A stretch of DNA of 64,000 nt from Dehalococcoidia bacterium (GTDB taxonomy: Bacteria; Chloroflexota; Dehalococcoidia; Tepidiformales; Tepidiformaceae), in NCBI GenBank assembly GCA_020850615.1, contig JADZEI010000045.1, forward strand, positions 1 to 64,000. Direction: 5' to 3'. The notes beneath the pieces are model-generated. The model saw only the letters and a program-made list of their open reading frames with translations. It made no database searches and was not told where the DNA came from. The position numbers and the translations under genes were made by a program. Position 1 is the stretch's first letter. Each line of letters begins with the position of its first letter. Positions 1 to 64,000 of this stretch are shown piece after piece.

Positions 1-44
1 CGCCTGCGCACTTCCTGTTACGGGGCCATATGCACAATCAATGG

Positions 45-50
45 TAGGAT
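45..50 (+). promoter_or_regulatory. Putative -10 element of a leaderless or near-leaderless ferredoxin transcript
   Basis: The hexamer TAGGAT ends six bases before the ATG of the first ferredoxin. No purine-rich ribosome-binding site lies between them. If this is a -10 box, transcription would begin at or beside the start codon. No convincing -35 is visible. Confidence 0.4.
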
Positions 51-56
51 TGCCAC

Positions 57-368
57 ATGCCCCGGATCCGCGTAGAACCCCTCGGGATCGAGGTGGAGGC
101 ACCAGCTGAGCAGACGGTCATGCAGGCCTTCGAAGCGCACGGCTACTACTGGCCGGTGGGCTGTGAACGGAACGGCGAGTGCACCAACTGCGCGATGGAC
201 GTGATCTCGGGTATCGGGCGCCTTACCCCCATGGGCCGCTACGAACGAGCGAACCTGGTCCGGCAGCGCGGGCCGCGATCGATCGAGGACCCGCGCCTGC
301 GGCTCGCCTGCCAGGCGCGCATCCGGGGGGACGTTGTGGTCTACAAACGCGGCGTCGAACCGTTCTAG
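57..368 (+). CDS. 2Fe-2S ferredoxin
   Basis: Small (103 aa) soluble electron carrier of the plant/adrenodoxin-type 2Fe-2S family. The cluster ligands are visible as C-x5-C-x2-C in the segment GCERNGECTNC (residues about 35-43), with a fourth cysteine in RLACQ about 60 residues later. That is the usual long spacing for this fold. A second ferredoxin starts ten bases downstream, so the two are probably co-transcribed. Redox partners are not shown by the sequence; KorAB at 49.8-52.8 kb is a candidate user of ferredoxin. The ATG was chosen because a -10-like hexamer precedes it closely. Confidence 0.88.
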   Translation: MPRIRVEPLGIEVEAPAEQTVMQAFEAHGYYWPVGCERNGECTNCAMDVISGIGRLTPMGRYERANLVRQRGPRSIEDPRLRLACQARIRGDVVVYKRGVEPF

Positions 369-377
369 GAGAGACAG

Positions 378-629
378 GTGCCCTACGTCATTACCGAGCC
401 GTGCATTACTGTGAAGGACGCCTCGTGCGTGGATGTGTGCCCGGTTGATTGCATTCATTCGACCGATGACGCGCCGCAGTTCTACATCAACCCGGCGCAG
501 TGTATCGACTGTGCGGCATGCGAAATGGCATGCCCGGTGACGGCGATCTTCCACGAGGATTCGATCCCGGCGGAATGGACGACGTACATTCAGATCAACG
601 CAGCATTCTACCGGGAGCCTCCCGTCTGA
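378..629 (+). CDS. Ferredoxin with two iron-sulfur clusters (7Fe/8Fe type)
   Basis: An 83-residue ferredoxin starting at GTG, with AGGAGAG just upstream as ribosome-binding site. The N-terminal half has cysteines at about residues 9, 17, 21 and 25 (EPC, ASC, VCP, VDC). The second half has a C-x2-C-x2-C-x3-CP motif in QCIDCAACEMACP. This arrangement resembles the FdxA-type seven-iron ferredoxins of Actinobacteria and Thermus. The cluster type (3Fe+4Fe or 2x4Fe) cannot be settled by eye. It follows the 2Fe-2S ferredoxin directly, making a two-gene electron-carrier unit. Confidence 0.9.
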   Translation: MPYVITEPCITVKDASCVDVCPVDCIHSTDDAPQFYINPAQCIDCAACEMACPVTAIFHEDSIPAEWTTYIQINAAFYREPPV

Positions 630-663
630 CGACGGCCCCGGACCTCCCCCACGGAGCAGATAC

Positions 664-1599
664 TTGGAACTCGCCCAGCTCGAAGCCTTTCTCCAGGTGG
701 CCCACCACCGATCGTTCAGCCGTGCCGCGGAGGCGCTCTTCCTGACGCAGCCGTCCGTCACGGCGCGCATCCAATCGCTGGAGCGGGAGCTCGGCGAGCG
801 GCTGTTCGAACGCACGGGCCGGAGCGTGACCCTGACGGACGCCGGGCGCGCGTTCATCCCGCATGCCCAGCGCGCGCTGACGGCGGTGCAGGAAGGGACC
901 GACGCGATCGAGGCGGTGCGCCACGGCGACGTGGGCAGCCTCCGGATCGGGGCGAGCGACAGCATCGCGACGTATGTACTGCCGGGAATCCTCGCGCGGT
1001 TCCGGGAGACGCGGCCGCGGGTGCACGTGCACCTGAGCACGGGCACGACGGAGGAGATCGTCGAGCGGCTCATTGCGGGGGAGGTGCACGTGGCGATTAC
1101 CCGCCTGACGCAGCACCCCGAGGTCGAATCGCTCCACATCTACAACGACGACCTCGCGCTGGTGGTCTCGTCGAAGCACCCGTTTGCGTCGAAGGGACGG
1201 GTGACCATCGCCGAGGCCGGGCGCGAGCCGTTCCTGTTCTTCGAGCGGAGCTCGAGCTACCACTCGCTGATTTACAGCATGTTCCTGCGGGTGGGCGTAG
1301 TCCCCGAGTCGGTGATGGAGCTGGACTCGATGGAGACGACGAAGCACATGGTCCAGGCCGGCCTGGGAATCGCGATCCTGCCGGTGGTGACCGTCGAACG
1401 GGACATCCAGGCGGGGACGTTGAAGCGCGTCGAGATCCGCGACATGGAGCAGCCGGCGCAGCGGGAAGTGGGCGTGCACGTGCTGCGCAACCGCGCGATC
1501 GCGCCGCCGCTCCGCGACTTCCTCCGGCTGCTCACGGGCGAGTACGGCATGCCGAACCCGTTCGATAGCCACCGTTTAGTGCAGGAAGTCGCCCCCTGA
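664..1599 (+). CDS. LysR-family transcriptional regulator
   Basis: A 311-aa regulator with an N-terminal winged helix-turn-helix (residues about 1-60). The typical segments FLQVAHHRSFSRAAEAL, LTQPSVTARIQSLE and LGERLFER are visible. A LysR substrate-binding domain follows (about 90-295). The start is TTG, giving the standard LysR N-terminus ELAQLEAFLQVA. It lies 34 bases after the second ferredoxin on the same strand. LysR regulators are usually divergent from their targets, so co-orientation leaves the target unclear. The inducer cannot be predicted. Confidence 0.9.
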   Translation: MELAQLEAFLQVAHHRSFSRAAEALFLTQPSVTARIQSLERELGERLFERTGRSVTLTDAGRAFIPHAQRALTAVQEGTDAIEAVRHGDVGSLRIGASDSIATYVLPGILARFRETRPRVHVHLSTGTTEEIVERLIAGEVHVAITRLTQHPEVESLHIYNDDLALVVSSKHPFASKGRVTIAEAGREPFLFFERSSSYHSLIYSMFLRVGVVPESVMELDSMETTKHMVQAGLGIAILPVVTVERDIQAGTLKRVEIRDMEQPAQREVGVHVLRNRAIAPPLRDFLRLLTGEYGMPNPFDSHRLVQEVAP

Positions 1600-1632
1600 C
1601 CCTTGGGCCGGGCGGCCGTACGCTGATGGGAC

Positions 1633-1654
1633 ACCGGGCGGTTGATCGCCCGGT
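1633..1654 (+). other. Hairpin in the leader of the nucleotidyltransferase gene
   Basis: Perfect 8-bp inverted repeat (ACCGGGCG, loop GTTGAT, CGCCCGGT) between the LysR stop and the next start codon. No T-run follows. It may be a weak terminator for the regulator gene or a leader structure. A good ribosome-binding site (CAGGAG) lies after it. Confidence 0.4.
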
Positions 1655-1672
1655 GCGCAGGAGCTCCAACGC

Positions 1673-2263
1673 ATGATCTCGTCCATCATCCTCGCCGCCG
1701 GGATGTCGTCCCGGATGGGCCAGCCGAAGTCGCTGCTTGAATGGGAGGGCGACCTGCTGGTCGCGTACCAGGTGCGGCAGCTGAAGGAAGCTGGCGTGGA
1801 CGAGGTGATCGTGGTCCTGGGGCACCGGGCGGACGAGGTGCACCGGCGGATCGGCAACCTGCCGTGCCGGGTGATGGTGAACGCGCGGTATTTCGCGGGC
1901 CGGGCGGGTTCGCTGCGGATCGGGGCGAAGGCGGTGAACCGCGACGCCGACCGGATCATCATCGTGAACGTGGACCAGCCGCGGACGGCGGGCTTCTACC
2001 GCTATTTGATCGATTCGCACGACCCGGCGAAGGCGGCCGCGCGCCCGGTGTTCGAAGGCAAGCACGGCCACCCGGTGGTGGTCGCGGGGCGCCTGCGCGA
2101 GGAGCTGCTCGCGGCTACGGACGAAGAGGAAGGGCTGCACGGCGTGATGCGGCGGCATGCGGGAGAGATCCTCGATGTCGCGGCCGGCGCGGAGTGCCTG
2201 CTCGATATCAACACGCCCGAGGAGTACCGCTCGGCGCGTGAGGCGCACCAGGCCGGTGCGTGA
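1673..2263 (+). CDS. MobA/MocA-like nucleotidyltransferase
   Basis: A 196-aa protein with the NTP-transferase start signature ILAAGMSSRMGQPKSLL (residues 6-22). It carries the GxSxRMGxPK loop of the MobA/IspD/MocA group and a central VNVDQPR segment that matches the metal-binding aspartate region. MocA enzymes transfer CMP to molybdopterin, and MobA transfers GMP. Which substrate applies here is not determinable, and no molybdenum enzyme gene is adjacent. The gene overlaps the following HAD gene by one base (TGATG), which indicates translational coupling. Confidence 0.8.
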   Translation: MISSIILAAGMSSRMGQPKSLLEWEGDLLVAYQVRQLKEAGVDEVIVVLGHRADEVHRRIGNLPCRVMVNARYFAGRAGSLRIGAKAVNRDADRIIIVNVDQPRTAGFYRYLIDSHDPAKAAARPVFEGKHGHPVVVAGRLREELLAATDEEEGLHGVMRRHAGEILDVAAGAECLLDINTPEEYRSAREAHQAGA

Positions 2264-2898
2264 TGAGCGACCGGGAGCGGCGCTTCCGGGCGGTTATCTT
2301 CGACCTCGATGAGGTGCTCCTGGCGCGTGAAGGAGCCTGGCGCTACACGGTGGAAGAGGCGGTCGCGAGCGTGACCGGCCGGCGCATCGACACGCGCGCG
2401 CTGGCGGCGGAGTATCGCGCGCGACCGTGGCGGCACGTGCTCTCGGTCGTGGTCGATGATGCGCATGCGCGCCTCGAATGCGAGGAGTTGTGCGCGGAGA
2501 TGTTCGCGCGGAGCGGGCTGAAGCGGCTGCTGGTGCACGAAGGCATCGGGATGGCGCTCGACCACGTGCGGGCGGCGCGGGTGGAGATGGGTGCGATCAG
2601 CCGCGAGCCGCACAGCGTGGCGGTGAAGCAGGTGCAATCGACCGGGCTGGACAAGTTCCTTGCGGTGCTGGCGGCCTCGCCGGAGGGGCGGTGGGACCCG
2701 GTGGCGCGGCTGGAGCAGGCGATCGCGTTCCTCGAGTACCCCGTGGAGGCGTGCGCGTTCGTCAGCGGCGATGCGCTCGACCTGGCGGCGGCGGCGCGGG
2801 CGGGGTTCACGGCGGTCGGGGCGGAATGGGCGGGCACGGAGCCGGGCGGGCCGTTCGCTACGGTGGCGGTGCCGGGGGAGCTGGCGGGGTTGGTGTAG
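2263..2898 (+). CDS. HAD-superfamily hydrolase-like protein
   Basis: About 211 aa. Motif I is FDLDEV near residue 14 and the C-terminal motif is SGDALDLAAAARAGFTAVG, as in phosphoglycolate-phosphatase-like HAD proteins. The motif II Ser/Thr region reads AISRE rather than the usual ISN, and the motif III lysine may be in AVKQVQSTG. Activity is therefore plausible but the substrate is unknown. The ATG overlapping the upstream stop codon was chosen; a GTG three bases earlier is also possible. It is coupled to the nucleotidyltransferase and may act on the same metabolite. Confidence 0.72.
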   Translation: MSDRERRFRAVIFDLDEVLLAREGAWRYTVEEAVASVTGRRIDTRALAAEYRARPWRHVLSVVVDDAHARLECEELCAEMFARSGLKRLLVHEGIGMALDHVRAARVEMGAISREPHSVAVKQVQSTGLDKFLAVLAASPEGRWDPVARLEQAIAFLEYPVEACAFVSGDALDLAAAARAGFTAVGAEWAGTEPGGPFATVAVPGELAGLV

Positions 2899-2967
2899 GG
2901 GGCGGAGGTCGTGGCGGCGCGCCTGGGGGCGTTGTCACGGGCTGGCGCGGGGCAGGGTACGGACAAT

Positions 2968-2990
2968 GCCGCGGAGCACTGCTCCGCGGC
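2968..2990. terminator. GC-rich hairpin between convergent genes
   Basis: Eleven-base perfect inverted repeat around a single central base, starting GCCGCGGAGCA. It sits between the 3' ends of the HAD gene and the mutase gene. There is no T-tract, so intrinsic termination is uncertain, but the position between converging genes fits a terminator. Confidence 0.4.
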
Positions 2991-3017
2991 TACGGCTTCG
3001 CCCCCGGTTGCGCGGCC

Positions 3018-4724
3018 TTAGATCACCGTTGGGGGGGTGTATTCGCCAAAGACTTCGCGCATGGCGGTGCAGATTTCGCCGGTGGTGGCGTAGCTGCGGA
3101 CCGCCTCGAGGAGGGCGGGCATGACGTTGTCGCTGGTGGCGCAGACGCGTTTGAGCCCGGCGAGGCTGCTCTCGACGCGGGCGGTGTCGCGTTCGCGGCG
3201 GTGGTGTTCGAGGCGACGGAGCTGGTGTTCGACGAGCCGGCGGTCGACCGAGAAGATCGAGGGGCGCTGTTCGCCGCCCTCGGTGTAGTCGTTCACGCCG
3301 ACGATTATCTCCTGCTTCTCGTCCACCTTCCGCTGGTACTCCCACGCGGCTTCGGCGATCTGGGCCTGGATCCAGCCGGACTCGATCGCGGCGACGGACC
3401 CGCCGGCGCGTTCTATATGCTGCATGTACTCGACGGCCTGGCGTTCGAGCTCGTTCGTGAGGTGCTCGACGTAATACGAGCCGGCCATCGGGTCGACGGT
3501 GTCGGCGGCGCCGGTTTCGTGGGCGATGATCTGCTGGGTGCGAAGGGCGATGCGCTGGGCCTCGTCGGTCGGCAGGGCGAGGGCTTCGTCGAAGCAGCTG
3601 AGGGCGATGCTCTGGACGCCGCCGATGACCGCGGCGAGCGACTGGATCGAGGCGCGGACGATGTTGTTCTCGGGCTGCTGAGCGACGAGCGTGCTGCCGC
3701 CGGTCTGGGTGTGGGTGCGGAGCATCATCGAACGCGGGTCCTTCGCGCCGTACCTGTCCTTGAGGATGCGGGCCCAGAGGCGGCGGAGGGCGCGGTACTT
3801 GGCGATCTCTTCGAAGAAGTTGTTGTGGGTGTTGAAGATCCAGCTGATGCGGGGGGCGAACTCGTCGATTTCGAGGCCCTGGGCGATCGCGGCATCCATG
3901 TAGGCGCAGGCGTTCGCGAAGGTGAAGCCGACCTCCTGGGCCGCTGTGCTGCCGGCGTCGCGCATGTGGTAGCCGCTGACGGAGATGGTGTTCCACTGGG
4001 GCACGTGCTTCGCGCAGTAGCCCATCACGTCGGCGGCGAGGCGGACGCTCGGGCCGGGCGGGAAGATGTAGGTGCCGCGGGCCACATATTCCTTGAGGAC
4101 GTCGTTCTGGACGGTGCCGTTGAGCTTTTCGCTGGGGACGCCCTGCTTTTCGCCGGCGACGATGTACATCGCGAGGAGGACGGCGGCGGGCGCGTTGATC
4201 GTCATGCTCGTGCTGACCTTGTCGAGCGGAATGCCGTCGAAGAGCGTCTCGACGTCGTAGAGCGAGTCGATGGCGACGCCGACCTGGCCCACTTCGGCGA
4301 TGGCCATGGGGTCGTCGGAGTCGTAGCCGAGCTGGGTCGGGAGGTCGAAGGCGACGGAGAGGCCGGTCTGGCCCTGGGAGAGCAGGAAGCGGAACTTCTG
4401 GTTGGACTCTTCCGCGGTGCCGAATCCCGCATACTGGCGCATGGTCCAGAAGCGGCCCCGATACATGGTGGACTGGACGCCGCGGGTGAATGGGTATTCG
4501 CCGGGGAAGCCGAGGTCTCGCTCGTAGTCGAGGTCCGCGACATCGAGCGGCGTGTAGAGGCGCTGGACCGGGACGGAGCTGGTGGCGAACGCGCCACGGC
4601 GTTCGGGCTGCCGCTGGAGGGTCTTGCCAAGGGGCCCTTCTTCCCATGCGTGGACGCTTCGCGAGAGCGCGGCGAGTGCATCCTGCGAGAAGAGGGTGGG
4701 CTGGGTCCCGTTGCTGTCCGACAT
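3018..4724 (-). CDS. mcmA: Methylmalonyl-CoA mutase, large (catalytic) subunit without B12 domain
   Basis: 568 aa. Catalyses the adenosylcobalamin-dependent isomerisation of methylmalonyl-CoA and succinyl-CoA. The acyl-CoA mutase TIM barrel is clear: RQYAGFGTAEESN, GLSVAFDLPTQLGYDSDDP, NGTVQNDVLKEYVARGTY, ISVSGYHMRDAG. The Tyr of RQYAG, the Arg of PSVR and the His of SGYH match residues that distinguish methylmalonyl-CoA mutase from isobutyryl- and hydroxyisobutyryl-CoA mutases in published structures, so methylmalonyl-CoA is the likeliest substrate. The roughly 130-residue cobalamin-binding domain (DxHxxG) is absent, so a separate small subunit must be encoded elsewhere. The ATG giving MSDSNGTQ was chosen; reading further upstream gives only low-complexity antisense sequence. 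Confidence 0.93.
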   Translation of the reverse strand: MSDSNGTQPTLFSQDALAALSRSVHAWEEGPLGKTLQRQPERRGAFATSSVPVQRLYTPLDVADLDYERDLGFPGEYPFTRGVQSTMYRGRFWTMRQYAGFGTAEESNQKFRFLLSQGQTGLSVAFDLPTQLGYDSDDPMAIAEVGQVGVAIDSLYDVETLFDGIPLDKVSTSMTINAPAAVLLAMYIVAGEKQGVPSEKLNGTVQNDVLKEYVARGTYIFPPGPSVRLAADVMGYCAKHVPQWNTISVSGYHMRDAGSTAAQEVGFTFANACAYMDAAIAQGLEIDEFAPRISWIFNTHNNFFEEIAKYRALRRLWARILKDRYGAKDPRSMMLRTHTQTGGSTLVAQQPENNIVRASIQSLAAVIGGVQSIALSCFDEALALPTDEAQRIALRTQQIIAHETGAADTVDPMAGSYYVEHLTNELERQAVEYMQHIERAGGSVAAIESGWIQAQIAEAAWEYQRKVDEKQEIIVGVNDYTEGGEQRPSIFSVDRRLVEHQLRRLEHHRRERDTARVESSLAGLKRVCATSDNVMPALLEAVRSYATTGEICTAMREVFGEYTPPTVI

Positions 4725-4814
4725 GGTTCGTCCTCCGGGGGCCATGGTATCCCGCGGGGGCAAGGGGCGCACGGAGAAGGCGGGACACGGGGGCCGCGGT
4801 GGCCGCCCCTTTTG

Positions 4815-4820
4815 TATATT
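4815..4820 (+). promoter_or_regulatory. Extended -10 promoter for the lipoprotein gene
   Basis: TATATT preceded by TTTG stands out in a very GC-rich divergent spacer, 39 bases before the GTG of the lipoprotein gene. This resembles an extended -10 promoter. No clear -35 is seen. Confidence 0.45.
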
Positions 4821-4859
4821 CACGGGGCGCGCGACGCTTGCGGCGCGGAGGCGATAGCG

Positions 4860-5450
4860 GTGGGACGATTGGGCGCGGCATCGAGGGGCCTGGGGGCGGT
4901 TGTGGCGCTCGTGGCGCTGGTCCTTGCGGCCTGCGGCGGCGGTGGTGGCGGCGAAGATGGCGACGCCGACGAGCCAACCGAAACCGCGACGGCCACGCCG
5001 ACGGCGACCGTGGGCATCCCGGGCGCCGGCTCGCGTCCTTCGCCCTCGCCCACGCCGGTTCCGACGCCTACTCCGGTCCCGGAGCCGACGAATGCGGTCT
5101 CCGAAGGCGAGTGGCACTTCCTCTTCGTCATTGTTTCGAACAACTGCGGCGGCGACCCCGTCGTGGGGACGACGTTCGACTTCTACTACTACTTCGGGGA
5201 GACGCGGGAGCCGAAGGACGGGTACATCGCCGACGGCGAGCCGTTCCAGCTGACGCACATCGGCGGGACGTACGTGGCGAACCAGGTGTTCACGTGGCCC
5301 ACGTTCACGTGGTCGTACCCGGTGGATGGCGGGAATGCGTACGTGACCGGCACGTGGGACACACCGCACCACGGCGTGGGGGACCTGACCGAGTCGTACG
5401 ACATCGGCGGCGGGGACACGTGCACGATCTTCGCTCGCGACACGGGCTGA
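4860..5450 (+). CDS. Secreted lipoprotein with Thr/Pro linker and a domain shared with the nearby Ser/Thr kinase
   Basis: 196 aa from a GTG with GGAGG upstream. An N-terminal hydrophobic stretch ends in the lipobox LVLAAC (Cys25), followed by Gly/Asp/Glu-rich and Thr/Pro-rich linker sequence to about residue 78. The folded C-terminal part (about 83-192) has conserved-looking cysteines 96 and 188. It aligns by eye with the extracellular end of the kinase at 7.0-9.1 kb: SNxCG, then DGE, then a Phe/Trp-rich strand, then LTExY, then a final Cys. It is predicted to be lipid-anchored outside the cytoplasmic membrane. Function unknown; it may be a soluble partner or decoy of the kinase sensor domain. 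Confidence 0.8.
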   Translation: MGRLGAASRGLGAVVALVALVLAACGGGGGGEDGDADEPTETATATPTATVGIPGAGSRPSPSPTPVPTPTPVPEPTNAVSEGEWHFLFVIVSNNCGGDPVVGTTFDFYYYFGETREPKDGYIADGEPFQLTHIGGTYVANQVFTWPTFTWSYPVDGGNAYVTGTWDTPHHGVGDLTESYDIGGGDTCTIFARDTG

Positions 5451-5572
5451 TCGCCCGATTCTGATGACGTGTGTGCGCCCCATGGCCCGTTTGCACGGCC
5501 TGATTGGCCGATTACTCGCGCGCGAGATGGTAGGATGCTGCGCCGTGCGGAATCCCGTTTGAGAGGCCCCCG

Positions 5573-7009
5573 ATGACCTGCGCGACCTGTGGCGCTGACC
5601 TCCAACCCAACGCGAGGTTCTGCACGCGGTGCGGCAAGGCCGTCGCCGCAGCTGCGGCCGGTGGCGCGGCTGCCGGGGCTGCGGGCGCCGGGGGGCTGGA
5701 GGCAGCGGAAACGGTGGTGGGCCCCGCGGGCGGCGCGGATGCGGCAAGCCTGCAGACGCAGGTCCCAGGGGCGGGCGCTGATTCGGCCGTGACGATGGCG
5801 CCGGGGGCGGGGGCGCCGATGGAAGCACAGCCGCTGATGGGCGCTGGCGCGGACGCGGCTCAGACGGTAGTGCCCGGGGCGGGCGCGGAGCTGCCCACGC
5901 AGGTCATCCCGGGAGCTGGCTCCCAGCCGCCGGCCGGTGACCTGGCGACGGCGATGACATCCGCGCCGCCGGCTACTTCCGAGGCTGCGACGGTGGTGCG
6001 GGCGGCCAACCCCCCACCGGCACCGCCGCCCATCCCGCAGGCGCCGCCCGCGCCGCCGCCCGTGGCGTCGCCGCCGGGTGGCTTCTGCACGTCCTGCGGG
6101 GCGCCGCTGGGGGCGGGGGCCGCGTTCTGTGATGTGTGCGGCGCCGAGGCCCTCGCGGGCGCGGCGGGCGGGGGTGGCATCCCCCCGGGCCGCGTGCCGG
6201 GCCCCGGGCCAGCCGGCGGTGGCGGAGGCGGGAGCCCGTGGATCAAGGCGGTCGGACTGGCCGTGGTCGCGGCCCTCGCCGCCGTGGCTACCGGCGTCTG
6301 CGTGATGTTCGCGGCCGGGGGCGACGACGACGACCAGGCCGGTGACGACGACAGACCAACCGAAACGGCCACCGAGGACGGCACGCGTTCGCCGACGCGC
6401 ACGCGCACAACCGGTGCGACGGCTACGGCGTCGCAAAGGGCCACGGGGACCGGCACTGCGACCACGACGAGCACCGTCACGGCGACCGTGACTTCGACCC
6501 AGCCGCCCACCGCCACACCGCCCGGTGCGACCGCGACGCCCGTGCCGCCCACGCCGGTGCGGGCCACGGCCACGCCGACGAACCCCCCGCCTCCCGCAAC
6601 GCCAACGCCCACGAGGATCCCGCCGACCGCCACGCCGCCGCCGCCGACACCCACTCCGACGCGAACGCCTGTGCCGACGCCCACGCCGACCGCGACCCCG
6701 ACGCCGCATGTGGTGACCTACACGTTCTACGCGTACTGGGACTGGGACGAGTACTACGTGGGCGACCAGGCCTACATCTGCTACCAGATGAGTCCCGAGG
6801 ACATCCCGTACCAGGTCGACCTCTACCAGACCTTCCCGGTCCAGGCCTACATCACGAGCTGGACCGACAACGGCATCGGTGGTGGCGACTGCTTCGGGCC
6901 GCTCACTATCGGCTACGAAGATGTGCCGATGGTGGAAGCGCTGCTCATCGCGACGATCAACGGTGTGCAGCAGCAGGCCTCGGCCAGCGCCTACGTGTAC
7001 GAGGAGTAG
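5573..7009 (+). CDS. Double-zinc-ribbon single-pass membrane protein with Thr-Pro stalk
   Basis: 478 aa. The cytoplasmic N-terminus holds a zinc ribbon (Cys3, 6, 17, 20) and a second ribbon (Cys172, 175, 186, 189). Between them lies an Ala/Gly-rich stretch with repeated Thr-x-Val motifs before PGAG (ETVV, QTQV, QTVV, PTQV, ATVV). A transmembrane helix spans about 224-248. A Thr/Pro-rich stalk of about 120 residues and a distinct C-terminal extracellular domain (about 380-478, with two cysteines) follow. The architecture parallels the neighbouring kinase and the quadruple-ribbon protein. The Thr motifs are possible phosphorylation sites for the kinase (inference). No known family assigned; function unknown. 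Confidence 0.78.
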   Translation: MTCATCGADLQPNARFCTRCGKAVAAAAAGGAAAGAAGAGGLEAAETVVGPAGGADAASLQTQVPGAGADSAVTMAPGAGAPMEAQPLMGAGADAAQTVVPGAGAELPTQVIPGAGSQPPAGDLATAMTSAPPATSEAATVVRAANPPPAPPPIPQAPPAPPPVASPPGGFCTSCGAPLGAGAAFCDVCGAEALAGAAGGGGIPPGRVPGPGPAGGGGGGSPWIKAVGLAVVAALAAVATGVCVMFAAGGDDDDQAGDDDRPTETATEDGTRSPTRTRTTGATATASQRATGTGTATTTSTVTATVTSTQPPTATPPGATATPVPPTPVRATATPTNPPPPATPTPTRIPPTATPPPPTPTPTRTPVPTPTPTATPTPHVVTYTFYAYWDWDEYYVGDQAYICYQMSPEDIPYQVDLYQTFPVQAYITSWTDNGIGGGDCFGPLTIGYEDVPMVEALLIATINGVQQQASASAYVYEE

Positions 7010-7045
7010 GCCACCGCTCGCAGGCGCCCGCTCCTGGCGTGCGCG

Positions 7046-9112
7046 TCAGGGCTTGCCGGTGATGGTGCAGGCGGGGTCCTGGTAGCGTTCTGTGAGCGAT
7101 GTGTCGGCGATAGTCAGGGGGTCCGAATAGGTGGTGCGGACGGTCGCCGTTCCCGTGCGGCCATCTTCGGCGATGACCTGGTAGGTGAACTCGAAGTCGA
7201 CGAAGTGGAAGGTGAACTCGCCGATGGGATAGTCGATGTCCTTGACGACGACGACCTCGACCTTCTCGCCGTCGAAGATGGCCGTGGCGCCCGGGTCGAC
7301 GGGCTTGATGCGGAAGGACGCCGGGTAGAGCGCGCCGACGGCGGCGCCGACCCCGCAGTCGTTGCTGGTGATGCGGAAGGCGTAATCCCAGCGGTCGATC
7401 ACCTCGATGGACTTGCCGCCGGGGGTTGCGGTGGCGGTGCGGGTGGTGGCGGTGGCCGTGCTCGTACGCGTCGAAGTGGAGGTCGCGGTCCGGTCGCCGT
7501 TGCCGTCCTCGTCGCCGCCACCGCCCGCGAGGAGGTACGCGCCGCCGGCGCCGGCAGCGACGACAACGGCGGCGATCGCACCGCCGATGAGCATCTTCTT
7601 CGAACCGCCGCCACCGCCGTTGCCCCCGCCGCGCCGGGCCGCCGCCGGGATCGCGGAGACGTTGACGAAGCCGATACGGGCGCCGTCGTCGCGCTGGGCG
7701 CTGACCTGGAACTGGATGACGCGCACACCGCCCGGCGCGGGACGGAGCTGCCGCACCTCCACCGGCAGGCGCTGCACCTGGCCGCCCGTGAGAATGACCG
7801 GGCTGGGCACGGAGATGCTGAGGACGCCGGTGGGCTCCTTCGCGGTGAGCGAAAGGCGGACGGGCGAGGGATCGGCGTTGGTCAGGGTCAGCTCGTAGTG
7901 GGAGACGTCCCCGACGGTCTCACGGTAGCTGGCGACCATGCCCACGGACTTGACGACGCCCTGGGGGCCGGCCGGGCTGGCCGTGGTGGGTGCAACCCCC
8001 GGGCCCGGGGCAGGGCCGCCGATGCGCGTCGGGGCAAGCGCGCCGCTGTCGCCGGTGGCCGCCGGCGGCAGGGTCGTGGGCGCGACCGCCGGCGGTGGCG
8101 CGGGTGGAGGTGCGGGCGGCGGCGTGGCCGCGCCGGGCGATTCGACCACGGTGGCGAGCTCGTTGCCCGCGGCCGAGGGCGGGCGGGAGGCAGCGGGCGG
8201 CGTCGAGGGGGGCCGCGAGGCGGACGGCGGGGTCGAGGGCGTGCCACCTGCCGTCCTGCGCGGGGAAGGGGGCGCGTGGAGGATCGCGGCGAGCGCGCGT
8301 TCCAGCGCCCCGGCGAGCTCGCTGGCGGTCTGGTAGCGATCCCGGGGGTCCTTCTCCATGCAGCGCCGGATAGGGTTGTTGATCGAGTCGGGCAGGTGCG
8401 AAAGCGGCTCCATTGGGACCGGGGCTCGCTGGTGTTCGCGCAGCACGTCCCAGACCGAGGCGCCGCTGAACGGCGGGTGGCCGGTGAGCATGCAGTAGAG
8501 CGTGGCGCCAAGTGCATAGATGTCGGAGCGGTGGTCTGCCTCGCCGACGGCCTGCTCTGGGGCAGCGTAGTCGGCGGTGCCGACGAAGCGGCCGGCCGAG
8601 GTAAGGCCGGCGCCGCCTTCCTGGCGGGCGATACCAAAGTCCGTGACCTTCACCCGGCCGTCGGGGGTGAGGAGGATGTTGTCGGGCTTGATGTCGCGGT
8701 GGGTCACGCCGCGGGCGGCCGCTTCCTCAAGCGCGCGGGCCACATCGATGGCGATGCGAAGGGCGCGGACGGGCTCCATGGGGGTGCCCTGCTTGAGCTC
8801 GTGGCCGACGGTGGTGCCCTCGACGTATTCCATGACGAGGAAGTACGTGCCTTCGGCGACGCCGAAATCGAGCAGCCGGACGGTGTAGGGCGAGCGCAGG
8901 AGGGCGGCGATGTGGGCTTCGCGTTCGAAGCGGTCGCGGAAGGAGCTGTCTTCGGCGGCGAGCCAGGGATGGAGGAGCTTCACAGCGACCCGGCCGCCGT
9001 CGCGGACGTCGATGGCCTCGAAGACCACGCCCATGCCGCCGTGGCCGAGCTCGCGGACGAAGCGGTACTGCTTCACCTGGGTGAGGAGGCGCGGGTCGGA
9101 GGGGGTGGTCAT
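7046..9112 (-). CDS. Transmembrane serine/threonine protein kinase (PknB-like) with extracellular sensor domain
   Basis: 688 aa from the ATG giving MTTPSDP. The kinase domain (about 16-275) has all Hanks motifs: LGHGGMG loop, AVK (Lys45), HRDIKPDN with catalytic Asp140, DFG 158-160 and APE 184-186. A Pro/Thr-rich region follows, containing ATVV at 320-323. Then comes a beta-rich Ig-like segment (about 385-490), which is unusual because it lies before the membrane helix (about 507-529). A Thr-rich stalk and a C-terminal domain (566-688) resemble the lipoprotein at 4.86-5.45 kb. No PASTA repeats are present, so it is not a standard peptidoglycan-sensing PknB. It is convergent with the double-ribbon gene. 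Likely targets are nearby Thr-motif proteins and an FHA reader (inference). Confidence 0.93.
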   Translation of the reverse strand: MTTPSDPRLLTQVKQYRFVRELGHGGMGVVFEAIDVRDGGRVAVKLLHPWLAAEDSSFRDRFEREAHIAALLRSPYTVRLLDFGVAEGTYFLVMEYVEGTTVGHELKQGTPMEPVRALRIAIDVARALEEAAARGVTHRDIKPDNILLTPDGRVKVTDFGIARQEGGAGLTSAGRFVGTADYAAPEQAVGEADHRSDIYALGATLYCMLTGHPPFSGASVWDVLREHQRAPVPMEPLSHLPDSINNPIRRCMEKDPRDRYQTASELAGALERALAAILHAPPSPRRTAGGTPSTPPSASRPPSTPPAASRPPSAAGNELATVVESPGAATPPPAPPPAPPPAVAPTTLPPAATGDSGALAPTRIGGPAPGPGVAPTTASPAGPQGVVKSVGMVASYRETVGDVSHYELTLTNADPSPVRLSLTAKEPTGVLSISVPSPVILTGGQVQRLPVEVRQLRPAPGGVRVIQFQVSAQRDDGARIGFVNVSAIPAAARRGGGNGGGGGSKKMLIGGAIAAVVVAAGAGGAYLLAGGGGDEDGNGDRTATSTSTRTSTATATTRTATATPGGKSIEVIDRWDYAFRITSNDCGVGAAVGALYPASFRIKPVDPGATAIFDGEKVEVVVVKDIDYPIGEFTFHFVDFEFTYQVIAEDGRTGTATVRTTYSDPLTIADTSLTERYQDPACTITGKP

Positions 9113-9264
9113 TGCACCGCGCATCCTAAAGCGCGGAGGCGCTGGTTTGAATGGTCCCCCTGGCACATGATGGCGGGCCGTTGTTCCATGACGCCGCGCG
9201 GGCGCACGGCATCACACTGGTGGCGCCCGAATTCGCGAACGAACCGGGGAGGTGCCCTCCTGCC

Positions 9265-11034
9265 ATGAACCAGACCTGCGCCGCCTGTGGCAACGAGAAC
9301 ACCGACGCGGAGGCGCGGTTCTGCGGGAATTGTGGCGAACTGATGCCGCTGACCTGCACCGCCTGTGGCAACCGGAACGTCGACGCGGATGCGCGGTTCT
9401 GTGGGGACTGCGGCGAACTGATGCCACTGACCTGCGCGGCGTGTGGCAACCGGAACGTCGACACGAATGCGCGGTTCTGTGGGGACTGCGGCGAACTGAT
9501 GCCGCTGGTCTGCGCGGTCTGTGGTGTACATAATCCCGGCGATTCATCGTTCTGCATGGACTGCGGGTCCTCGATGGAGGAGCAGGAGCGGCGGCGGGGG
9601 GCGCTGGCGTTCGGCGCGGCAACCGGTGGCGCGGCGCTCGGCGGCGGAATCGCGATTATGGGCGAATCGGCCGGGCTTGCGGCGGTCGCCGGTGGTTCGG
9701 CGGTGGCGGGTTCGGCGGCGATCCCAGGCGCAGCGGCAGCGGCCGGCGGCATCGCGGGAGCTGGTGCGGTTGCCGCAACGGGCGGTGGGATCGCGGGAGC
9801 GGCCGTGGCTTCGGGTGGTGTCGCGGGAGCGGGTGCTGCCGCGGCGTCGGGCGGGATCGCCGGCGCTGGTGCGGCTGTGGGTGGTATCGCCGGTGCGGGC
9901 GCGGCTGCGGGGGGTATCGCTAGCGCAGGTGCGGGTGCGAGTGGGATCGCTGGTGCGGCAGCAGCTTCGGGTGGCATCGCGGGTGCTGGCGCTGCTGTTT
10001 CGGGCGGCATCGCGGGTGCGGGTGGCATTGCCGGGGCTGGCGCTGCCGTTTCGGGTGGCATTGCCGGGGCTGGCGCGGCGGTTTCCGGCGAGATCGCGGG
10101 CGCGGCTGCCACGGTGGGAAGCGCGGCCGAGGTGGCCGCCGGTGTGCCATCGCTGGCCGGCTCGGCCGCTGGCGTGATGCCTGAGGTGCCGGCGTCGCTG
10201 GCCGGGGCGGATGTGCCGGGCCTGGGCACCGTGGTGGAACAGATCGCGACGGCGCCAGTTCCGCCGGCCCCGGCCCCGACCCCGCCGGCCCCGCCCGCGC
10301 CTGCCGCGACATCGCCCGTGCCGCCGTCTGCGCCCGCGCCGGAGGTGGCGCCCTCGGCCCCGCCGTCCGCCCCGGTCGAGCCCCCGCCTTCGCCCGCCGC
10401 CCCGCCGTCGACGGCACCGTCTGCGCCGGCGCAGCCCGGGCTGGTGGGACGCGTGGCGGAGCCCGCGGTCCATGTGTCGCGGGTCGGCCGGGTCATCCGG
10501 GTGATCGGCACCGGGCTGGGGGTCACCGCGGTTGGGGTTATCGCGATCGCGGCGCTGCTGGCCGGGCTGCTGTTCACGGGCAACCCGCAGCCATGCGTCG
10601 ATCGGTCCAGCGTGCCGAGCGCGGCCGCGGCGCGGGAACTCCAGTCGAAGTGGGACGCGTTCAAGGCGGATGGGCCGGGCGCCGCGGTGGAGTTCACAGA
10701 GCAGGAGGTCACCTCGCGGGCGGTGGAGCACCTCGACACGAGCGACGTGCCGATCGAGGACCTGCAGGTCTACTTCTGCGCCGACGGGAAGGCCGAGGCG
10801 AAGGGCCGCCTGGCGCTGGCCGGGCGGGACATCAACGTGCTCATCCGCGGCCACCTGGACGTGGGTTCGAACACGATCGTCATCGACTCGGTGAAGGCGG
10901 GGAACCTGCCGGCCGCCATCGGGACGCGGATCGTGAACCAGATCGCCGACCGGAACAGCGTGCGTGAGCTCGACCTCGGGGTCGCGCTGGCATCGAGCAC
11001 GACCACGGACGGCGCGCACACGTTGACGCGGTAG
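9265..11034 (+). CDS. Quadruple-zinc-ribbon membrane protein with Ala/Gly repeat region
   Basis: 589 aa. The ATG giving MNQTCAACG has GGGAGG upstream; an in-frame ORF continues upstream but lacks ribbon sequence. Four CxxC-x11-CxxC-type zinc ribbons occupy residues 5-100. A long Ala/Gly/Ile/Val repeat region (about 160-282) is followed by a Pro-rich stretch, a transmembrane helix (about 414-437) and a C-terminal outer domain of about 150 aa. The outer domain has two cysteines and a faint resemblance to DUF2140/YpmS-like lipid-associated domains (not certain). It belongs with the double-ribbon protein and kinase in layout and is divergently transcribed from the kinase. Function unknown. Confidence 0.78.
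   Translation: MNQTCAACGNENTDAEARFCGNCGELMPLTCTACGNRNVDADARFCGDCGELMPLTCAACGNRNVDTNARFCGDCGELMPLVCAVCGVHNPGDSSFCMDCGSSMEEQERRRGALAFGAATGGAALGGGIAIMGESAGLAAVAGGSAVAGSAAIPGAAAAAGGIAGAGAVAATGGGIAGAAVASGGVAGAGAAAASGGIAGAGAAVGGIAGAGAAAGGIASAGAGASGIAGAAAASGGIAGAGAAVSGGIAGAGGIAGAGAAVSGGIAGAGAAVSGEIAGAAATVGSAAEVAAGVPSLAGSAAGVMPEVPASLAGADVPGLGTVVEQIATAPVPPAPAPTPPAPPAPAATSPVPPSAPAPEVAPSAPPSAPVEPPPSPAAPPSTAPSAPAQPGLVGRVAEPAVHVSRVGRVIRVIGTGLGVTAVGVIAIAALLAGLLFTGNPQPCVDRSSVPSAAAARELQSKWDAFKADGPGAAVEFTEQEVTSRAVEHLDTSDVPIEDLQVYFCADGKAEAKGRLALAGRDINVLIRGHLDVGSNTIVIDSVKAGNLPAAIGTRIVNQIADRNSVRELDLGVALASSTTTDGAHTLTR
9274..9507 (+). repeat. Three tandem 78-bp repeats encoding zinc ribbons
   Basis: Three consecutive 26-codon units beginning TCxACGN and ending CGELMPL are nearly identical in protein and strongly similar in DNA. 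The second and third differ at only a few codons. A diverged fourth ribbon follows. The high identity points to recent duplication by unequal exchange or slippage. Confidence 0.85.
9742..10110 (+). repeat. Degenerate tandem repeats encoding GGIAGAGAA-type peptides
   Basis: About a dozen copies of a 9-11 codon unit related to GGIAGAGAAVS lie inside the quadruple-ribbon gene. The glycine spacing (GxxxG) is glycine-zipper-like. The last copies (near 9990-10090) are the most alike in DNA, suggesting ongoing expansion or contraction. Confidence 0.75.
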
Positions 11035-11055
11035 CGCGCTGAGGATCGACCAGGC

Positions 11056-11433
11056 CTACTTGCCGACGATGAACCCGAGCTTCTGGCGGGCGTGTTCGGC
11101 CGGGTGGATGCCGACGCGGAACACGGTGGTGTAGGGGACGAAGACCTGGACCGGGTGGTCGTGCTCCAGCTCGGCGGTGTGCAGCGCGACCCACGAATCG
11201 GAGACGCCGGAGATGCCGTTGACGTAGTGGGTGGTCCCGTCGACGGTCATGACTTCGACCATGGGCACGGAGCACCCGGCCTGCTTGCAGAACGCCTGGA
11301 TGGACTGCGGCAGGACGTTTTCGAAGAAGTTGCGGTCGAAGGGGACCGAGGAGCTGCCGGGAGCGGCGACAGGCTGCGTCGGGGCCGCCGCCACGCCGGG
11401 CGGGAGGTAGATCACACGTTGGGGCATCGTCAT
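11056..11433 (-). CDS. Hypothetical small beta-rich protein, possibly Sm-like
   Basis: 125 aa. A short Pro/Ala-rich N-terminus is followed by a segment with two cysteines (FCKQAGC). A run of predicted beta-strands comes next: VEVMTVDGTTHYVNGI, SDSWVALHTAE, PVQVFVPYTTVFRVGI. The strand pattern (DGT turn, a 'WV.L' strand, 'VFVPY..I') resembles Sm/Hfq-like barrels, but no family motif is certain. It lies just downstream of the Crp/Fnr gene on the same strand, 46 bases away, so it may share its transcript. Function unknown. Confidence 0.65.
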   Translation of the reverse strand: MTMPQRVIYLPPGVAAAPTQPVAAPGSSSVPFDRNFFENVLPQSIQAFCKQAGCSVPMVEVMTVDGTTHYVNGISGVSDSWVALHTAELEHDHPVQVFVPYTTVFRVGIHPAEHARQKLGFIVGK

Positions 11434-11479
11434 GCCTGCGAGGGTAGGCCGGGGTGGGGCGGCTCGGCAAGGCGCGGGC

Positions 11480-12166
11480 TCAGACGAGCAACTGGAGCGC
11501 CTGCAGGTCCTTGATGACGATCTCCTTGCGGTGGACGACGATGAGCCCGTCTTCCTCGAACACGCGCATGGTGCGGCTCACCACTTCGCGTACGGAGCCG
11601 AGGAGCGAGGCGAGGTCCTGGAGGGTGAGCGTCCGCGGCACGACGAGGCCCTCGCTGGTGGCGACGCCTTCTTCGCGCGCGATCTGATAGAGGTGGCGGG
11701 CGAGGCGCGCCTGGACGGTCTGCAGGCTCATCTGCTCGACCATCTCGGTGAAGGCGCGGAGGCGGCGTGCGAACTGGCGGAGGACGTCCACGGCGACGCG
11801 CGGGTTCGAAAAGAGCAGCTCCATGAACACCAGCGTGGGTATGACGATGACCTCGCACGGCTCGAGCGCTTCGACCGTGGACGGCGCGGGCTGCCCGTCG
11901 AACACGGGCACTTCGCCGAAGGTGTCCCCGGGGGCGACGACGCGAAGGGTCTGTTCGCGGCCATCGACGCCGCTGCGGAAGATGCGGGCCTTGCCGGAGC
12001 GGAGCAGGAAGAAGCCGGGGGGCGTGTCGCCCGCGACGAGGACGTACTGCTTCGGCGCGACGGCGAAGGCATCGAGCCGGGCCGCGAAGCGCCGGAGTTC
12101 GTCGTCGCTGAGGCCCTGGAGGTAGCGGACCTGGCGGATGTCGTCGATCGAGACGGGCGCGACCAC
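11480..12166 (-). CDS. Crp/Fnr-family transcriptional regulator (Fnr-type DNA recognition)
   Basis: 228 aa. The N-terminal cyclic-nucleotide-binding-like beta-barrel (about 12-125) includes FGEVPVFDG. The C-terminal winged helix (about 150-225) includes LTLQDLASLLG and the recognition helix SVREVVSRTMR. The E-x-x-S-R pattern in that helix is the one Fnr/Dnr proteins use to read TTGAT/C half-sites. In the cNMP pocket the usual phosphate-binding Arg is replaced (PAPST), so cAMP binding is doubtful. There is no N-terminal cysteine cluster, so it is not an oxygen-sensing iron-sulfur Fnr. It may respond to redox, NO or another ligand. Divergent from the copper protein gene, with an Fnr-type palindrome between them. 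Confidence 0.9.
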   Translation of the reverse strand: MVAPVSIDDIRQVRYLQGLSDDELRRFAARLDAFAVAPKQYVLVAGDTPPGFFLLRSGKARIFRSGVDGREQTLRVVAPGDTFGEVPVFDGQPAPSTVEALEPCEVIVIPTLVFMELLFSNPRVAVDVLRQFARRLRAFTEMVEQMSLQTVQARLARHLYQIAREEGVATSEGLVVPRTLTLQDLASLLGSVREVVSRTMRVFEEDGLIVVHRKEIVIKDLQALQLLV

Positions 12167-12253
12167 GCTCGCAGTATGGCCCGCGGGGCGCGCTACCGCG
12201 AGTTATTCGGATCGCATATCGGCACATCGAAGACACGACTAGAAATGCGTGAA

Positions 12254-12267
12254 TTGACAAAAGTCAT
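12254..12267 (+). promoter_or_regulatory. Fnr/Dnr-like operator upstream of the copper protein gene
   Basis: TTGACAAAAGTCAT is a near-palindrome (TTGAC-N4-GTCAT) close to the TTGAT-N4-ATCAA consensus of Fnr-type regulators. It lies 78 bases before the copper gene start, in a spacer that is more AT-rich than its surroundings. The adjacent regulator has the matching E-x-x-S-R recognition helix. A class-II activation position would put the transcript start near 12300. Confidence 0.6.
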
Positions 12268-12345
12268 CTTCGCATCGGGCGTCCGGCGGGAGGATGGTCT
12301 TACGCGGCCCACCCCCATCCCCCCCGGGCCGCAGGGAGAACGGAA

Positions 12346-13734
12346 ATGGGTAAGCGCATGGGCTTCATCGGCACCGGCATCAGCCTGGCCGTGGCGGGCC
12401 CGCTCCTGCTGCTCTTCGTGCTCGGAATCACCGCCGGGCGCCGGGCAGACACGGCGCTGGCGACCGACGAGCTGGTGGAGGCACCGGCGGCGGGCGTTAT
12501 CGCGGTGGAGCTGGGCGACCTGTACGTCAAGCCTTCGAAGATCACCGTGGAGCCGGGCCAGGAAGTGGTCCTGCTGGTCACGAACAAGGGCATGGTGCCG
12601 CATGACCTGAAGCTCAACGGCACGACCGGCACGGAGATGCTGGACCCGGGCGCTTCGCAGCAGATTACGCTGGGCAAGCTGGATGCATCGGCCCAGGCCT
12701 GGTGCACGGTGCCGGGCCACAAGCAGGCCGGCATGGTGCTCGACATCGTCGTCGGCGACACGGCGTCGGTCGCGGCGACTGGTTCGGGGCACGGCTCGAT
12801 GCACGCCTCGACGGCGGCCGCGGATACGTCCGCAACGATCGACCCGCAGGCGAAGCCGGCCGACGGCTGGACGCCGTACGACCCGGCGCTGAAGCCCGCC
12901 CCCGGCGGGACCGAACACAAGGTCACCATCATCGCGAGCGAGACGATTGTTGAAGTTGCGCCGGGCGTGACGCAGGAGATGTGGACGTTCAACGGGACGG
13001 TGCCGGGCCCGGTGCTCCGCGGCAAGGTCGGCGACATCTTCACGATTACCCTCCGCAACGAAGGCAAGATGGGCCACTCCATCGACCTGCACGCGAGCAA
13101 GGTCGCCTGGAACGACGAGATGCGGACGATCAACACGGGCGAGGAGCTGGTGTACCAGTTCGAGGCGAAGTACGCCGGTGCGTACATGTACCACTGCGGC
13201 ACGGCGCCTGCGCTGCACCACATTGGCAACGGGATGTTCGGCGCCATCATCATCGACCCGCCGGGGCTGTCGCCCGTGGACCACGAGTTCCTGTTCGTCC
13301 AGAGCGAGCTGTACCTCGGGCCTGAGGGCCAGCCGGGCGACCTCGCGAAGATGCAGGCGGAAGACTTCGACGCGGTGGTGTTCAACGGCTACTTCAACCA
13401 GTACGCCTTCGCCCCCATCCGGGTGGAACCCGGCCAGCGCATCCGGGCGTGGGTGGTGGACCAGGGCCCGAACGAGAACTCGTCGTTCCACATCGTCGGG
13501 ACCGTGTTCGACACGGTGTACAAGGAGGGTGCGTACCTGCTGCAGCCGGACGCGAGCCGCGGCGGCGCCCAGGCGCTGGATCTCCAGCCGGCGCAGGGTG
13601 GGTTCGTAGAGTTCACGTTCGACGAGGCGGGGCTGTACCCCATCGTCACCCACAAGTTCGCGAATGTCGGTAAGGGAGCGCTGGGGCTCTTCCAGGCGGG
13701 AGAAGTCCACAGCAGCGGGGCCGCCGGCCACTGA
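12346..13734 (+). CDS. Copper-nitrite-reductase-like multicopper protein with N-terminal cupredoxin domain
   Basis: 462 aa. An N-terminal membrane anchor or signal (about 8-30) is followed by a plastocyanin-like domain with a type 1 copper set (His86, Cys120, His125, Met130). A two-domain NirK-like core comes next. His244, Asp247 and His249 (GHSIDLH), His283-Cys284 (YHC), His292, Met297 and His382 (SSFHIVG) match the type 1 and type 2 copper ligands and the catalytic Asp of NirK. The second catalytic His (His255 of Alcaligenes NirK) seems to be replaced in the NQYAFAP segment around 351-357, so nitrite reduction is not assured. The fused N-terminal cupredoxin recalls Hyphomicrobium NirK. It is probably exported. 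GGGAGAA precedes the ATG; it is divergent from the Fnr-type regulator. Confidence 0.85.
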   Translation: MGKRMGFIGTGISLAVAGPLLLLFVLGITAGRRADTALATDELVEAPAAGVIAVELGDLYVKPSKITVEPGQEVVLLVTNKGMVPHDLKLNGTTGTEMLDPGASQQITLGKLDASAQAWCTVPGHKQAGMVLDIVVGDTASVAATGSGHGSMHASTAAADTSATIDPQAKPADGWTPYDPALKPAPGGTEHKVTIIASETIVEVAPGVTQEMWTFNGTVPGPVLRGKVGDIFTITLRNEGKMGHSIDLHASKVAWNDEMRTINTGEELVYQFEAKYAGAYMYHCGTAPALHHIGNGMFGAIIIDPPGLSPVDHEFLFVQSELYLGPEGQPGDLAKMQAEDFDAVVFNGYFNQYAFAPIRVEPGQRIRAWVVDQGPNENSSFHIVGTVFDTVYKEGAYLLQPDASRGGAQALDLQPAQGGFVEFTFDEAGLYPIVTHKFANVGKGALGLFQAGEVHSSGAAGH

Positions 13735-13757
13735 GCCGGGACTCGCAGGGACAGGAG

Positions 13758-13785
13758 AAAGGGCCGCCCCCGGGGGCGGCCCTTT
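13758..13785. terminator. Perfect-palindrome terminator after the copper protein gene
   Basis: A 28-base perfect palindrome (arms starting AAAGGGCCGCCCCC, ending in CCCTTT) begins 24 bases after the stop codon. The A-run and T-run at its two ends make it a good intrinsic terminator in both directions. Confidence 0.8.
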
Positions 13786-13909
13786 CGCGTGGGCGGCGGA
13801 TATCCGGCCGCCCGGCCGTATGGCGTGCACCCGTGCTTCCGTGCCGCGGTTGTATGATTCCGGGCACGCTTTACCTTGCCAGCCGGTACGCCCGGCGCCG
13901 GGAGTCCGC

Positions 13910-15766
13910 TTGCTCCGCATCGCCGTCCGTTCGGAAGGACAGGAAGAGACCTTCGACCATGAGTCGGGGCCGGTCGAGTTCGGCCGCGCACCGGGCGAGA
14001 ACGGCCTGCCCCGTTGCCTGCTCGCTGACCCGTTCGTGTCGCGCAACGCGCTGCGGATCGAGGCCGTGGAAGGCGGCCGCGTCCGCGCGGAGAACCTGAG
14101 CATGACGATGCCGGTGCGCATCCCCGGGGGCGAGATCTCGATCGGGGAGCTGGAGGTGGTCGCGCTCCCGGTCGAATTCGGGTTCGGACACACGTACATC
14201 TCGGTCGAAGAGGTGCCGTACGAACCGGAGGGGCCGGGTTCGCCGCCGCACCACCCGGCCGGAGCCGAGGCCGCCGCCCCGGAGGAACCGGCCGGGGCGT
14301 CTCCTCCCGCGGCGCCGCCGGCGGCTTCCGGGCCGGTGATCGAGGCGGTGGAGCCGCCGCGGGAGCCGAGCGCGCCGCCGGTCGCGCTGCACGAGCTGGG
14401 CGATGCGCCGGGCCCGGAGGTGCTGGCGCTCTGGTTCGAAACCCTGGTCGCGGTGCAACAGGCGGCCGCAACCTCGGAGGCGTTCCTCGATGCGACGGCC
14501 CGGGCCGTGGTCGACCTCGTGGGGCTGGACCGGGCGCTGGTATTGCTGCCCGAGGGCGACGGCTGGCGGATCGCGGCGGCGTCGCCGCCCGAGGCGGTGG
14601 GGCGCCCGCCCTACAGCGAGACGATCGTGCGCGAGGTGTGCCGGCAGAAGCGCACGGTGTTCCGGAACCTCGCCGAGGAGTCGCTCTCGCTCAGCCTTGC
14701 GGGGATCGACACGGTGGTGGCGGCGCCCATCCTCGACGGGGCGCGGGAGGTCGTGGGGATCGTGTATGGCGCGCGGGCGCTGCGCCCCGATGCCCTGCCG
14801 CGGAAGGTAACGCGGCTGGAGGCGCTCGTCGTGCAGGTGCTGGCGGCGGCGGTGGGCGCGGGGCTCGAACGCGAGCAGGAGCAGGAGCGCGCGCTGCGGA
14901 GCCAGGTGCAGTTCGAGCAGTTCTTCTCTCCCGAGCTGGCGCGCGAGCTGGCGGCGGACGCGTCGATGCTCGAGGGCCGCGAGCGCGAGGTGACGGTGCT
15001 CTTCAGCGACGTGCGCAACTTCTCGCGGATCTCGGAACGGGTGGGGCCGCAGCGCACGTTCGCGATGATGCAGGACCTGATGGAGCTCCAGAGCGTCCAC
15101 ATCCGGGACACGGGCGGCACGGTGGTGGACTACGTTGGCGACGGGCTGCTGGCGATGTGGAATGCGCCGGTGGAGCAGCCGGACCACCCGCTGCGGGCAT
15201 GCCAGGCGGCCGTGGACTTTCTCCGCGAGCTGACGGCGCTCTCGATCCAGTGGGAGGAAGAGGCGGGGGAGCCGCTCCACCTCGGCGTGGGGATCCACAC
15301 GGGCGTGGCGCTCGTGGGCAACACCGGGAGCCGCGTGAAGCTGAAGTACGGGCCAATGGGGCCGACCGTGAACCTCGCGAGCCGGCTGGAGAACTCGACC
15401 AAGGTCACTGGCGTGAGCGCGCTCATTTCGCGCGCGACCCGGGACCGGCTGCCATCGAGCTTCGCGACGCGCCGGCTCGGCGGCATCCGCGTACAGGGCG
15501 TCCCGGACCCGGTCGAGGTGTACGAGCTGCACCCCGGGGCCGGCGGGCCGGAGTGGCGCGACCACCGCGACACGTTCGAGCGGGCGCTGCTGCACTTCGA
15601 GATCGGGCAGTGGTCTGAGGCGTGCCAGCTGCTGGCGGGCCTGCTGACCGCGGGCGACGGATACGACGTGCCCTCGCTGCACCTGCTGTCGCGGTCGGTG
15701 GAGTGCCTGCGTTCGCGGCCGGAGCCGTTCGACCCGGCGATGACCATCCAGAAGCAGACGACGTAG
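13910..15766 (+). CDS. FHA-GAF-class III nucleotide cyclase
   Basis: 618 aa from a TTG with GGGAG upstream. Reading further upstream adds only terminator-region sequence. The N-terminal FHA domain (about 3-98; FGR 24-26, SRN 44-46) would bind phosphothreonine. A Pro/Ala linker follows, then a GAF domain (about 150-315), then a class III cyclase domain (about 345-520). Metal-binding Asp residues are seen in LFSDVRNFS and YVGDGLLAMW, and the transition-state Asn and Arg in TVNLASRLE. The substrate-specifying Lys and Asp positions appear exchanged (VVDYVGD; KLKYGPMG), so the product is uncertain. A C-terminal helical tail follows. Co-directional with the PPK2-type gene 14 bases downstream. The FHA domain links it to Ser/Thr kinase signalling. 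Confidence 0.87.
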   Translation: MLRIAVRSEGQEETFDHESGPVEFGRAPGENGLPRCLLADPFVSRNALRIEAVEGGRVRAENLSMTMPVRIPGGEISIGELEVVALPVEFGFGHTYISVEEVPYEPEGPGSPPHHPAGAEAAAPEEPAGASPPAAPPAASGPVIEAVEPPREPSAPPVALHELGDAPGPEVLALWFETLVAVQQAAATSEAFLDATARAVVDLVGLDRALVLLPEGDGWRIAAASPPEAVGRPPYSETIVREVCRQKRTVFRNLAEESLSLSLAGIDTVVAAPILDGAREVVGIVYGARALRPDALPRKVTRLEALVVQVLAAAVGAGLEREQEQERALRSQVQFEQFFSPELARELAADASMLEGREREVTVLFSDVRNFSRISERVGPQRTFAMMQDLMELQSVHIRDTGGTVVDYVGDGLLAMWNAPVEQPDHPLRACQAAVDFLRELTALSIQWEEEAGEPLHLGVGIHTGVALVGNTGSRVKLKYGPMGPTVNLASRLENSTKVTGVSALISRATRDRLPSSFATRRLGGIRVQGVPDPVEVYELHPGAGGPEWRDHRDTFERALLHFEIGQWSEACQLLAGLLTAGDGYDVPSLHLLSRSVECLRSRPEPFDPAMTIQKQTT

Positions 15767-15780
15767 GGGAGGCGAGGGTC

Positions 15781-17259
15781 ATGTTCGAAAGCGCGCAGCT
15801 CGGCCGGAAGGTGGACCGGGAGACGTTCGCGGCACGGGAGCCCGTGCTCCGCGAGGAGCTGCTGGACGCACAGCTGCGGCTGGCGGCGGCGGGGTTCTCG
15901 GTGGTGGTGGTGATCGCGGGCGCGGAGGGCGCGGGCAAGGGCGAGACGGTGAACCTGCTGCTGAACTGGCTCGACGCCCGCGGCGTGCAGGTCCACGCGC
16001 TGGGGGCGCCCTCGGAGGAGGAGCGGGAGCGGCCGGACTACTACCGCTTCTGGCAGCGGCTGCCACCGAAGGGGAAGATCGGCATCTTCTTCGGGTCGTG
16101 GTACACGCGCCCGATCGCTTCGCACTCGCTGGGGGAGCTGGACGAGGCGGGGATGGAGGACGGGCTGCGGCGGATCGCCGAGTTCGAGCAGATGCTGGCG
16201 AACGAGGGCGTGCTGCTGGTCAAGTTTTGGCTGCACATCACGAAAGCCCAGCAGAAGAAGGTGTTCAAGGAGCTGGCGAAGGACAAGGACACCGCCTGGC
16301 GCGTTTCGAAGCTGGACTGGCGCTATCACAAGACGTTCGACGCGTTCGTGAACTCGGCGAGCCGGGCGCTGCGCCGGACCAACACGGGGTACGCGCCCTG
16401 GCACATCATCGAGGCGGCGGACGCGCGCTACCGGAACCTCACCGTGGCGGAGAAGCTGCTCGCGGCGATCGAGGCGCGGCTGGCGGCGGTCGCGCCCGCG
16501 GCGGTCACGCCTGCGCCTACACCGGTGCCCATGCGGCCGAACCTCATTTCGAGCATGGATTTGCGGCTCGCGGCGCCGGAGGGGGCGTACCGGAAGGAGC
16601 TCGCGCGCGTGCAGCTCAACATCGGCCGGCTGGCGCGGGAGCTGCCCGGGCGCGAGCGAAGCGTCGTCGCCGTGTTCGAAGGGTCCGACGCGGCGGGCAA
16701 GGGCGGCGCTATCCGCCGGATCACCCAGGCGCTGGACGCGCGGTATTACGAGGTCGTGCAGATCGCTGCGCCGACGGACGAGGAGCAGGCGCGGCCGTAC
16801 CTCTGGCGGTTCTGGCGGCGGCTGCCGCGCCGGGGGCACTTCGCCATCTACGACCGGTCGTGGTACGGGCGGGTGCTCGTCGAGCGGGTGGAGAACTTCT
16901 GCTCGCCGGCGGACTGGTCGCGTGCCTACAGTGAGATCAACGCGTTCGAGGAGCAGCTGGTCTCGTCGGGCACGGTGGTGCTGAAGTTCTGGCTTTCGAC
17001 GAGCAAGGAGGAGCAGCTGCGGCGGTTCCAGGAGCGGGAGCAGATGGGGTTCAAGCGGTACAAGATCACGCCGGAGGACTGGCGCAACCGCGAGAAGTGG
17101 GACGCCTACGAGGCAGCGGCCTGCGACATGATCGAGAAGACGAGCACGGAGCTGGCCCCGTGGACGCTAGTGGAGGCGGAGGACAAGCTGCACGCGCGGC
17201 TCAAGGTGCTGCGGACGCTGGAGGGGGCGCTCGCCGGGGCGGTGGGGGCGAAGCGGTAG
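15781..17259 (+). CDS. pap: Polyphosphate:AMP phosphotransferase (two-domain PPK2)
   Basis: 492 aa. Two PPK2 domains in tandem (about 10-235 and 255-488). Each has a Walker A-like loop (GAEGAGKGE and EGSDAAGKGG). The C-terminal domain has the complete lid motif YDRSWYGRVLVERVE, while the N-terminal one reads FFGSWYTRPI. This is the usual layout of class II enzymes, where the C-terminal domain is catalytic. They transfer phosphate from polyphosphate to AMP, giving ADP. GGGAGGCGAGG precedes the ATG. It lies 14 bases after the cyclase gene, so nucleotide signalling and AMP recycling may be co-expressed (inference). Confidence 0.92.
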   Translation: MFESAQLGRKVDRETFAAREPVLREELLDAQLRLAAAGFSVVVVIAGAEGAGKGETVNLLLNWLDARGVQVHALGAPSEEERERPDYYRFWQRLPPKGKIGIFFGSWYTRPIASHSLGELDEAGMEDGLRRIAEFEQMLANEGVLLVKFWLHITKAQQKKVFKELAKDKDTAWRVSKLDWRYHKTFDAFVNSASRALRRTNTGYAPWHIIEAADARYRNLTVAEKLLAAIEARLAAVAPAAVTPAPTPVPMRPNLISSMDLRLAAPEGAYRKELARVQLNIGRLARELPGRERSVVAVFEGSDAAGKGGAIRRITQALDARYYEVVQIAAPTDEEQARPYLWRFWRRLPRRGHFAIYDRSWYGRVLVERVENFCSPADWSRAYSEINAFEEQLVSSGTVVLKFWLSTSKEEQLRRFQEREQMGFKRYKITPEDWRNREKWDAYEAAACDMIEKTSTELAPWTLVEAEDKLHARLKVLRTLEGALAGAVGAKR

Positions 17260-17262
17260 GCG

Positions 17263-18117
17263 TCAGGCGCGGCGGGCGCGGGTCGACCATGCCTTGCGCG
17301 GGGTTGGCGCGGGCTGCCCTTCGGCGAGTGGCTGGCAGGTGGGACACCAGGCGGTGTGGCGGATATCGACGCCCTGTGGGGAGCTGCGGAGGATGGTCGA
17401 GCAGCGGCGGCAGGGGAGACTGGCGCGCATGTAGGTATGCATCGTTGGGCGGCGGGGCTTTCGCCCGTCGGGGCCGGGTTTGCCGACGCTGGCGCGGAGG
17501 AGCTGGCGCGCTTTCGCGATGAGCCCGCGGAGCGTGTCGTCGTCGAGCTCAGCGACGGTGCGCCAGGGATTGATGCCGCAGTGGAAGAGCGTCTCGTGCT
17601 TCCAGATGTTGCCCACGCCGGCCATGACGCGCTGGTCCATGATGACGTCGCCGATGGTGAGCGGGGCGCGGGCGGGGTCGCGGAAGCGGCGGAAGGCCTC
17701 GTCCTCGTCGAAGTCGTCGTCGAGCAGGTTCGGGCCGAGGCCGGCGATGGGCTGGTAGGCGGCGAGGGCGCGCTCTTCGATGAGCTCGATCACGGGCGCG
17801 CTGAAGTTCACGACCACGGCGCCGGGGACTTCGAGCACGAGCCGCGCCTGGCTTTCCGGGCGGGTCCAGCGCTCGCCGGGTTTGTAGACGTGCCAGGTGC
17901 CGTACATGCGGAGGTGGCCGCGCAGGGCGAGGCCGTTGTCGAAGCTGATGATCAGGTTCTTGCCCTGCGCGCGGACGCCGGTGCACGTGGCGCCGACGAT
18001 GCGGTGGACCTGGGGCACGGGGCCCGGGCCGTGGCTGCGGGCGCGCTCGAGCAGCTGGCCGGCGAGCACCGGGCGCAGCTTCTCGGCGAAGCGGTAGAGG
18101 CTATCACCCTCCGGCAA
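17263..18117 (-). CDS. nei: Fpg/Nei-family DNA glycosylase/AP lyase
   Basis: 284 aa. The start is fixed by chemistry: this family needs Pro immediately after the initiator, and the TTG gives (M)PEGDSLYRFAEKL with catalytic Pro and Glu. Core strands include LRGHLRMYGTW. The helix-two-turn-helix region includes GVGNIWKHETLF. A C-terminal zinc finger has CRRC and CPTC pairs. It removes oxidised bases during base-excision repair. It overlaps the 3' end of the Lhr helicase gene by 14 bases; lhr-nei adjacency is also known in mycobacteria, which supports a shared repair role. The last 20 residues are a basic tail. Confidence 0.92.
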   Translation of the reverse strand: MPEGDSLYRFAEKLRPVLAGQLLERARSHGPGPVPQVHRIVGATCTGVRAQGKNLIISFDNGLALRGHLRMYGTWHVYKPGERWTRPESQARLVLEVPGAVVVNFSAPVIELIEERALAAYQPIAGLGPNLLDDDFDEDEAFRRFRDPARAPLTIGDVIMDQRVMAGVGNIWKHETLFHCGINPWRTVAELDDDTLRGLIAKARQLLRASVGKPGPDGRKPRRPTMHTYMRASLPCRRCSTILRSSPQGVDIRHTAWCPTCQPLAEGQPAPTPRKAWSTRARRA

Positions 18118-21100
18118 CGGCGGCGGCCTCCTTCTTCGGTGCGCGATAGGCGATGCCGCGATAGCCGGCGGCGAAGCCCGCGGCTTCGAACGCGGGCAGG
18201 TGGTCCGACTCGTGCGCGGGGACGGCGTCGATGCGGTCGAGGGTGAACGGCCGGCCGCGGGGGTCGGCGACGGTTTCGACGAGGGCCGCGATGGCGAGCG
18301 CGGCAGCCTCGCCGTCTTCGAAGCCCGGGAGCGTAAGCACGGACTTGCCCCCACGTTCGAGATAGAGCACCGGGAAGCCATCGATGAGGACGACGCGGGC
18401 GCCGGCAGCTCGCTGGAGCGCGCGCCGGTCGTCGTCGCCGCGGCGGGGCCAGGGGACGGCGGCGCCGTAGGGGTTGGCGGGGTCGGTGGCGGCGAGGACG
18501 GCGACGGCGGGATCGTCCGCGGGGTCGCGCTCGGCGCGGAGGCGGTCGACGGCGCCGGGGAGGGCGAACTGGGCGGCGCCGAGCCCATCGACGAAGTAGC
18601 CACGGCGGACGCGGCCCGCTTCCTCCATCGCCTTGAGCACCGGGTAGACCGTGCCGAACCCGCCGGGGATGCCCTCGGCATTGACCGTCTCGCGCGTCAC
18701 CACGCCGTAACGCTCGAGGAGCTGGAGGGCGATGGCGTGGGCGCGGCCGGTCGCCGAAGTTGCGCCGCCGGGTGCGTCGCGGCGGACGAGCGACCAGCGG
18801 CCCGCGGCCTCCGGCGGGACGAGCGCGGAGCGGCTGCGCGGCGAGGGCGTGGTGTTGCGGCGCGGCCAGGCGAGCGCGCGAAGGGCGCCGAAGGTGTCGT
18901 TGGTGACGTACCCGGCCCAGACGAGCTCCCAGAGGGCGTCGAGGGTTTCCCGCGGATGTGTGGTCTTCGAAGCGCGGACCAGCTCGGCGAAGAAGGAGGC
19001 ACCGTTTTGCGCGAGGTAGTCGAGGATCGCGCGGGCGAGGTCGCCGGGCTGCTCGGGGGCGGGCGGCGGGGCGAGCTCGGGGAGGCGTTCGCGCGCGTAG
19101 AGCGCGATGCGGCCGTCGTCGCGGCCGAGAGTGCCGCGGCCAACCCAGGCGACTTCGCCGTTGGCGCCCAGCTCGTCCAGGAGGCGCGGCTGGTAGCCGG
19201 CGACGCGGGCGGCGAGCACGTCGCGTTCGAGCACGGACACGGGCAGGGGCACACCTTCGAGCTGGGCGACGGCTTCGCGGGCGCGGTCCAGCCCAGTGCG
19301 CTGGCTGCCAACGCCCTGCCACTTGAGGAGGAAGCGCGCGAAGGCATCGTGCGAGACGGGCTCGACGTCCTTGCGGAGGCGGGCGAGCGAGCGGCGGCGG
19401 AGCTGGCGGAGGGCGTCGGCGTCGCACCACTCGCGCTCGGTGCCGCCGGGGCGGAAGTCGCCGTGGACGACGGTCCCGGCCCGTTCGAGCGCGGCCAGGG
19501 CATCGCGGATGAGCGATTCGGGGACGGCCCAGCGGGAGGCGGGGTCCCGGGCGAGGAAGGGACCGTGGGTGCGGGCGTACCGCCCGGTGAGCCCTTCGAG
19601 CGCGTTCGCGGTCGGGCGCAGGAATGTCTCGGGGACGCCGATGGGCGGGGCGACGCCGAGGGCGTCGCGGTAGCGGCCGGCGTCTTCGATCGGGATGCAG
19701 CGTTCGTCGCCAGCGATGCGGACGCGGCAGGCGCGGCGGGTATCTTCGAGCACGCGGAGCCAGGCGGCGGCTTCGGCGGGGGCCGTAATGCGGGCGGCGA
19801 CCTCGTGCTCGGCGAGGTCGCCCACGCGGCGGAGGAGGTCGTGGAGCTGGTCGGGATTGCGCGCCTTGCGGCCATCGGCGAGTCCCTGGAGCTCGAGCTC
19901 GATCTGTTCGAGCGCGACCGGATCGAGCAGCTCGCGCAGCTCGTCATCGCCGAGGAGGTCGCGGAGGAGGTTTCGGTCGAGGGTGAGGGCCTGGGCGCGG
20001 CGCTCGGCGAGCGGGGCATCGCCTTCGTACATATAGGCGGCGATGTAGTCGAAGAGCAGGCCGCGGGCGAAGGGCGAGGCTTCGGTCAGCTCGACGCTGC
20101 GGATCCGGATCTCGCGGCTGCGGACCTGGGTGAGCACTTCCTGGAGGCCCGGGAGGTCGAAGACGTCGCGGAGGCATTCGCGGTAGGTCTCCAGGATGAT
20201 CGGGAAGGAGCCGTAGCGGCTGGCGACGCCGAGGAGGTTGGCGCTGCGCTGGCGCTGGAGCCAGAGCGGCATGCGGGCTCCCGGCCGGCGGCGCGGCAGG
20301 AGCAGCGCCCGGGCGGCGTTTTCGCGGAAGTGCGAGGCGAAGAGCGGCGTGTCGGCGAGGCGGCCGGTGACGAGCTCCTCGACCTCCTCCGGCTCGGGGA
20401 ACATGAGGTCGTCCGGGGGCGGTTCGTCGCCGCCGGCGTAGCGCAGGGCGATGCCGTCATCGCTCCAGATGGTCTGGATGTCGAAGCCGGTGCGCTCGGC
20501 GAGGCGGGCTTCGATGGCCTGGGCCCAGGGGGCGTGGACGCGCCCGCCGAACGGCGTCAGCACGACGACGCGCCAGTCGCCGAGCTCGTCGCGGAAGCGC
20601 TCGACGACGATGGTGCGGTCGGTGGGCAGGGCGCCGGCGGCCTGCTTCTCCTCGTCGAGGTAGGCGACGAGGTTGCGGGCGGCGAGCTCATCGAGGTCGT
20701 GTTCGGCCTCGAGAAGCGAGACGGCGCGCTCTTCGGGGAGGGCGTCGAGCTCGCGGGTGAAGGCGCCGATGGCGCGGCCGAAGTCGAGCTCGCGGCCGAC
20801 GCCGTCGCCCTTCCAGAACGGCATCTTGCCGGGTTCGCCGGCGGCGGGGGAGACGATGACGCGGTCGCGCGTGATCTGTTCGATGCGCCAGGTGGTCGCG
20901 CCGAGCATGAACGTCTCGCCGGGGCGGCTCTCGTAGACCATCTCTTCGTCGAGCTCGCCGACGCGGGGGCCGCCATCGCCGAGGAAGACGCCGTAGAGGC
21001 CGCGGTCGGGGATGGTGCCGGCGTTGACGACGGCGATCGTGCGGGCGTCGCGGCGGGAGGAAAGGACGTCGGTCGCACGGTCCCAGAGGACGCGCGGGCG

Positions 21101-22591
21101 AAGGTCGGCGAACTCGTCGCTGGGGTACTGGCCCGCGAGCATGCCGAGCACGCTTTCGAGCACATCGCGGCTGATGGTGGCGAAGTTGTAGGTGCGGCGG
21201 ACGAGCTGTTCGAGCTCGTCGACCGTGAGGTCTTCGACCGCGCAGATGGCCACGATCTGCTGCGCGAGGACGTCGAGCGGGTTCTTCGGCACGGTGGTGC
21301 GCTCGATCTGCCCTTCACGCATGCGCTTCGTAATGACGGCGCATTCGAGGAGGTCGCCGCGGAACTTGGGGAAGATGCGGCCCCGGGACGGCGCGCCGAC
21401 CTGGTGCCCGGCGCGGCCGACGCGCTGGAGGCCGCGCGCGACGGACTTCGGCGATTCGACCTGGACGACGAGGTCGACGGCGCCCATGTCGATACCGAGC
21501 TCGAGCGAGCTCGTGGCGACGAGCCCCGGGATCAGGCCGGCCTTGAGGCGCTCCTCGACCTCCTGGCGCTGCTCGCGGGAGACGGAGCCGTGGTGGGCGC
21601 GGAGGAGCTCTTCGCCGGCGAGCTCGTTGATCCGCAGGGCGAGGCGCTCGGCGAGGCGGCGGTTGTTCACGAAGATGAGGGTCGAGCGATGGGCGCGGAC
21701 GAGGGCGAGCAGCTCGGGGTAGATGGCCGGCCAGACGGAGGTGTGGCCTTCGTTGCCGGTGGCGGCGGTTTGCGGGTCGGGCAGGGTGTAGCCATCGAGG
21801 ACGGGGCGGTCCATGTCCTCGACCGGGACGATGACCTTGAGGTCGAGCTCCTTGCGGGCACCCGCGTCGGCGATGGCGACCTCGCGGTCGCCGCCGAGGT
21901 ACTTGGCGACCTCTTCGAGCGGGCGCTGCGTCGCGGAGAGGCCGATGCGCTGGGGCGGCCGCGTGCAGACGCGTTCGAGGCGCTCCAGGGAGAGGGCGAG
22001 ATGGGCGCCGCGCTTGGTCGCCGCCATCGTGTGGATCTCGTCGACGATGACGGTCGTGACGGTTTCGAGCACCGACCGCGCCCGGCTGGTCAGCATCAGG
22101 TAGAGCGATTCGGGGGTGGTGATGAGGATATCGGGCGGGTCGCGGCGGATGTCCTCTCGTTCCCGGGCGGGCGTGTCGCCGGTGCGCGTGGCGACGGTGA
22201 TGTCGGGCGGGGCCAGCCCTTCGCGGGCGGCGGCGAGGCGGAGCCCGGCGAGCGGGGCGCGCAGGTTCCGTTCGACGTCGTAGGAGAGGGCCTTGAGCGG
22301 CGAGATGTAGAGCACGGAGACGCCCGCGCGCTTGCCGGGGCGGCCGTCCTTGCGCGGCGAGATGGGTTCGCGCTGGATGAGTTGGTCGAGGCACCAGAGG
22401 AAGGCCGCGAGCGTCTTGCCGGACCCGGTGGGCGCGAGGAGGAGGGTGTGCTGCCCACCGGAGATGGCGTCCCAGCCGAGCTCCTGCGCCTCGGTCGGGC
22501 GTTCGAAGGCATCGACGAACCAGTGGCGCGCGACGGGGCTGAATCGGTCGAGCGCGGAGCTGCCGGGTGCGCGCGGAGGCATGCGATCCAT
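18104..22591 (-). CDS. lhr: Lhr-family ATP-dependent DNA helicase
   Basis: 1495 aa, the full length of long Lhr proteins. The N-terminal superfamily 2 helicase core has Walker A (APTGSGKT), DEIH box (VIVDEIHTM), SAT motif and QRVGRAGHQVG motif VI. The winged-helix and Lhr-core domains follow, then a long C-terminal region with repeated winged helices of the kind found in the AlkZ-like C-terminal domain. Lhr unwinds RNA:DNA hybrids and is linked to DNA repair. The nei gene overlaps its end. The ATG at the ORF start was used; a second ATG lies three codons in. Divergent from the toxin-antitoxin pair across a 65-base spacer. Confidence 0.94.
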   Translation of the reverse strand: MDRMPPRAPGSSALDRFSPVARHWFVDAFERPTEAQELGWDAISGGQHTLLLAPTGSGKTLAAFLWCLDQLIQREPISPRKDGRPGKRAGVSVLYISPLKALSYDVERNLRAPLAGLRLAAAREGLAPPDITVATRTGDTPAREREDIRRDPPDILITTPESLYLMLTSRARSVLETVTTVIVDEIHTMAATKRGAHLALSLERLERVCTRPPQRIGLSATQRPLEEVAKYLGGDREVAIADAGARKELDLKVIVPVEDMDRPVLDGYTLPDPQTAATGNEGHTSVWPAIYPELLALVRAHRSTLIFVNNRRLAERLALRINELAGEELLRAHHGSVSREQRQEVEERLKAGLIPGLVATSSLELGIDMGAVDLVVQVESPKSVARGLQRVGRAGHQVGAPSRGRIFPKFRGDLLECAVITKRMREGQIERTTVPKNPLDVLAQQIVAICAVEDLTVDELEQLVRRTYNFATISRDVLESVLGMLAGQYPSDEFADLRPRVLWDRATDVLSSRRDARTIAVVNAGTIPDRGLYGVFLGDGGPRVGELDEEMVYESRPGETFMLGATTWRIEQITRDRVIVSPAAGEPGKMPFWKGDGVGRELDFGRAIGAFTRELDALPEERAVSLLEAEHDLDELAARNLVAYLDEEKQAAGALPTDRTIVVERFRDELGDWRVVVLTPFGGRVHAPWAQAIEARLAERTGFDIQTIWSDDGIALRYAGGDEPPPDDLMFPEPEEVEELVTGRLADTPLFASHFRENAARALLLPRRRPGARMPLWLQRQRSANLLGVASRYGSFPIILETYRECLRDVFDLPGLQEVLTQVRSREIRIRSVELTEASPFARGLLFDYIAAYMYEGDAPLAERRAQALTLDRNLLRDLLGDDELRELLDPVALEQIELELQGLADGRKARNPDQLHDLLRRVGDLAEHEVAARITAPAEAAAWLRVLEDTRRACRVRIAGDERCIPIEDAGRYRDALGVAPPIGVPETFLRPTANALEGLTGRYARTHGPFLARDPASRWAVPESLIRDALAALERAGTVVHGDFRPGGTEREWCDADALRQLRRRSLARLRKDVEPVSHDAFARFLLKWQGVGSQRTGLDRAREAVAQLEGVPLPVSVLERDVLAARVAGYQPRLLDELGANGEVAWVGRGTLGRDDGRIALYARERLPELAPPPAPEQPGDLARAILDYLAQNGASFFAELVRASKTTHPRETLDALWELVWAGYVTNDTFGALRALAWPRRNTTPSPRSRSALVPPEAAGRWSLVRRDAPGGATSATGRAHAIALQLLERYGVVTRETVNAEGIPGGFGTVYPVLKAMEEAGRVRRGYFVDGLGAAQFALPGAVDRLRAERDPADDPAVAVLAATDPANPYGAAVPWPRRGDDDRRALQRAAGARVVLIDGFPVLYLERGGKSVLTLPGFEDGEAAALAIAALVETVADPRGRPFTLDRIDAVPAHESDHLPAFEAAGFAAGYRGIAYRAPKKEAAAVAGG

Positions 22592-22611
22592 TGTGCCAGA
22601 ACGGGTGCGCC

Positions 22612-22627
22612 GCGAACATACGTTCGC
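22612..22627. promoter_or_regulatory. Inverted repeat, candidate toxin-antitoxin operator
   Basis: GCGAAC-ATAC-GTTCGC is a perfect 6-bp inverted repeat in the spacer between lhr and the antitoxin gene. It covers the expected -35 region of the antitoxin promoter, where a Phd-type antitoxin would bind for autorepression. The assignment is inferred from position. Confidence 0.45.
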
Positions 22628-22641
22628 ATCTGGCGCGGTGG

Positions 22642-22647
22642 TAGGAT
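22642..22647 (+). promoter_or_regulatory. Putative -10 element of the toxin-antitoxin operon
   Basis: TAGGAT lies nine bases before the ATG of the antitoxin, leaving almost no 5' leader. The same hexamer precedes the first ferredoxin of the window. Confidence 0.4.
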
Positions 22648-22656
22648 GTGGGGGCT

Positions 22657-22929
22657 ATGACGACATCGGAGCAGGCGGTCGCAGCGCGCGGCGAGCGCGA
22701 GGTGGCGGTGGAGGACGCGGCGGCGAGGTTCGCCGAGCTGCTCGCGGCGGTGGAGGGCGGCGAGAGAGTGACGATCACGCGGGACGGGCGGGCGGTGGCG
22801 CGGCTGGTTCCATCGCGCGAACCGGCCCGGACGCCCGCGGAGGCGGCCGAAGAGCTGCTGGAGATGCGTGCGGAGCATCGCATGAGCCGGGAAGAGATCC
22901 TCGAGGTGGTCCAGGAAGGGCGGCGCTGA
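22657..22929 (+). CDS. Phd/YefM-type antitoxin
   Basis: 90 aa from ATG (a GTG three codons earlier is possible). The Phd/YefM fold is recognisable: EVAVEDAAARFAELLAAV, GERVTITRDGRAVARLVP. A helical C-terminal tail would wrap the toxin. Its stop codon abuts the GTG of the toxin gene with no gap. It is expected to neutralise the PIN toxin and repress the operon by binding upstream. Confidence 0.88.
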   Translation: MTTSEQAVAARGEREVAVEDAAARFAELLAAVEGGERVTITRDGRAVARLVPSREPARTPAEAAEELLEMRAEHRMSREEILEVVQEGRR

Positions 22930-23343
22930 GTGCCGGTCGTGGTGGACGCATCAGTAGCGCTGGCGTGGGGCTTCGACGATGAGGCGTCCAGTTTCGCAGT
23001 GGATGTGCTGAGTCGCGTCGTTTCGGAGGGGGCGACAGCCCCCGCCATCTGGCCGCTGGAAGTCCTGAACGGCATCGTGCAGGCGGAACGGCGAGGGCGT
23101 ATCAATGCAACGACGGCACGCCGGATGCACCAGTCCATCATGGACCTGCGGGTGCAGGTGGAGGCAGTCCCCGGCCCACCGGCTCTACGGGCGATCCATG
23201 TCGTCGCGCGTGAGCGCGGACTCACCGCGTACGATGCCGCCTACGTCGAGCTCGCTCGGCGAATGAGCGTGCCGCTCGCGACGCTTGATGTGCGGCTCCG
23301 CACTGCGGCGGAGTCGGCCGGCGTTGTCGTCCTTTCGGAGTGA
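22930..23343 (+). CDS. VapC-type PIN-domain ribonuclease toxin
   Basis: 137 aa starting at GTG directly after the antitoxin stop. PIN-domain acidic residues are visible in VVVDASVALAW (Asp near 6), LEVLNG (Glu), LTAYDAAYVELA (Asp) and ATLDVRLR (Asp). VapC toxins cleave tRNA or rRNA. The pair is stand-alone, beside lhr, with no mobile-element genes nearby. Confidence 0.9.
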   Translation: MPVVVDASVALAWGFDDEASSFAVDVLSRVVSEGATAPAIWPLEVLNGIVQAERRGRINATTARRMHQSIMDLRVQVEAVPGPPALRAIHVVARERGLTAYDAAYVELARRMSVPLATLDVRLRTAAESAGVVVLSE

Positions 23344-23360
23344 GGCTCCAGTCAGTCCGG

Positions 23361-23366
23361 TAGACT
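23361..23366 (+). promoter_or_regulatory. Putative -10 element before the second antitoxin-like ORF
   Basis: TAGACT ends six bases before the ATG of the truncated antitoxin copy. This is the same short spacing as at the other antitoxin gene, suggesting that the promoter was duplicated with the gene. Confidence 0.35.
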
Positions 23367-23372
23367 GTGGCT

Positions 23373-23609
23373 ATGACGACAGCAGACGACTCTGCTGCGG
23401 GCTCGGATGCGGACCACGTCGAGCGCGAGGTGGCGGTGGAGGACGGCGAAAGCGCGATGATCACGCGGGATGGGGAGCCGGTGGCACGATTGGTGGGCGT
23501 CGAGCGCGACCTGGACGCGGTGATCGAAGCGATAATGGGTTTCGGGCGCGCCCATCCTCTCGAAGGCATCACGGTCAAGGAGCTGATCGAAGAAGGGCGG
23601 CGCTTCTGA
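23373..23609 (+). pseudogene. Internally deleted second Phd-type antitoxin copy
   Basis: 78 aa. It shares EREVAVED and ITRDGxxVARLV with the intact antitoxin 0.7 kb upstream, and a run of about 26 bases is identical in DNA. The roughly 17 residues between these blocks (the AAARFAELLAAVEGG helix) are missing, and no toxin gene follows. The missing helix is part of the dimer/DNA-binding core, so DNA binding is probably lost. The C-terminal toxin-binding tail is still there, so it could be a remnant or a short decoy antitoxin. Confidence 0.65.
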
Positions 23610-23699
23610 CGGACGCCTCAGGGGCATAGCGCGACCGGTCCGCGGCGCGGAGGTGGCGGGAGGGGTAAGATGCCGCCACTGAATCCCCTCGGAGGAACC

Positions 23700-24488
23700 A
23701 TGCAGTTCATCAAGTACGAGCTCGACGAGCACATCCTGACGATCACGCTGAACCGGCCGGAGGTGATGAACGCGCTCAGCCGGGAGATGTACGCAGAGCT
23801 GGAGCAGGCGTTCATCGACGCCCACCGCGACCCGGAGGTGCGGGTCGTCATCCTCACGGCGGAAGGGCGCGCGTTCTGCTCAGGCGACGACGTGAAGCAG
23901 ATCATGCTCGGGGAGAAGCGCGACGAGAGCACGGCGCGGCTGCGCGATGTGCGGCCGCGGCCCACGCCGGCCGCCCAGGCCATCCTCGAGTGCGACAAGC
24001 CGGTGATCGCGGCGGTCAACGGCCCGGCGGTGGGCTGGGGCATGGACATGACGCTCTTTGCGGACATCCGCATCGCGAGCGAGCGGGCGAAGTTCGGCGA
24101 GCTGTTCATCAAGCGCGGGCTGGTCACGGACCTCGGCGGGCTCTGGCGGCTGCCGTCGGTGGTGGGCCTTTCGAAGGCGGCGGAGTTGCTGTTCACCGGC
24201 GATGTCATCGAGGCGCCGGAGGCGGAGCGCATCGGGCTCGTAAGCAAGGTCGTGCCGCACGATGAGCTGCTCCCGGCGGCGCGCGAGATCGCGGCGAAGA
24301 TCGCGGCGAACCCGCCGATCGCGATGCGCTACATGAAGGAAGGCCTGCGCAAGTCCCGGAACGCGGACATGCAGGAGATGGCCGCGTACGTCGGCAGCGC
24401 GCTCGCCTACCTGTTTACGACCGAGGACCACCGCGAGGGCGCGCTCTCGTTCGTCGAGCGCCGGCCGCCGGTGTTCAAGGGGCGGTAG
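23700..24488 (+). CDS. Enoyl-CoA hydratase/isomerase family protein (PaaG-like)
   Basis: 262 aa from an ATG preceded by GGAGGAA. Crotonase-fold signatures include LNRPEVMNALS, GRAFCSGDD, KPVIAAVNGPAVGWGMDM and KFGELFIKRGLVTDLGG. The first catalytic Glu of hydratases (in FGxPE) appears as Phe, and the second (in the GLxPxxGG loop) is Asp. This resembles PaaG-type isomerases, which use one Asp, rather than a two-Glu hydratase. Substrate unknown; an acyl-CoA role in fatty- or aromatic-acid breakdown is likely. Probably transcribed alone, ending at the terminator downstream. Confidence 0.87.
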   Translation: MQFIKYELDEHILTITLNRPEVMNALSREMYAELEQAFIDAHRDPEVRVVILTAEGRAFCSGDDVKQIMLGEKRDESTARLRDVRPRPTPAAQAILECDKPVIAAVNGPAVGWGMDMTLFADIRIASERAKFGELFIKRGLVTDLGGLWRLPSVVGLSKAAELLFTGDVIEAPEAERIGLVSKVVPHDELLPAAREIAAKIAANPPIAMRYMKEGLRKSRNADMQEMAAYVGSALAYLFTTEDHREGALSFVERRPPVFKGR

Positions 24489-24512
24489 CCCTGGAGATTG
24501 GCACACATAACG

Positions 24513-24544
24513 CGGGCGTCCTGGCAATCCGGGACGCCCGTTGT
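24513..24544. terminator. Intrinsic terminator between convergent genes
   Basis: Nine-base perfect stem (CGGGCGTCC / GGACGCCCG) with a short loop, followed by TTGTT. It lies between the crotonase and epoxide hydrolase genes and could serve both strands. Confidence 0.72.
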
Positions 24545-24558
24545 TCGTGCCGCCGAGG

Positions 24559-25689
24559 TCAGCGGATGGTGCGGAAGAACGCGCGGATGTCCCCGAGCAG
24601 GGCTTCGGGCTGTTCCATGGCGGCGAAGTGGCCGCCGCGCGGGAAGCTGGTGTAGCGCTGGAGGTTGAAGCGCGGCTCCACCCAGGCCCGCGGCGCGCGG
24701 TAGATCTCTTTCGGGAAGTCGGCGACGGCTGTGGGCACCTCCACCTTCGGGTAGACGAAGGCAGCGGGGTCGCGCTGGGTCTCGTAGTAGATGCGGGCGG
24801 CGCTGGCGATCGAATTCGGCGCCCAGTAGAACATGATGTTCGTGAGGAGCTGGTCCTTCGTGTAGACGGACTCGATGTCGCCGTCGCAGTCGCTCCAGGT
24901 GCGGAACTTCTCGACGATCCAGGCGGCGATGCCGGAAGGCGAGTCGGCCTGGGCGATGCCGAGCGACTGGGGCTTGGTCCCCTGGAGGTTGCTGTAGCCG
25001 GTCTCGGCGGCCTGAAACGCCTGGCGCGCTTCGAGGAAGCGCTGCTGCTCGGGGTCTTCGGCGGCGCCGGGGATGGGCGGGGCGATGGCCATGTTCAGGT
25101 GGATGCCGGCGACGTGGTCCGCGTGGGCGGAGCCCATCTTCGAGGCGATGATCGCGCCCCAATCGCCGCCCTGCACGCCATAACGCGCGTAACCGAGTTC
25201 GCTCATCAGTGTGTCGAACGCGGCACCGGCGCGGGAGATGCTCCAGCCGCGCTCACGGGGCTTGCCGCTGAACCCGAAGCCGGGCAGCGCGGGGATGACG
25301 ACATCGAACGCGTCGGCGGGGTCGCCGCCGTGGGCCGCGGGGTCGGTGAGGGGGCCGATGAGGTGGTGGAATTCGTACACCGAGCCCGGCCAGCCGTGGA
25401 CGAGCAGCAGCGGGAAGGGCGCGGGGCCGTTGCCTTTGACGTGGTAGTAGTGGAGGTCGACGCCATCGACTTGGTGCATGAACTGGGGGTAGCGGTTGAG
25501 GGCGGCTTCGTGGGCGCGCCAGTCGTAGGTGGTGCGCCAGTGTTCGCAGAGCTCCTGGACGCAGGCGAGGTCCGCGCCGTAGTCCCAGCCCGTGCCCGGG
25601 ATGGCGTCGGGCCAGCGGGTGCGTGCGAGGCGCTCGCGGAGATCCTGGAGGACGGCTTCGGGGACGTGGATTTCGAAGGGACGCGGCAT
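24559..25689 (-). CDS. Epoxide hydrolase (alpha/beta hydrolase, EHN-type)
   Basis: 376 aa. The N-terminal epoxide-hydrolase domain (PFEIHVPEAVLQDLRERLARTRWP) is followed by the alpha/beta hydrolase core. The oxyanion motif HGWPGS, nucleophile elbow GGDWG and the terminal catalytic His in GGHFAAMEQP are visible. The family opens epoxides through an ester intermediate on the Asp. The start at MPRPFE was chosen; an ATG three codons upstream is equally possible and neither has a clear ribosome-binding site. Converges with the crotonase gene. Confidence 0.9.
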   Translation of the reverse strand: MPRPFEIHVPEAVLQDLRERLARTRWPDAIPGTGWDYGADLACVQELCEHWRTTYDWRAHEAALNRYPQFMHQVDGVDLHYYHVKGNGPAPFPLLLVHGWPGSVYEFHHLIGPLTDPAAHGGDPADAFDVVIPALPGFGFSGKPRERGWSISRAGAAFDTLMSELGYARYGVQGGDWGAIIASKMGSAHADHVAGIHLNMAIAPPIPGAAEDPEQQRFLEARQAFQAAETGYSNLQGTKPQSLGIAQADSPSGIAAWIVEKFRTWSDCDGDIESVYTKDQLLTNIMFYWAPNSIASAARIYYETQRDPAAFVYPKVEVPTAVADFPKEIYRAPRAWVEPRFNLQRYTSFPRGGHFAAMEQPEALLGDIRAFFRTIR

Positions 25690-25745
25690 GGCGCGCATGT
25701 TACGCGGCGGGGCGAGCGTCCGCCCGCCCGCCGCGTGGGTTCGCG

Positions 25746-26606
25746 CTATTCGAAACGGGGCCAGACTGCGAGGATGTTCGCCGCGTAGCCGTACGTCTCT
25801 TCGAACGGGCCGTGGGTGGTGACGCTGCCCCAGCCCTGGTAGTAGATGGCGAGCGAGAGCCAGATGTCGCCGTCGGTGAGGTAGAGCCAGTGGCTCAAGA
25901 TGGCGGCGCCCATGCGGGCGTTGTCCCAGGGGTCGGTGTCCCAGTGGGTCTCGTAGGGGGCGAGCCATTCGAGCGCCCATTCGGCGGTCGATGGCATGAT
26001 CTGGGTGAGGCCGATGGCGCCGACGCTGCTGACGACGTGCTGCTGCCAGCCGCTCTCCTGCCAGGCGAGGGCGAGGAGCAGGCCGGACGGCAGGCCGTAT
26101 TCGACTTCGACCTCGCGGAGGATGTACTCGGCTTCGGCGTGGGTGATGCGCGGGGCGTAAGCCGCCTGGATGGCGCGGGGCGTCGGCGCGGGGATGACGA
26201 GCTCGGCGCCCACCTGGAGGTGGTCCGGGTCGGCGATGTCGTTCGCGGCGACCAGGGCATCGAGGGTGACACCGTGCACGGCTGCGATGAGCGAAAGCGA
26301 GTCGCCGGGTTCGACGACGTAGGTGACGTGGCCGGGGCCCGGTTCGGCGCCGCCCGGAAGGTCCAGGTGTTGCCCGGAGAAGACGTAATCGACGTCATCG
26401 ATGCCGTTGAGGGCGGCCAGCTGTTCGAGGTCGATGTCGTAGTAGGCGGCGATGCCGGAGAGGGATTCGCCGGGCTGGACGATGTGGTAGGCGCCGGTGG
26501 CGCCGGCCGGGGTCGCGCGCAGCGAGATGGCGAGCACGAGCAGCAGCGCGCAGGCCGCAGCCGCACGCAGGATTGCCGCTCGAGGAATGCGCAGGGAATG
26601 CCCCAC
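25746..26606 (-). CDS. Secreted LysM lytic transglycosylase
   Basis: 286 aa from a GTG. Signal sequence (about 8-37), two LysM repeats (about 39-84 and 92-140; YHIVQPGESLSGIA and TYVVEPGDSLSLIA), then a transglycosylase domain (about 155-286). That domain has catalytic Glu in WQESGW, AIGLTQIMPSTA and a terminal IYYQGWG. It would bind and cleave peptidoglycan outside the membrane. An in-frame ATG about 17 codons upstream would give a longer, more basic signal peptide; the choice is uncertain. Confidence 0.87.
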   Translation of the reverse strand: MGHSLRIPRAAILRAAAACALLLVLAISLRATPAGATGAYHIVQPGESLSGIAAYYDIDLEQLAALNGIDDVDYVFSGQHLDLPGGAEPGPGHVTYVVEPGDSLSLIAAVHGVTLDALVAANDIADPDHLQVGAELVIPAPTPRAIQAAYAPRITHAEAEYILREVEVEYGLPSGLLLALAWQESGWQQHVVSSVGAIGLTQIMPSTAEWALEWLAPYETHWDTDPWDNARMGAAILSHWLYLTDGDIWLSLAIYYQGWGSVTTHGPFEETYGYAANILAVWPRFE

Positions 26607-26684
26607 GGAGAACCTCGTCCTCCGCCACCGAGGGGGAGAATAGGGCATGTGGCGCATAAGTTCGAGGTGAATCGTCAAGATGCG

Positions 26685-26690
26685 TAGAAT
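26685..26690 (+). promoter_or_regulatory. Putative -10 element of the amidohydrolase fragment
   Basis: TAGAAT lies seven bases before a GTG start, the same short spacing as at other genes here. It suggests that the broken gene kept its original promoter. Confidence 0.35.
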
Positions 26691-26697
26691 TTTGCGC

Positions 26698-26964
26698 GTG
26701 GGTGACATTGTCGTACGGGACGGACGCGTTTGGAGTGGCCGCGGCGAAGGGCTGCCCAAGGCGGATGCGCCCCTCCGAGATGTGCTGGTCCGAGATGGGC
26801 GGGTGGTGGCTGTGGGGGCGGTGGAGACGCCGCCTGGTGTGGAGGAGCTCGATGCACGCGGCCGGCTGGTCGTGCCCGGGTTTACGGACGCACACGTGCA
26901 CCTGGCGGGCACGGGCCTCAATTGCGGCCCCGTCGTCGGCCGGAAAAGCGTACGGACTCGATAG
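26698..26964 (+). pseudogene. Truncated amidohydrolase (N-terminal fragment)
   Basis: About 88 codons. It carries the N-terminal beta-domain and first metal-binding motif of amidohydrolases (VLVRDGRVVAVGAV, then ARGRLVVPGFTDAHVHLAG). Homology then stops abruptly at about 26940, where base composition drops. The remaining roughly 300 residues of the enzyme, including the other metal ligands, are missing. This looks like a gene cut by an insertion or deletion whose right-hand part is lost. The product is very unlikely to be active. Confidence 0.75.
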
Positions 26965-27351
26965 GGATCGGATCGCCGCGCTCGTAGATGTGCATGACAT
27001 GATTCGCGATTCCGCCGCTTTCCCGAAGCCGAACAGGAGCACTCGCGCAGCGGCCCGAGTGACCTACCGTAGCAACGCTTTGCGCATGCATGCGATCTCC
27101 GCCGCAGACCCAAGCCTTGATCTATTGAGCTTTTAGCGATGAGTGCCATGGCCGCCGTAATCGCTCATTGGGCCCTGCTGCTTCCCTGAGGGCGCGAAGC
27201 CGCTGCGCGGGCGGAGTTCACGAGCCCCGTCGCTCGCGGGGCCGACTGGCCTGCCCGGCCCATCCGTTAGGACCCATTCCCGACACACATAGGTGTCTTT
27301 ACGACCGACTCTGTTTAGACTCACCGGCGACGCACCATCAGGAGTCGGCCG
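26965..27351. other. Gene-free junction region of the lower-GC insert
   Basis: No convincing gene, tRNA or IS end was found. The sequence has visibly more A and T than the flanks and stop codons in all frames. A good ribosome-binding site (CAGGAG) sits at its right end before the FabV-like gene. No attachment-site repeat could be matched to the other end of the insert by eye. Confidence 0.5.
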
Positions 27352-28476
27352 ATGCTCCCCTACCCCGGCCTGCCCGTTCTCGAAGGCGGTCCCGCAATCG
27401 CGCGCCCACCGCGCGACGCCACATTCCTGTCGGAAGGTCACAGGCTGATCAAGAAGAATCTGGCGATACAGACTCCTCTGTTGGCCGATAAGTCGCGTGT
27501 CGCATGGATGTCCGGACGCCACTTCCTAGTCGCTGGTGGGACAGGTCCAGGACTCGGTGCTGCATACGTCACCGCACTACTTGCGAGCGGGCTACCAGCA
27601 AGCGTCACGGTAGTTTCGCGCGATCTGCGCCAATCGGTGGGACATGCTACAGGCGAGCTCTTCTTAAAACTAACCGAAGAGCTCGGTCGGAAGGTCAAAT
27701 TCTCGTGGACCAACGATGGTCTCTCGTTTGAAGGGCCCGCCTTTGAGGGGCTAGTTGCCATGCTACGCGACGCCCGGGCAGCAGACGTGGTTTACCTCAA
27801 CACGGTTGCAGCTGCCAATTCTGGCGTTCTTCCCGGAATGCCGGACGTTTACACGAAAGACATAAACGATAGCGGAGAGCTTTTTCAATGGAAATTGCCT
27901 GTACTGACCGATAAGCAAGTCACCGCCACCAGGTTCATCATGGGTGATCTTGCCGTGGCGCTACCTGTTGCCTTACGAAAGCTCGGAATCGACGTTTCGT
28001 GTGAAGTCTATGCGGACTGGCGTGGGAGCCTGGATCGCGATAGCCGGGATCCTGACAGCATCCATTACGCTCGGCAGGGTGCCTATTCGACCAGTCTTTA
28101 TCTTCCCAAGGACGTCGTGCACTCAGCTGTTGCGGAGCATTACGGAACATCGAGTCGGCGTATGGTCGACATTTTCTTTCCCGTGATGAACACGAGGGCG
28201 CTCCCGTTGATCCCGGGAGGGCGACTCATGAACGGGCTAATTAGTGGTCTTTTGGAGCGTGCGAAAGTTCGACAAAAGAGCGTAGCAGAGCTGGCTGTAA
28301 ACGCACTGTACGTGATTGGCGATGCAATCAACGATCGGCTATCCAACCCGTTTCCAAGGCTGGATGACTACGAGTTACCGATTGACCTTTGGGCACTGGA
28401 GCTTCAGCGCCTGGTGTCCGCTGACCCCACTGACCCATTTTACGTTCGCCGGTGGCTTTCGAGCGGCTCGGACTAG
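27352..28476 (+). CDS. Divergent FabV-like NAD(P)-binding reductase (hypothetical)
   Basis: 374 aa. A Rossmann start (HFLVAGGTGPGLGAAYVTALLASG, in two parts around residue 60) is followed by VVYLNTVAAANSG, RFIMGD and the segment AYSTSLYLPK with Tyr-x8-Lys-like spacing. The order of blocks and the PVM segment recall FabV/trans-2-enoyl-CoA reductases, but similarity is remote and the N-terminal region differs. It may reduce enoyl or related thioesters (inference only). Codon use is much less GC-rich than in neighbouring genes, and the gene interrupts an amidohydrolase locus. It is probably horizontally acquired. CAGGAG precedes the ATG. Confidence 0.6.
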   Translation: MLPYPGLPVLEGGPAIARPPRDATFLSEGHRLIKKNLAIQTPLLADKSRVAWMSGRHFLVAGGTGPGLGAAYVTALLASGLPASVTVVSRDLRQSVGHATGELFLKLTEELGRKVKFSWTNDGLSFEGPAFEGLVAMLRDARAADVVYLNTVAAANSGVLPGMPDVYTKDINDSGELFQWKLPVLTDKQVTATRFIMGDLAVALPVALRKLGIDVSCEVYADWRGSLDRDSRDPDSIHYARQGAYSTSLYLPKDVVHSAVAEHYGTSSRRMVDIFFPVMNTRALPLIPGGRLMNGLISGLLERAKVRQKSVAELAVNALYVIGDAINDRLSNPFPRLDDYELPIDLWALELQRLVSADPTDPFYVRRWLSSGSD

Positions 28477-28485
28477 CGGGCTCAC

Positions 28486-28635
28486 TCAGTCGCTAGCCGA
28501 GATGGATAGGAGACAGGACCACACGCCATTCTCATCGCTGGAGAGTTCGCCGATCGAAATATCGAGCCAGTGGCCGTCCATGGACCGGCACTCGAGCCGG
28601 CGAAAGATGCCGGTGCGGGGTCGGTCGGTGGACAT
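28486..28635 (-). CDS. Small hypothetical protein (49 aa)
   Basis: Starts one base after the stop codon of the HEXXH-protein gene, with GGGAGAG as ribosome-binding site inside that gene. The peptide begins MSTDRPRTGIFRRLECRS and ends with an acidic, Ser-rich region. It has no signal peptide or membrane helix. The tight coupling and good ribosome-binding site support a real gene. Function unknown. Confidence 0.5.
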   Translation of the reverse strand: MSTDRPRTGIFRRLECRSMDGHWLDISIGELSSDENGVWSCLLSISASD

Positions 28636-28636
28636 C

Positions 28637-29929
28637 TCACTTCTCTCCCGCTGCTTCTCCCGGGCTGCCGGCGGCGGCTTCGAGGTCCGCGAGGAGGGCG
28701 TCGAGCTCGGGGACGTCTTCGACTTCGCGCATGAGCTGGAGGAAGACGCCGACATCCTGGGTGAGCTCCCAGACGCGCTCGATCTTCGGGCCGACGGGAT
28801 TGGAGGACGCGGGCGAGTCGGCGTAGGTGCCATAGAAGGCGAAATAGGCCTGGTTGATCTTGCGGAGCGGGTAGCCGTTGTCGTCGAGGAACTCGCGGCG
28901 CTCTTCCATGACGCGCTCGGCTTCCTCGACCTTGCCCTCGGCGAGCAGCGCGTCGACTTCCAGGCGGAGCTTCCGGAGCTCCGCGCCGACATCCACGGTG
29001 ATTTCGCGGCGCGGTGCGCGGCCGTCGGCGCCGGGTTCGAGCGCGACCGGGTGCGCGGCGTGGACGAGGTTGGCCAGCTCGCGCCCCGCGATGTTCGCGG
29101 TCGTCTCGTTAAGGGTCTCGGAGTCGCCGCCGGAGCCCCACTTCTTGCCGAGCGGGTAGAACGCGAGGTAGTGGTGGACCCACTCGTGGGCGGAGGTGTC
29201 GAGCATGCTGGTGTAGGAGCGGTCGTCGCGGACGATGGCCGGGTAGGCGGCGAGCCCGCCGATCGAGACGACGAGGGAGACGGTGTCCTCGTCATCGACA
29301 TCGGCTTCGATGGCCTCGATCTGGCGCAGGGTGATGTCGGGCTTCAGGAGCGTGTCGCCGGCGCGGAGGATGCGGTCGCGGGGAGAGCGGACGAGGAGGC
29401 GGGGCGGGTCGGTGAGCTCGAAATCGACCTGCGGCCAGGTGATGCGGACGTCGGAGAAGAGCGGGAGGCCTTCGCGCAGGCCCGCGGAGGCAATCGCTTC
29501 GTCGACATACGTCTCGACGAGGCGTTCGACGTCGTTCTCGTAGGTCGCGCGTTCGTTCGAAAGGAGCTCGATGGTCTCGAGGTCCGGTTCGGCGGACTCG
29601 GATTGGGCGAGGATTCGGCTGGTGAGCTCGAAGTAGCGCTGGAGGACGGCTTCGGGGTCGTCGCCGCCGGGGTTCGGGCCGATGCCGAGCCGCGCGAAGA
29701 TGTTGCTGAGGATGGTCTGGGATTCCCAGCGGACGAGGGAGTAGCGGTACTCCTCGAAGGGGCGGCCTTCGGCGAGCGGGATGGCGACGAGGACGCGCGG
29801 GAAGAGCACGAGGAGCGCGCCGAGGACGATGCCCGTGAGCGCGGCCGCGTTCGGGACGATGACCCAGAGGTTCGGCCGCCACGGAGAATAGACGACGTCC
29901 GCATCGGCCGGGGTACGGGGGCGAAGCAC
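28637..29929 (-). CDS. Membrane-anchored HEXXH (gluzincin-like) metalloprotease candidate
   Basis: 430 aa. One transmembrane helix near the N-terminus (about 21-52), then a mostly extracytoplasmic or soluble body. At residues 248-252 it has HEWVH, and 23 residues later LNETTANIAGRE, where Glu275 can be the third zinc ligand as in gluzincins. The C-terminal third is helical and charged (coiled-coil-like, about 330-380). I do not recognise the family by name. The ATG is the first of the ORF. It is followed directly by the 49-aa gene and divergent from the RDD gene. Confidence 0.72.
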   Translation of the reverse strand: MLRPRTPADADVVYSPWRPNLWVIVPNAAALTGIVLGALLVLFPRVLVAIPLAEGRPFEEYRYSLVRWESQTILSNIFARLGIGPNPGGDDPEAVLQRYFELTSRILAQSESAEPDLETIELLSNERATYENDVERLVETYVDEAIASAGLREGLPLFSDVRITWPQVDFELTDPPRLLVRSPRDRILRAGDTLLKPDITLRQIEAIEADVDDEDTVSLVVSIGGLAAYPAIVRDDRSYTSMLDTSAHEWVHHYLAFYPLGKKWGSGGDSETLNETTANIAGRELANLVHAAHPVALEPGADGRAPRREITVDVGAELRKLRLEVDALLAEGKVEEAERVMEERREFLDDNGYPLRKINQAYFAFYGTYADSPASSNPVGPKIERVWELTQDVGVFLQLMREVEDVPELDALLADLEAAAGSPGEAAGEK

Positions 29930-30015
29930 AGAGCGAGCATACCGCCGCGGGGCCGATGCGGTGTGAAGGGCGTTTCCTATGCCGTTGGTTGGTGCGGGCT
30001 AGAATGATCCGAGAG

Positions 30016-30594
30016 ATGAGTATGAGTGCGACAGCCACAGGCGCGCCTCCGCGCAGCCGGCCACCGTTCCGGTTGCGGTATGCATCGTTCGAATCGCGGG
30101 TGGCCGCTGGCACGCTGGACGTGCTGGTGATGCTGATCATCGCTTCGCTGCTGGTGACGCTCGGCTCGATCGTCGTGCTGATTTCGAGTGACTTCGAGCG
30201 CGTGGACCCGTCGAACACAGCCATCAACATCTTCTGGGGCTGCGTCGGGGCCATCCCGCCGGCGTTCCTGCTGTACTTCTTCGTGTCGCTGGCCTGGAAG
30301 GGCCAGACGGTCGGGGCGGCGGTGATGCAGCTGATGATCATCCGCTCCGACGGGCGGCCGCTGGGGCCGCTGGGGGCGATCGCGCGGCTGATTGGCCTCT
30401 TGCTGTACGTCCTCATCATCGGCGCGGGTGTGGGCCTGGCCTTTCTCTGGCGCGAGAACGCGCTGCAGTCGGGGCTTGCGGTGGCGGTGGCCTTCTTGAT
30501 CGCGGCCTTCGGATTCCTCTGGTCCGCCTTCGACACGCGGCGGCGGACCTTGCACGACCTGATCGCCGGGACGATCGTCGTGCGCATCGGGTAG
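30016..30594 (+). CDS. RDD-family membrane protein
   Basis: About 192 aa. Starts near the N-terminal motif ASFESRVAAGTLDVLV, the R...D part of the RDD signature. Four hydrophobic segments follow, with the typical internal GQTVGAAVMQLMIIRSDG and closing RRRTLHDLIAGTIVV. RDD proteins are poorly defined membrane proteins, some linked to transport. The true start is one of ATGs at 30004, 30016 or 30022; TAGAAT at 30000-30005 suggests a very short leader. The next gene begins five bases after the stop, so they are co-transcribed. Confidence 0.85.
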   Translation: MSMSATATGAPPRSRPPFRLRYASFESRVAAGTLDVLVMLIIASLLVTLGSIVVLISSDFERVDPSNTAINIFWGCVGAIPPAFLLYFFVSLAWKGQTVGAAVMQLMIIRSDGRPLGPLGAIARLIGLLLYVLIIGAGVGLAFLWRENALQSGLAVAVAFLIAAFGFLWSAFDTRRRTLHDLIAGTIVVRIG

Positions 30595-30598
30595 GCCG

Positions 30599-31555
30599 GT
30601 GCAGCGCGTACCGGGCCCGCGGACACCACAGCGCGCCGGGGCGAGCGCGCGGGAGCGGTTCGAGCGGCGGGATTCGCGCGATGGTGTTTCGGCGCCGTTC
30701 ATCTATGCACTGTTGCTGGGCCTCGCGGCCTTCTTCTTCGTGCTTGCGCTGAGCACGCGGCAGGTGACCGAGGAAGAGCCCGCGCTGGACCTGCTGCGCT
30801 CGGGGATCGCGACGCTGACGGACATCGACGTGTGGATCGCGGAGTATGCGGACGACGTGCGCGAGCTGGGCGCGAGCAGCGACGAGGCGCGTGTGCCACT
30901 GCCGGGCTACCCGCTCGACGTGACGCTCACGCGCCAGGAGGCGGTGCAGCTGACCGACGCGGAACTCCGGGCGACGGTGCTCGAGCAATCGGCGCGGATG
31001 GTGTACCGCTCCGGGCTGGAGCCGTTCGACCGCACGGGCAACCAGTCGCTGGGCATCTTCTCGGGCGAAGGGCTGCTGGAGACGCTGGTCGGGCAGATTT
31101 CGGAGACGACCTACAACCGGGCGAACATCGCGACGATGGTGTTCGGCGGGCTGGTGGTGGTGCTGGCGGCGGCGGCGGCGGTGCGCGGCGAGGGCTACGG
31201 GCGGATGGGCACGGTGGGCTGGGGCGCGCTCGCGGGTGCCTTCCCGGGCGTGCTGGTCATGGTTGGCGCGCGGTACCTCTCGGGCATCGGGGGGTCCGAC
31301 CCGTTCAGCGAGGACGTGCGGACGATGATCCAGCACGTGGTGGGCGTGCCGCTGCGGAACTACGTGGTGGTGTCGTTCTTCGGCCTGGTGCTCGCGGGGT
31401 CGGCGATGGTGCTGGCGCTGCTGGGGCGGCGCGTCGATGCGCTGCGGCTGGCTCCGCGCGAGGAGCTCGCCTTCGTGGAAGCACCGGTGATCGGCGGGCG
31501 CTCGCGCTCCGTCCGCGATGACTTCGAGGACTGGGACGACTTCGACGACGACTGA
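30599..31555 (+). CDS. Hypothetical multi-pass membrane protein
   Basis: 318 aa from GTG. One N-terminal helix (about 34-52), a soluble segment of about 125 residues, then three further helices (about 180-197, 208-226, 255-280). A strongly acidic C-terminal tail (DDFEDWDDFDDD) closes the protein. It is unlike any family I can name. It follows the RDD gene closely. Its 3' end overlaps the convergent endonuclease III gene by 196 bases, so the acidic tail is encoded opposite a Ser/basic-rich tail. Confidence 0.75.
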   Translation: MQRVPGPRTPQRAGASARERFERRDSRDGVSAPFIYALLLGLAAFFFVLALSTRQVTEEEPALDLLRSGIATLTDIDVWIAEYADDVRELGASSDEARVPLPGYPLDVTLTRQEAVQLTDAELRATVLEQSARMVYRSGLEPFDRTGNQSLGIFSGEGLLETLVGQISETTYNRANIATMVFGGLVVVLAAAAAVRGEGYGRMGTVGWGALAGAFPGVLVMVGARYLSGIGGSDPFSEDVRTMIQHVVGVPLRNYVVVSFFGLVLAGSAMVLALLGRRVDALRLAPREELAFVEAPVIGGRSRSVRDDFEDWDDFDDD

Positions 31556-32223
31556 GCGGCAGCCGGGGCGGGGTTGAGCAGGCTCGCGGGGCAGTCCGGC
31601 GCGAGCGGGCAGCGCTCGCAGAGGGGGCGCCGCGCGGCGCAGAGCCGGCGGCCGTGCTTGATCAGCAGCATGTGGAACCGGTAGTAGTCCCCGGGCGGGA
31701 CGAGCGCCTCGAGGGCGTCGTGGGCCTGTTCGGGCGTGAGCGTGGCGGGGATGAGCGCGAGGCGCTTCGCGACCCGCTCCACGTGCGTATCGACCGGCAT
31801 GGCCGGGAGCCCCAGTGCGAAGAGCAGCACGCAGGCGGTGGTCTTTGGCCCGACGCCGGGGAGCGCGCGCAGCCAGGCGCGGGCCGCTTCGAGGTCCAGC
31901 GCGCGGAGGAACTCGAGGTCCCACGTGGGCGAGCGCTCCTGGACGGCGCGGAGGGCGGCCTGGATGCGCGGCGCCTTCTGCTGCGCGAGCCCGCCGTTCT
32001 GGATGGTCGCGACCAGCTCGTCGAGCGGGGCCTCGGCGACCGCCTGCCACGACGGGTAGCGGCGCATGAGCTGGACGAACGCGCGGCCGCTGTTCGTGTC
32101 GGCGGTGTTCTGCGAGAGGATGGTCAGGACGAGCTCGGCGACGGCGTCGCCGTGGGGCGTGTGGATGGGCATGCCGTAGAGCGCGGCCAGCCGGCCGATG
32201 ATGGCGTCCGGGGCGAGCGGCAT
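31360..32223 (-). CDS. nth: Endonuclease III-like DNA glycosylase/AP lyase
   Basis: 287 aa. The helix-hairpin-helix LPGVGPKTTACVL contains the catalytic-position Lys, and MPVDTHVERVA contains the catalytic Asp. The C-x6-C-x2-C-x5-C iron-sulfur ligands follow (CAARRPLCERCPLAPDC). It removes oxidised pyrimidines. After the cluster a tail of about 75 residues rich in Ser, Lys and Arg extends to the first stop, which lies 196 bases inside the opposing membrane-protein gene. Typical Nth proteins end soon after the cluster. The start overlaps the upstream flavoprotein gene by one base (TGATG). Confidence 0.9.
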   Translation of the reverse strand: MPLAPDAIIGRLAALYGMPIHTPHGDAVAELVLTILSQNTADTNSGRAFVQLMRRYPSWQAVAEAPLDELVATIQNGGLAQQKAPRIQAALRAVQERSPTWDLEFLRALDLEAARAWLRALPGVGPKTTACVLLFALGLPAMPVDTHVERVAKRLALIPATLTPEQAHDALEALVPPGDYYRFHMLLIKHGRRLCAARRPLCERCPLAPDCPASLLNPAPAAAQSSSKSSQSSKSSRTERERPPITGASTKASSSRGASRSASTRRPSSASTIADPASTRPKNDTTT

Positions 32224-33371
32224 CAGTCGCGCAGCATCCGGGCGGCGAGCCCGGGCAGGACGGGCACGCGGGCGGCTTCGCGGGCGTAGGTCGATTCGCC
32301 CTTCTGGACGGCGAAGAAGGCGTCCCAGAGCAGAGGGAAGCGGCGCGCGGCGAAGAGCCACGGGCGCGGCGCCCGGCGGAGCATCCCGTAGAACATGAAC
32401 GCGACGAGCCGGGCGGCGCGGAGCTCGGGCATGATCTCGCGGTCGATGTCGGCCTGGTAGCGGGCGAGGTCGCCGGAGGCGGCAGCTGCGCGGAGGACGT
32501 TGCGGGCGGCGATCCGGCCGGACTCGATCGCGTAGTAGATGCCCTCCTCGGTGAACTCGTCGGCGAGGCCGGCCGCGTCGCCGGCGAGGAGGATGTTCCC
32601 GGCGGCGATGGGCTCGCTGCCGCGTCGGAAGCGGATCTTGTGCCCGCGGGCGATGTCGACGGGCGCATCGCCGAGGCCGAGGGAGGCCACGAACCCGCGG
32701 ACGTAGTCCTTCATCCGGGGCGCCTGGTCGGGCGGGACGACGACGCCGAACGAGAGGCCCTCGGCCTTGGGGAAGAGCCAGGCATAGCCCCAGGGGCGGA
32801 AGCCGAGCTCGATCAGGGCGCGCGAGCGGTAGGCGCGAAGGGCGCGCGCGGGGGCGCGGACCTCCACCTCCCAGGCGGCGCATTCGGCGATGCCCGCACC
32901 CAGGCCCGCCATCCGCCCGACCGGCGAGTGCGCGCCATCGGCGCAGACGAGGAAGTCGCCGGTGGCTTCGAAGTCTTCGCCGCGGACCGTGACGCGGCCG
33001 TTGCGTTCGAGCGAGCGGATGGCCGTGCCGGGGCGGAACTCGGCGCCAGCGGTGCGGGCCTGTTCGAGGAGGAGCGCGTCGAAGCGGTCGCGCATGACCA
33101 TGTGGGCGAAGGGCGCCCCGGAATCGCGGACGAAGCGGCTGCCGCCGTCGTAGCTCACCTGGAGGCGGGAGACGGAGTCCTCGATGACAGAATCGATCGG
33201 GAAGGGGAGGAGGCGCTCGGTGCGGAGCGGAATGCCGCCGCCGCAGGCCTTGTAGCGCGGGAATTCGGCGCGGTCGACGAGGAGGACGCGGGCGCCGGCG
33301 GCGGCGAGCTCGCGCGCGGCGGTGCTACCGGCAGGGCCAGCTCCGACGACGACGGCATCGAATCGGGTCAC
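32223..33371 (-). CDS. FAD-dependent geranylgeranyl reductase-family oxidoreductase
   Basis: 382 aa. The FAD-binding motif VVVGAGPAGSTAARELA (residues 7-23), YKACGGGI and the second FAD motif ILLAGDAAGLADEFTEEGI, with a small-residue-rich C-terminal region, place it in the ChlP/BchP-type geranylgeranyl reductase family. These proteins saturate isoprenoid chains (lipids, quinones, chlorophyll side chain). No pigment genes are nearby, so membrane-lipid or quinone isoprenoids are more likely substrates. Translationally coupled to nth by a one-base overlap, although functions differ. Confidence 0.87.
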   Translation of the reverse strand: MTRFDAVVVGAGPAGSTAARELAAAGARVLLVDRAEFPRYKACGGGIPLRTERLLPFPIDSVIEDSVSRLQVSYDGGSRFVRDSGAPFAHMVMRDRFDALLLEQARTAGAEFRPGTAIRSLERNGRVTVRGEDFEATGDFLVCADGAHSPVGRMAGLGAGIAECAAWEVEVRAPARALRAYRSRALIELGFRPWGYAWLFPKAEGLSFGVVVPPDQAPRMKDYVRGFVASLGLGDAPVDIARGHKIRFRRGSEPIAAGNILLAGDAAGLADEFTEEGIYYAIESGRIAARNVLRAAAASGDLARYQADIDREIMPELRAARLVAFMFYGMLRRAPRPWLFAARRFPLLWDAFFAVQKGESTYAREAARVPVLPGLAARMLRD

Positions 33372-33413
33372 TCCCGCAGTGTAGCGCGGCGCCCCGGTGC
33401 GGGCAGTGCGCGG

Positions 33414-33533
33414 TCAGGCGGCGTGGCGGAAGGCGAAGGCGGCGAGGGCGATCATGGCCCAGGAGAGGAGGCCGCCGATGAGACCGAACGTGAGGCCGCG
33501 CGGGCCCGCGAGTGCGTCTTCCGTGATATCCAT
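33414..33533 (-). CDS. Small single-pass membrane protein (39 aa)
   Basis: Begins MDITEDALAGPRG and continues with one hydrophobic helix of about 22 residues ending in FRHAA. The composition is a convincing short membrane protein. The ribosome-binding site is weak (TCAGG). It sits 42 bases downstream of the flavoprotein gene's start, so it would need its own promoter. Function unknown. Confidence 0.5.
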   Translation of the reverse strand: MDITEDALAGPRGLTFGLIGGLLSWAMIALAAFAFRHAA

Positions 33534-33649
33534 GCCTGACAGGCTCGCACCGTGGGGAAGCGGTGCCAATGAGGGTATCGCCCGATCTGGTGACAGGTCC
33601 GTAGCGGCGCAGTGTCGCGACGCACGGGCGATGCGGCGAGAATGGGGGC

Positions 33650-34561
33650 GTGGGGAGCGCGGCCGGGTTCGATGGCACAACGTTGCGGGAATGGTACGCG
33701 CGGGAGGGGCGGCACGAGTTGCCCTGGCGGCTGACCCGCGACCCCTACGCGGTGCTCGTCTCCGAGGTGATGCTGCAGCAGACGCAGGTGGAGCGCGTGC
33801 TGCCGTACTACGAGCGGTGGATGGCGCGCTGGCCGGGCGTTGCCGCGCTGGCGGGCGAGGCGCTCGCGGAGGTGATCCGCGCGTGGGCCGGGCTGGGGTA
33901 CAACCGGCGGGCGGCCTATCTGCATCGCGCGGCCGTGGCGGCGAGCGAGCGGCACGGCGGGCGCATCCCGCTCGGCGTGGCGGAGCTCCGGGCGCTGCCG
34001 GGGGTGGGGCCGTATACCGCGGCTGCGGTCGCCTGCTTCGCCGGCGAGGCGGTGGTGCCCGTCGCGGATACGAATATCGCGCGGGTGCTTGCGCGGGCGG
34101 TGGTCGGGGTGGCGGCGAAGCACGACGCGAGTGCGGGTGTGGTCGAAGTGGCAGCGCGCGCGGTGCTCCCGGATGAGGGTGCGCGCGCCCACAACCTCGC
34201 GCTGATGGACCTCGGGGCGATGGCCTGCACGGCACGGGCGCCGCGGTGCGACGACTGCCCGCTGCGCGGAGGGTGCGCCTGGCGGCTCGCGGGGTACCCC
34301 GAGGGCGCGAGCGCGGCGCGGCCGTCGCCCCGGTTCGAGGACACCGCCCGGTTCGCGCGCGGGCGGATCGTCGACGCGCTGCGCGGGGCGCCGGCGCTGA
34401 CGGCGGGCGAGCTGGCGGCGCTGTTGCCGGCGCGCCACGCGGCCGAGCTCCCGCGCTACCTGTTCGCGCTTGCGAGCGATGGCCTGGTCGAGCAGACGGA
34501 CGGGCGCTGGGTGCTGGCGGGCGGTCAGGGGAGCAGCAGCATGGCGTCGCCGAAGCTGTAG
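33650..34561 (+). CDS. mutY: A/G-specific adenine glycosylase (MutY-like, short form)
   Basis: 303 aa from GTG. ELPWR, VSEVMLQQTQVERVLPYYERW, LPGVGPYTAAAV with the catalytic Asp in VADTNIARVLAR, and iron-sulfur ligands C-x6-C-x2-C-x5-C (CTARAPRCDDCPLRGGC) are all present. MutY removes adenine opposite 8-oxoguanine. The protein is shorter than standard MutY and lacks the NUDIX-like C-terminal domain; it ends in a small winged-helix-like segment instead. GAGAAT six bases before the start suggests a short leader. The 3' end overlaps queA by 37 bases, convergently. Confidence 0.9.
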   Translation: MGSAAGFDGTTLREWYAREGRHELPWRLTRDPYAVLVSEVMLQQTQVERVLPYYERWMARWPGVAALAGEALAEVIRAWAGLGYNRRAAYLHRAAVAASERHGGRIPLGVAELRALPGVGPYTAAAVACFAGEAVVPVADTNIARVLARAVVGVAAKHDASAGVVEVAARAVLPDEGARAHNLALMDLGAMACTARAPRCDDCPLRGGCAWRLAGYPEGASAARPSPRFEDTARFARGRIVDALRGAPALTAGELAALLPARHAAELPRYLFALASDGLVEQTDGRWVLAGGQGSSSMASPKL

Positions 34562-35544
34562 AAGTGGTACCGCTCGCGGACAGCGGTGCGATAAGCCTCG
34601 AGCACGAATTCGGTGCCGGCGAAGGCCGAGACGAGCATCAGCAGCGTCGAGCGCGGCAGGTGGAAGTTCGTGACCAGCACGTCGACGACGTGGAACGGCT
34701 CGCCGGGGAGGATCTTGAGGCGGGTCCACCCTTCGTAGGGCTCGACTTCGCCGCGTTCGCGGGCCACGTGCTCGAGCGTGCGGACGACGGTGGTACCGAC
34801 CGCGACCACGCGGCGGCCCTCGCGCTTCGCTGCGGCGATGGCGGCGGCGGTTTCGGCCGGGACGGTGACGTGCTCGGCGTGGAGGTCGTGGTCGCGCGGG
34901 TCGTCGACCGAAACGGGCTTGAACGTCCCGGGGCCGACTTCGAGCGTGACGGCGGCCAGCCCGATGCCGCAGGCGGCGAGGCGTTCGAACAGCTCGGGCG
35001 TGAAGTGGAGGCCGGCCGTGGGCGCGGCGGCACTGCGAGCATCGCGGCTGTAGACCGTCTGGTAGCGCTCGGGATCGCCTTCGTAGCCGTGGATGTACGG
35101 CGGCAGCGGCACCTGGCCGACGGACGCCGGGTCGAAGGCATGGGCGAACTCGAGCTCGACGACGCCCTCGTTGCGGGCGGTGCAGGTGGCCGGCAGAGCG
35201 CCCGATGTGGTGTCGAAGATGAACTGGCGGCCGGCGGCGGCCAGGCGGCCCGGCCGGAAGAGGACTTCCCAGCGCAGGTCGGTCAGCGGGCGGATGAGGA
35301 GGGCTTCGACGGCTCCGCCGGTATCGGCGCGGCGCCCGTAGAGGCGCGCGGCCATCACCCGGGTGTCATTGACGACGAGCAGATCGCCGGGGTCGAGCAG
35401 CTCCGGCAGGTCGCGGAAGGTGCGGTGTTCGACGCTGCGCGCGGCCCGGCGGAGGACCATCAGGCGGGCGGAATCGCGGGGCTCGGCCGGCTGCTGGGCG
35501 ATGAGCTCCTGGGGGAGGTCGAAGTCGAAGTCGGAGGTGCGCAC
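34525..35544 (-). CDS. queA: tRNA S-adenosylmethionine ribosyltransferase-isomerase QueA
   Basis: 339 aa, the normal length. FDFDLPQELIAQQPAEPRD, LLVVNDTRVMAARLYG, PLPPYIHGYEGDPERYQTVYS, AAPTAGLHFT and TNFHLPRSTLLMLVSAFAG are typical QueA segments. It forms epoxyqueuosine in tRNA from SAM and 7-aminomethyl-deazaguanine. Stand-alone here; the other queuosine genes are outside the window. Confidence 0.95.
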   Translation of the reverse strand: MRTSDFDFDLPQELIAQQPAEPRDSARLMVLRRAARSVEHRTFRDLPELLDPGDLLVVNDTRVMAARLYGRRADTGGAVEALLIRPLTDLRWEVLFRPGRLAAAGRQFIFDTTSGALPATCTARNEGVVELEFAHAFDPASVGQVPLPPYIHGYEGDPERYQTVYSRDARSAAAPTAGLHFTPELFERLAACGIGLAAVTLEVGPGTFKPVSVDDPRDHDLHAEHVTVPAETAAAIAAAKREGRRVVAVGTTVVRTLEHVARERGEVEPYEGWTRLKILPGEPFHVVDVLVTNFHLPRSTLLMLVSAFAGTEFVLEAYRTAVRERYHFYSFGDAMLLLP

Positions 35545-35599
35545 CGGGGAGTAAGGATCGCGGGCGGGTGGCGGGGCGTCCAGCGCCGGGCAAATTGTG

Positions 35600-35629
35600 T
35601 TGACATCGCCACGAAAAGGCGCCTAAAGT
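35600..35629 (+). promoter_or_regulatory. Sigma70-type promoter of the peptide ABC transporter genes
   Basis: TTGACA at the left end and TAAAGT at the right end, 18 bases apart, in an AT-enriched spacer. It is the best match to a vegetative promoter in the window. The binding-protein start codon lies about 95 bases downstream, giving an untranslated leader of about 90 bases. Confidence 0.7.
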
Positions 35630-35723
35630 ACCGCAATTTTGCAGGAGGATAATTGCTGAGTCGTTCATCGATTTTGTGAATCCATGCGTTAGCCAGAGAG
35701 TCGTCGTCCAAGGAGGGACAGGT

Positions 35724-37544
35724 ATGACGAACAACTACTGGACGAGGCGTCGCCGTGCGATGAGCCGGCGGGGCTTCCTGGCCACCGGGTCGGCTGCGAC
35801 GATTGGAGCCGCGAGCTTGGGGCTGGTGGGATGCGGAGGGGATGACGACGAGGAGGAGAGCTCGGGCGGCTCGACAAGCACCGGAGGCGAGGGTGTCCCG
35901 GATGGACACCAGAGTGTGGGATCGACGACGGAGGAACTCCGCCAGCAATTCCACTTTAGCAAGCTGAAGAACGTACCGGGCTCGGACGCGCCCAAGGCCG
36001 GCGGGAAGTTCACGTTCGCGGGCTTCGACCCCGGGAACTGGTCCCTGATCGAGCCGGGGGCATCGATCATGTCCAGCTTCGGGCCGCACCACTACAACGG
36101 GCTGGTGACGTTCCCGATCAGCGACCAAGACGATGCGCACAGGCTCGAACCCGAGGGCGACCTGGCAAAGGACTGGGAGCAGCCCGACGACCTGACCTAC
36201 ATCTTCAACCTGAACGAAGGCGTGAAGTGGCAGAACGTCGCGCCGGTGAACGGTCGCGCGCTCACGGCCGAGGACGTGGTCTACGGCTATCAACTCCTCA
36301 AGGACAAGTCGAAGTTCCAGGCGGCGACCTATCTCCAGGTGGCAAGCATCACGGCCCCCGATGACAAGCGGGTCGTGTTCAAGATGAAGGAGCCGGCCGC
36401 CTACCTGCTCAACAACATGATGGGCCCGACCCACGTGGTGGTGCCCAGGGAGCTCGCGGAGTCGGACAAGTTCAAGTCGACCGCCGTGGGCACCGGCCCG
36501 TTCATCCTCGAGAGCTGGGAGCCGGGCGGGACGTGGAAAGCGAAGAAGAACCCGGATTACTTCCGGAAGTGGCAGGGCCACCAGCTGCCGTTCCTCGATG
36601 AGGTCGAATCGCGGAACTTCACCGGCAAGGATGCCGCGCGCCTCGCGGCGTTCCGCGCGGGCGAGCTCGATACGCTCTGGGCACCGGAGGTCAACACGTT
36701 CAAGGACCTCCTGAAGGAGATGCCGGACCTGATCGGGCAGATTGTGACGCCGCCGCCGGGTGCGCAGAACTACATCAGCATGCACATCGAGAAGGCGCCG
36801 CTGAACGATGTGCGCGTGCGGCAGGCGCTCTCGCTTGCGATGGACCGGGAGGCGATCCACCAGGGCATCTTCAACGGGCTCTCGGGCCCCGGGTACTCGC
36901 AGGACTGGTCGTTCTTCAAGGACCAGTCGGGCAAGTTCCGGGAGTGGCCGTGGGAAGAGAAAGAGCTCGGTGACTTCCACCACCTGGACGTGGCGGAGGC
37001 GAAGAGGCTCTATGAAGCGGCGGGCTACTCCAGCAGCAATCCGCTCAAGATCAAGTACAACCACCAGTCGGTGGCGAGCGTCAGCCAGGACCTCCACCTG
37101 CTCATCCTGCAGCAGTGGAAGGAGAACCTTGGCGTCGAGGCGGAGTTCGTCGGGACCGAGACAGTTGGCTGGATCGGTTTGCACTACAGCCGCAACTACG
37201 AGCACGCGCTCGGGTCGTGGTACAGCGGGCCGGCATTCGACCCGGATGGCTACTCGTTCGAGGTCCTGCACTCCAAGTCTCCAGGCAACATCTACGGGGT
37301 GAACGACCCCGAGCTCGACAAGATCCTGGAAGCGCAGCGGAAGGAAATGGACTACACCAAGCGGGAAGAGCTGCTCACGCAGGCGATGCTCAAGGACCTG
37401 AACAGCTGCTACCGCATCTGGACGCGGAACGCGTACAAGTGCGCACTCCGAAAGCCCGCGTACCACAACGTGGTCGACACGATCCACGCGTGGGGCAACA
37501 TCGGTTGGGGCGCGAAGGGCGACGAAAAGGTCTGGACCGCCTGA
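35724..37544 (+). CDS. Peptide/oligopeptide ABC transporter substrate-binding lipoprotein
   Basis: 606 aa from an ATG preceded by AGGAGGGACAGG. The N-terminus has twin arginines (MSRRGFLATG) and a lipobox (LGLVGC), so it is probably a Tat-exported lipoprotein. The mature part is a family 5 extracellular solute-binding protein: YIFNLNEGVKWQNV, ALTAEDVVYGYQLL, GTGPFILESWEPGG and VRQALSLAMDREAI. Two permease genes follow. A GC-rich hairpin after the stop codon may let more binding protein be made than permease. The ligand is probably peptides or another oligomer. Confidence 0.93.
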   Translation: MTNNYWTRRRRAMSRRGFLATGSAATIGAASLGLVGCGGDDDEEESSGGSTSTGGEGVPDGHQSVGSTTEELRQQFHFSKLKNVPGSDAPKAGGKFTFAGFDPGNWSLIEPGASIMSSFGPHHYNGLVTFPISDQDDAHRLEPEGDLAKDWEQPDDLTYIFNLNEGVKWQNVAPVNGRALTAEDVVYGYQLLKDKSKFQAATYLQVASITAPDDKRVVFKMKEPAAYLLNNMMGPTHVVVPRELAESDKFKSTAVGTGPFILESWEPGGTWKAKKNPDYFRKWQGHQLPFLDEVESRNFTGKDAARLAAFRAGELDTLWAPEVNTFKDLLKEMPDLIGQIVTPPPGAQNYISMHIEKAPLNDVRVRQALSLAMDREAIHQGIFNGLSGPGYSQDWSFFKDQSGKFREWPWEEKELGDFHHLDVAEAKRLYEAAGYSSSNPLKIKYNHQSVASVSQDLHLLILQQWKENLGVEAEFVGTETVGWIGLHYSRNYEHALGSWYSGPAFDPDGYSFEVLHSKSPGNIYGVNDPELDKILEAQRKEMDYTKREELLTQAMLKDLNSCYRIWTRNAYKCALRKPAYHNVVDTIHAWGNIGWGAKGDEKVWTA

Positions 37545-37567
37545 GGCGGTGCATTCCCGTGACGGGG

Positions 37568-37594
37568 CGGGGGCCGGCACAACGCCGGCCCCCG
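37568..37594 (+). other. Intercistronic hairpin after the binding-protein gene
   Basis: Eleven-base perfect stem (CGGGGGCCGGC / GCCGGCCCCCG) with loop ACAAC and no T-tract. It lies between the binding protein and the first permease. In other transport operons such hairpins stabilise the upstream message or partly terminate transcription. Confidence 0.6.
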
Positions 37595-37655
37595 GGATCA
37601 CCATGACCGGTGGCGCCGGCGGCGGCGCCTACCGGGGGCGAGGTTCGGTTCCGCG

Positions 37656-38609
37656 ATGATGCAATACGTCGTTCGGCGGCTCCTCCTGGGAGTCGTGATC
37701 ATCTCGTTGGTCGCCCTGATTTCGTTCCTCATGATCCAGGCCGCGCCGGGCGACACGCTCCTCGCGCGGCTCGCCCAGGGCGGGCGCGTGACGCCGGCCG
37801 AGCTGGAGGAGAAGCGGGCGCAACTGGGCATCGATCGCCCGATCTTCGTCCAGTTCGGAGACTGGGTGGGAGGGCTCCTGCGCGGAGACCTCGGGAACAG
37901 CCTGATCTTCGAGGACCGGTCGGTCACCGGGAGAATCGTCGACACGCTTCCCAAGACGCTCGAGCTGGTGATCCTGTCGACCATCCTGTCGCTGCTGATC
38001 GCAATACCGATCGGGGTGCTCTCGGCAGTCAAGCAGGACGGTGTCTTCGACTTCTTCGGGAGGATGTTCGCGATCCTCGGTCTGGCGATACCGAACTTCT
38101 TCCTCGGTATCGTGGTCGTGGTCTACTTCGGCATCTGGTTCGGTATTTCGCCGCCAGCGACGCAACCGTCCATCTTCACGGACCCGTACGACAACCTGAA
38201 GGCGTACGTGCTGCCAAGCCTGGTCCTGGGCGTATCGATGAGCGCCGTGACGATGCGCATGACGCGGGCGACGGTGCTCGAGGTGCTGCGCCAGGACTTC
38301 GTGCGCACGGCGCGAGCCAAGGGGCTCAGGAGCCAGGCGGTACTGATACGCCATGTTCTGCGGAATTCGCTCGTCCCGATTGTCACCGTGCTGGGCAACC
38401 AATTTGCGTTTCTCATTGGCGGCACAGTGGTGGTCGAGCAGATCTTCGGCATTCGTGGTCTCGGAGACCTGATATTCACGTCGATCAATTCGCGCGACTA
38501 CACGCAGATCATGGGCAACACGTTGTTCGTTGGGACGGCGGTGGTGCTCGTGAACCTGCTGGTCGATGTTTCGTACGCCTGGATTGACCCCAGAATCCGG
38601 TACGCGTAA
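37656..38609 (+). CDS. ABC transporter permease (DppB/OppB family)
   Basis: 317 aa with about six membrane helices. MQYVVRRLLLGVVIISLVA at the N-terminus, the characteristic DTLLARLAQGG extracytoplasmic loop, and the inner-membrane EAA-type loop (DFVRTARAKGLRSQAVLIRHVLRNS) that contacts the ATPase. Forms a heterodimeric channel with the following permease. Confidence 0.94.
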   Translation: MMQYVVRRLLLGVVIISLVALISFLMIQAAPGDTLLARLAQGGRVTPAELEEKRAQLGIDRPIFVQFGDWVGGLLRGDLGNSLIFEDRSVTGRIVDTLPKTLELVILSTILSLLIAIPIGVLSAVKQDGVFDFFGRMFAILGLAIPNFFLGIVVVVYFGIWFGISPPATQPSIFTDPYDNLKAYVLPSLVLGVSMSAVTMRMTRATVLEVLRQDFVRTARAKGLRSQAVLIRHVLRNSLVPIVTVLGNQFAFLIGGTVVVEQIFGIRGLGDLIFTSINSRDYTQIMGNTLFVGTAVVLVNLLVDVSYAWIDPRIRYA

Positions 38610-38624
38610 GGGGAGGTCGAGGCG

Positions 38625-39563
38625 ATGGCAAAGGCAGCGGAGCTGGGAGTCCTCCCCACGTGGGAGGAGTATCGACGGCCAAATCCTGTGCTGACGGCAT
38701 TGGGACTGCTGCGGCAGAAGCCACTTGGACTGCTCGGGTTTGCCCTCCTGCTGGTGGTCGTGTTCTGCGCGGTGTTCGGGCCCGGTATCTCCATCGGCGG
38801 AACCGAGATACTCCCGGGATTCGACCGGTACGACCCGAACAGGGCGGACGTGCTGAACAAAGAGAAGTCGCCGACGATGGACCACATCTTCGGGACGGAC
38901 TCGCTGGGGCGCGATGTGTATTCGCGCATCATCCACGGCTCGCGGCCGTCGCTGCAGGTGGGCATCTACGCGACGCTGCTGGGTACGCTGGTGGGCACGG
39001 CGATCGGGCTGTTCACGGGCTACGTGGGCGGCTGGTGGGACATGATCATCCAGCGCCTCATGGACGGCGTGATGGCGATCCCGCCGCTGGTGCTGCTGCT
39101 GTCGCTCGTGTCGATCACGAGCCCGTCGCTGCGGAACATCGTCCTCATCCTGGTCGTGTTCATCGCGCCGTCGACATCGCGGGTGGTCCGGGGAGCTGTG
39201 CTCACCACGAAGGAGAGCCAGTTCATCGAGGCGGCGCGGGCGATGGGCTCGACGCCGCTGCGGGTGGCACTCCGGCACGTGCTGCCGAACCTGTTCGCGC
39301 CGATCATGGTGCTGGCGACGATTACGATCGGCGGCGCCATCCTCGTGGAGGCGTCACTCTCGTTCCTGGGGCTCGGCGTGCCGCCGCCGACGCCAACGTG
39401 GGGCTCGATGCTGAGCCGCGGGACGGGCGCGAGCTCGATTGAGCGGGCGCCCTGGATTGCGCTGGCTCCGGGTATCGCGATCACGGTGACGGTGGTGGGA
39501 TTCAACCTGGTCGGCGACGCGCTGCGCGACATCCTCGACCCGCGCCTCCGGAAGACGGGGTAG
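38625..39563 (+). CDS. ABC transporter permease (DppC/OppC family)
   Basis: 312 aa with about six membrane helices. It has FGTDSLGRDVYSRIIHGSRPSL near residues 85-110 and the EAA loop QFIEAARAMGSTPLRVALRHVLPN. It starts 15 bases after the first permease. No ATP-binding subunit gene (DppD/DppF) follows. The cluster ends at a hairpin, so the ATPases must be encoded elsewhere or shared with another transporter. Confidence 0.94.
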   Translation: MAKAAELGVLPTWEEYRRPNPVLTALGLLRQKPLGLLGFALLLVVVFCAVFGPGISIGGTEILPGFDRYDPNRADVLNKEKSPTMDHIFGTDSLGRDVYSRIIHGSRPSLQVGIYATLLGTLVGTAIGLFTGYVGGWWDMIIQRLMDGVMAIPPLVLLLSLVSITSPSLRNIVLILVVFIAPSTSRVVRGAVLTTKESQFIEAARAMGSTPLRVALRHVLPNLFAPIMVLATITIGGAILVEASLSFLGLGVPPPTPTWGSMLSRGTGASSIERAPWIALAPGIAITVTVVGFNLVGDALRDILDPRLRKTG

Positions 39564-39609
39564 CGCGCGGCGATTGAGCACCCCTCGCCCGTGGAGGGGG
39601 ATCGCCTGG

Positions 39610-39642
39610 ACTGCCCGCCATGGACACACCATGGCGGGCAGT
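39610..39642 (+). terminator. Terminator of the ABC transporter genes
   Basis: Thirteen-base perfect stem starting ACTGCCCGCCATG, with a seven-base loop, located about 45 bases after the second permease. There is only a weak T-rich tail. The position at the end of the operon supports termination. Confidence 0.65.
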
Positions 39643-39695
39643 TCGTTGCATCTTCAGGGCATGCGTTCTACGGTGGCGAAACCGGGAGGAAGGCC

Positions 39696-40115
39696 ATGAC
39701 CCATCGCAACGGATCGTCGTCGTCTTCGATGACGGAAGATCGGCTGGACGAGATCACGGCGACGCACGTGACCGTGGACCGCAGCGCGGTGCGGAACCTG
39801 AACGCGGACCTGGCGCAGCTCGAGAAGGCGGCCGTGGGGCGGCTCCGGGCCGGCGAGGCGAACGTGAACCAGGGCACCGTGGGCATCGCCGCGTTCGAGA
39901 CGGGCACGCTGCGGCAGAGCGCGGCGGGCGTGGTGGTCGCGAAATCGGTGGCGTGCGACGAAGTGCGGACGGCGGTGCTGGTCTCGCCGGTGGTGCGCGG
40001 CGACGTGCACACGTGGCTCGACCTGCGGACGGCCTTCGCTATCGGGCTGGGGATTGCGCTGGGGCGTGCGTTGCTTGCCGGCGCCCGTGCTTTGGGGCGG
40101 CGGGCGGCACGCTGA
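39696..40115 (+). CDS. Hypothetical protein with C-terminal membrane helix
   Basis: 139 aa from an ATG with GGGAGGAAGG upstream. A hydrophilic Ser-rich N-terminus is followed by a segment with regularly spaced Val/Ala strands (VNQGTVGIAAFETGTLRQSA, then SVACDEVRTAVLVSPVV), somewhat like short polymer-forming beta-repeats. A C-terminal hydrophobic helix (about 115-132) and Arg-rich end follow. Not assignable to a family. Its last 77 bases overlap the convergent rlmN gene. Confidence 0.65.
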   Translation: MTHRNGSSSSSMTEDRLDEITATHVTVDRSAVRNLNADLAQLEKAAVGRLRAGEANVNQGTVGIAAFETGTLRQSAAGVVVAKSVACDEVRTAVLVSPVVRGDVHTWLDLRTAFAIGLGIALGRALLAGARALGRRAAR

Positions 40116-41184
40116 GTTCGTCGGGGCTGAAGATGCGGGCTTCGGCATCGGTCCGGAGCTGGCCGCAGGCGGCCGAGATCTCGCTGCCCTTCTCGACGCG
40201 GACGGTGGTGTTGACGCCGTTTTCGCGGAGGATTCGTTCGAATTCGAGGACGCGTTGGCGGGCGGGGCGGCCGTAGCCGCCGGCCGTGGGGTTCACCGGG
40301 ATCAGGTTCACGTGGGTGCCGCTGTGGCGGAGCAGCCGGGCGAGTGCGAGCGCGTCCTCCGGGCGGTCGTTCTCGCCGGCGATGAGCGCGTATTCGAAGG
40401 TGACGCGGCGGCCGGTGGACTTGAAGAAGCGCTTCGCCGCGGAGACGAGGTCGGCGACGGAGTGGGGGCCCGCCGTGGGGACGAGGTGCTGGCGGAGCTC
40501 CTCGGTGGGTGCGTGCAGGGAGATCGCGAGGCCGACCTGGAGTCCCTCCTCGGCGAGCCGGTCGATGCCGCGCAACAGGCCGACGGTGGAGATGGTGATG
40601 GCGCGCTGCGAGAGGCCGAACGCCCGCGGGTCCACGAGGATGCGGACGGCGCGGATCGTCTCGTTGTAGTTGGCGAGCGGTTCGCCCATGCCCATGAAGA
40701 CGACGTTGGTGACGTGCTCGCCGCGCTCGCGGAGGAGGCGGGCGATGTGCACGACCTGGGCGACGATCTCCTCGGCGTGGAGGTTGCGTTCGAAGCCCAT
40801 CTGGCCGGTGGCACAGAACACGCAGCCCATGGCGCAGCCGGCCTGGGTCGAAACGCAGACGGTCGAGCGGGGGTGCTTGCCGGGCTCGGGGTACTGCATG
40901 AGCACGGTCTCGATGAGGGTGCCGCCGGCCATGCGGAGGAGGAGCTTGGTGGTATTGCCGTCCTCGCTCACGACGCGGTGGACCCCGGTCGCTGAGCCGA
41001 CGCCCCAGCCGGCCTCGGCGAGCTGCTGGCGGAGGGCCGCGGGGAGCTGGCGGAGGTCATCGAGCGAACCCGGCGCGTCCTGGTAGAGGGAGCGGAGGAC
41101 CTGGTCGGCGCGGTAGCGCGGGTGGCCGAGGTCCTGGAAGAGCGTGTCGAGCTCCGCGGGGAGGAGGCGGTAGAGGTCGTTCAT
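40039..41184 (-). CDS. rlmN: 23S rRNA/tRNA adenine-C2 methyltransferase RlmN
   Basis: 381 aa. Radical-SAM motif C-x3-C-x2-C in GCAMGCVFCATG, the RlmN segments NVVFMGMGEPLANY and LAISLHAPTEELR, INLIPVNP-like NLIPVNPTAGG, and a C-terminal catalytic cysteine in SAACGQL. It methylates A2503 of 23S rRNA and A37 of some tRNAs. Its ATG overlaps the fmt stop codon by four bases (ATGA). The C-terminal tail of about 35 residues is basic and overlaps the opposing hypothetical gene. Confidence 0.95.
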   Translation of the reverse strand: MNDLYRLLPAELDTLFQDLGHPRYRADQVLRSLYQDAPGSLDDLRQLPAALRQQLAEAGWGVGSATGVHRVVSEDGNTTKLLLRMAGGTLIETVLMQYPEPGKHPRSTVCVSTQAGCAMGCVFCATGQMGFERNLHAEEIVAQVVHIARLLRERGEHVTNVVFMGMGEPLANYNETIRAVRILVDPRAFGLSQRAITISTVGLLRGIDRLAEEGLQVGLAISLHAPTEELRQHLVPTAGPHSVADLVSAAKRFFKSTGRRVTFEYALIAGENDRPEDALALARLLRHSGTHVNLIPVNPTAGGYGRPARQRVLEFERILRENGVNTTVRVEKGSEISAACGQLRTDAEARIFSPDELSVPPAAPKHGRRQATHAPAQSPAR

Positions 41185-42128
41185 TTCAATCCAACGGTGT
41201 CGGGAAGGGCGCCGCGTTCGCCGTTGAGGAAGACGTTGCCGGGCAGGCGCTTCGCGCCCTGGCGCTGCACTTCGCGGAGGACGAGGGCGCCATCCCGGAA
41301 GGCGACTGCGGGCTGCCGGTCGATCACCATCGTACTGCCCGGCGGGGCCAGCGTGGGGAGAGGGGCAACAGCGGCGTTCCAGATGGCGAGCCGCTGGCCG
41401 CGGTAGTCCACAAAGGCGCCAGGCCAGGGGTCGTAGGCGCGGACCGCGCGCTCGGCTTCGGCGGCGGTCATTTCGGCGCGCAGGTGGCCGTCGTCCTTGT
41501 GCACGAGGCCGCAGAAGGTGACGCGGGACTCGTCCTGGGGGACGGCCGCGAGCTCGCCCTCGTACCAGCGGGGGAGCGTCTCGACCAGCGCCCGGGCGCC
41601 GAGGGCGGCGAGCTCCGGTTCGAGCGTGCCGGTCGTGTGGTCGGGGCGGATCGGGATGGCGGACTGGCTGATCACGGGCCCGGCGTCCAGCTCGAACGCC
41701 ATTTCCATGATCGAGACGCCCGTTTCGGTGTCGCCGGCGAGGATGGCTGCGCCGATGGGCGAAGCGCCGCGCCAGCGGGGCAGCAGCGAGGCGTGGACGT
41801 TGATGCAGCCGCGCTCGGGGATGGCGAGGACCATGCGGGAGAGGATCTTGCCGTAGGCGGCGACGACGGCGAGGTGCGGCCGCAGCGCGCGGAGCTGGCC
41901 GCGGACGGCTTCGTCCTTGAGGGTCTCGGGCTGGAGGACGGGCAGGCCGAGCTCGAGCGCGGCGGCCTTGACCTCCGGCATGGCGACGCGGCCGCCGCGG
42001 CCGGCGGGGCGGTCGGGCTGGGTCAGGACCATGACGATGTCGTAGCCGGCGGCGCGGAGCGCACGGAGCGACGGCACGGCGAAGGCCGGCGACCCCATGA
42101 AGACGACACGCACGTCCGCGGGGTTCAC
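41181..42128 (-). CDS. fmt: Methionyl-tRNA formyltransferase
   Basis: 315 aa, the normal length. VVFMGSPAFAVPSLRAL at the N-terminus, the catalytic LLPRWRGASPIGAAILAGDTETG loop (in two parts around residues 108-130), and a C-terminal beta-barrel tRNA-binding domain (about 205-310). It formylates initiator tRNA with formyltetrahydrofolate. It is linked by four-base ATGA overlaps to genes on both sides. Confidence 0.95.
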   Translation of the reverse strand: MNPADVRVVFMGSPAFAVPSLRALRAAGYDIVMVLTQPDRPAGRGGRVAMPEVKAAALELGLPVLQPETLKDEAVRGQLRALRPHLAVVAAYGKILSRMVLAIPERGCINVHASLLPRWRGASPIGAAILAGDTETGVSIMEMAFELDAGPVISQSAIPIRPDHTTGTLEPELAALGARALVETLPRWYEGELAAVPQDESRVTFCGLVHKDDGHLRAEMTAAEAERAVRAYDPWPGAFVDYRGQRLAIWNAAVAPLPTLAPPGSTMVIDRQPAVAFRDGALVLREVQRQGAKRLPGNVFLNGERGALPDTVGLK

Positions 42129-42931
42129 CGGGCGTGGACCTCGACCGCGGCGCCGCGCGAGACGCCGAGCGCGGCCGCGGCGCTCGCTTCGCGGAGGGCG
42201 ATGGCGACGAACCCGCTGCTGTCGGCGTGGCAGAAGGGGACGCCGGGCCGGGCATCGCCGAAGGTGCGGACGCGCTGGTCGACGGTGACGCCGGCGACCT
42301 GGATCACGCAGGCGGGGAAGAGCTGGCGGGCGCGGATGGTCGTGACGAGGTTGCCATAACGGTCGATGTGAACGACCGACCCGCGGAGCGTGCCCTGGCC
42401 CGCGGGGACACCTTCGAACATCGGGAAAAGGACTGCGCTGTCGCAGGGGGAGCCACAGCGGCGGAAGTCCTCGCCGGCGGCGAGGTGGGCGGCCGTGGGG
42501 CCGAAAATGTCGCGGGCATGGAATGTGCTGCTGACGACCGGGCGGTGGAAGGTCGCGTTATCGAGGAGGCGGACTTCGGCGCCCGCGAGCGTCCCGCCGC
42601 GCCGGGCGGATTCGGAGAAGGCACAGGAGAGGAGCCCGTTGTCCGGGCCGACGAAGATGCGGCCCCCGGACGCGACCGCGATACCCCGGCGCGCCGTACC
42701 GACGCCGGGGTCAACGACCGCGAGGACCACCGCGTTCGGGGGAATGACGGCGAGGCTGGTTTCGAGGATCCAGGCGCCCTCGTCGATGGCGTAGGGCTCG
42801 ACGTCGTGGGTGAGGTCGATGACGGGCGCGGCGGGGGCGATGGTCGCGATGACCGACTTCACCTGGCCGGCGTACTGGTCACGGGTGCCGAAGTCGGTGA
42901 GGAAGACGATGGGACGGGTCAGTTGCGCCAC
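42125..42931 (-). CDS. SAM hydrolase / chlorinase-fluorinase family protein (DUF62)
   Basis: 268 aa from GTG. FLTDFGTRDQYAGQVKSVI near the N-terminus, AVVDPGVGTARRGIAV, VGPDNGLLS and VVHIDRYGNLVTTI define the family. Most bacterial members hydrolyse SAM to adenosine and methionine (SAM hydroxide adenosyltransferases). True halogenases are rare, so a hydrolase is more likely. The GTG lies 13 bases inside the 3' end of the upstream binding-protein gene, and the stop overlaps fmt by four bases. The role of this coupling is unknown. Confidence 0.9.
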   Translation of the reverse strand: MAQLTRPIVFLTDFGTRDQYAGQVKSVIATIAPAAPVIDLTHDVEPYAIDEGAWILETSLAVIPPNAVVLAVVDPGVGTARRGIAVASGGRIFVGPDNGLLSCAFSESARRGGTLAGAEVRLLDNATFHRPVVSSTFHARDIFGPTAAHLAAGEDFRRCGSPCDSAVLFPMFEGVPAGQGTLRGSVVHIDRYGNLVTTIRARQLFPACVIQVAGVTVDQRVRTFGDARPGVPFCHADSSGFVAIALREASAAAALGVSRGAAVEVHAR

Positions 42932-44562
42932 TTGTGTACATCGTAGAAGCGCTGGGAGCCGGTGGACAGCACGCCGGGGACGAACCCATCGAGGCTGGAG
43001 CGGTGGATGTAGGTGTAGCGCGGGTAGGCGAGGACGATGCCGGGCGCCAGCTCCTCCCACTTCTCTTGGAACTGCGTGTAGAGGTCTTTGCGGACGTCGA
43101 TGTCGTCGGTCGTGCGGGCGCGGGCGATGAGCTCGTCGACGACGAGGTTCGAGAAGTTGGCGAAGTTCAGGCCGGCGGTGCCGGTCTGGGAGCTGTGCCA
43201 GCCGAAGTAGGGGTCGGGGTCCGGGCCCTGGTCCCAGCCGGTGACGGCGGCGTCGTAGCGGCGCTCCTGCAGGAAGTCGCGACGGAGGACGGCGAAGGTG
43301 GTGCTGATGACCGTCGCGCGGATCCCGAGCGGTTCGAGCTCGGCGCGCACTTCGTCGGCGATGGCCATGCGCGTGGGGTCGTTGTCGGTGCGGATGGTGA
43401 AGCGGAACTCCTGGCCTTCGCGGACGAGGATGCCGGTGGTGGGGTGCGCGTTCCATCCGGCCTCCTCGAGCAGGCGGCGGGCTTCGGCGTTGTCGGGCGT
43501 GGTCTGGTCGTACTCGCTGGCGTAGGCCCAGTTGCCGGGCGCGACGGCGGAGCTGGACGGCGCGGCGCCGCCTTCCGGGAAGGCCCGGGTGGCGATGGTC
43601 TCGCGGTCGAGGCCGAGGGAGATGGCCCGGCGGACGCGCTCGTCCGCGAAGAATGCAGCCTGGTCGTTGTTCAGGTAGAGGACCAGGTAGAAGGAGCGCT
43701 GGAGGTCGACGCGGTCGACGCCGTCGAGCTGCTCGATTGCGGTGGCCTGGCCCTCGCCGAGTGGTTCGCGGAGGAGGAGGCCATCAATGGCGCCGGATTC
43801 CGCCGCGCGCAGGGCGGAGGGGTAGTCGGCGAAGAAGCGGAAGCGGAAGCGGTCGATAGCGGGCCGGCCGAGGTGGTACCTGTCGTAGGCGACGAGCACG
43901 GCCTCGCTGCTGTCGACGCGTTCGAGGCGGTAAGGCCCGGAGCCGACCGGGGCCTGGTTGAACGGCGCATCGAACAGCGCTTCGGCGGTCACACCGCGGA
44001 GGAGGTGCTCCGGGAGGATGCCGACGGTGGCGTGGCGGGCGAGGAACGGCGCCGAGGGCTGCGGCAGGCGGACGACCACCGTGCGCGTGTCGGGGGTGTC
44101 GACTTCGATGCCGGCCCAGGCCTCGCCGAGGGCGCGGTCGCCCTGGAAGCCGGCGTCCTTGAGCTGGGTGATGGTGAAGGCGACATCGCGCGCGGTGAGG
44201 GCGACGCCATCGTGCCATTCGAGGTTTTCGCGCAGGCGGAAGGTGTAGGTGCGGCCGCCATCACCCACTTCGGGGAGCTCGGCGAGGTCGGGCTCGACCG
44301 TGCCATCGGGGCCGATGCGGACGAGGCCGGAGAAGACGAGGCTGGCGATGTCTTCGTCGACCTGGTTGAGCGAGCCGTAGAGCGGGTTGATCCGCTCCCA
44401 GGTGCCGGCGAGGCCCTCGGTGTAGGTGGACTCGGGGGCGAGGACAACGCTTTCGTTGCCGGTGAGGCGCAGGCCGAGGACGACGGCGGAGGCCAGGGCT
44501 GCGACGGCGAGTGCGCCGCCGATGAGGAAGTTGCGGCGCGAGCGGGAATGCGAACCAGGCAC
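42919..44562 (-). CDS. Peptide-type ABC transporter substrate-binding protein (second copy)
   Basis: 547 aa from GTG directly after the secG stop. An Arg-rich N-terminus (SRSRRNFLIGG) and hydrophobic segment indicate a Tat-like or uncleaved signal anchor. The mature part is a family 5 solute-binding protein (YTFRLRENLEWHDG, ALTARDVAFTI, PVGSGPYRLE, VRRAISLGLDRETIA). No lipobox is seen and no permease is adjacent, so it is an orphan binding protein, perhaps serving the permeases at 37.6-39.6 kb (inference). Overlaps the SAM hydrolase-family gene by 13 bases. Confidence 0.9.
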   Translation of the reverse strand: MPGSHSRSRRNFLIGGALAVAALASAVVLGLRLTGNESVVLAPESTYTEGLAGTWERINPLYGSLNQVDEDIASLVFSGLVRIGPDGTVEPDLAELPEVGDGGRTYTFRLRENLEWHDGVALTARDVAFTITQLKDAGFQGDRALGEAWAGIEVDTPDTRTVVVRLPQPSAPFLARHATVGILPEHLLRGVTAEALFDAPFNQAPVGSGPYRLERVDSSEAVLVAYDRYHLGRPAIDRFRFRFFADYPSALRAAESGAIDGLLLREPLGEGQATAIEQLDGVDRVDLQRSFYLVLYLNNDQAAFFADERVRRAISLGLDRETIATRAFPEGGAAPSSSAVAPGNWAYASEYDQTTPDNAEARRLLEEAGWNAHPTTGILVREGQEFRFTIRTDNDPTRMAIADEVRAELEPLGIRATVISTTFAVLRRDFLQERRYDAAVTGWDQGPDPDPYFGWHSSQTGTAGLNFANFSNLVVDELIARARTTDDIDVRKDLYTQFQEKWEELAPGIVLAYPRYTYIHRSSLDGFVPGVLSTGSQRFYDVHKWRN

Positions 44563-44781
44563 TTACTTCTGGTCGAGGACGCTCAGGAACGAGATCCCAA
44601 TGAACACGACCACCAGCAGGATTGTCGCCTGGAAGAGGGTCCGCTCGAGGCCGCGCTTGGTGCGGTAGGCGCCGCCGCCGGACATGCCGCCGAGGGCAGC
44701 TCCGAAGCCGGAGCCCTTGACCTGGAGCAGGACGACGACGATGAGGATGGCCGAGATCAGGATCTGGATGATGTTCAACAC
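44563..44781 (-). CDS. secG: Preprotein translocase subunit SecG
   Basis: 72 aa. The typical two-helix SecG: IIQILISAILIVVVLLQ, then GSGFGAALGG, an RTKRGLERTLFQATI loop and a second helix. It assists SecYEG protein export. It abuts the binding-protein gene downstream and lies six bases after the yvcK gene stop. Confidence 0.95.
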   Translation of the reverse strand: MLNIIQILISAILIVVVLLQVKGSGFGAALGGMSGGGAYRTKRGLERTLFQATILLVVVFIGISFLSVLDQK

Positions 44782-44787
44782 TGCTGG

Positions 44788-46134
44788 TTACCGCGTGAGG
44801 ACTGGCTGGCCGGCCGGCTCCCGCGACTGCGGCAGCACGATGGCGTCCCGGCCATCGTACAGGCGGAGGATCGTAGCGGCGAGTTTGTGCGGGTCGTGCC
44901 GGTAACGGTTCTCTTCCGCGACCACGTCCGCCTGGACCACGCGGATCCCTTCGAGCACCTTCGCATCGCCGTTGTGGGCGATTTCGACGGCGCTGGAGTG
45001 CCAGGATTCGGGCAGGTTGCTGGCGATGTTGTTGTTCGCGACGAGGGCATCGACGACGCGTCCGCCGGCGTGCCGTTCGAGCGCACGCAGGTGGTCCGCG
45101 GCGCTGAAGCCGTCGGTTTCGCCATGCTGGGTGGCCACGTTGCAGACGAAGACCTTGAGCGCCTCCGTCTGGGCGAGGGCCTTGCGGATGCCATCGACGA
45201 GGATGTTCGGGAGGACGCTGGTGTAGAGGCTGCCGGGGCCGATGACGATGAGGTCGGCTTCGAGGACGGCGCGCACGGCGTCGGGGTGGGCTTCGGCCCA
45301 GGAGGGGTTGAGGTAGAGGTCCTTGATGCTCGAGCCGCGCTCCGAGATGTTGTGCTCGCCGTGGACCAGCTCGTCTTCGTGGGTGCGCGCGCTGAGGGTG
45401 ACGTCTTCGAGGGTCGAGGGGAGGATGTTGCCGCGGACGTTGAGGACGCGGCTCGTCTCGTGGATGGCGGTCTCGAAGTTCCCGGTGACTTCGGACATGG
45501 CGACGATGAAGAGGTTGCCGAAGGAGTGGCCCTGGAGGCCGCTGCCTTCGGAGAAGCGATACTGGAAGAGGCGCGACATGAGCGGTTCGGCCTCGGCGAG
45601 GGCGGCGATGCACTGGCGGAGGTCGCCGGGGGCGATGACGCCGAACTCCTGGCGCAGGCGGCCGGTGCTGCCGCCGTCGTCGGCGACGGTGACGATCGCG
45701 GTGAGGTTGCTGGTGTACTGCTTGAGGCCGCGGAGGAGCATGGAGAGCCCGGTGCCGCCGCCGATCGCGACGATCCGCGGGCCGCGTCCGAGGATGCGCT
45801 TCTGGTAGATGGTCTCGGCCATGCTGGCGCGGGAATCGGGCCGGACGAAGGCGTAGAGGAGCGATTCGTTCAGCTTCCAGATCGCGATCCCGACCGTGGA
45901 GAGTGATAAGCCCATGAAGAGGACGCCACGCCCCCAGCGCGGGATGAACTGGAGGGTGAGGTAGTAGAAGATGCCGGGCAGGGTGTAGCTGAGGTAGGCC
46001 TCGCGGAGGACGTAGGCGATGCCGAGGCCCATGAGGGCGACGCCGAAGACCAGCAACGCAAGCCAGCGCTTGATGTGCATGCCCGGGTAGAGCCACTTGA
46101 AGACGCTGTGCTCGCGGATACGCCGGACGGCCAT
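44788..46134 (-). CDS. YvcK/CofD-family protein with N-terminal membrane helices
   Basis: About 448 aa (an ATG six codons upstream is possible). Two membrane helices occupy about residues 22-90. The YvcK domain follows: VAIGGGTGLSMLLRGLKQYT, TVADDGGSTGRLRQEFG, GDLRQCIAALA and the late LIVIGPGSLYTSVLPN. YvcK (GlmR) proteins bind UDP-GlcNAc and control carbon flow into cell-wall precursors; the membrane-anchored form occurs in Chloroflexota and related phyla. A -10-like TATACT eight bases before the chosen ATG suggests a leaderless transcript. It heads the secG cluster. Confidence 0.9.
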   Translation of the reverse strand: MAVRRIREHSVFKWLYPGMHIKRWLALLVFGVALMGLGIAYVLREAYLSYTLPGIFYYLTLQFIPRWGRGVLFMGLSLSTVGIAIWKLNESLLYAFVRPDSRASMAETIYQKRILGRGPRIVAIGGGTGLSMLLRGLKQYTSNLTAIVTVADDGGSTGRLRQEFGVIAPGDLRQCIAALAEAEPLMSRLFQYRFSEGSGLQGHSFGNLFIVAMSEVTGNFETAIHETSRVLNVRGNILPSTLEDVTLSARTHEDELVHGEHNISERGSSIKDLYLNPSWAEAHPDAVRAVLEADLIVIGPGSLYTSVLPNILVDGIRKALAQTEALKVFVCNVATQHGETDGFSAADHLRALERHAGGRVVDALVANNNIASNLPESWHSSAVEIAHNGDAKVLEGIRVVQADVVAEENRYRHDPHKLAATILRLYDGRDAIVLPQSREPAGQPVLTR

Positions 46135-46142
46135 GCGCTGGG

Positions 46143-46148
46143 AGTATA
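46143..46148 (-). promoter_or_regulatory. Putative -10 element of a leaderless yvcK transcript
   Basis: TATACT on the minus strand, eight bases before the ATG giving MAVRRI. No ribosome-binding site is present. It lies inside the longer possible ORF, which supports the shorter start. Confidence 0.45.
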
Positions 46149-46180
46149 GCATCAGGCGGCCGTACCGCTACGGTAAGTTA

Positions 46181-47662
46181 TCATTTTTCGGTTAGCTCCT
46201 CGGTGAAGAGGTCCTGCAGGAGCGCGGGGTTCGCGCGGCCTTTCGTTTCGCGCATGACCTGGCCGATGAGGAACTTGATTGCCGAATCCTTGCCCGCACG
46301 GTAGTCCGCGACCGCCTTCTCGTTGGCGGCGATGACCGCGCGCACCATGTCGCGCAGCTCGTCGCTGCCGCTGATCTGGGCGAGGCCCTGCTCGGCGACG
46401 ACATCGGCCGCGGTCTTGCCGGACTCGGCCATGGTTTCGAAGACGGACTTGGCGGCCTGGGCGGTGACAGTGCCCTGGCCGACCATCGTGATCAGCTCCG
46501 CGAGGCGGTCGGGCGTGACGGGCAGGTCCTGGATGTCGCGGCCGGTGGTGTTCACCCAGCGGAGGACTTCGCCGAGAACCCAGTTCGCGGCGAGCTTGGC
46601 CGCGCGGGCGGGCTCGCCGCCGGTGAGGGCCGCGCGGACGGCATCGTAGTAGTCGGCGCGGTCGCGGGATTCGGAGAGGGTGACGGCCTCGTGCTCGCTG
46701 AGCCCGAGGTCGAGGAGCTCGGCCTTGCGCTCGGCCGGGAGCCGCGGCAGGCGGGCGCGGACGGATTCGACGAACGCGCTGCTCAGCCGGAGCGGCGGCA
46801 GGTCGGGCTCGGGGAAGTAGCGATAGTCGTTCGCGTGTTCCTTCGAGCGCTGGGAGACGGTTTCGTTTCGCTCGTCGACCCAGCCGCGGGTCTCCTGGAT
46901 GAGCTTCTCGCCGGCGCTGAGGGCGGCGGCCTGGCGCTTCTCTTCGAAGACCAGTGCGTCGTGCACCGCCCGGAAGCTGTTCATGTTCTTGATCTCGACC
47001 TTGGTGCCGAACTCGGCCTGGCCGCGGGGGCGGAGGCTGATGTTCGCGTCGCAGCGGAAGTTGCCTTCCTCCATGTTCGCTTCGGAGACGCCGATATAGC
47101 GGAGCACCTGGCGCAGGCGGACGAGGTATTCGCGCGCTTCGGCCGGGGTGCGCATGTCGGGCTCGCTCACGATCTCCATGAGCGGCGTGCCGGAGCGGTT
47201 CACGTCCACGAGGGAGTAGCCGTCGCCGGTCACGGGGTCGGTGCGGTGCAGGAGGCGGGCGGTGTCCTCCTCCATGTGCACGCGGGTGATGCCGATGCGG
47301 CGGGGTTCGTGCCCTTCGACCTGGATTTCGAGCGAGCCGCCCTTGCAGACCGGGAGGTCGTACTGGGAGATCTGGTAGCCCTTCATAAGGTCGGGGTAGG
47401 GGTAGTTCTTGCGGTCGAACTTGCTGAACGGCGTGATCTCGCAGTCCAGGGCGAGGCCGGTCATGACGATGTCGGCGATGGCCTGTTCGTTAATGACAGG
47501 GAGGACGCCCGGCATGCCCAGGCAAACGGGGCAGACGTGGGTGTTCGGGGCCGCGCCGGCATAGTCCGTGCTGCAGGCACAGAACATCTTGCTGCGGGTG
47601 GTGAGCTGGCAGTGGACTTCCAGGCCGATGACGGTTTCGAAGTCGGTTGCTACAGCCGGCAC
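46181..47662 (-). CDS. gatB: Aspartyl/glutamyl-tRNA amidotransferase subunit B
   Basis: 493 aa from a GTG with GGAGG just upstream. FETVIGLEVHCQLTTRSKMFC, NTHVCPVCLGMPG, YPDLMKGYQISQYD, ISLRPRGQAEFGTKVEIKNMNS and a C-terminal YqeY-like helical domain (about 345-490) are typical of GatB. With GatA and GatC it amidates mischarged Glu-tRNAGln or Asp-tRNAAsn. gatA and gatC are not adjacent. Confidence 0.96.
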   Translation of the reverse strand: MPAVATDFETVIGLEVHCQLTTRSKMFCACSTDYAGAAPNTHVCPVCLGMPGVLPVINEQAIADIVMTGLALDCEITPFSKFDRKNYPYPDLMKGYQISQYDLPVCKGGSLEIQVEGHEPRRIGITRVHMEEDTARLLHRTDPVTGDGYSLVDVNRSGTPLMEIVSEPDMRTPAEAREYLVRLRQVLRYIGVSEANMEEGNFRCDANISLRPRGQAEFGTKVEIKNMNSFRAVHDALVFEEKRQAAALSAGEKLIQETRGWVDERNETVSQRSKEHANDYRYFPEPDLPPLRLSSAFVESVRARLPRLPAERKAELLDLGLSEHEAVTLSESRDRADYYDAVRAALTGGEPARAAKLAANWVLGEVLRWVNTTGRDIQDLPVTPDRLAELITMVGQGTVTAQAAKSVFETMAESGKTAADVVAEQGLAQISGSDELRDMVRAVIAANEKAVADYRAGKDSAIKFLIGQVMRETKGRANPALLQDLFTEELTEK

Positions 47663-47693
47663 ATGCACCTCCACCCACCGGGGACGATGACCG

Positions 47694-47723
47694 AGTATAG
47701 GCAGGGGGCGAAGCTCGGGACAA
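47694..47723 (-). promoter_or_regulatory. Promoter of gatB
   Basis: On the minus strand TTGTCC and TATACT are separated by 18 bases, ending about 31 bases before the gatB start codon. This is a reasonable sigma70-type promoter. Confidence 0.55.
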
Positions 47724-47996
47724 TGCGCGAAAACGCTACATAAGGCGGCGGGGCTGCTGCTGCTGATGGCTTGCGCGCGCGTGTCAGTTCGCGGGCGGAC
47801 CTGCGCGGGTAGCCCGCCGTTCGCTGATCGCGCCTGCCAGGCGGAAGCAGTTCTCGACGAGGTGCGTGTCGACGGCGTGCCCTCGCTGGCGGCGCGGACG
47901 CTCGCGAGGCAGGAGCGCGTGAGATCACGGACGCGGTCGCTCACCACCACGATCGTGAGGTCCGCGCGGGAACCGTGGGCCGGGCGGGGGCGCCGA
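47724..47996. other. Gene-free spacer between gatB and the HD-GYP gene
   Basis: About 330 bases separate the gatB start from the HD-GYP stop, and the gatB promoter occupies the left end. The rest has coding-like composition. On the minus strand, pieces of plausible protein (VVVSDRVRDL in one frame, DTHLVENCFRLAG in another) are broken across frames, so it may hold a decayed gene. No intact gene, RNA or terminator is supported. Confidence 0.4.
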
Positions 47997-49346
47997 TTAC
48001 GCTGCGCTAAACGTCGCGAGGCTGGATTCGAACCGTTCGAACAGGTAGGGGTCGAAGCGGGTGCCGGCGAGGCCGCGCATGACTTCGATGGCGTCGGCGG
48101 AGCTCATGGCGCGGCGGTAGGGGCGGTCGCTGGTGAGCGCGTCGAAGGCTTCGCACATGCCGATGATCTGTGCTTCGGCGGGCACTTCGTCGCCTTCGAG
48201 CATGCCGGGGTAGCCCTTGCCATCGATGCGCTCATGGTGGCAGCCCACCCACCACGCGGCCGCGCCGAGGCCCGGCACTTCGCTCAGGATGTCGCGCGCG
48301 TAGATGGGGTGGAGCTGGACGATGGCCATCTCGTCGATGGTGAGGATGTCGGGTTTGCTCAGCACGTGGGACGAGACGCCGAGCGTGCCGATGTCCTGGA
48401 GCAGCGCGGCGACCTGGACGAGGTCTGCGCGGCGCTCGGTCATGTCGCAGGTGAGGGCCACGCGGCGCGCGGCTTCGGCGACGCGGCGGCCGCGGCCGGT
48501 TTCGCGCCCGTTGCGTCCGTCGACCACGTCGCTGAGGGCGCCGATGAACTCGAAGAGCTCATCGCGGTTCATGATGCCGCCGTAGTTGAGCGACATGAGC
48601 GTGGCGGGCAGATCGTTGTCGTAGAAGCCGAGCCAGAACTCGTCCTTGCCGGCGAGTGCGGCCATGCGCTGGGCGATCTCGGGGTCGAGCTCGGAGCCGG
48701 CCATCTCGAGGACGAGGGCGGGCCCGCGGCGGCGCACCATGAGCGGCGAGCCTTCTGCGTCGATCATCGACTCCACGCGGTCGGCGACTGCGACGATGCG
48801 CGAGACGAGGGGCATGCGATCGCCGGCCTGGGAGCCGGGGAGGCCGCTGCCGTCCCAGCAATCGTGGTGGTGGGCGACGGCGCGGGCGACGGTTTCGCCG
48901 AGGCCGAGCTTGCGGGCGATGCGGGCGCCGTGCTCGCAGTGCTGGGTGAGGGCTTCGAGGACGTCGGCCCAACCGCCGGTGGGGACGGCCGCGAGGACAT
49001 CGCGGGTACTCGCGTTGCCGGCGATGAGCCGGGTGCCGCGGGCGGTGTCGACGCGGGGGGCGGCTGGGACCGCGGCCATGCCGGCATCGTGGAGGAGGCA
49101 GCCGAAAAAGACCTCCTCGATGCGGGCGGCGTCGAGGCCGAGCTCGTTCGCGAGGTAGACGCCGATATAGGCGACGCGCTGGGCGTGCCCGGGCTTGCGC
49201 CCTTCGGCGAGGTCGAAGGCGCGGCTGAGCGGGGCGAGGAGGGTGCCCCGGCTGATCCGGGGGAGCCCGGAGAGCCCTGTGTCGTCGTACAGGGATGGAT
49301 CCAGGAAGTCTGCCTTCACGGTCTGGATCCGCGCCTTCGAAGCCAT
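47997..49346 (-). CDS. Tandem HD-domain protein (HD-GYP-like)
   Basis: 449 aa; GAGGGG precedes the ATG. The first HD domain (about 45-200) keeps its metal ligands (His54, His86-Asp87, the HHH cluster at 159-161), with GSGLP in place of the GYP motif. The second (about 285-445) has the GKGYP motif and many HD-GYP landmarks. However, the key HD pair reads Gln317-Asp318 and the first His is missing, so it is probably inactive. HD-GYP domains hydrolyse cyclic-di-GMP; here the first domain may be the catalytic one, or both may be regulatory. Divergent from the korAB leader. Confidence 0.85.
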   Translation of the reverse strand: MASKARIQTVKADFLDPSLYDDTGLSGLPRISRGTLLAPLSRAFDLAEGRKPGHAQRVAYIGVYLANELGLDAARIEEVFFGCLLHDAGMAAVPAAPRVDTARGTRLIAGNASTRDVLAAVPTGGWADVLEALTQHCEHGARIARKLGLGETVARAVAHHHDCWDGSGLPGSQAGDRMPLVSRIVAVADRVESMIDAEGSPLMVRRRGPALVLEMAGSELDPEIAQRMAALAGKDEFWLGFYDNDLPATLMSLNYGGIMNRDELFEFIGALSDVVDGRNGRETGRGRRVAEAARRVALTCDMTERRADLVQVAALLQDIGTLGVSSHVLSKPDILTIDEMAIVQLHPIYARDILSEVPGLGAAAWWVGCHHERIDGKGYPGMLEGDEVPAEAQIIGMCEAFDALTSDRPYRRAMSSADAIEVMRGLAGTRFDPYLFERFESSLATFSAA

Positions 49347-49836
49347 ACGCCACCCCTCGTCCGGTCGTATCTCGGTAGTCCGAATATCGGACTGGAAACG
49401 GCGGGCGCGCAGGGACAGCGGGGTGGATGGATGTACAAATCAGGATCAGTCGTACGGGGCATGGAAGGGAAAGCGCCCCTGCACGAATCGGCGGAAGGGG
49501 GTACACTATCCGGGGTAGGGCGTCGGTGGCGATGCAATCCCCTCCTGCCTCCCGGATTTGATCAGGCGGACATGGATCGCTGGCGTCGCAGTCGTATGTT
49601 CGAATTGCCGCGCTCCGAGCACGTGCTCGGAGGGGCTGTAGCCATTATCCGGGAACCTCGAAACGAGGCGGCTCACCATTCCGGTAGCCGGGGGACACGA
49701 AGCTTTTCCGATCGTGAGGCCGGCACCGGTGCCGGCCTTCTTGGTGCCCGGGAGACGGTTGCCCGGAGCTCGTCCTGAGAATCTTCCACGCCCCTACCAG
49801 GCGGTGGACCACAAAGAGGGTGGTTAGCAGAGGCCC
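49347..49836 (+). promoter_or_regulatory. Long divergent spacer with structured leader upstream of korA
   Basis: Nearly 490 bases with no supported gene. The right half is rich in stems: a 20-base perfect palindrome at 49613-49632 (CTCCGAGCAC and its complement), a stem-loop CCTCG-AAA-CGAGG at 49656-49668, possible pairing of CGGCT (49669-49673) with AGCCG (49686-49690), pairing of CACGA (49696-49700) with TCGTG (49712-49716), and a 22-base perfect palindrome at 49717-49738 followed by TCTT. The order, ending in a terminator-like hairpin about 100 bases before korA, suggests an attenuator or riboswitch-like leader. I could not match it to a known riboswitch class. Confidence 0.5.
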
Positions 49837-51747
49837 ATGACGACAGAGAGTCCCGTACGAACCCCTCGGCCCGTCGAAGAGCTCGACCGCGTCACGATTC
49901 GCTTTGCCGGCGACTCGGGCGACGGCATGCAGTTGACGGGGACGCAGTTCACGAAGACGACGGCCGTCTTCGGGAACGACCTGGCGACGCTGCCGGACTA
50001 TCCGGCGGAAATCCGCGCCCCTACGGGGTCGCTGCCGGGCGTTTCGGGGTTCCAGATCTCGTTTGCGAGCACGGACATCCGGACGCCGGGCGACCAGCCG
50101 GACGTGCTCGTGGCGATGAACCCTGCGGCCCTGCGGACGAACATCAACGACCTGCGGCAGGGTGGGCTGCTCATCGTCGATGAGGACGAGTTCAACGCGG
50201 CGAACCTGAAGAAGGCCGGCTACCCGCTGAACCCGCTGGAAGACGGCGGGCTCGCCAGGTACCAGGTGGTGCGCGTGCAGATCACGCGGCAGAACGAGCT
50301 GGCGCTCGAAGGGCTGCCGCTGAACACGGCCCAGAAGTTCAAGTCCCGCAACTTCTACGCGTTGGGGCTGGTGCTGTGGCTCTACGGCCGGTCGATGGAC
50401 ACCACGATCAAGTGGGCGAACGACCGCTTCAAGCGGATGCCGGACCAGCTCGAAGCGAACGTGCGGGCGCTGAAGGCGGGCTACAACTTCGGCGAGACGA
50501 GCGAGCTGTTCCATTCGCGCTACGAGGTGGCGCCGGCGGAAGTGGCGCCGGGCACCTACCGGCACATCTCCGGGAACGAGGCGACGGCGCTGGGCTTCCT
50601 CGCCGCGTCGGAGCTCGCGGGGCTGCCGCTGTTCTACGCCAGCTACCCGATCACGCCGGCGTCCGACGTGCTGCACGAGCTTTCGAAGCTGCGCAACTTC
50701 GGCGTGAAGACGTTCCAGGCAGAGGACGAGATCGCGGCCATCGGTGCGGCGATCGGCGCCGCCTACGGCGGGCAGATGTCGCTGACCGGGACGAGCGGGC
50801 CGGGCCTGGCGCTTAAGAGCGAGGCGCTGAACCTGGCCGTGATGACCGAGCTGCCGCTCGTCGTGATCGACGTGCAGCGCGCAGGCCCGAGCACGGGCAT
50901 GCCGACCAAGACCGAGCAGTCCGACCTGCTGCAGGCGATGTTCGGCCGGAACGGCGACTCGCCGGTCATCATCGTCGCGCCGGCCACGCCGTCGGAGTGC
51001 TTCACGATGGCGATCGAGGCGTTCCGGCTGGCGCTGAAGTACATGGTGCCGGTCATCTACCTGAGCGACGGCTACCTCGGGAACGGCTCGGAGCCGTGGC
51101 GCATCCCGGACATCGGCGAGCTGCCGCGGATCAGCTGGAGCTACGCCGGGCCGGTCGAGGGCGAGTTCAACCCGTACCAGCGCGACCCCGTAACGCTCGC
51201 GCGGCCGTGGGCGGTGCCGGGCCAGAAGGGGCTGACGCACCGGATCGGTGGCATCGAAAAATCGGGCCAGACGGGCGACATCAGCTACGACCCGCGCAAC
51301 CACCACACGATGACGCTTGCACGCATGGAGCGGGTGGCGCGCTCGGTCGCGGACATCCCGGCCCTGGAAGTGCAGGGTCCGTCGGAAGGCGACCTGCTCG
51401 TGCTCGGCTGGGGCGGCACCTACGGGGCGATCGCGAGCGCGGCGGAGAAGGCGCGCAAGGCCGGCAAGAGCGTGGCCTCGGCGCACCTGCGCTACCTGAA
51501 CCCGTTCCCGGGGAACCTGGAGCAGGTGCTGCGCAGCTACAAGCGCGTGCTCATCCCGGAACTGAACACGGGGCAGCTCTCGCTGCTCATCCGCGGGAAG
51601 TTCGTGATCGACGCGGTGCCCTTCAACAAGATCTCCGGGCAGCCGTTCAAGATCGCGGAGGTCGAGGGGAAGATCGACGAAGTCCTTGGCCTGACCGGCC
51701 CGTACGAGCTTTCGTTCGGCGGCGCGGCCGTGCTTGGGGGAGGCTAA
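49837..51747 (+). CDS. korA: 2-oxoacid:ferredoxin oxidoreductase, fused gamma-alpha subunit
   Basis: 636 aa. The N-terminal gamma-type domain (VTIRFAGDSGDGMQLTGTQF, residues about 20-200) is fused to the alpha pyrimidine-binding domain (GNEATALGFLAASELAG, FYASYPITPASDVLHEL, TGTSGPGLALKSEALNLA). A C-terminal transketolase-like domain follows. With KorB it oxidatively decarboxylates a 2-oxoacid such as 2-oxoglutarate to its CoA ester, passing electrons to ferredoxin, or runs in reverse. The korB start is three bases after the stop codon. Substrate choice (2-oxoglutarate or pyruvate) is not decided by the sequence alone. Confidence 0.94.
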   Translation: MTTESPVRTPRPVEELDRVTIRFAGDSGDGMQLTGTQFTKTTAVFGNDLATLPDYPAEIRAPTGSLPGVSGFQISFASTDIRTPGDQPDVLVAMNPAALRTNINDLRQGGLLIVDEDEFNAANLKKAGYPLNPLEDGGLARYQVVRVQITRQNELALEGLPLNTAQKFKSRNFYALGLVLWLYGRSMDTTIKWANDRFKRMPDQLEANVRALKAGYNFGETSELFHSRYEVAPAEVAPGTYRHISGNEATALGFLAASELAGLPLFYASYPITPASDVLHELSKLRNFGVKTFQAEDEIAAIGAAIGAAYGGQMSLTGTSGPGLALKSEALNLAVMTELPLVVIDVQRAGPSTGMPTKTEQSDLLQAMFGRNGDSPVIIVAPATPSECFTMAIEAFRLALKYMVPVIYLSDGYLGNGSEPWRIPDIGELPRISWSYAGPVEGEFNPYQRDPVTLARPWAVPGQKGLTHRIGGIEKSGQTGDISYDPRNHHTMTLARMERVARSVADIPALEVQGPSEGDLLVLGWGGTYGAIASAAEKARKAGKSVASAHLRYLNPFPGNLEQVLRSYKRVLIPELNTGQLSLLIRGKFVIDAVPFNKISGQPFKIAEVEGKIDEVLGLTGPYELSFGGAAVLGGG

Positions 51748-51750
51748 TCC

Positions 51751-52788
51751 ATGGCAACTGCCACGAACGGAAACATCATTACCGAGGACCTGCCGGTGTT
51801 GACCCGGAAGGACTTCGTGACGGACCAGGAAGTGCGCTGGTGCCCGGGCTGCGGGGACTACTCGATCCTGGCGCAGATGCAGAAGATGCTGCCGGAGCTG
51901 CGGGTCCCGAAGGAGAACCTCGTGTTCATCAGCGGGATCGGCTGCTCGAGCCGCTTCCCGTACTACGTGGAGACGTACGGCTTCCACAGCATCCACGGGC
52001 GCGCGCTGACGCTGGCCACGGGGCTCAAGGCTTCGCGGCCGGAGCTCAAGGTGTTCGTCATCACCGGTGACGGCGACGGGCTGAGCATCGGCGGCAACCA
52101 CCTGCTCCACGCGATGCGGCGGAACATCGACCTCACGGTCGTGCTGTTCAACAACCGCATCTACGGGCTCACGAAGGGCCAGTTCTCGCCGACCAGCGAG
52201 ATGGGGAAGATCACGAAGTCGTCGCCGTATGGCACGACGGAGATCCCGCTGAACCCGATCCGGATCGCGCTGGCAGCCGGCGCGACGTTCGTGGCGCGGT
52301 CGCTCGACCGTGACACGAAGCACCTGGAAGAGACGCTCTACAAGGCGGCCCAGCACAAGGGCGTGTCGTTCGTCGAGGTCTACCAGAACTGCAACATCTT
52401 CAACGACGGCGCCTTCGCGGCGTTCGCGGAGAAGGATGTGCGCGCGGACCGGATGATCTACCTCGAAGACGGCAAGCCGCTGCGCTTCGGGAAGGACGGC
52501 CAGCACGGGATCCGGCTGAACGGCTTCCAGCCGGAGGTCGTGGAGAACGCGGCCGCCGACGATGCATCGATCCTGGTGCACAACGTGAACCAGGAGAACA
52601 CGATCCTCGCGAACATCCTCGTGAGCATGGACTACCCGGACTTCCCGGTGCCGATCGGCGTGTTCCGCGATGTGGACCACCCGACGTTCGACGACCTGCT
52701 CCAGAAGCAGGTGGACGACGCGATGGCGAAGGGCAAGGGCGACCTGGGCGAGCTGCTTCGCTCGGGCGAGACCTGGGAAGTGGGGTAG
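51751..52788 (+). CDS. korB: 2-oxoacid:ferredoxin oxidoreductase, beta subunit
   Basis: 345 aa. Thiamine diphosphate-binding beta subunit: VRWCPGCGDYSIL with the first cluster cysteines, GIGCSSRFPYY, GDGDGLSIGGNHLLHAMRRN (ThDP/Mg motif in two parts around 110-130) and LFNNRIYGLTKGQFSPTS. It supplies the catalytic ThDP and one 4Fe-4S cluster. Forms the enzyme with KorA. No integral ferredoxin domain is present, so an external ferredoxin is needed. Confidence 0.95.
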   Translation: MATATNGNIITEDLPVLTRKDFVTDQEVRWCPGCGDYSILAQMQKMLPELRVPKENLVFISGIGCSSRFPYYVETYGFHSIHGRALTLATGLKASRPELKVFVITGDGDGLSIGGNHLLHAMRRNIDLTVVLFNNRIYGLTKGQFSPTSEMGKITKSSPYGTTEIPLNPIRIALAAGATFVARSLDRDTKHLEETLYKAAQHKGVSFVEVYQNCNIFNDGAFAAFAEKDVRADRMIYLEDGKPLRFGKDGQHGIRLNGFQPEVVENAAADDASILVHNVNQENTILANILVSMDYPDFPVPIGVFRDVDHPTFDDLLQKQVDDAMAKGKGDLGELLRSGETWEVG

Positions 52789-52790
52789 GC

Positions 52791-52821
52791 GGCTGTTGGC
52801 TATTGGCTGTTAGCTGTTGGC
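52791..52821. repeat. Short heptamer-like repeats after korB
   Basis: Four imperfect copies of GGCTRTTG (GGCTGTTGGCTATTGGCTGT and onward) directly after the korB stop. A similar array in inverted orientation lies beyond the terminator. Confidence 0.6.
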
Positions 52822-52864
52822 CCCCGGGGGGTGAACGGCTGGCCGCGCTTCGCAGCTAACGTTG

Positions 52865-52895
52865 AACGGGGAGCCGAATGGCTCCCCGTTTCCTT
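52865..52895. terminator. Bidirectional intrinsic terminator after korAB
   Basis: Eleven-base perfect stem (AACGGGGAGCC / GGCTCCCCGTT), loop GAAT, followed by TTCCTT. It separates korB from the convergent acetyltransferase gene and has the A/T-flanked form that works on both strands. Confidence 0.82.
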
Positions 52896-52923
52896 GTCCT
52901 GCGCTAATCCGGTTCGAACCGGC

Positions 52924-52955
52924 GGCCGATGGCCGACAGCCGATAGCCGATGGCC
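52924..52955. repeat. Inverted counterpart of the heptamer-like repeats
   Basis: Imperfect copies of GGCCGAT/AGCCGAT (GGCCGATGGCCGACAGCCGA and onward). Read on the minus strand they give GGCTATCGGCTGTCGG, similar to the array on the other side of the terminator. It abuts the stop codon of the acetyltransferase gene. Confidence 0.55.
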
Positions 52956-54173
52956 TCAGAATCCATCCGGGGTGAACGGGGCGTGTTCGGGGCGGAAGAT
53001 GGTGTCGGCGAGGCGGAGGATATCGGCGTCCGTGGCGCGGAGCGTGCCGGTGCGGGCGAGATAGGTGGCGCCGCGGTGCCCCGCGATCAGCGTCGCGAGC
53101 GCGTTCGGCGTGACCGTGAGGTCGGCGGGGACGTCCTTGCGGGTCACCTGCGCGGAGGGTCCGTCCGTTTCGAGGACGAGGGTGCCGTTGTTCCAGGTGC
53201 AGATGTCGTCGCCTTCGATGGCGATGCGGAGCATGCCGCGGCCGCCGTAGGGACGAGCTGCGAGCGCGGCCTCGGCATCCACCACGCGCATCCAGATCCC
53301 GTCGGACACGTGCGCGTTGAGCATCCGCGGCTCGAGCAGGAGCGAGGCGGTGAAGTCGTCTTCCGGCAGGGCGTTGCGCATGACCACCTTGCCGACGAGG
53401 TCGTGGCGGCGGATGTAGTCCCAGAGGGCGCGGTGGGCGGCCGTGTCGAGGGCGACGAAGTCCTTCACGTCGAGGACCTGATCGGGGCCGGGCTCGGCGC
53501 GCTCCTCTTCGCGGGTCTGGTAGATGACGTAGCCGCGGGGTTCGCCGGCGGCGTCGTTGTAGACGCCGACGTAGACCGGCTCGCCCTTCTTGCGGGGGCG
53601 GAGGACGGAGGCCTGCCAGAGCGGCATCGCCCGGTGGATCATCATGTTCCGGGGCGTCGCGTACTGGACGTAGACCGGCTTCATGACCGGCATCGCGTCC
53701 TCGGGCGTCATGAGCGTGACTTCGCCGTCGTAGCCGCCGGGCTGGTTGAAGCCGACGAACCGCGGGTCGAAGGAGTAGGACAGCGTGGAGGTCGCGCTGC
53801 CGTAGCCGAAGCGCTGGTAGATGGCGCCCATGCTCGCCCAGAGGATCGCGAGCGGCTGGTTGCGCTCCTTCATCGTATGGAGACCGGTGGTCATGATCTG
53901 CCGGAGGATGCCCTTGCGGCGGTGCTGCGGTAGGGTGCCCACCGCGGTCACCCCGCCCATGGCGACCTTCGCGCCGTTCAGCCGGACGGTGAACGGGAAG
54001 GTCCCCATAGTCGCGACCATCTTGCCGTCGATGAAGCCGCAGGTGGTCCAGTCGGGCTGGGTGACGTCGAGCTGGTCGTCCATGCCGTCGTTCGAGGCGA
54101 AGACGTAGGAGACGATCTTGCTGTAGTGCTGCAGCTCGTCGCGGTCGCGGCAGGCGCGGATCTCGATGCTCAT
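52956..54173 (-). CDS. Eis-like GNAT-family N-acetyltransferase
   Basis: 405 aa from an ATG with GGGAGGGGAACC upstream. The N-terminal GNAT domain has the acetyl-CoA loop GTLPQHRRKGILRQIM (residues about 88-103) and IYQRFGYGSAT. A second GNAT-like region and a C-terminal sterol-carrier-like domain (about 295-400) follow, as in Eis. Eis enzymes acetylate aminoglycosides or lysines at several sites. The physiological substrate here is unknown. Confidence 0.88.
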   Translation of the reverse strand: MSIEIRACRDRDELQHYSKIVSYVFASNDGMDDQLDVTQPDWTTCGFIDGKMVATMGTFPFTVRLNGAKVAMGGVTAVGTLPQHRRKGILRQIMTTGLHTMKERNQPLAILWASMGAIYQRFGYGSATSTLSYSFDPRFVGFNQPGGYDGEVTLMTPEDAMPVMKPVYVQYATPRNMMIHRAMPLWQASVLRPRKKGEPVYVGVYNDAAGEPRGYVIYQTREEERAEPGPDQVLDVKDFVALDTAAHRALWDYIRRHDLVGKVVMRNALPEDDFTASLLLEPRMLNAHVSDGIWMRVVDAEAALAARPYGGRGMLRIAIEGDDICTWNNGTLVLETDGPSAQVTRKDVPADLTVTPNALATLIAGHRGATYLARTGTLRATDADILRLADTIFRPEHAPFTPDGF

Positions 54174-54235
54174 GGTTCCCCTCCCGGGCCCGCGTGCGGG
54201 CGAGCGGCAAGTATAGGCGCTACGCGTGCCGGGTG

Positions 54236-56080
54236 TTAGGGCTGCAGCGGGAGGAGCGTCCCGGCTTCGTCCATGTGGACGAAGTAGGCGGTGCAGGGCT
54301 CGACGGTCGCGAAGTCGTGGACCCAGCCGGGGACGTCCGGGCCGGCGTACTGCTCCCACGCCTGGGTGGCGGCGTCGTAGCGGTAGGCCGTGGTGTACTT
54401 GCCCGCGATGCTTGCGAAGGCGTCGCGGATGTCGCCTTCGCCGCCGATGTAGACGAAGTCGTTCCAGCCGGGCTGGAGCTGGACCGGCACCGGCACGGCG
54501 AGCGCGAACCCGGCCGGGAGCGTCGTCTCAGCGGTCGCGTAGAACCAGTAGGACTCGCCGGGCAGGAGGGTGGTGAGCGTGCGGCTCACGGCCGTGCCTG
54601 CGAACCAGTGGGTGTAGGTCCCGGCTCCGTCGGCCAGGTGGTAGATCGCGCTGACCACGCCGCCGTTCGCCGGGAAGGACGCGCCGAGGGTTAGCGGCGT
54701 GGGATAGAAGTAGCCGGCCAGGTTCCAGCCGGGTTCGAGGGTGAGGTTGCCGCACTGGGCCGAGCCACCGCCGACGCGGGCGGAGGGGCCGAACTCGCTG
54801 GTGTTACCCTCGGCGTCGGTGGCGGTGGCGGTCACCCATGCGCCGGGCAGCACCGGCGGGGCGACGAAGCTGAAGTTGCCCGATGCGTCCGTGACCGCCC
54901 GCGCGATGGGGATGGGCTCGCGGCCGTAGTCGTTCGCCCCGCCGGGTTCGTGGTGGGCCATGTAGAGCTCGACCTCGCAGGTGTCGCAGCCGGGCACCAC
55001 GCCGGTAATCGCCGACTGGGTCGGCCGCGTGAACTGGGGATGGTTCTGGAGCTGGTTCGGGCCGCTGTCGGCATCGTTGGCGTCGTTCGGGTTGCGGATC
55101 GCGTCGGCGCCGAGGTCGATCGCCATCCCTGCCGCGATTTCGAAGCGGTTCGTGGCGAGCCGGTTTCGCACGACGCCGGGCTCGGCGGAACCGGCGACGA
55201 CCTGGATGCCCGCGATCGAGGTGTTCGCGATGTCGTTCGCGCGGACGGTGGTGGCGGCGGAGGGCGGGAGGAGCTGGATGCCTATCGAAGCCGGCGCAGG
55301 CGCGCCGCCCGGCGACCGGCCGATGGTGTTCGCGGCCACCGATGTGCCCCCGACCGCGGCGCTGCTCGCGACATCGCCGACGGCGATCGCGGTGCCCGCG
55401 TTGCCGATGGTGTTGCCCCCGGCGGTCGCGCCGGCTTCGGCGCCGACGATGGCGGGCGCGGTGGTGACCCGGATGCCGGTGGCGACCGTCAGTGGCGCGC
55501 CGTCGCGGTCGAAGCCCACGTGGTTGTCGCGGAGGGTGCCGCCGCCGGTGACGAGGATGCCGGTGTCGCAGCCGCCGGTGATGGTGGCCGTCGCGCTGGC
55601 GCCGGCGCCGTGGAGGGCGAAGCAGTTGCGTTCGAACGACCGGATTGCGAGGGCGCGGACCTCGCCGCCGTCGCCTTCGACCACGAGCCCGTCGGCCTCG
55701 CCGTCGAGCTCCGAGCCGTCGACCACGACGCCGCGGTCCGTGGCGTCGACGACGGTGTTGGCGCGGGTGATGGGCGGCAGCGGCGTCGCGGCGACCGCGA
55801 TGGTGACCGGTGCGCCGGCGGGGAACGCCTCGGCGCTGAAGCGGATGGTGTAGGCGCCGGGCGAGGTGTCAGCGTTGACCTGGAGGATCGCGGCGCGGAG
55901 GGTGCACGTCGCCGGGTCGGCGCAGCCGGCGGCCGTGGCCTCGCCATCGGCGGCGCTGGTCACCGTGACCTCGAGCGGGTCATCGGCGCGGGCGGCCGGC
56001 GCGCCCGGGTGCGAGGCGGCGAGAAGGGCACCGGCCGCGGCGACAAAGAGCAGGGCCAGCAGCCGGTGCGCGCTCGACAT
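54236..56080 (-). CDS. Secreted parallel beta-helix protein with C-terminal GWN-type domain
   Basis: 614 aa. Cleavable signal peptide (about 1-32), then VTVTSAADGE and the CTLRAAI motif typical of secreted right-handed beta-helix proteins. A long region of short Gly/Asn/Thr repeats (about 85-340, NTIGNAGTAIAVG-like) follows. A bacterial Ig-like segment (about 355-435) and a C-terminal domain with two 'PGWN' strands (LEPGWNLAGYFYP, LQPGWNDFVYIGG) complete it. Probably a cell-surface adhesin or carbohydrate-interacting protein; no catalytic residues recognised. The C-terminal GWN domain is common in Chloroflexota surface proteins. Confidence 0.82.
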   Translation of the reverse strand: MSSAHRLLALLFVAAAGALLAASHPGAPAARADDPLEVTVTSAADGEATAAGCADPATCTLRAAILQVNADTSPGAYTIRFSAEAFPAGAPVTIAVAATPLPPITRANTVVDATDRGVVVDGSELDGEADGLVVEGDGGEVRALAIRSFERNCFALHGAGASATATITGGCDTGILVTGGGTLRDNHVGFDRDGAPLTVATGIRVTTAPAIVGAEAGATAGGNTIGNAGTAIAVGDVASSAAVGGTSVAANTIGRSPGGAPAPASIGIQLLPPSAATTVRANDIANTSIAGIQVVAGSAEPGVVRNRLATNRFEIAAGMAIDLGADAIRNPNDANDADSGPNQLQNHPQFTRPTQSAITGVVPGCDTCEVELYMAHHEPGGANDYGREPIPIARAVTDASGNFSFVAPPVLPGAWVTATATDAEGNTSEFGPSARVGGGSAQCGNLTLEPGWNLAGYFYPTPLTLGASFPANGGVVSAIYHLADGAGTYTHWFAGTAVSRTLTTLLPGESYWFYATAETTLPAGFALAVPVPVQLQPGWNDFVYIGGEGDIRDAFASIAGKYTTAYRYDAATQAWEQYAGPDVPGWVHDFATVEPCTAYFVHMDEAGTLLPLQP

Positions 56081-56132
56081 TGGCGGAAGCTACCGCGCGG
56101 TTCGCATGTCCGCAACGCGCGGCGGGCGAAGG

Positions 56133-56966
56133 TTAGAGGGCCTGGAAGACGCGCTTGCCGTCCAGCCGCACGATCCGGCCCATGCCGGGGTGCTGCCAGT
56201 GGCCCGCGATCCAGGTGCGGCCGTCGGCGATGGCGTCTTCGAACAGCTTTTCGCGCGTCTTCGCCGAGAGGACCGGGTCGGTGTCGAAGGCGGGGGACCA
56301 GTCCGGGTGGTCGAGCTGCACCGGGTGGTGGCTCGCGTCGCCGATGACGATGGCGCGCGCGCCGTTCGAATAGATGCCGATGGCGACGTGGCCCGGCGTG
56401 TGCCCGGGGGTCGGGATGAACGTGAGGTTCTCGTCGAGCGGCTGCTCGCCGGTCACGAGGTCGACCCGGCCGGCGTCCATCACCGGCTGCACGCACTCGA
56501 CGAGATGCGCGTTGCCGGGCTCGTCGAGGTACGCGGGCTTCATCCAGAAGTCGTACTCGGTCTGCTGGATGACCCACCGGGCCTTCGGGAAGAAGATGTG
56601 GCGGTTGCCCTTGTCGTCGTCGACCGTGTTCCAGCCCACATGGTCGACGTGGAGGTGGGTGTTCACGATGAGGTCGATCTCGGAGGGGTCGACGCCGGCG
56701 GCGTGGAGCGCGTCGGGAAGCTTGCCGGGCGGAAAGCCGGTGCGCTTGCGCCCGCCGAGGCCGGTATCGATGAGGATGTTCTTGCCGGCCGAGCGGAGGA
56801 GGAAACAGGTGATCGACATCGGCATGAGGCCGCGTTCGTCGGCGAGGTGGCGGTATTCGGTGATGAACTGCTCGGCGTGCTTCGGCATGAACATGGGCGG
56901 GTTCATGAGGACCGGCGCATCGAGGAGCGCCGTGATCTCGACGTTGCCGATGGTGATCGTGTGCAT
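56133..56966 (-). CDS. Metallo-beta-lactamase-fold hydrolase (AHL-lactonase-like family)
   Basis: 277 aa. Zinc motif THLHVDHVGW (HxHxDH), further ligands in PTPGHTPGH and VIGDASHHP, and a terminal AGHWQHPGMG. The layout resembles the lactonase/MBL group that hydrolyses lactones and related esters. True quorum-quenching activity cannot be claimed from sequence. Stand-alone minus-strand gene; 48 bases separate it from the SCO1664-like gene upstream. Confidence 0.87.
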   Translation of the reverse strand: MHTITIGNVEITALLDAPVLMNPPMFMPKHAEQFITEYRHLADERGLMPMSITCFLLRSAGKNILIDTGLGGRKRTGFPPGKLPDALHAAGVDPSEIDLIVNTHLHVDHVGWNTVDDDKGNRHIFFPKARWVIQQTEYDFWMKPAYLDEPGNAHLVECVQPVMDAGRVDLVTGEQPLDENLTFIPTPGHTPGHVAIGIYSNGARAIVIGDASHHPVQLDHPDWSPAFDTDPVLSAKTREKLFEDAIADGRTWIAGHWQHPGMGRIVRLDGKRVFQAL

Positions 56967-57014
56967 GGGAAGTCCCCCTTCGGGGGCGGATTCTACGGAG
57001 TTCGCGACGGGGCG

Positions 57015-57752
57015 CTAGACGAGCGGCCAGGGATAGTGGCGGTGCGGGCCGGGGAGCGGGAAACGCGGGTCTTCGAGGAGCTGTTCCATGCGGCGGCGCA
57101 CGGCTGTGAGCTCGTCCGGGGCGAGCAACTCGAGCAGCCCGGCCGCGCGCTCGTCGCAGGCGTCGATGGCGGCGTGTGCGGCCCGGAGGTCGCCGAGGAG
57201 CTCCTCCGGGATGGGCTGTTCGGCCCAGTCCCAGATCACGCTGCGGACCTTGTACTGCGGGTGGAAGCAAAGCCCGTGGTCGATGCCCCAGATGCGGCCG
57301 TCGTCATCGATGAGGCAGTGGCCGCCCTTGCGGTCGGCGTTGTTGGCGATGATGTCGAAGACCGCGATGCGTTGGAGCTGGGGCACGAGCTCGGGCGAGT
57401 CCCGCTGCACGAAGAAGTGTTGCTCCGGGTCGTGGCGAATGTAGACCTGGAGCGAGCCGATGCCCTCGGGGCCATCCTTGCGGACCACGGTGGGCGGGAT
57501 AAACGGCCAGCCGAGGAGCTGCGCGAGACGGTAGGCGGCCACTTCGCGGCGGTAGAGGCCGCCCGTAGGGAAGTCCCAGAGCGGCGACTCGCCCCGCAGC
57601 GGCTTGTAGATGGCCGCGAACGGCTGCCCCGTCGGGGCGCAGAGCTGGGCGATGTAGACGTAGTTCGACGACCACACCTGCCGGCAGTCGAGGAACTCGC
57701 TCTCCAGCAGGAGCCGTTCGATGTCCGCGAAATCGAGCCCCGTTTCGCCCAT
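57015..57752 (-). CDS. SCO1664-family (PI3/4-kinase-like fold) protein
   Basis: 245 aa. Central segment FDIIANNADRKGGHCLIDDDGRIWGIDHGLCF carries a kinase-like catalytic loop (N-x-D-R) and an IDHG metal-binding motif. IYKPLRGESPLWDFP near residue 50 resembles the ATP-lysine region. These features match the actinobacterial SCO1664 family, related to phosphatidylinositol 3/4-kinases and HipA-like folds. Substrate unknown. In Actinobacteria the family often neighbours a DUF3090 gene, but none is seen here. Confidence 0.8.
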   Translation of the reverse strand: MGETGLDFADIERLLLESEFLDCRQVWSSNYVYIAQLCAPTGQPFAAIYKPLRGESPLWDFPTGGLYRREVAAYRLAQLLGWPFIPPTVVRKDGPEGIGSLQVYIRHDPEQHFFVQRDSPELVPQLQRIAVFDIIANNADRKGGHCLIDDDGRIWGIDHGLCFHPQYKVRSVIWDWAEQPIPEELLGDLRAAHAAIDACDERAAGLLELLAPDELTAVRRRMEQLLEDPRFPLPGPHRHYPWPLV

Positions 57753-57796
57753 GCCGCGAGCTTAGCAGACGGCGGAAGGGGCGCCGGTGTGGGCGT

Positions 57797-58687
57797 CTAT
57801 ACGGTCATGACGCCGCGGAGGACCGTGACCGCGGAGCCGGCGATGCGCACCTCAACCGGGTCCTCGCCGTCGGCGTCGACTTCGATCTCGACGATGCCGG
57901 GGCGGCCCATGATGTGCCCCTGCTCGACGGAGTAGCGCGGCTCGCGGATGAGCCCGTACTTCCAGAGGTAGGCGGCCATCGCGCCGGTTGCGCTGCCGGT
58001 CACCGGGTCTTCCGGGATGCCGGCGCTGGCGGCGAAGTGCCGGGCGTGGACGCGGTGCGCCGGGTCGAAGGTTTCGAGCGCGAAGATGTGGGCGCTGAAG
58101 TAGTGGCCCACCTGCTCGAGGTCGCTCAGGTGCTGGACGTCGGGCTTGAGCTGCTTCAGGACTTCGAGCGAGCGGACCGGGACCATGGCCTGGGGCGTGC
58201 CGGTGCTGACCACCTGGGCCGGGAGCTCCTGGAGCATGTCGGACGGCTTGATGCCGAGGGCCTGGGCGAAGAGGTTGCGGTCGAGGCGGCGGCCGAAGTC
58301 GGGTTTCGCCTGGGTCATGGTGACGCGGACGGCGCCGGTGTCCGTCTTCGCAAGGTCCACCGGGAGGACGCCGATGCTGAGCTCCTGATGCACGCGGCGG
58401 GGGCCGCCGGCGAGGTCGATGCGGCCCTCTTCGGCGAGCGTGTGCATGGTGGCGATGGTCGGGTGGCCCGCCAGGGGGATCTCGCGCAGGGGAGTGAAGA
58501 AGCGGACCCGGAAGTCGGCCTTCTCGGAGGGCAGGACGAAGGCTGTCTCGCTGAGGTTCAGCTCGCGGGCGATCTGCTGCATCTGCAGGTCGCTCAAGCC
58601 CTCAGCACGGGAGACGACGCCGCAGGGGTTCCCCGCGAAGGCGCGGGTGGTGAACGCATCGACGATCTTGACCTGGTACTCCGGCAT
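57797..58687 (-). CDS. PhzF-family isomerase/epimerase
   Basis: 296 aa. QVKIVDAFTTRAFAGNPCGVV, LNLSETAFVLPS with the conserved Glu, FFTPLREIPLAGHPT and EDPVTGSATGAMAAYLW are the hallmarks of the PhzF/DapF-like fold. Most members outside phenazine clusters have unknown isomerase substrates. No phenazine genes are near. Confidence 0.92.
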   Translation of the reverse strand: MPEYQVKIVDAFTTRAFAGNPCGVVSRAEGLSDLQMQQIARELNLSETAFVLPSEKADFRVRFFTPLREIPLAGHPTIATMHTLAEEGRIDLAGGPRRVHQELSIGVLPVDLAKTDTGAVRVTMTQAKPDFGRRLDRNLFAQALGIKPSDMLQELPAQVVSTGTPQAMVPVRSLEVLKQLKPDVQHLSDLEQVGHYFSAHIFALETFDPAHRVHARHFAASAGIPEDPVTGSATGAMAAYLWKYGLIREPRYSVEQGHIMGRPGIVEIEVDADGEDPVEVRIAGSAVTVLRGVMTV

Positions 58688-58747
58688 GCGGGGGAGGATA
58701 GCAGGTGGGGGAAGGGCTGCGTGTGGGTGTGCTGGCGTTTCGCGCGT

Positions 58748-59236
58748 TCAGGCGCCGGAGGGGGGATCGAGGATGATAACGCCGACCCCGCGCTCATCGG
58801 CAAGGGTCTGGGCGGCGTCGAGGATGCGCCGCCCCGCCACCCAGGGCGCGACGTCGTACCCAACATCGCGGAGGTAGCCGGCTCGCTCCTCAGCGTGTTG
58901 CACGTCGGATGCGTCGATCACGGCCGATGCTTCGACGGCGAAGTACTTCTCGCGGGTATCGCCGTTATCGCCCTGGATGCCGCGGACGAGGACATCCAGG
59001 GCGGTGAGGTTCTTCCAGACGGCGTCGGGGATGCGACCTTCGGCGTCAGCCGCTCGCACGAGGGGGAGTTCGGCCGCATGGACGGCTCGGACTCTGCGAA
59101 GCCGCCGCCCGAAGTAGCTGGCCGCGTTTTCCCGAACGCGCCATTCAACGTACCAGTCGCCAAACTCGCCCACGGCGATCCCCTCTATCCGTCGCGTGGC
59201 CGCCGGCCAAACGCTGTGGCGCGGCCGCCCGTCCAT
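58748..59236 (-). CDS. Hypothetical protein, possible PD-(D/E)XK nuclease-like fold
   Basis: 162 aa. Helical N-terminal part (GEFGDWYVEWRVRENAASYFG), then a C-terminal segment FAVEASAVIDASDVQHAEER followed by AGYLRDVGYDVAPWVAGR. The Glu-x-Ser plus Asp pattern and the late 'P.VAG' strand recall a family of uncharacterised cyanobacterial and archaeal proteins with restriction-endonuclease-like folds (DUF3782-like). The match is by pattern only. The extreme N-terminus (MDGRPRHSVWPAATRR) looks poorly conserved, so a later start is possible. Divergent from the cinA-like gene by about 65 bases. Confidence 0.65.
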   Translation of the reverse strand: MDGRPRHSVWPAATRRIEGIAVGEFGDWYVEWRVRENAASYFGRRLRRVRAVHAAELPLVRAADAEGRIPDAVWKNLTALDVLVRGIQGDNGDTREKYFAVEASAVIDASDVQHAEERAGYLRDVGYDVAPWVAGRRILDAAQTLADERGVGVIILDPPSGA

Positions 59237-59287
59237 AATGCCATCGCGTCATCCTACCGCACCGGGGTGCGTGGGGTCTGGCAGCGG

Positions 59288-59293
59288 TATGAT
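59288..59293 (+). promoter_or_regulatory. Putative -10 element of the cinA-like gene
   Basis: TATGAT eight bases before the ATG, with no ribosome-binding site between. Another case of the short-leader pattern in this window. Confidence 0.4.
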
Positions 59294-59301
59294 GCGGCGC
59301 C

Positions 59302-59802
59302 ATGTTGCCGCTTGAAGATGATGTGTTGGCCCGGACGATCGGCGAGACGCTGATCGCGCGGGGTGCGAAGATCGCTGTGATGGAGTCGACGGCGGGCGGG
59401 CTGGTGAGCGCGCGCCTGCTCTCCGTGCCCGGCGCCTCGGCGTGGTTCGACCGCGGGTACGTGGCGTATTCGGGCCCGGCGAAGGCGGACGCGGGCACGG
59501 ACCTGGCGCAGCTCCGGGCGACGGGCGCGGTGGCCGCGGAGGCTGTGCTGGTGATGGCCCGCGGCGCCCGGGACAAGGCCGCCGTGGCCTACGCGGTCGC
59601 GGAGAGCGGGATCGCGGGGCCGCAGGGTAGCCGCCGGTCGACGAAGCCGGTCGGGTTCGTGGCGATCGCGGCGGTGGGCCCTGAAGGCGAGCGAGCCGTC
59701 GAACTGCAGCTCGACGGCTCGCGGGCGGAGGTGATGGTGAAGATCGCCGAGGCGACGCTGCAGCTCCTCGCGGAGCTGATGGACGCCGCCTCAGCCGGTT
59801 AG
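59302..59802 (+). CDS. CinA C-terminal domain protein (nicotinamide-nucleotide amidohydrolase-like)
   Basis: 166 aa, corresponding to the C-terminal half of CinA (PncC). IAVMESTAGGLVSARLLSVPGAS with the catalytic Ser/Thr region, RGYVAYSGPAKAD and AVAESGIAGPQG are typical. PncC deamidates NMN to nicotinate mononucleotide in pyridine-nucleotide recycling. The stretch before VGFVAIA is shortened relative to E. coli PncC, but the fold is recognisable. Confidence 0.88.
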   Translation: MLPLEDDVLARTIGETLIARGAKIAVMESTAGGLVSARLLSVPGASAWFDRGYVAYSGPAKADAGTDLAQLRATGAVAAEAVLVMARGARDKAAVAYAVAESGIAGPQGSRRSTKPVGFVAIAAVGPEGERAVELQLDGSRAEVMVKIAEATLQLLAELMDAASAG

Positions 59803-59974
59803 CGGCACCTTCCCGGGCCCACCCGCCCGGGTCGAGGCAGATGACCGTCAGGGTGCGCCCGAACTCGTTGGCGGTGGCGCTACAACTGGCGCGGAGATCT
59901 GCGTCCCCGGGTCATCGCTAAGCCGAACGGACATTGACGGGAGGCCGGTAGCGGCAGAGTCCAGGGAGGCAACG

Positions 59975-60415
59975 ATGCAACGTGCGGTAACAAGGGCGGC
60001 TGTGCCCGGGACGAGGTGGCCCAACAGAGTGATGCTCGCGGCAGCGGCGGTGGCGGTGGTCCTGGCCGCGGCGGCGGTGGTTGGCGTGCAGCTCGCGCGC
60101 TCCTCCGAGGGCGAGCGGGCCACCGTGCCGCCGGGTGAGGCGGAGCGGCTTGGCGGCGATGCCGTGCAGCAGGCGGCGCTCGGCGATGGCGCCGTGACAA
60201 TGACCGAGTACGAAGAGGGCGTCCACGCCACGATCGCGTGCTACCGCGCAGCCGGCATCCCGGTCATGGACCCGGTCTGGACGGACGGGCGGCTGGACTA
60301 CCAGGCGGGGCCGTTCGCGACGAAGGCGGAGCTCGACGCGGCCAAGCCGGTCATGGAGGCGTGCTACCAGGCCCACCTGCGGGGGCTGGACGTGACGCGC
60401 GCGGCAGGGCAGTAG
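59975..60415 (+). CDS. Hypothetical small exported or membrane-anchored protein
   Basis: 146 aa from an ATG with GGGAGG upstream. A single N-terminal hydrophobic helix (about 18-43) is followed by a short linker and a soluble domain of about 85 residues with two cysteines (CYRAAGIPV, EACYQAHL). These may form a disulfide outside the membrane. Only weak features; function unknown. Confidence 0.7.
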   Translation: MQRAVTRAAVPGTRWPNRVMLAAAAVAVVLAAAAVVGVQLARSSEGERATVPPGEAERLGGDAVQQAALGDGAVTMTEYEEGVHATIACYRAAGIPVMDPVWTDGRLDYQAGPFATKAELDAAKPVMEACYQAHLRGLDVTRAAGQ

Positions 60416-60466
60416 CCCGAGAAAGACGCCAGAACCACCGAGGGCGGCCGGCGATCGCTGCCCGCC

Positions 60467-61228
60467 CTAGTACACGTCGAAGAGGTTGAAGCGGGGGCCG
60501 TCCTTGCAGCAGAGGCGGACGCCGTGCTTCGTGAAGATGGCGCAGCCGTAGCACATCCCCCAGCCGCAGGGCATGTTCTCTTCCATCAGGATCTCGGGGC
60601 GCTGGCGGCGGCCGTTGAACCGCAGGGTGTCGGCGAGCGCCTGGAACATGGGGTTCGGACCGCAGGCGTAGATCTTGCTCGCCCACTCCTGGTACTTGCC
60701 CAGGTGCTGGGTCACGTAGCCCTTCGCCCCGGCGCTGCCATCCTCGGTGACGACGACGTACTCGACTTCCTTCGGCCAGGCGGCGGCGCTGAGCAGGTGC
60801 GACTCGCTGCGGGCGCCCATCATCGCGACGACGTGGTGCCCGGCGGCGACCGCGCGCTCGGCGGTGTCGACCAGCGGCGCGATGCCGACGCCGCCGCCGA
60901 TGAGGAGCAGGTTCCCTGGGTCATCCGGCAGGCGGAAGCCCTTGCCCAGCGGGCCGTACATGCGGACGACGGCGCCGGTGGGCTGTTCGCTCAGCCAGCG
61001 CGTGCCCCGGCCGACGACCTGGTAGAGGATGGCGAAGCGGTCGCCGTCGACGCGGTAGTAGCTGAAGGCTCGCGCGAACATGGGGTCGAGCCCCTCGACG
61101 CTGCAGTGGACCATCACGAACTGGCCGGGTTCGACACCGCGGGCGAGCTCCGGCGCGTGGAACCAGCTCACGAAGGCGCCGTCCCAGGCTGGTTCGGTCG
61201 AAAGCAGCGTGGCCGTGCTGACGTTCAC
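60467..61228 (-). CDS. pyrK: Dihydroorotate dehydrogenase electron-transfer subunit (PyrK-type)
   Basis: 253 aa from a GTG that overlaps the carB stop by four bases (GTGA). An FAD-binding barrel with RAFSYY (about residues 53-58) and PLGKGF comes first. The NAD-binding half has [12 protein letters not shown] and [11 protein letters not shown]-terminal 2Fe-2S motif (C-x4-C-x2-C then a later Cys) sits in CGWGMCYGC and LCCKDGP. It passes electrons from dihydroorotate dehydrogenase to NAD+. Its coupling to carB places it in pyrimidine synthesis. Confidence 0.92.
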
Positions 61229-64000
61229 TGGCCCAGGTACTCCCGCAGCGTGGCGACATCGAACGAGGCGCCGGCGGTGAGCGCGTCGATGGCGGCGCGG
61301 GCGGTATCGATGCTCGTGAAGCAGGGCACGCGCTTTTCGGCGGCGGTGCGGCGGATGTGGAACCCATCCCGGAGCGAGCCGGTGAACCGGCCTTCGGAGG
61401 TGTTGATGACGCACTGCACGCTGCCGTCGGCGATGACATCGACGACGTTCGGGTGCCCGCCGGTGAGGACCTTGGTCACGCTTGTCACGGGCAGGCCGAG
61501 GGCCTCGATCATCGTGGCCGTGCCCTCGGTCGCGTAGAGCCGGTATCCGGACTCGGCGAGCTGCCGGATGAGCGGCAGTGCCGCCGGTTTCGTGCGGTCG
61601 CTGATGCTGAGGAGGACGGCGGCGTTCGGCTTGAGCGCCAGGTCCGACGACAGGAGCGCCTTCGCGAGCGCGCCTTCGAACGTGCGGTCGATGCCCATGA
61701 CCTCGCCCGTGCTCTTCATCTCGGGGCCGAGATAGGTGTCGACGCCCACGAGCTTGGACATCGAGAAGACGGGCGCCTTGACCGCGACGAGCGGCTTTTC
61801 GGGCCAGAGGCCGGGCGGCCACCCCTGCGAGGCGAGCGACCGGCCGAGCATCGCGCTGACGGCAAGCTGGACCATCGGCACGCCGGTGATCTTCGAGAGG
61901 AACGGGACCGTGCGGCTGGCGCGCGGGTTCACTTCGAGCACGAACACCCGCGGGCCCTCGCCCGGCACACGCGGCAGGACCACGTACTGGATGTTCGTCA
62001 GGCCGATGGCGCCCATGCCGAGGACGATCCGCTCGGTGTAGTCGCGGAGGACCTCGCGCTCTTCGTCGTCGAGGTGGACCGGCGGATAGACGGCCATGGA
62101 GTCGCCGGAATGGACGCCGGCAGCCTCGATGTGCTCCATGATGCCGGGGATGAGGACCTGCTGGCCGTCGCAGATGGCGTCGACCTCGACTTCGCGGCCT
62201 TCGAGGAACTTGTCGATGAGGACGGGCTTGCCCTGGGCGGCTTCGAAGGCGTGGGCGACGAAGGTCACGAGCTCGGTCGCGTTCTGGACGATCTCCATTG
62301 CGCGGCCGCCGAGCACGAACGAGGGCCGGACGAGCACGGGGTAGCCGATGGTCTCGGCGGTCTTGATCGCCTCTTCCATGGTGAGGATGGCGGCGCCGGG
62401 CGGCTGGGGGATGCCGAGCTCCTGGAGGAAGCGCTCGAAGAGGCGGCGATCCTCGGCGGTGTCGATGGTCTCGGAGCTGGAGCCGATGATCGGCAGCGCG
62501 GCGCGGCGGAGCGGGTCGGCGAGGTTGATCGCGGTCTGGCCGCCGAACTGGACGATGCTGGCGGGTGGCTCGGGCTCCTCGCCCTGTTCGTTTTCGATGA
62601 TGTCGCGGACGGCTTCGTCGTCGAGGGGCTCGAAGTAGAGGCGGTCGCTGGTGTCGAAGTCGGTCGAGACGGTCTCGGGGTTCGAATTGACCATGATCGC
62701 GCGGAGGCCGGCGGCCTGGAGTGCCCAGGCCGCGTGCACGCTGGCGTAGTCGAATTCGATGCCCTGGCCGATGCGGATGGGGCCGCTGCCGATGACCACC
62801 GCGGCGGCGCCGGGCTCGGGGGTCGCTTCGTTCTCGGATTCGTAGCTGCTGTAGAAGTAGGGCGTGGCGGCGTCGAACTCGGCGGCGCAGGTGTCCACCA
62901 TCTTGTACACGGGGCGGATGTCCCACTCGTGGCGGAGGTTGCGGATCTGCTCGGGGAGGCGGTCGGCGAGCTGGCCGATCATCTCGTCGCTGAACCCGAG
63001 CCGCTTCGCCGCGCGCAGCAGCGCCTGGTCGAGGTGCTCGGTGAGAAGGCGCTTCTCCATCGCGACGATGTTCTGCAGGCGCTCGACGAACCAGGGGTCG
63101 ACGCCGGTGGTCCGCGAGACGTCCATGGTGGACATGCCGCGGCGGATGGCGGCCATGAGCGCCCAGAGCCGCTCGTCGGTGGCTTCGAGGGAGAACTCGC
63201 CGCCGTTTCGCCATTCGGGCCGCTCCCAGAGCAGCGAGCGCCCGCCGACTTCGAGTGAGCGCACGGCCTTGTTCAGCGCGGCTTCGAAGCAGCGGTCGAT
63301 GGCCATGACCTCGCCGGTGGCCTTCATCTGGGTGCCGAGGCGGCGGTCGCCGAGGGCGAACTTATCGAACGGCCAGCGGGGGATCTTCACGACGCAGTAG
63401 TCGAGCGCGGGTTCGAAGGCGGCGGTGGTCTTCTGCGTGACCGCGTTCGGGATCTGGTCGAGCGTCTTGCCGCAGGCGATCTTCGCGGCGACGCGGGCGA
63501 TCGGGTAGCCCGTGGCCTTGGAGGCGAGCGCGGACGAGCGCGAGACGCGGGGGTTCACTTCGATGACGTAGTAGGGGAGTGGCTTCGCGGGGTCGCCCTC
63601 CCAGTCGCGCACGTCCTTGCGGGGGGCGAGGGAGAACTGGACGTTGCAGCCGCCTTCGATGCCGAGCTCGGTGATGATGCGAAGCGCGGCCGAGCGCAGC
63701 ATCTGGTAGTCCTTGTCGCTCAGCGTCTGGGACGGGGCGACGACGATGGAGTCGCCCGTGTGGACGCCCATCGGGTCGAGGTTCTCCATGTTGCAGATGG
63801 TGATGCAGTTGCCGGCGCCGTCGCGCATCACCTCGTACTCGACTTCCTTCCAGCCGAGGAGGTTCTTTTCGACGAGGACCTGGGTGATGGGGCTGGCGGC
63901 GAGGCCGCTTTCGGAGACGGCGCGGAGCTGCTCCCAGGTGAAGGCCATGCCGCCGCCGGTGCCGCCCAGCGTGTAGGCGGGCCGGATGACCACGGGCAGC
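61225..64000 (-). CDS. carB: Carbamoyl-phosphate synthase large subunit (partial, 5' end outside window)
   Basis: At least 925 residues of an enzyme normally about 1070 aa. The first ~150 residues lie beyond the window edge. The visible part opens with [17 protein letters not shown] of the first ATP-grasp domain. It contains the oligomerisation domain (about 240-400 of the fragment), the second ATP-grasp domain ([18 protein letters not shown]) and the C-terminal MGS-like allosteric domain ([15 protein letters not shown]). It makes carbamoyl phosphate for pyrimidines and arginine. Its stop overlaps pyrK. Confidence 0.96.

Follow-up and report, generated by a model that had tools for sequence, protein, structure and literature searches.

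Few membrane partners of bacterial Hanks-type kinases are known beyond the outer domains that these kinases carry themselves, and the locus described here raises the question of whether further partners are encoded beside a kinase gene. Between positions 4860 and 11034, the 64-kb window (the whole stretch of DNA analysed) carries four predicted genes that encode, in reading order, a lipoprotein, a membrane protein with two zinc ribbons (R2), a Hanks-type Ser/Thr kinase and a membrane protein with four zinc ribbons (R4). The initial annotation had taken these adjacent genes for one envelope-sensing system; all four open reading frames are present as it described them, and Pfam backs both the ribbons and the kinase. 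In the family to which the window genome (G000) belongs, the kinase and the ribbon proteins stay together as conserved neighbours. We think it on balance probable that they form a family-specific Hanks-kinase/FHA module, of the kind known from PknF and Rv1747, that has been extended by single-pass zinc-ribbon proteins, R2 being a phosphorylated scaffold and R4 an associated protein.

Composition of the locus

The genes (Table 1) are separated by gaps of 122, 36 and 152 bp, with no further gene in between. The kinase gene converges on R2 and points away from R4, and because it lies on the strand opposite to that of the others the locus is not an operon; a single-operon reading was therefore dropped.

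Table 1. Position and strand of the genes and domains at the kinase locus, with neighbouring genes kept in relatives
Feature	Position	Strand	Basis or remark
Lipoprotein, 196 aa: lipobox LAAC, T/P-rich linker, one outer domain of kinase-ectodomain type	4860..5450	+	
Kinase-type ectodomain within lipoprotein, two conserved Cys	5106..5447	+	profile A5, E 3.3e-32
R2, 2-ribbon single-pass membrane protein, 478 aa	5573..7009	+	
R2 zinc ribbon 1, CATCG-CTRC	5579..5632	+	
R2 cytoplasmic linker, five T-[RQV]-[VI] motifs (5711, 5756, 5864, 5897, 5990)	5711..5998	+	
R2 zinc ribbon 2, CTSCG-CDVC	6086..6139	+	
R2 membrane helix	6257..6313	+	hydropathy
R2 outer domain (R2C)	6698..7006	+	profile A4; relatives also on FHA and kinase proteins
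Hanks-type Ser/Thr kinase, 688 aa	7046..9112	-	
Kinase outer domain, two conserved Cys	7049..7396	-	profiles A1/A5
Kinase membrane helix	7538..7594	-	hydropathy
Kinase Ig-like domain, between linker and membrane	7682..7900	-	FixG_C-like
Kinase cytoplasmic linker, with ATVV and PTRI motifs	8027..8152	-	
Kinase catalytic domain, with HRDIKPDN, DFG and APEQ	8327..9067	-	
Divergent intergenic region, kinase/R4	9113..9264	no strand	
R4, 4-ribbon single-pass membrane protein, 589 aa	9265..11034	+	
R4 four zinc ribbons (starts 9277, 9355, 9433, 9511)	9277..9564	+	
R4 membrane helix	10516..10572	+	hydropathy
R4 outer domain (R4C), weakly LmeA-like	10582..11031	+	
GAF-adenylate cyclase, degenerate FHA-like N-terminus	13910..15766	+	neighbour kept at kinase locus in g8, g17
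Double PPK2 polyphosphate kinase	15781..17259	+	neighbour kept in g8, g17

In the kinase, a complete Hanks catalytic domain (Pfam Pkinase, 5.8e-44; Lys, HRD, DFG and APE motifs present) is followed by a low-complexity linker, then by an Ig-like domain, a single helix and finally an outer domain of about 115 aa with no Pfam match. The Ig-like domain (aa 405-477) is conserved among orthologues, its FixG_C-like match being below the curated cut-off. Compared with the PASTA kinases of the PknB/Stk1 type (NF033483), the catalytic domain scores as the same type (281 bits over aa 15-277, under the whole-protein cut-off of 450), but the window kinase differs from them in having an outer domain without Pfam match and no PASTA repeats detectable by a Pfam scan.

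R2 combines its two ribbons (Pfam Zn_Ribbon_1, 2.9e-12) with a T/P-rich outer linker beyond the helix and a terminal domain of about 100 aa; its score against the 4-Cys prefix kinase domain NF045510 (17.9 bits) is below the cut-off of 24. R4 has four ribbons (Pfam DZR, 9.6e-18), a long Gly/Ala/Pro-rich linker between ribbons and helix, and an outer domain of about 150 aa. A layout common to R2, the kinase and R4 had been proposed, and it stands in so far as hydropathy gives each protein one helix, with the kinase and the ribbons predicted to lie inside; the kinase has, in addition, the Ig-like domain before its helix. When profiles of the outer domains were searched against the PDB, only chance-like matches were returned.

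A kinase outer domain carried by a lipoprotein

The lipoprotein, whose reading frame opens with a GTG start after GGAGG, is a free copy of the kinase outer domain, as judged from sequence comparison. The two domains are homologous (BLASTP E 3e-5, 8 SD over shuffles), and a single profile built on both recovers each of them. The same profile finds two more copies in the window genome, one on a kinase (contig C22) and one on a lipoprotein (C35), as well as kinases in seven further family genomes. The C22 kinase (L020) adjoins a PP2C phosphatase gene, and the C35 lipoprotein (L021, 8994-10481; 495 aa) has the kinase-type outer domain at its end. Among the 37 family genomes, only the window genome carries this ectodomain as a lipoprotein. 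A tree of outer domains built for the origin of the lipoprotein copy has long branches and no well-supported fork, and AlphaFold modelling of the kinase/lipoprotein outer domain from a two-sequence alignment gave a mean pLDDT of 39, on which no fold is claimed.

Conservation of the neighbourhood within the family

The family was sampled with 37 genomes from 18 genera. Kinases with this ectodomain occur in eight of these genomes (5/18 genera), and R4 co-occurs with the kinase in all five genera. R4 adjoins the kinase in four of the five (G000, G027, G016 and G009), and R2 is adjacent to it in three of the five (G000, G016, G017 and G023). A profile search of the family genomes did not find R2 in genus g8. 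The initial annotation had named the regular occurrence of homologues without the kinase nearby as evidence against a system; R4 is unlinked to the kinase in genus g18, where it lies elsewhere in the genome, and in G059. A conserved set is supported for R4 and R2 to this extent, and is not supported for the lipoprotein, which is found in this form only in the window genome. In G016 the R4 gene appears to be divided between the ends of contigs C7 and C13 (L015, L083), judging from matching truncated halves, probably because its repetitive linker defeats assembly.

R4 points away from the kinase in three genera and follows it in the same direction in g10, and the position of the FHA-ABC gene described below varies as well, being downstream, upstream or divergent. 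As arrangements differ between genera, the neighbourhood is not a case of frozen synteny, and its recurrence in other genera through such rearrangements indicates more clustering than chance would produce. The mixed strands and the unconserved lipoprotein are what a chance adjacency of unrelated genes would look like, yet R4 recurs beside the kinase in four genera and R2 in three, genomes hold only 1-12 Hanks kinases each, and an independence estimate that ignores shared ancestry puts such recurrence at 1e-8 to 1e-9; chance adjacency is accordingly very improbable. Fisher tests that ignore within-family kinship associate the kinase with FHA-ABC (p = 4e-6), R4 (1e-5) and R2 (2e-3) over the 37 genomes, and with FHA-ABC (0.007), R4 (1e-4) and R2 (0.02) by genus; since every kinase locus is from one family, the independence of the cases is limited. 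At E <= 1e-5, no kinase-type or R2 outer domain was found outside the window genome in 300 other genomes of the phylum, and both domains appear, from these searches, to be confined to the family.

An FHA-ABC exporter as the most constant neighbour

The gene that accompanies the kinase most constantly is none of the four. A 3xFHA-ABC gene is present in all eight genomes with this kinase, and in seven of them this exporter (3xFHA-ABC-ABC2, about 915 aa) adjoins the orthologous kinase, the exception being the window genome. These exporters have ABC and ABC2 domains, and the binding residues Gly-Arg-Ser-His-Asn, whose roles are given in PMC5549992, are kept in all three FHA domains.

Six kinase-domain matches, one of them weak, and eleven FHA domains were counted in the window genome; no FHA domain is recognisable within the 64-kb window. 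Its FHA-ABC gene lies on contig C61 (L077, 5907-13327), where it adjoins a gene for an FHA-FHA-LCAT (acyltransferase/hydrolase-like) protein and is divergent from a different Hanks kinase, one with a PD40 beta-propeller outer domain. Since it is on another contig, any partnership with the window kinase must act in trans.

An alignment search of genome contigs with the FHA-ABC sequence returned generic FHA and ABC loci, no family member among them, and FHA-ABC genes with Hanks kinases in their flanks in several phyla. In records from Holophagales and Sandaracinaceae (L096, L097), the FHA-ABC frames have a ribbon-like CxxC...CxxC motif of their own, hinting at a link between ribbons and FHA exporters beyond Chloroflexota.

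Exchange of outer domains

Outer domains of the types found at this locus are common to kinases, FHA proteins, ribbon proteins and lipoproteins. A 2-ribbon protein on contig C54 of G009 bears the kinase-type outer domain (profile E 3.6e-10), and in G016 an FHA-FHA protein (E 8e-8) and a Hanks kinase (E 9e-5) carry relatives of R2C. This placement of outer domains on several architectures argues for counting the ribbon proteins in one signalling toolbox with the kinases and FHA proteins.

R2C-domain genes are also found without this kinase. The one in G003 has two ribbons and directly adjoins an FHA-ABC gene, those in G011 and on contig C61 of G009 have one ribbon each and FHA proteins within about 5 kb, and the one on contig C45 of G016, in whose reading frame ribbons were not seen, is clustered with kinases, FHA proteins and a PP2C. 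With 4-17 FHA domains per genome, we estimate that at most a few per cent of random positions would fall this near to an FHA gene.

The ribbon proteins might instead be co-receptors that bind the kinase directly, the ribbons contacting it and the outer domains gating it, with no docking of FHA proteins. The single-pass layout common to the kinase, R2 and R4, the G009 ribbon protein that bears a kinase-type ectodomain and the divergent orientation of R4 in three genera all agree with this. By BLASTP comparison, however, the outer domains of R2 and R4 have no sequence relationship to that of the kinase and lipoprotein, and R2-type genes occur near FHA genes where this kinase is absent; we regard direct co-reception as distinctly unlikely.

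A threonine motif in the cytoplasmic linkers

The motif T-[RQVKM]-[VIL], which was defined after viewing the sequences, was counted in the linkers of one protein per genus and compared with 1000 shuffles. The cytoplasmic linkers of the kinases contain 11 of these post hoc motifs against 0.84 expected and those of R2 contain 9 against 0.71, numbers that none of the 1000 shuffles reaches in either case. The R4 linkers are not enriched (3 motifs against 1.0 expected, a number reached by 68/1000 shuffles), and neither are the T-rich outer linkers, although that of R2 is far richer in Thr. Of the 41 Thr in the kinase linkers, 11 start the motif, as against 4.9% of those in other window proteins. 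The motif is also found between the FHA domains of several of the FHA-ABC exporters.

The bacterial FHA ligands GarA, OdhI and DgcB carry hydrophobic residues at -3, +2 and +3, of which +3 is stressed most (PMC6733907). The linker motif has its hydrophobic residue at +2, whereas the solved ligands stress +3. The +3 pattern was not enriched when it was looked for in the linkers, and we therefore only infer that FHA domains bind them.

The ribbon proteins had been proposed as partners or substrates of the kinase, and the motif separates the two. R2 carries the Thr motif of the kinase linker, and there is moderate support for R2 as a phosphorylated receptor-scaffold on which FHA proteins would dock. 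For R4 the linker counts lend a role as substrate no support, and R4 was not retained as a candidate substrate.

R4 and its outer domain

R4C weakly resembles the LmeA-like phospholipid-binding proteins (PF11209), with a weak match in two of seven R4-domain members (best E 0.0062); it differs from LmeA in being fused to four ribbons and a helix. A single-sequence AlphaFold prediction of the domain had a mean pLDDT of 45, on which no fold is claimed, and a Foldseek search with this low-confidence model gave no match below E 0.001. R4C is spread more widely than the family: elsewhere in the phylum it is found on small membrane proteins or lipoproteins without ribbons, and the ribbon-fused form occurs in another family (G059). 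R4 may tentatively be seen as an associated envelope protein, perhaps LmeA-like.

Could both ribbon proteins be independent envelope proteins, R4 an LmeA-like lipid-binding protein and R2 a structural or sensory one, that are merely inherited together in a region of envelope functions and on which the kinase does not act? R4 invites this explanation, its outer domain being present elsewhere in the phylum as a small protein that has neither ribbons nor a kinase, its gene being unlinked in g18 and its linker being without enrichment of the Thr motif. Against it, changes of gene order and strand have not broken up the neighbourhood, kinases and FHA proteins have exchanged outer domains with the ribbon proteins, R2 linkers share the motif of the kinase, and R2C genes without this kinase are still near FHA genes or other kinases. 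We consider mere co-inheritance unlikely, if by no means negligible.

Comparison with known systems and proposed working

The staphylococcal protein TcaA has a cytoplasmic ribbon, one helix and an outer domain, a layout that R2 and R4 resemble. No TcaA-type domains were found by Pfam in either protein, and we know of no FHA/kinase neighbourhood for TcaA.

In Mycobacterium tuberculosis, the kinase PknF and the FHA-ABC exporter Rv1747 form an operon in which the kinase positively modulates the transporter (PMC3908365), and phosphorylation by PknF promotes condensation of the FHA region of Rv1747 (reviewed in PMC9312465). The relatives of the window locus likewise have a membrane Hanks kinase beside an FHA...ABC-ABC2 exporter, with the same FHA phosphate-binding residues and, in most of the family exporters, with Thr motifs in the inter-FHA linker. 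Rv1747 has two FHA domains and the family exporter three; the window locus differs further from PknF-Rv1747 by its additional zinc-ribbon membrane proteins and different kinase outer domain, and the window genome by having its FHA-ABC gene elsewhere, beside another kinase. The initial annotation, which knew of no described system with such a composition, had overlooked this constant neighbour. Weighing these likenesses, the kinase/FHA-ABC core is best seen as PknF/Rv1747-like, a kind already known, and the ribbon proteins as the new part. Systems centred on GAP1-N2 GTPases include ribbon-fused kinases (PMC7159879) and, as here, have a zinc ribbon and a protein kinase in one locus, but no GTPase, vWA or GAP1 components are seen at the window locus and its ribbons are on separate membrane proteins. 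A literature search, with most subscription journals outside its scope, found no description of zinc-ribbon membrane proteins with Hanks/FHA loci.

In the extended kinase/FHA module that we favour, the outer domains would read something at the envelope, and the kinase would phosphorylate itself and, as the shared motif suggests, T-x-V/I sites in its own linker and that of R2. FHA proteins, mainly the 3xFHA-ABC exporter, would then dock at the phosphorylated linkers, and the zinc ribbons may serve as protein-protein adaptors. R4, possibly LmeA-like on the outside, would probably act with the exporter and not as a main phospho-substrate, and the lipoprotein could conceivably compete for the ligand of the kinase or deliver it.

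A broader proposal, possible but in our view doubtful, is that zinc-ribbon single-pass proteins are kinase-less receptors plugged into Hanks/FHA signalling, with interchangeable outer domains and a phospho-Thr linker read by FHA effectors. If true, such receptors would let one kinase report many envelope inputs and would make a new bacterial class of receptor-scaffolds. If R2-type proteins become phosphorylated and FHA domains recognise them, a defined class of membrane scaffold would lead from envelope sensing to an FHA-gated exporter; the gene family is recognisable from its domains and neighbourhood.

Other genes near the locus

The PPK2 and GAF-adenylate cyclase genes complete the kinase locus in g8 and g17, and in the window they start 4.8 kb from the kinase. 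A Crp/Fnr-type regulator (11480-12166) lies nearer still in the window, and genus g18 too has a homologue, 56% identical to it, some 5 kb away from R2 (L016, L017); together with the adenylate cyclase, the regulator hints at cyclic-nucleotide signalling near the kinase locus. Further along the window (22657-23609), an open reading frame for a PIN/VapC-like toxin lies between two for Phd-like antitoxins, all three being identified by reading only.
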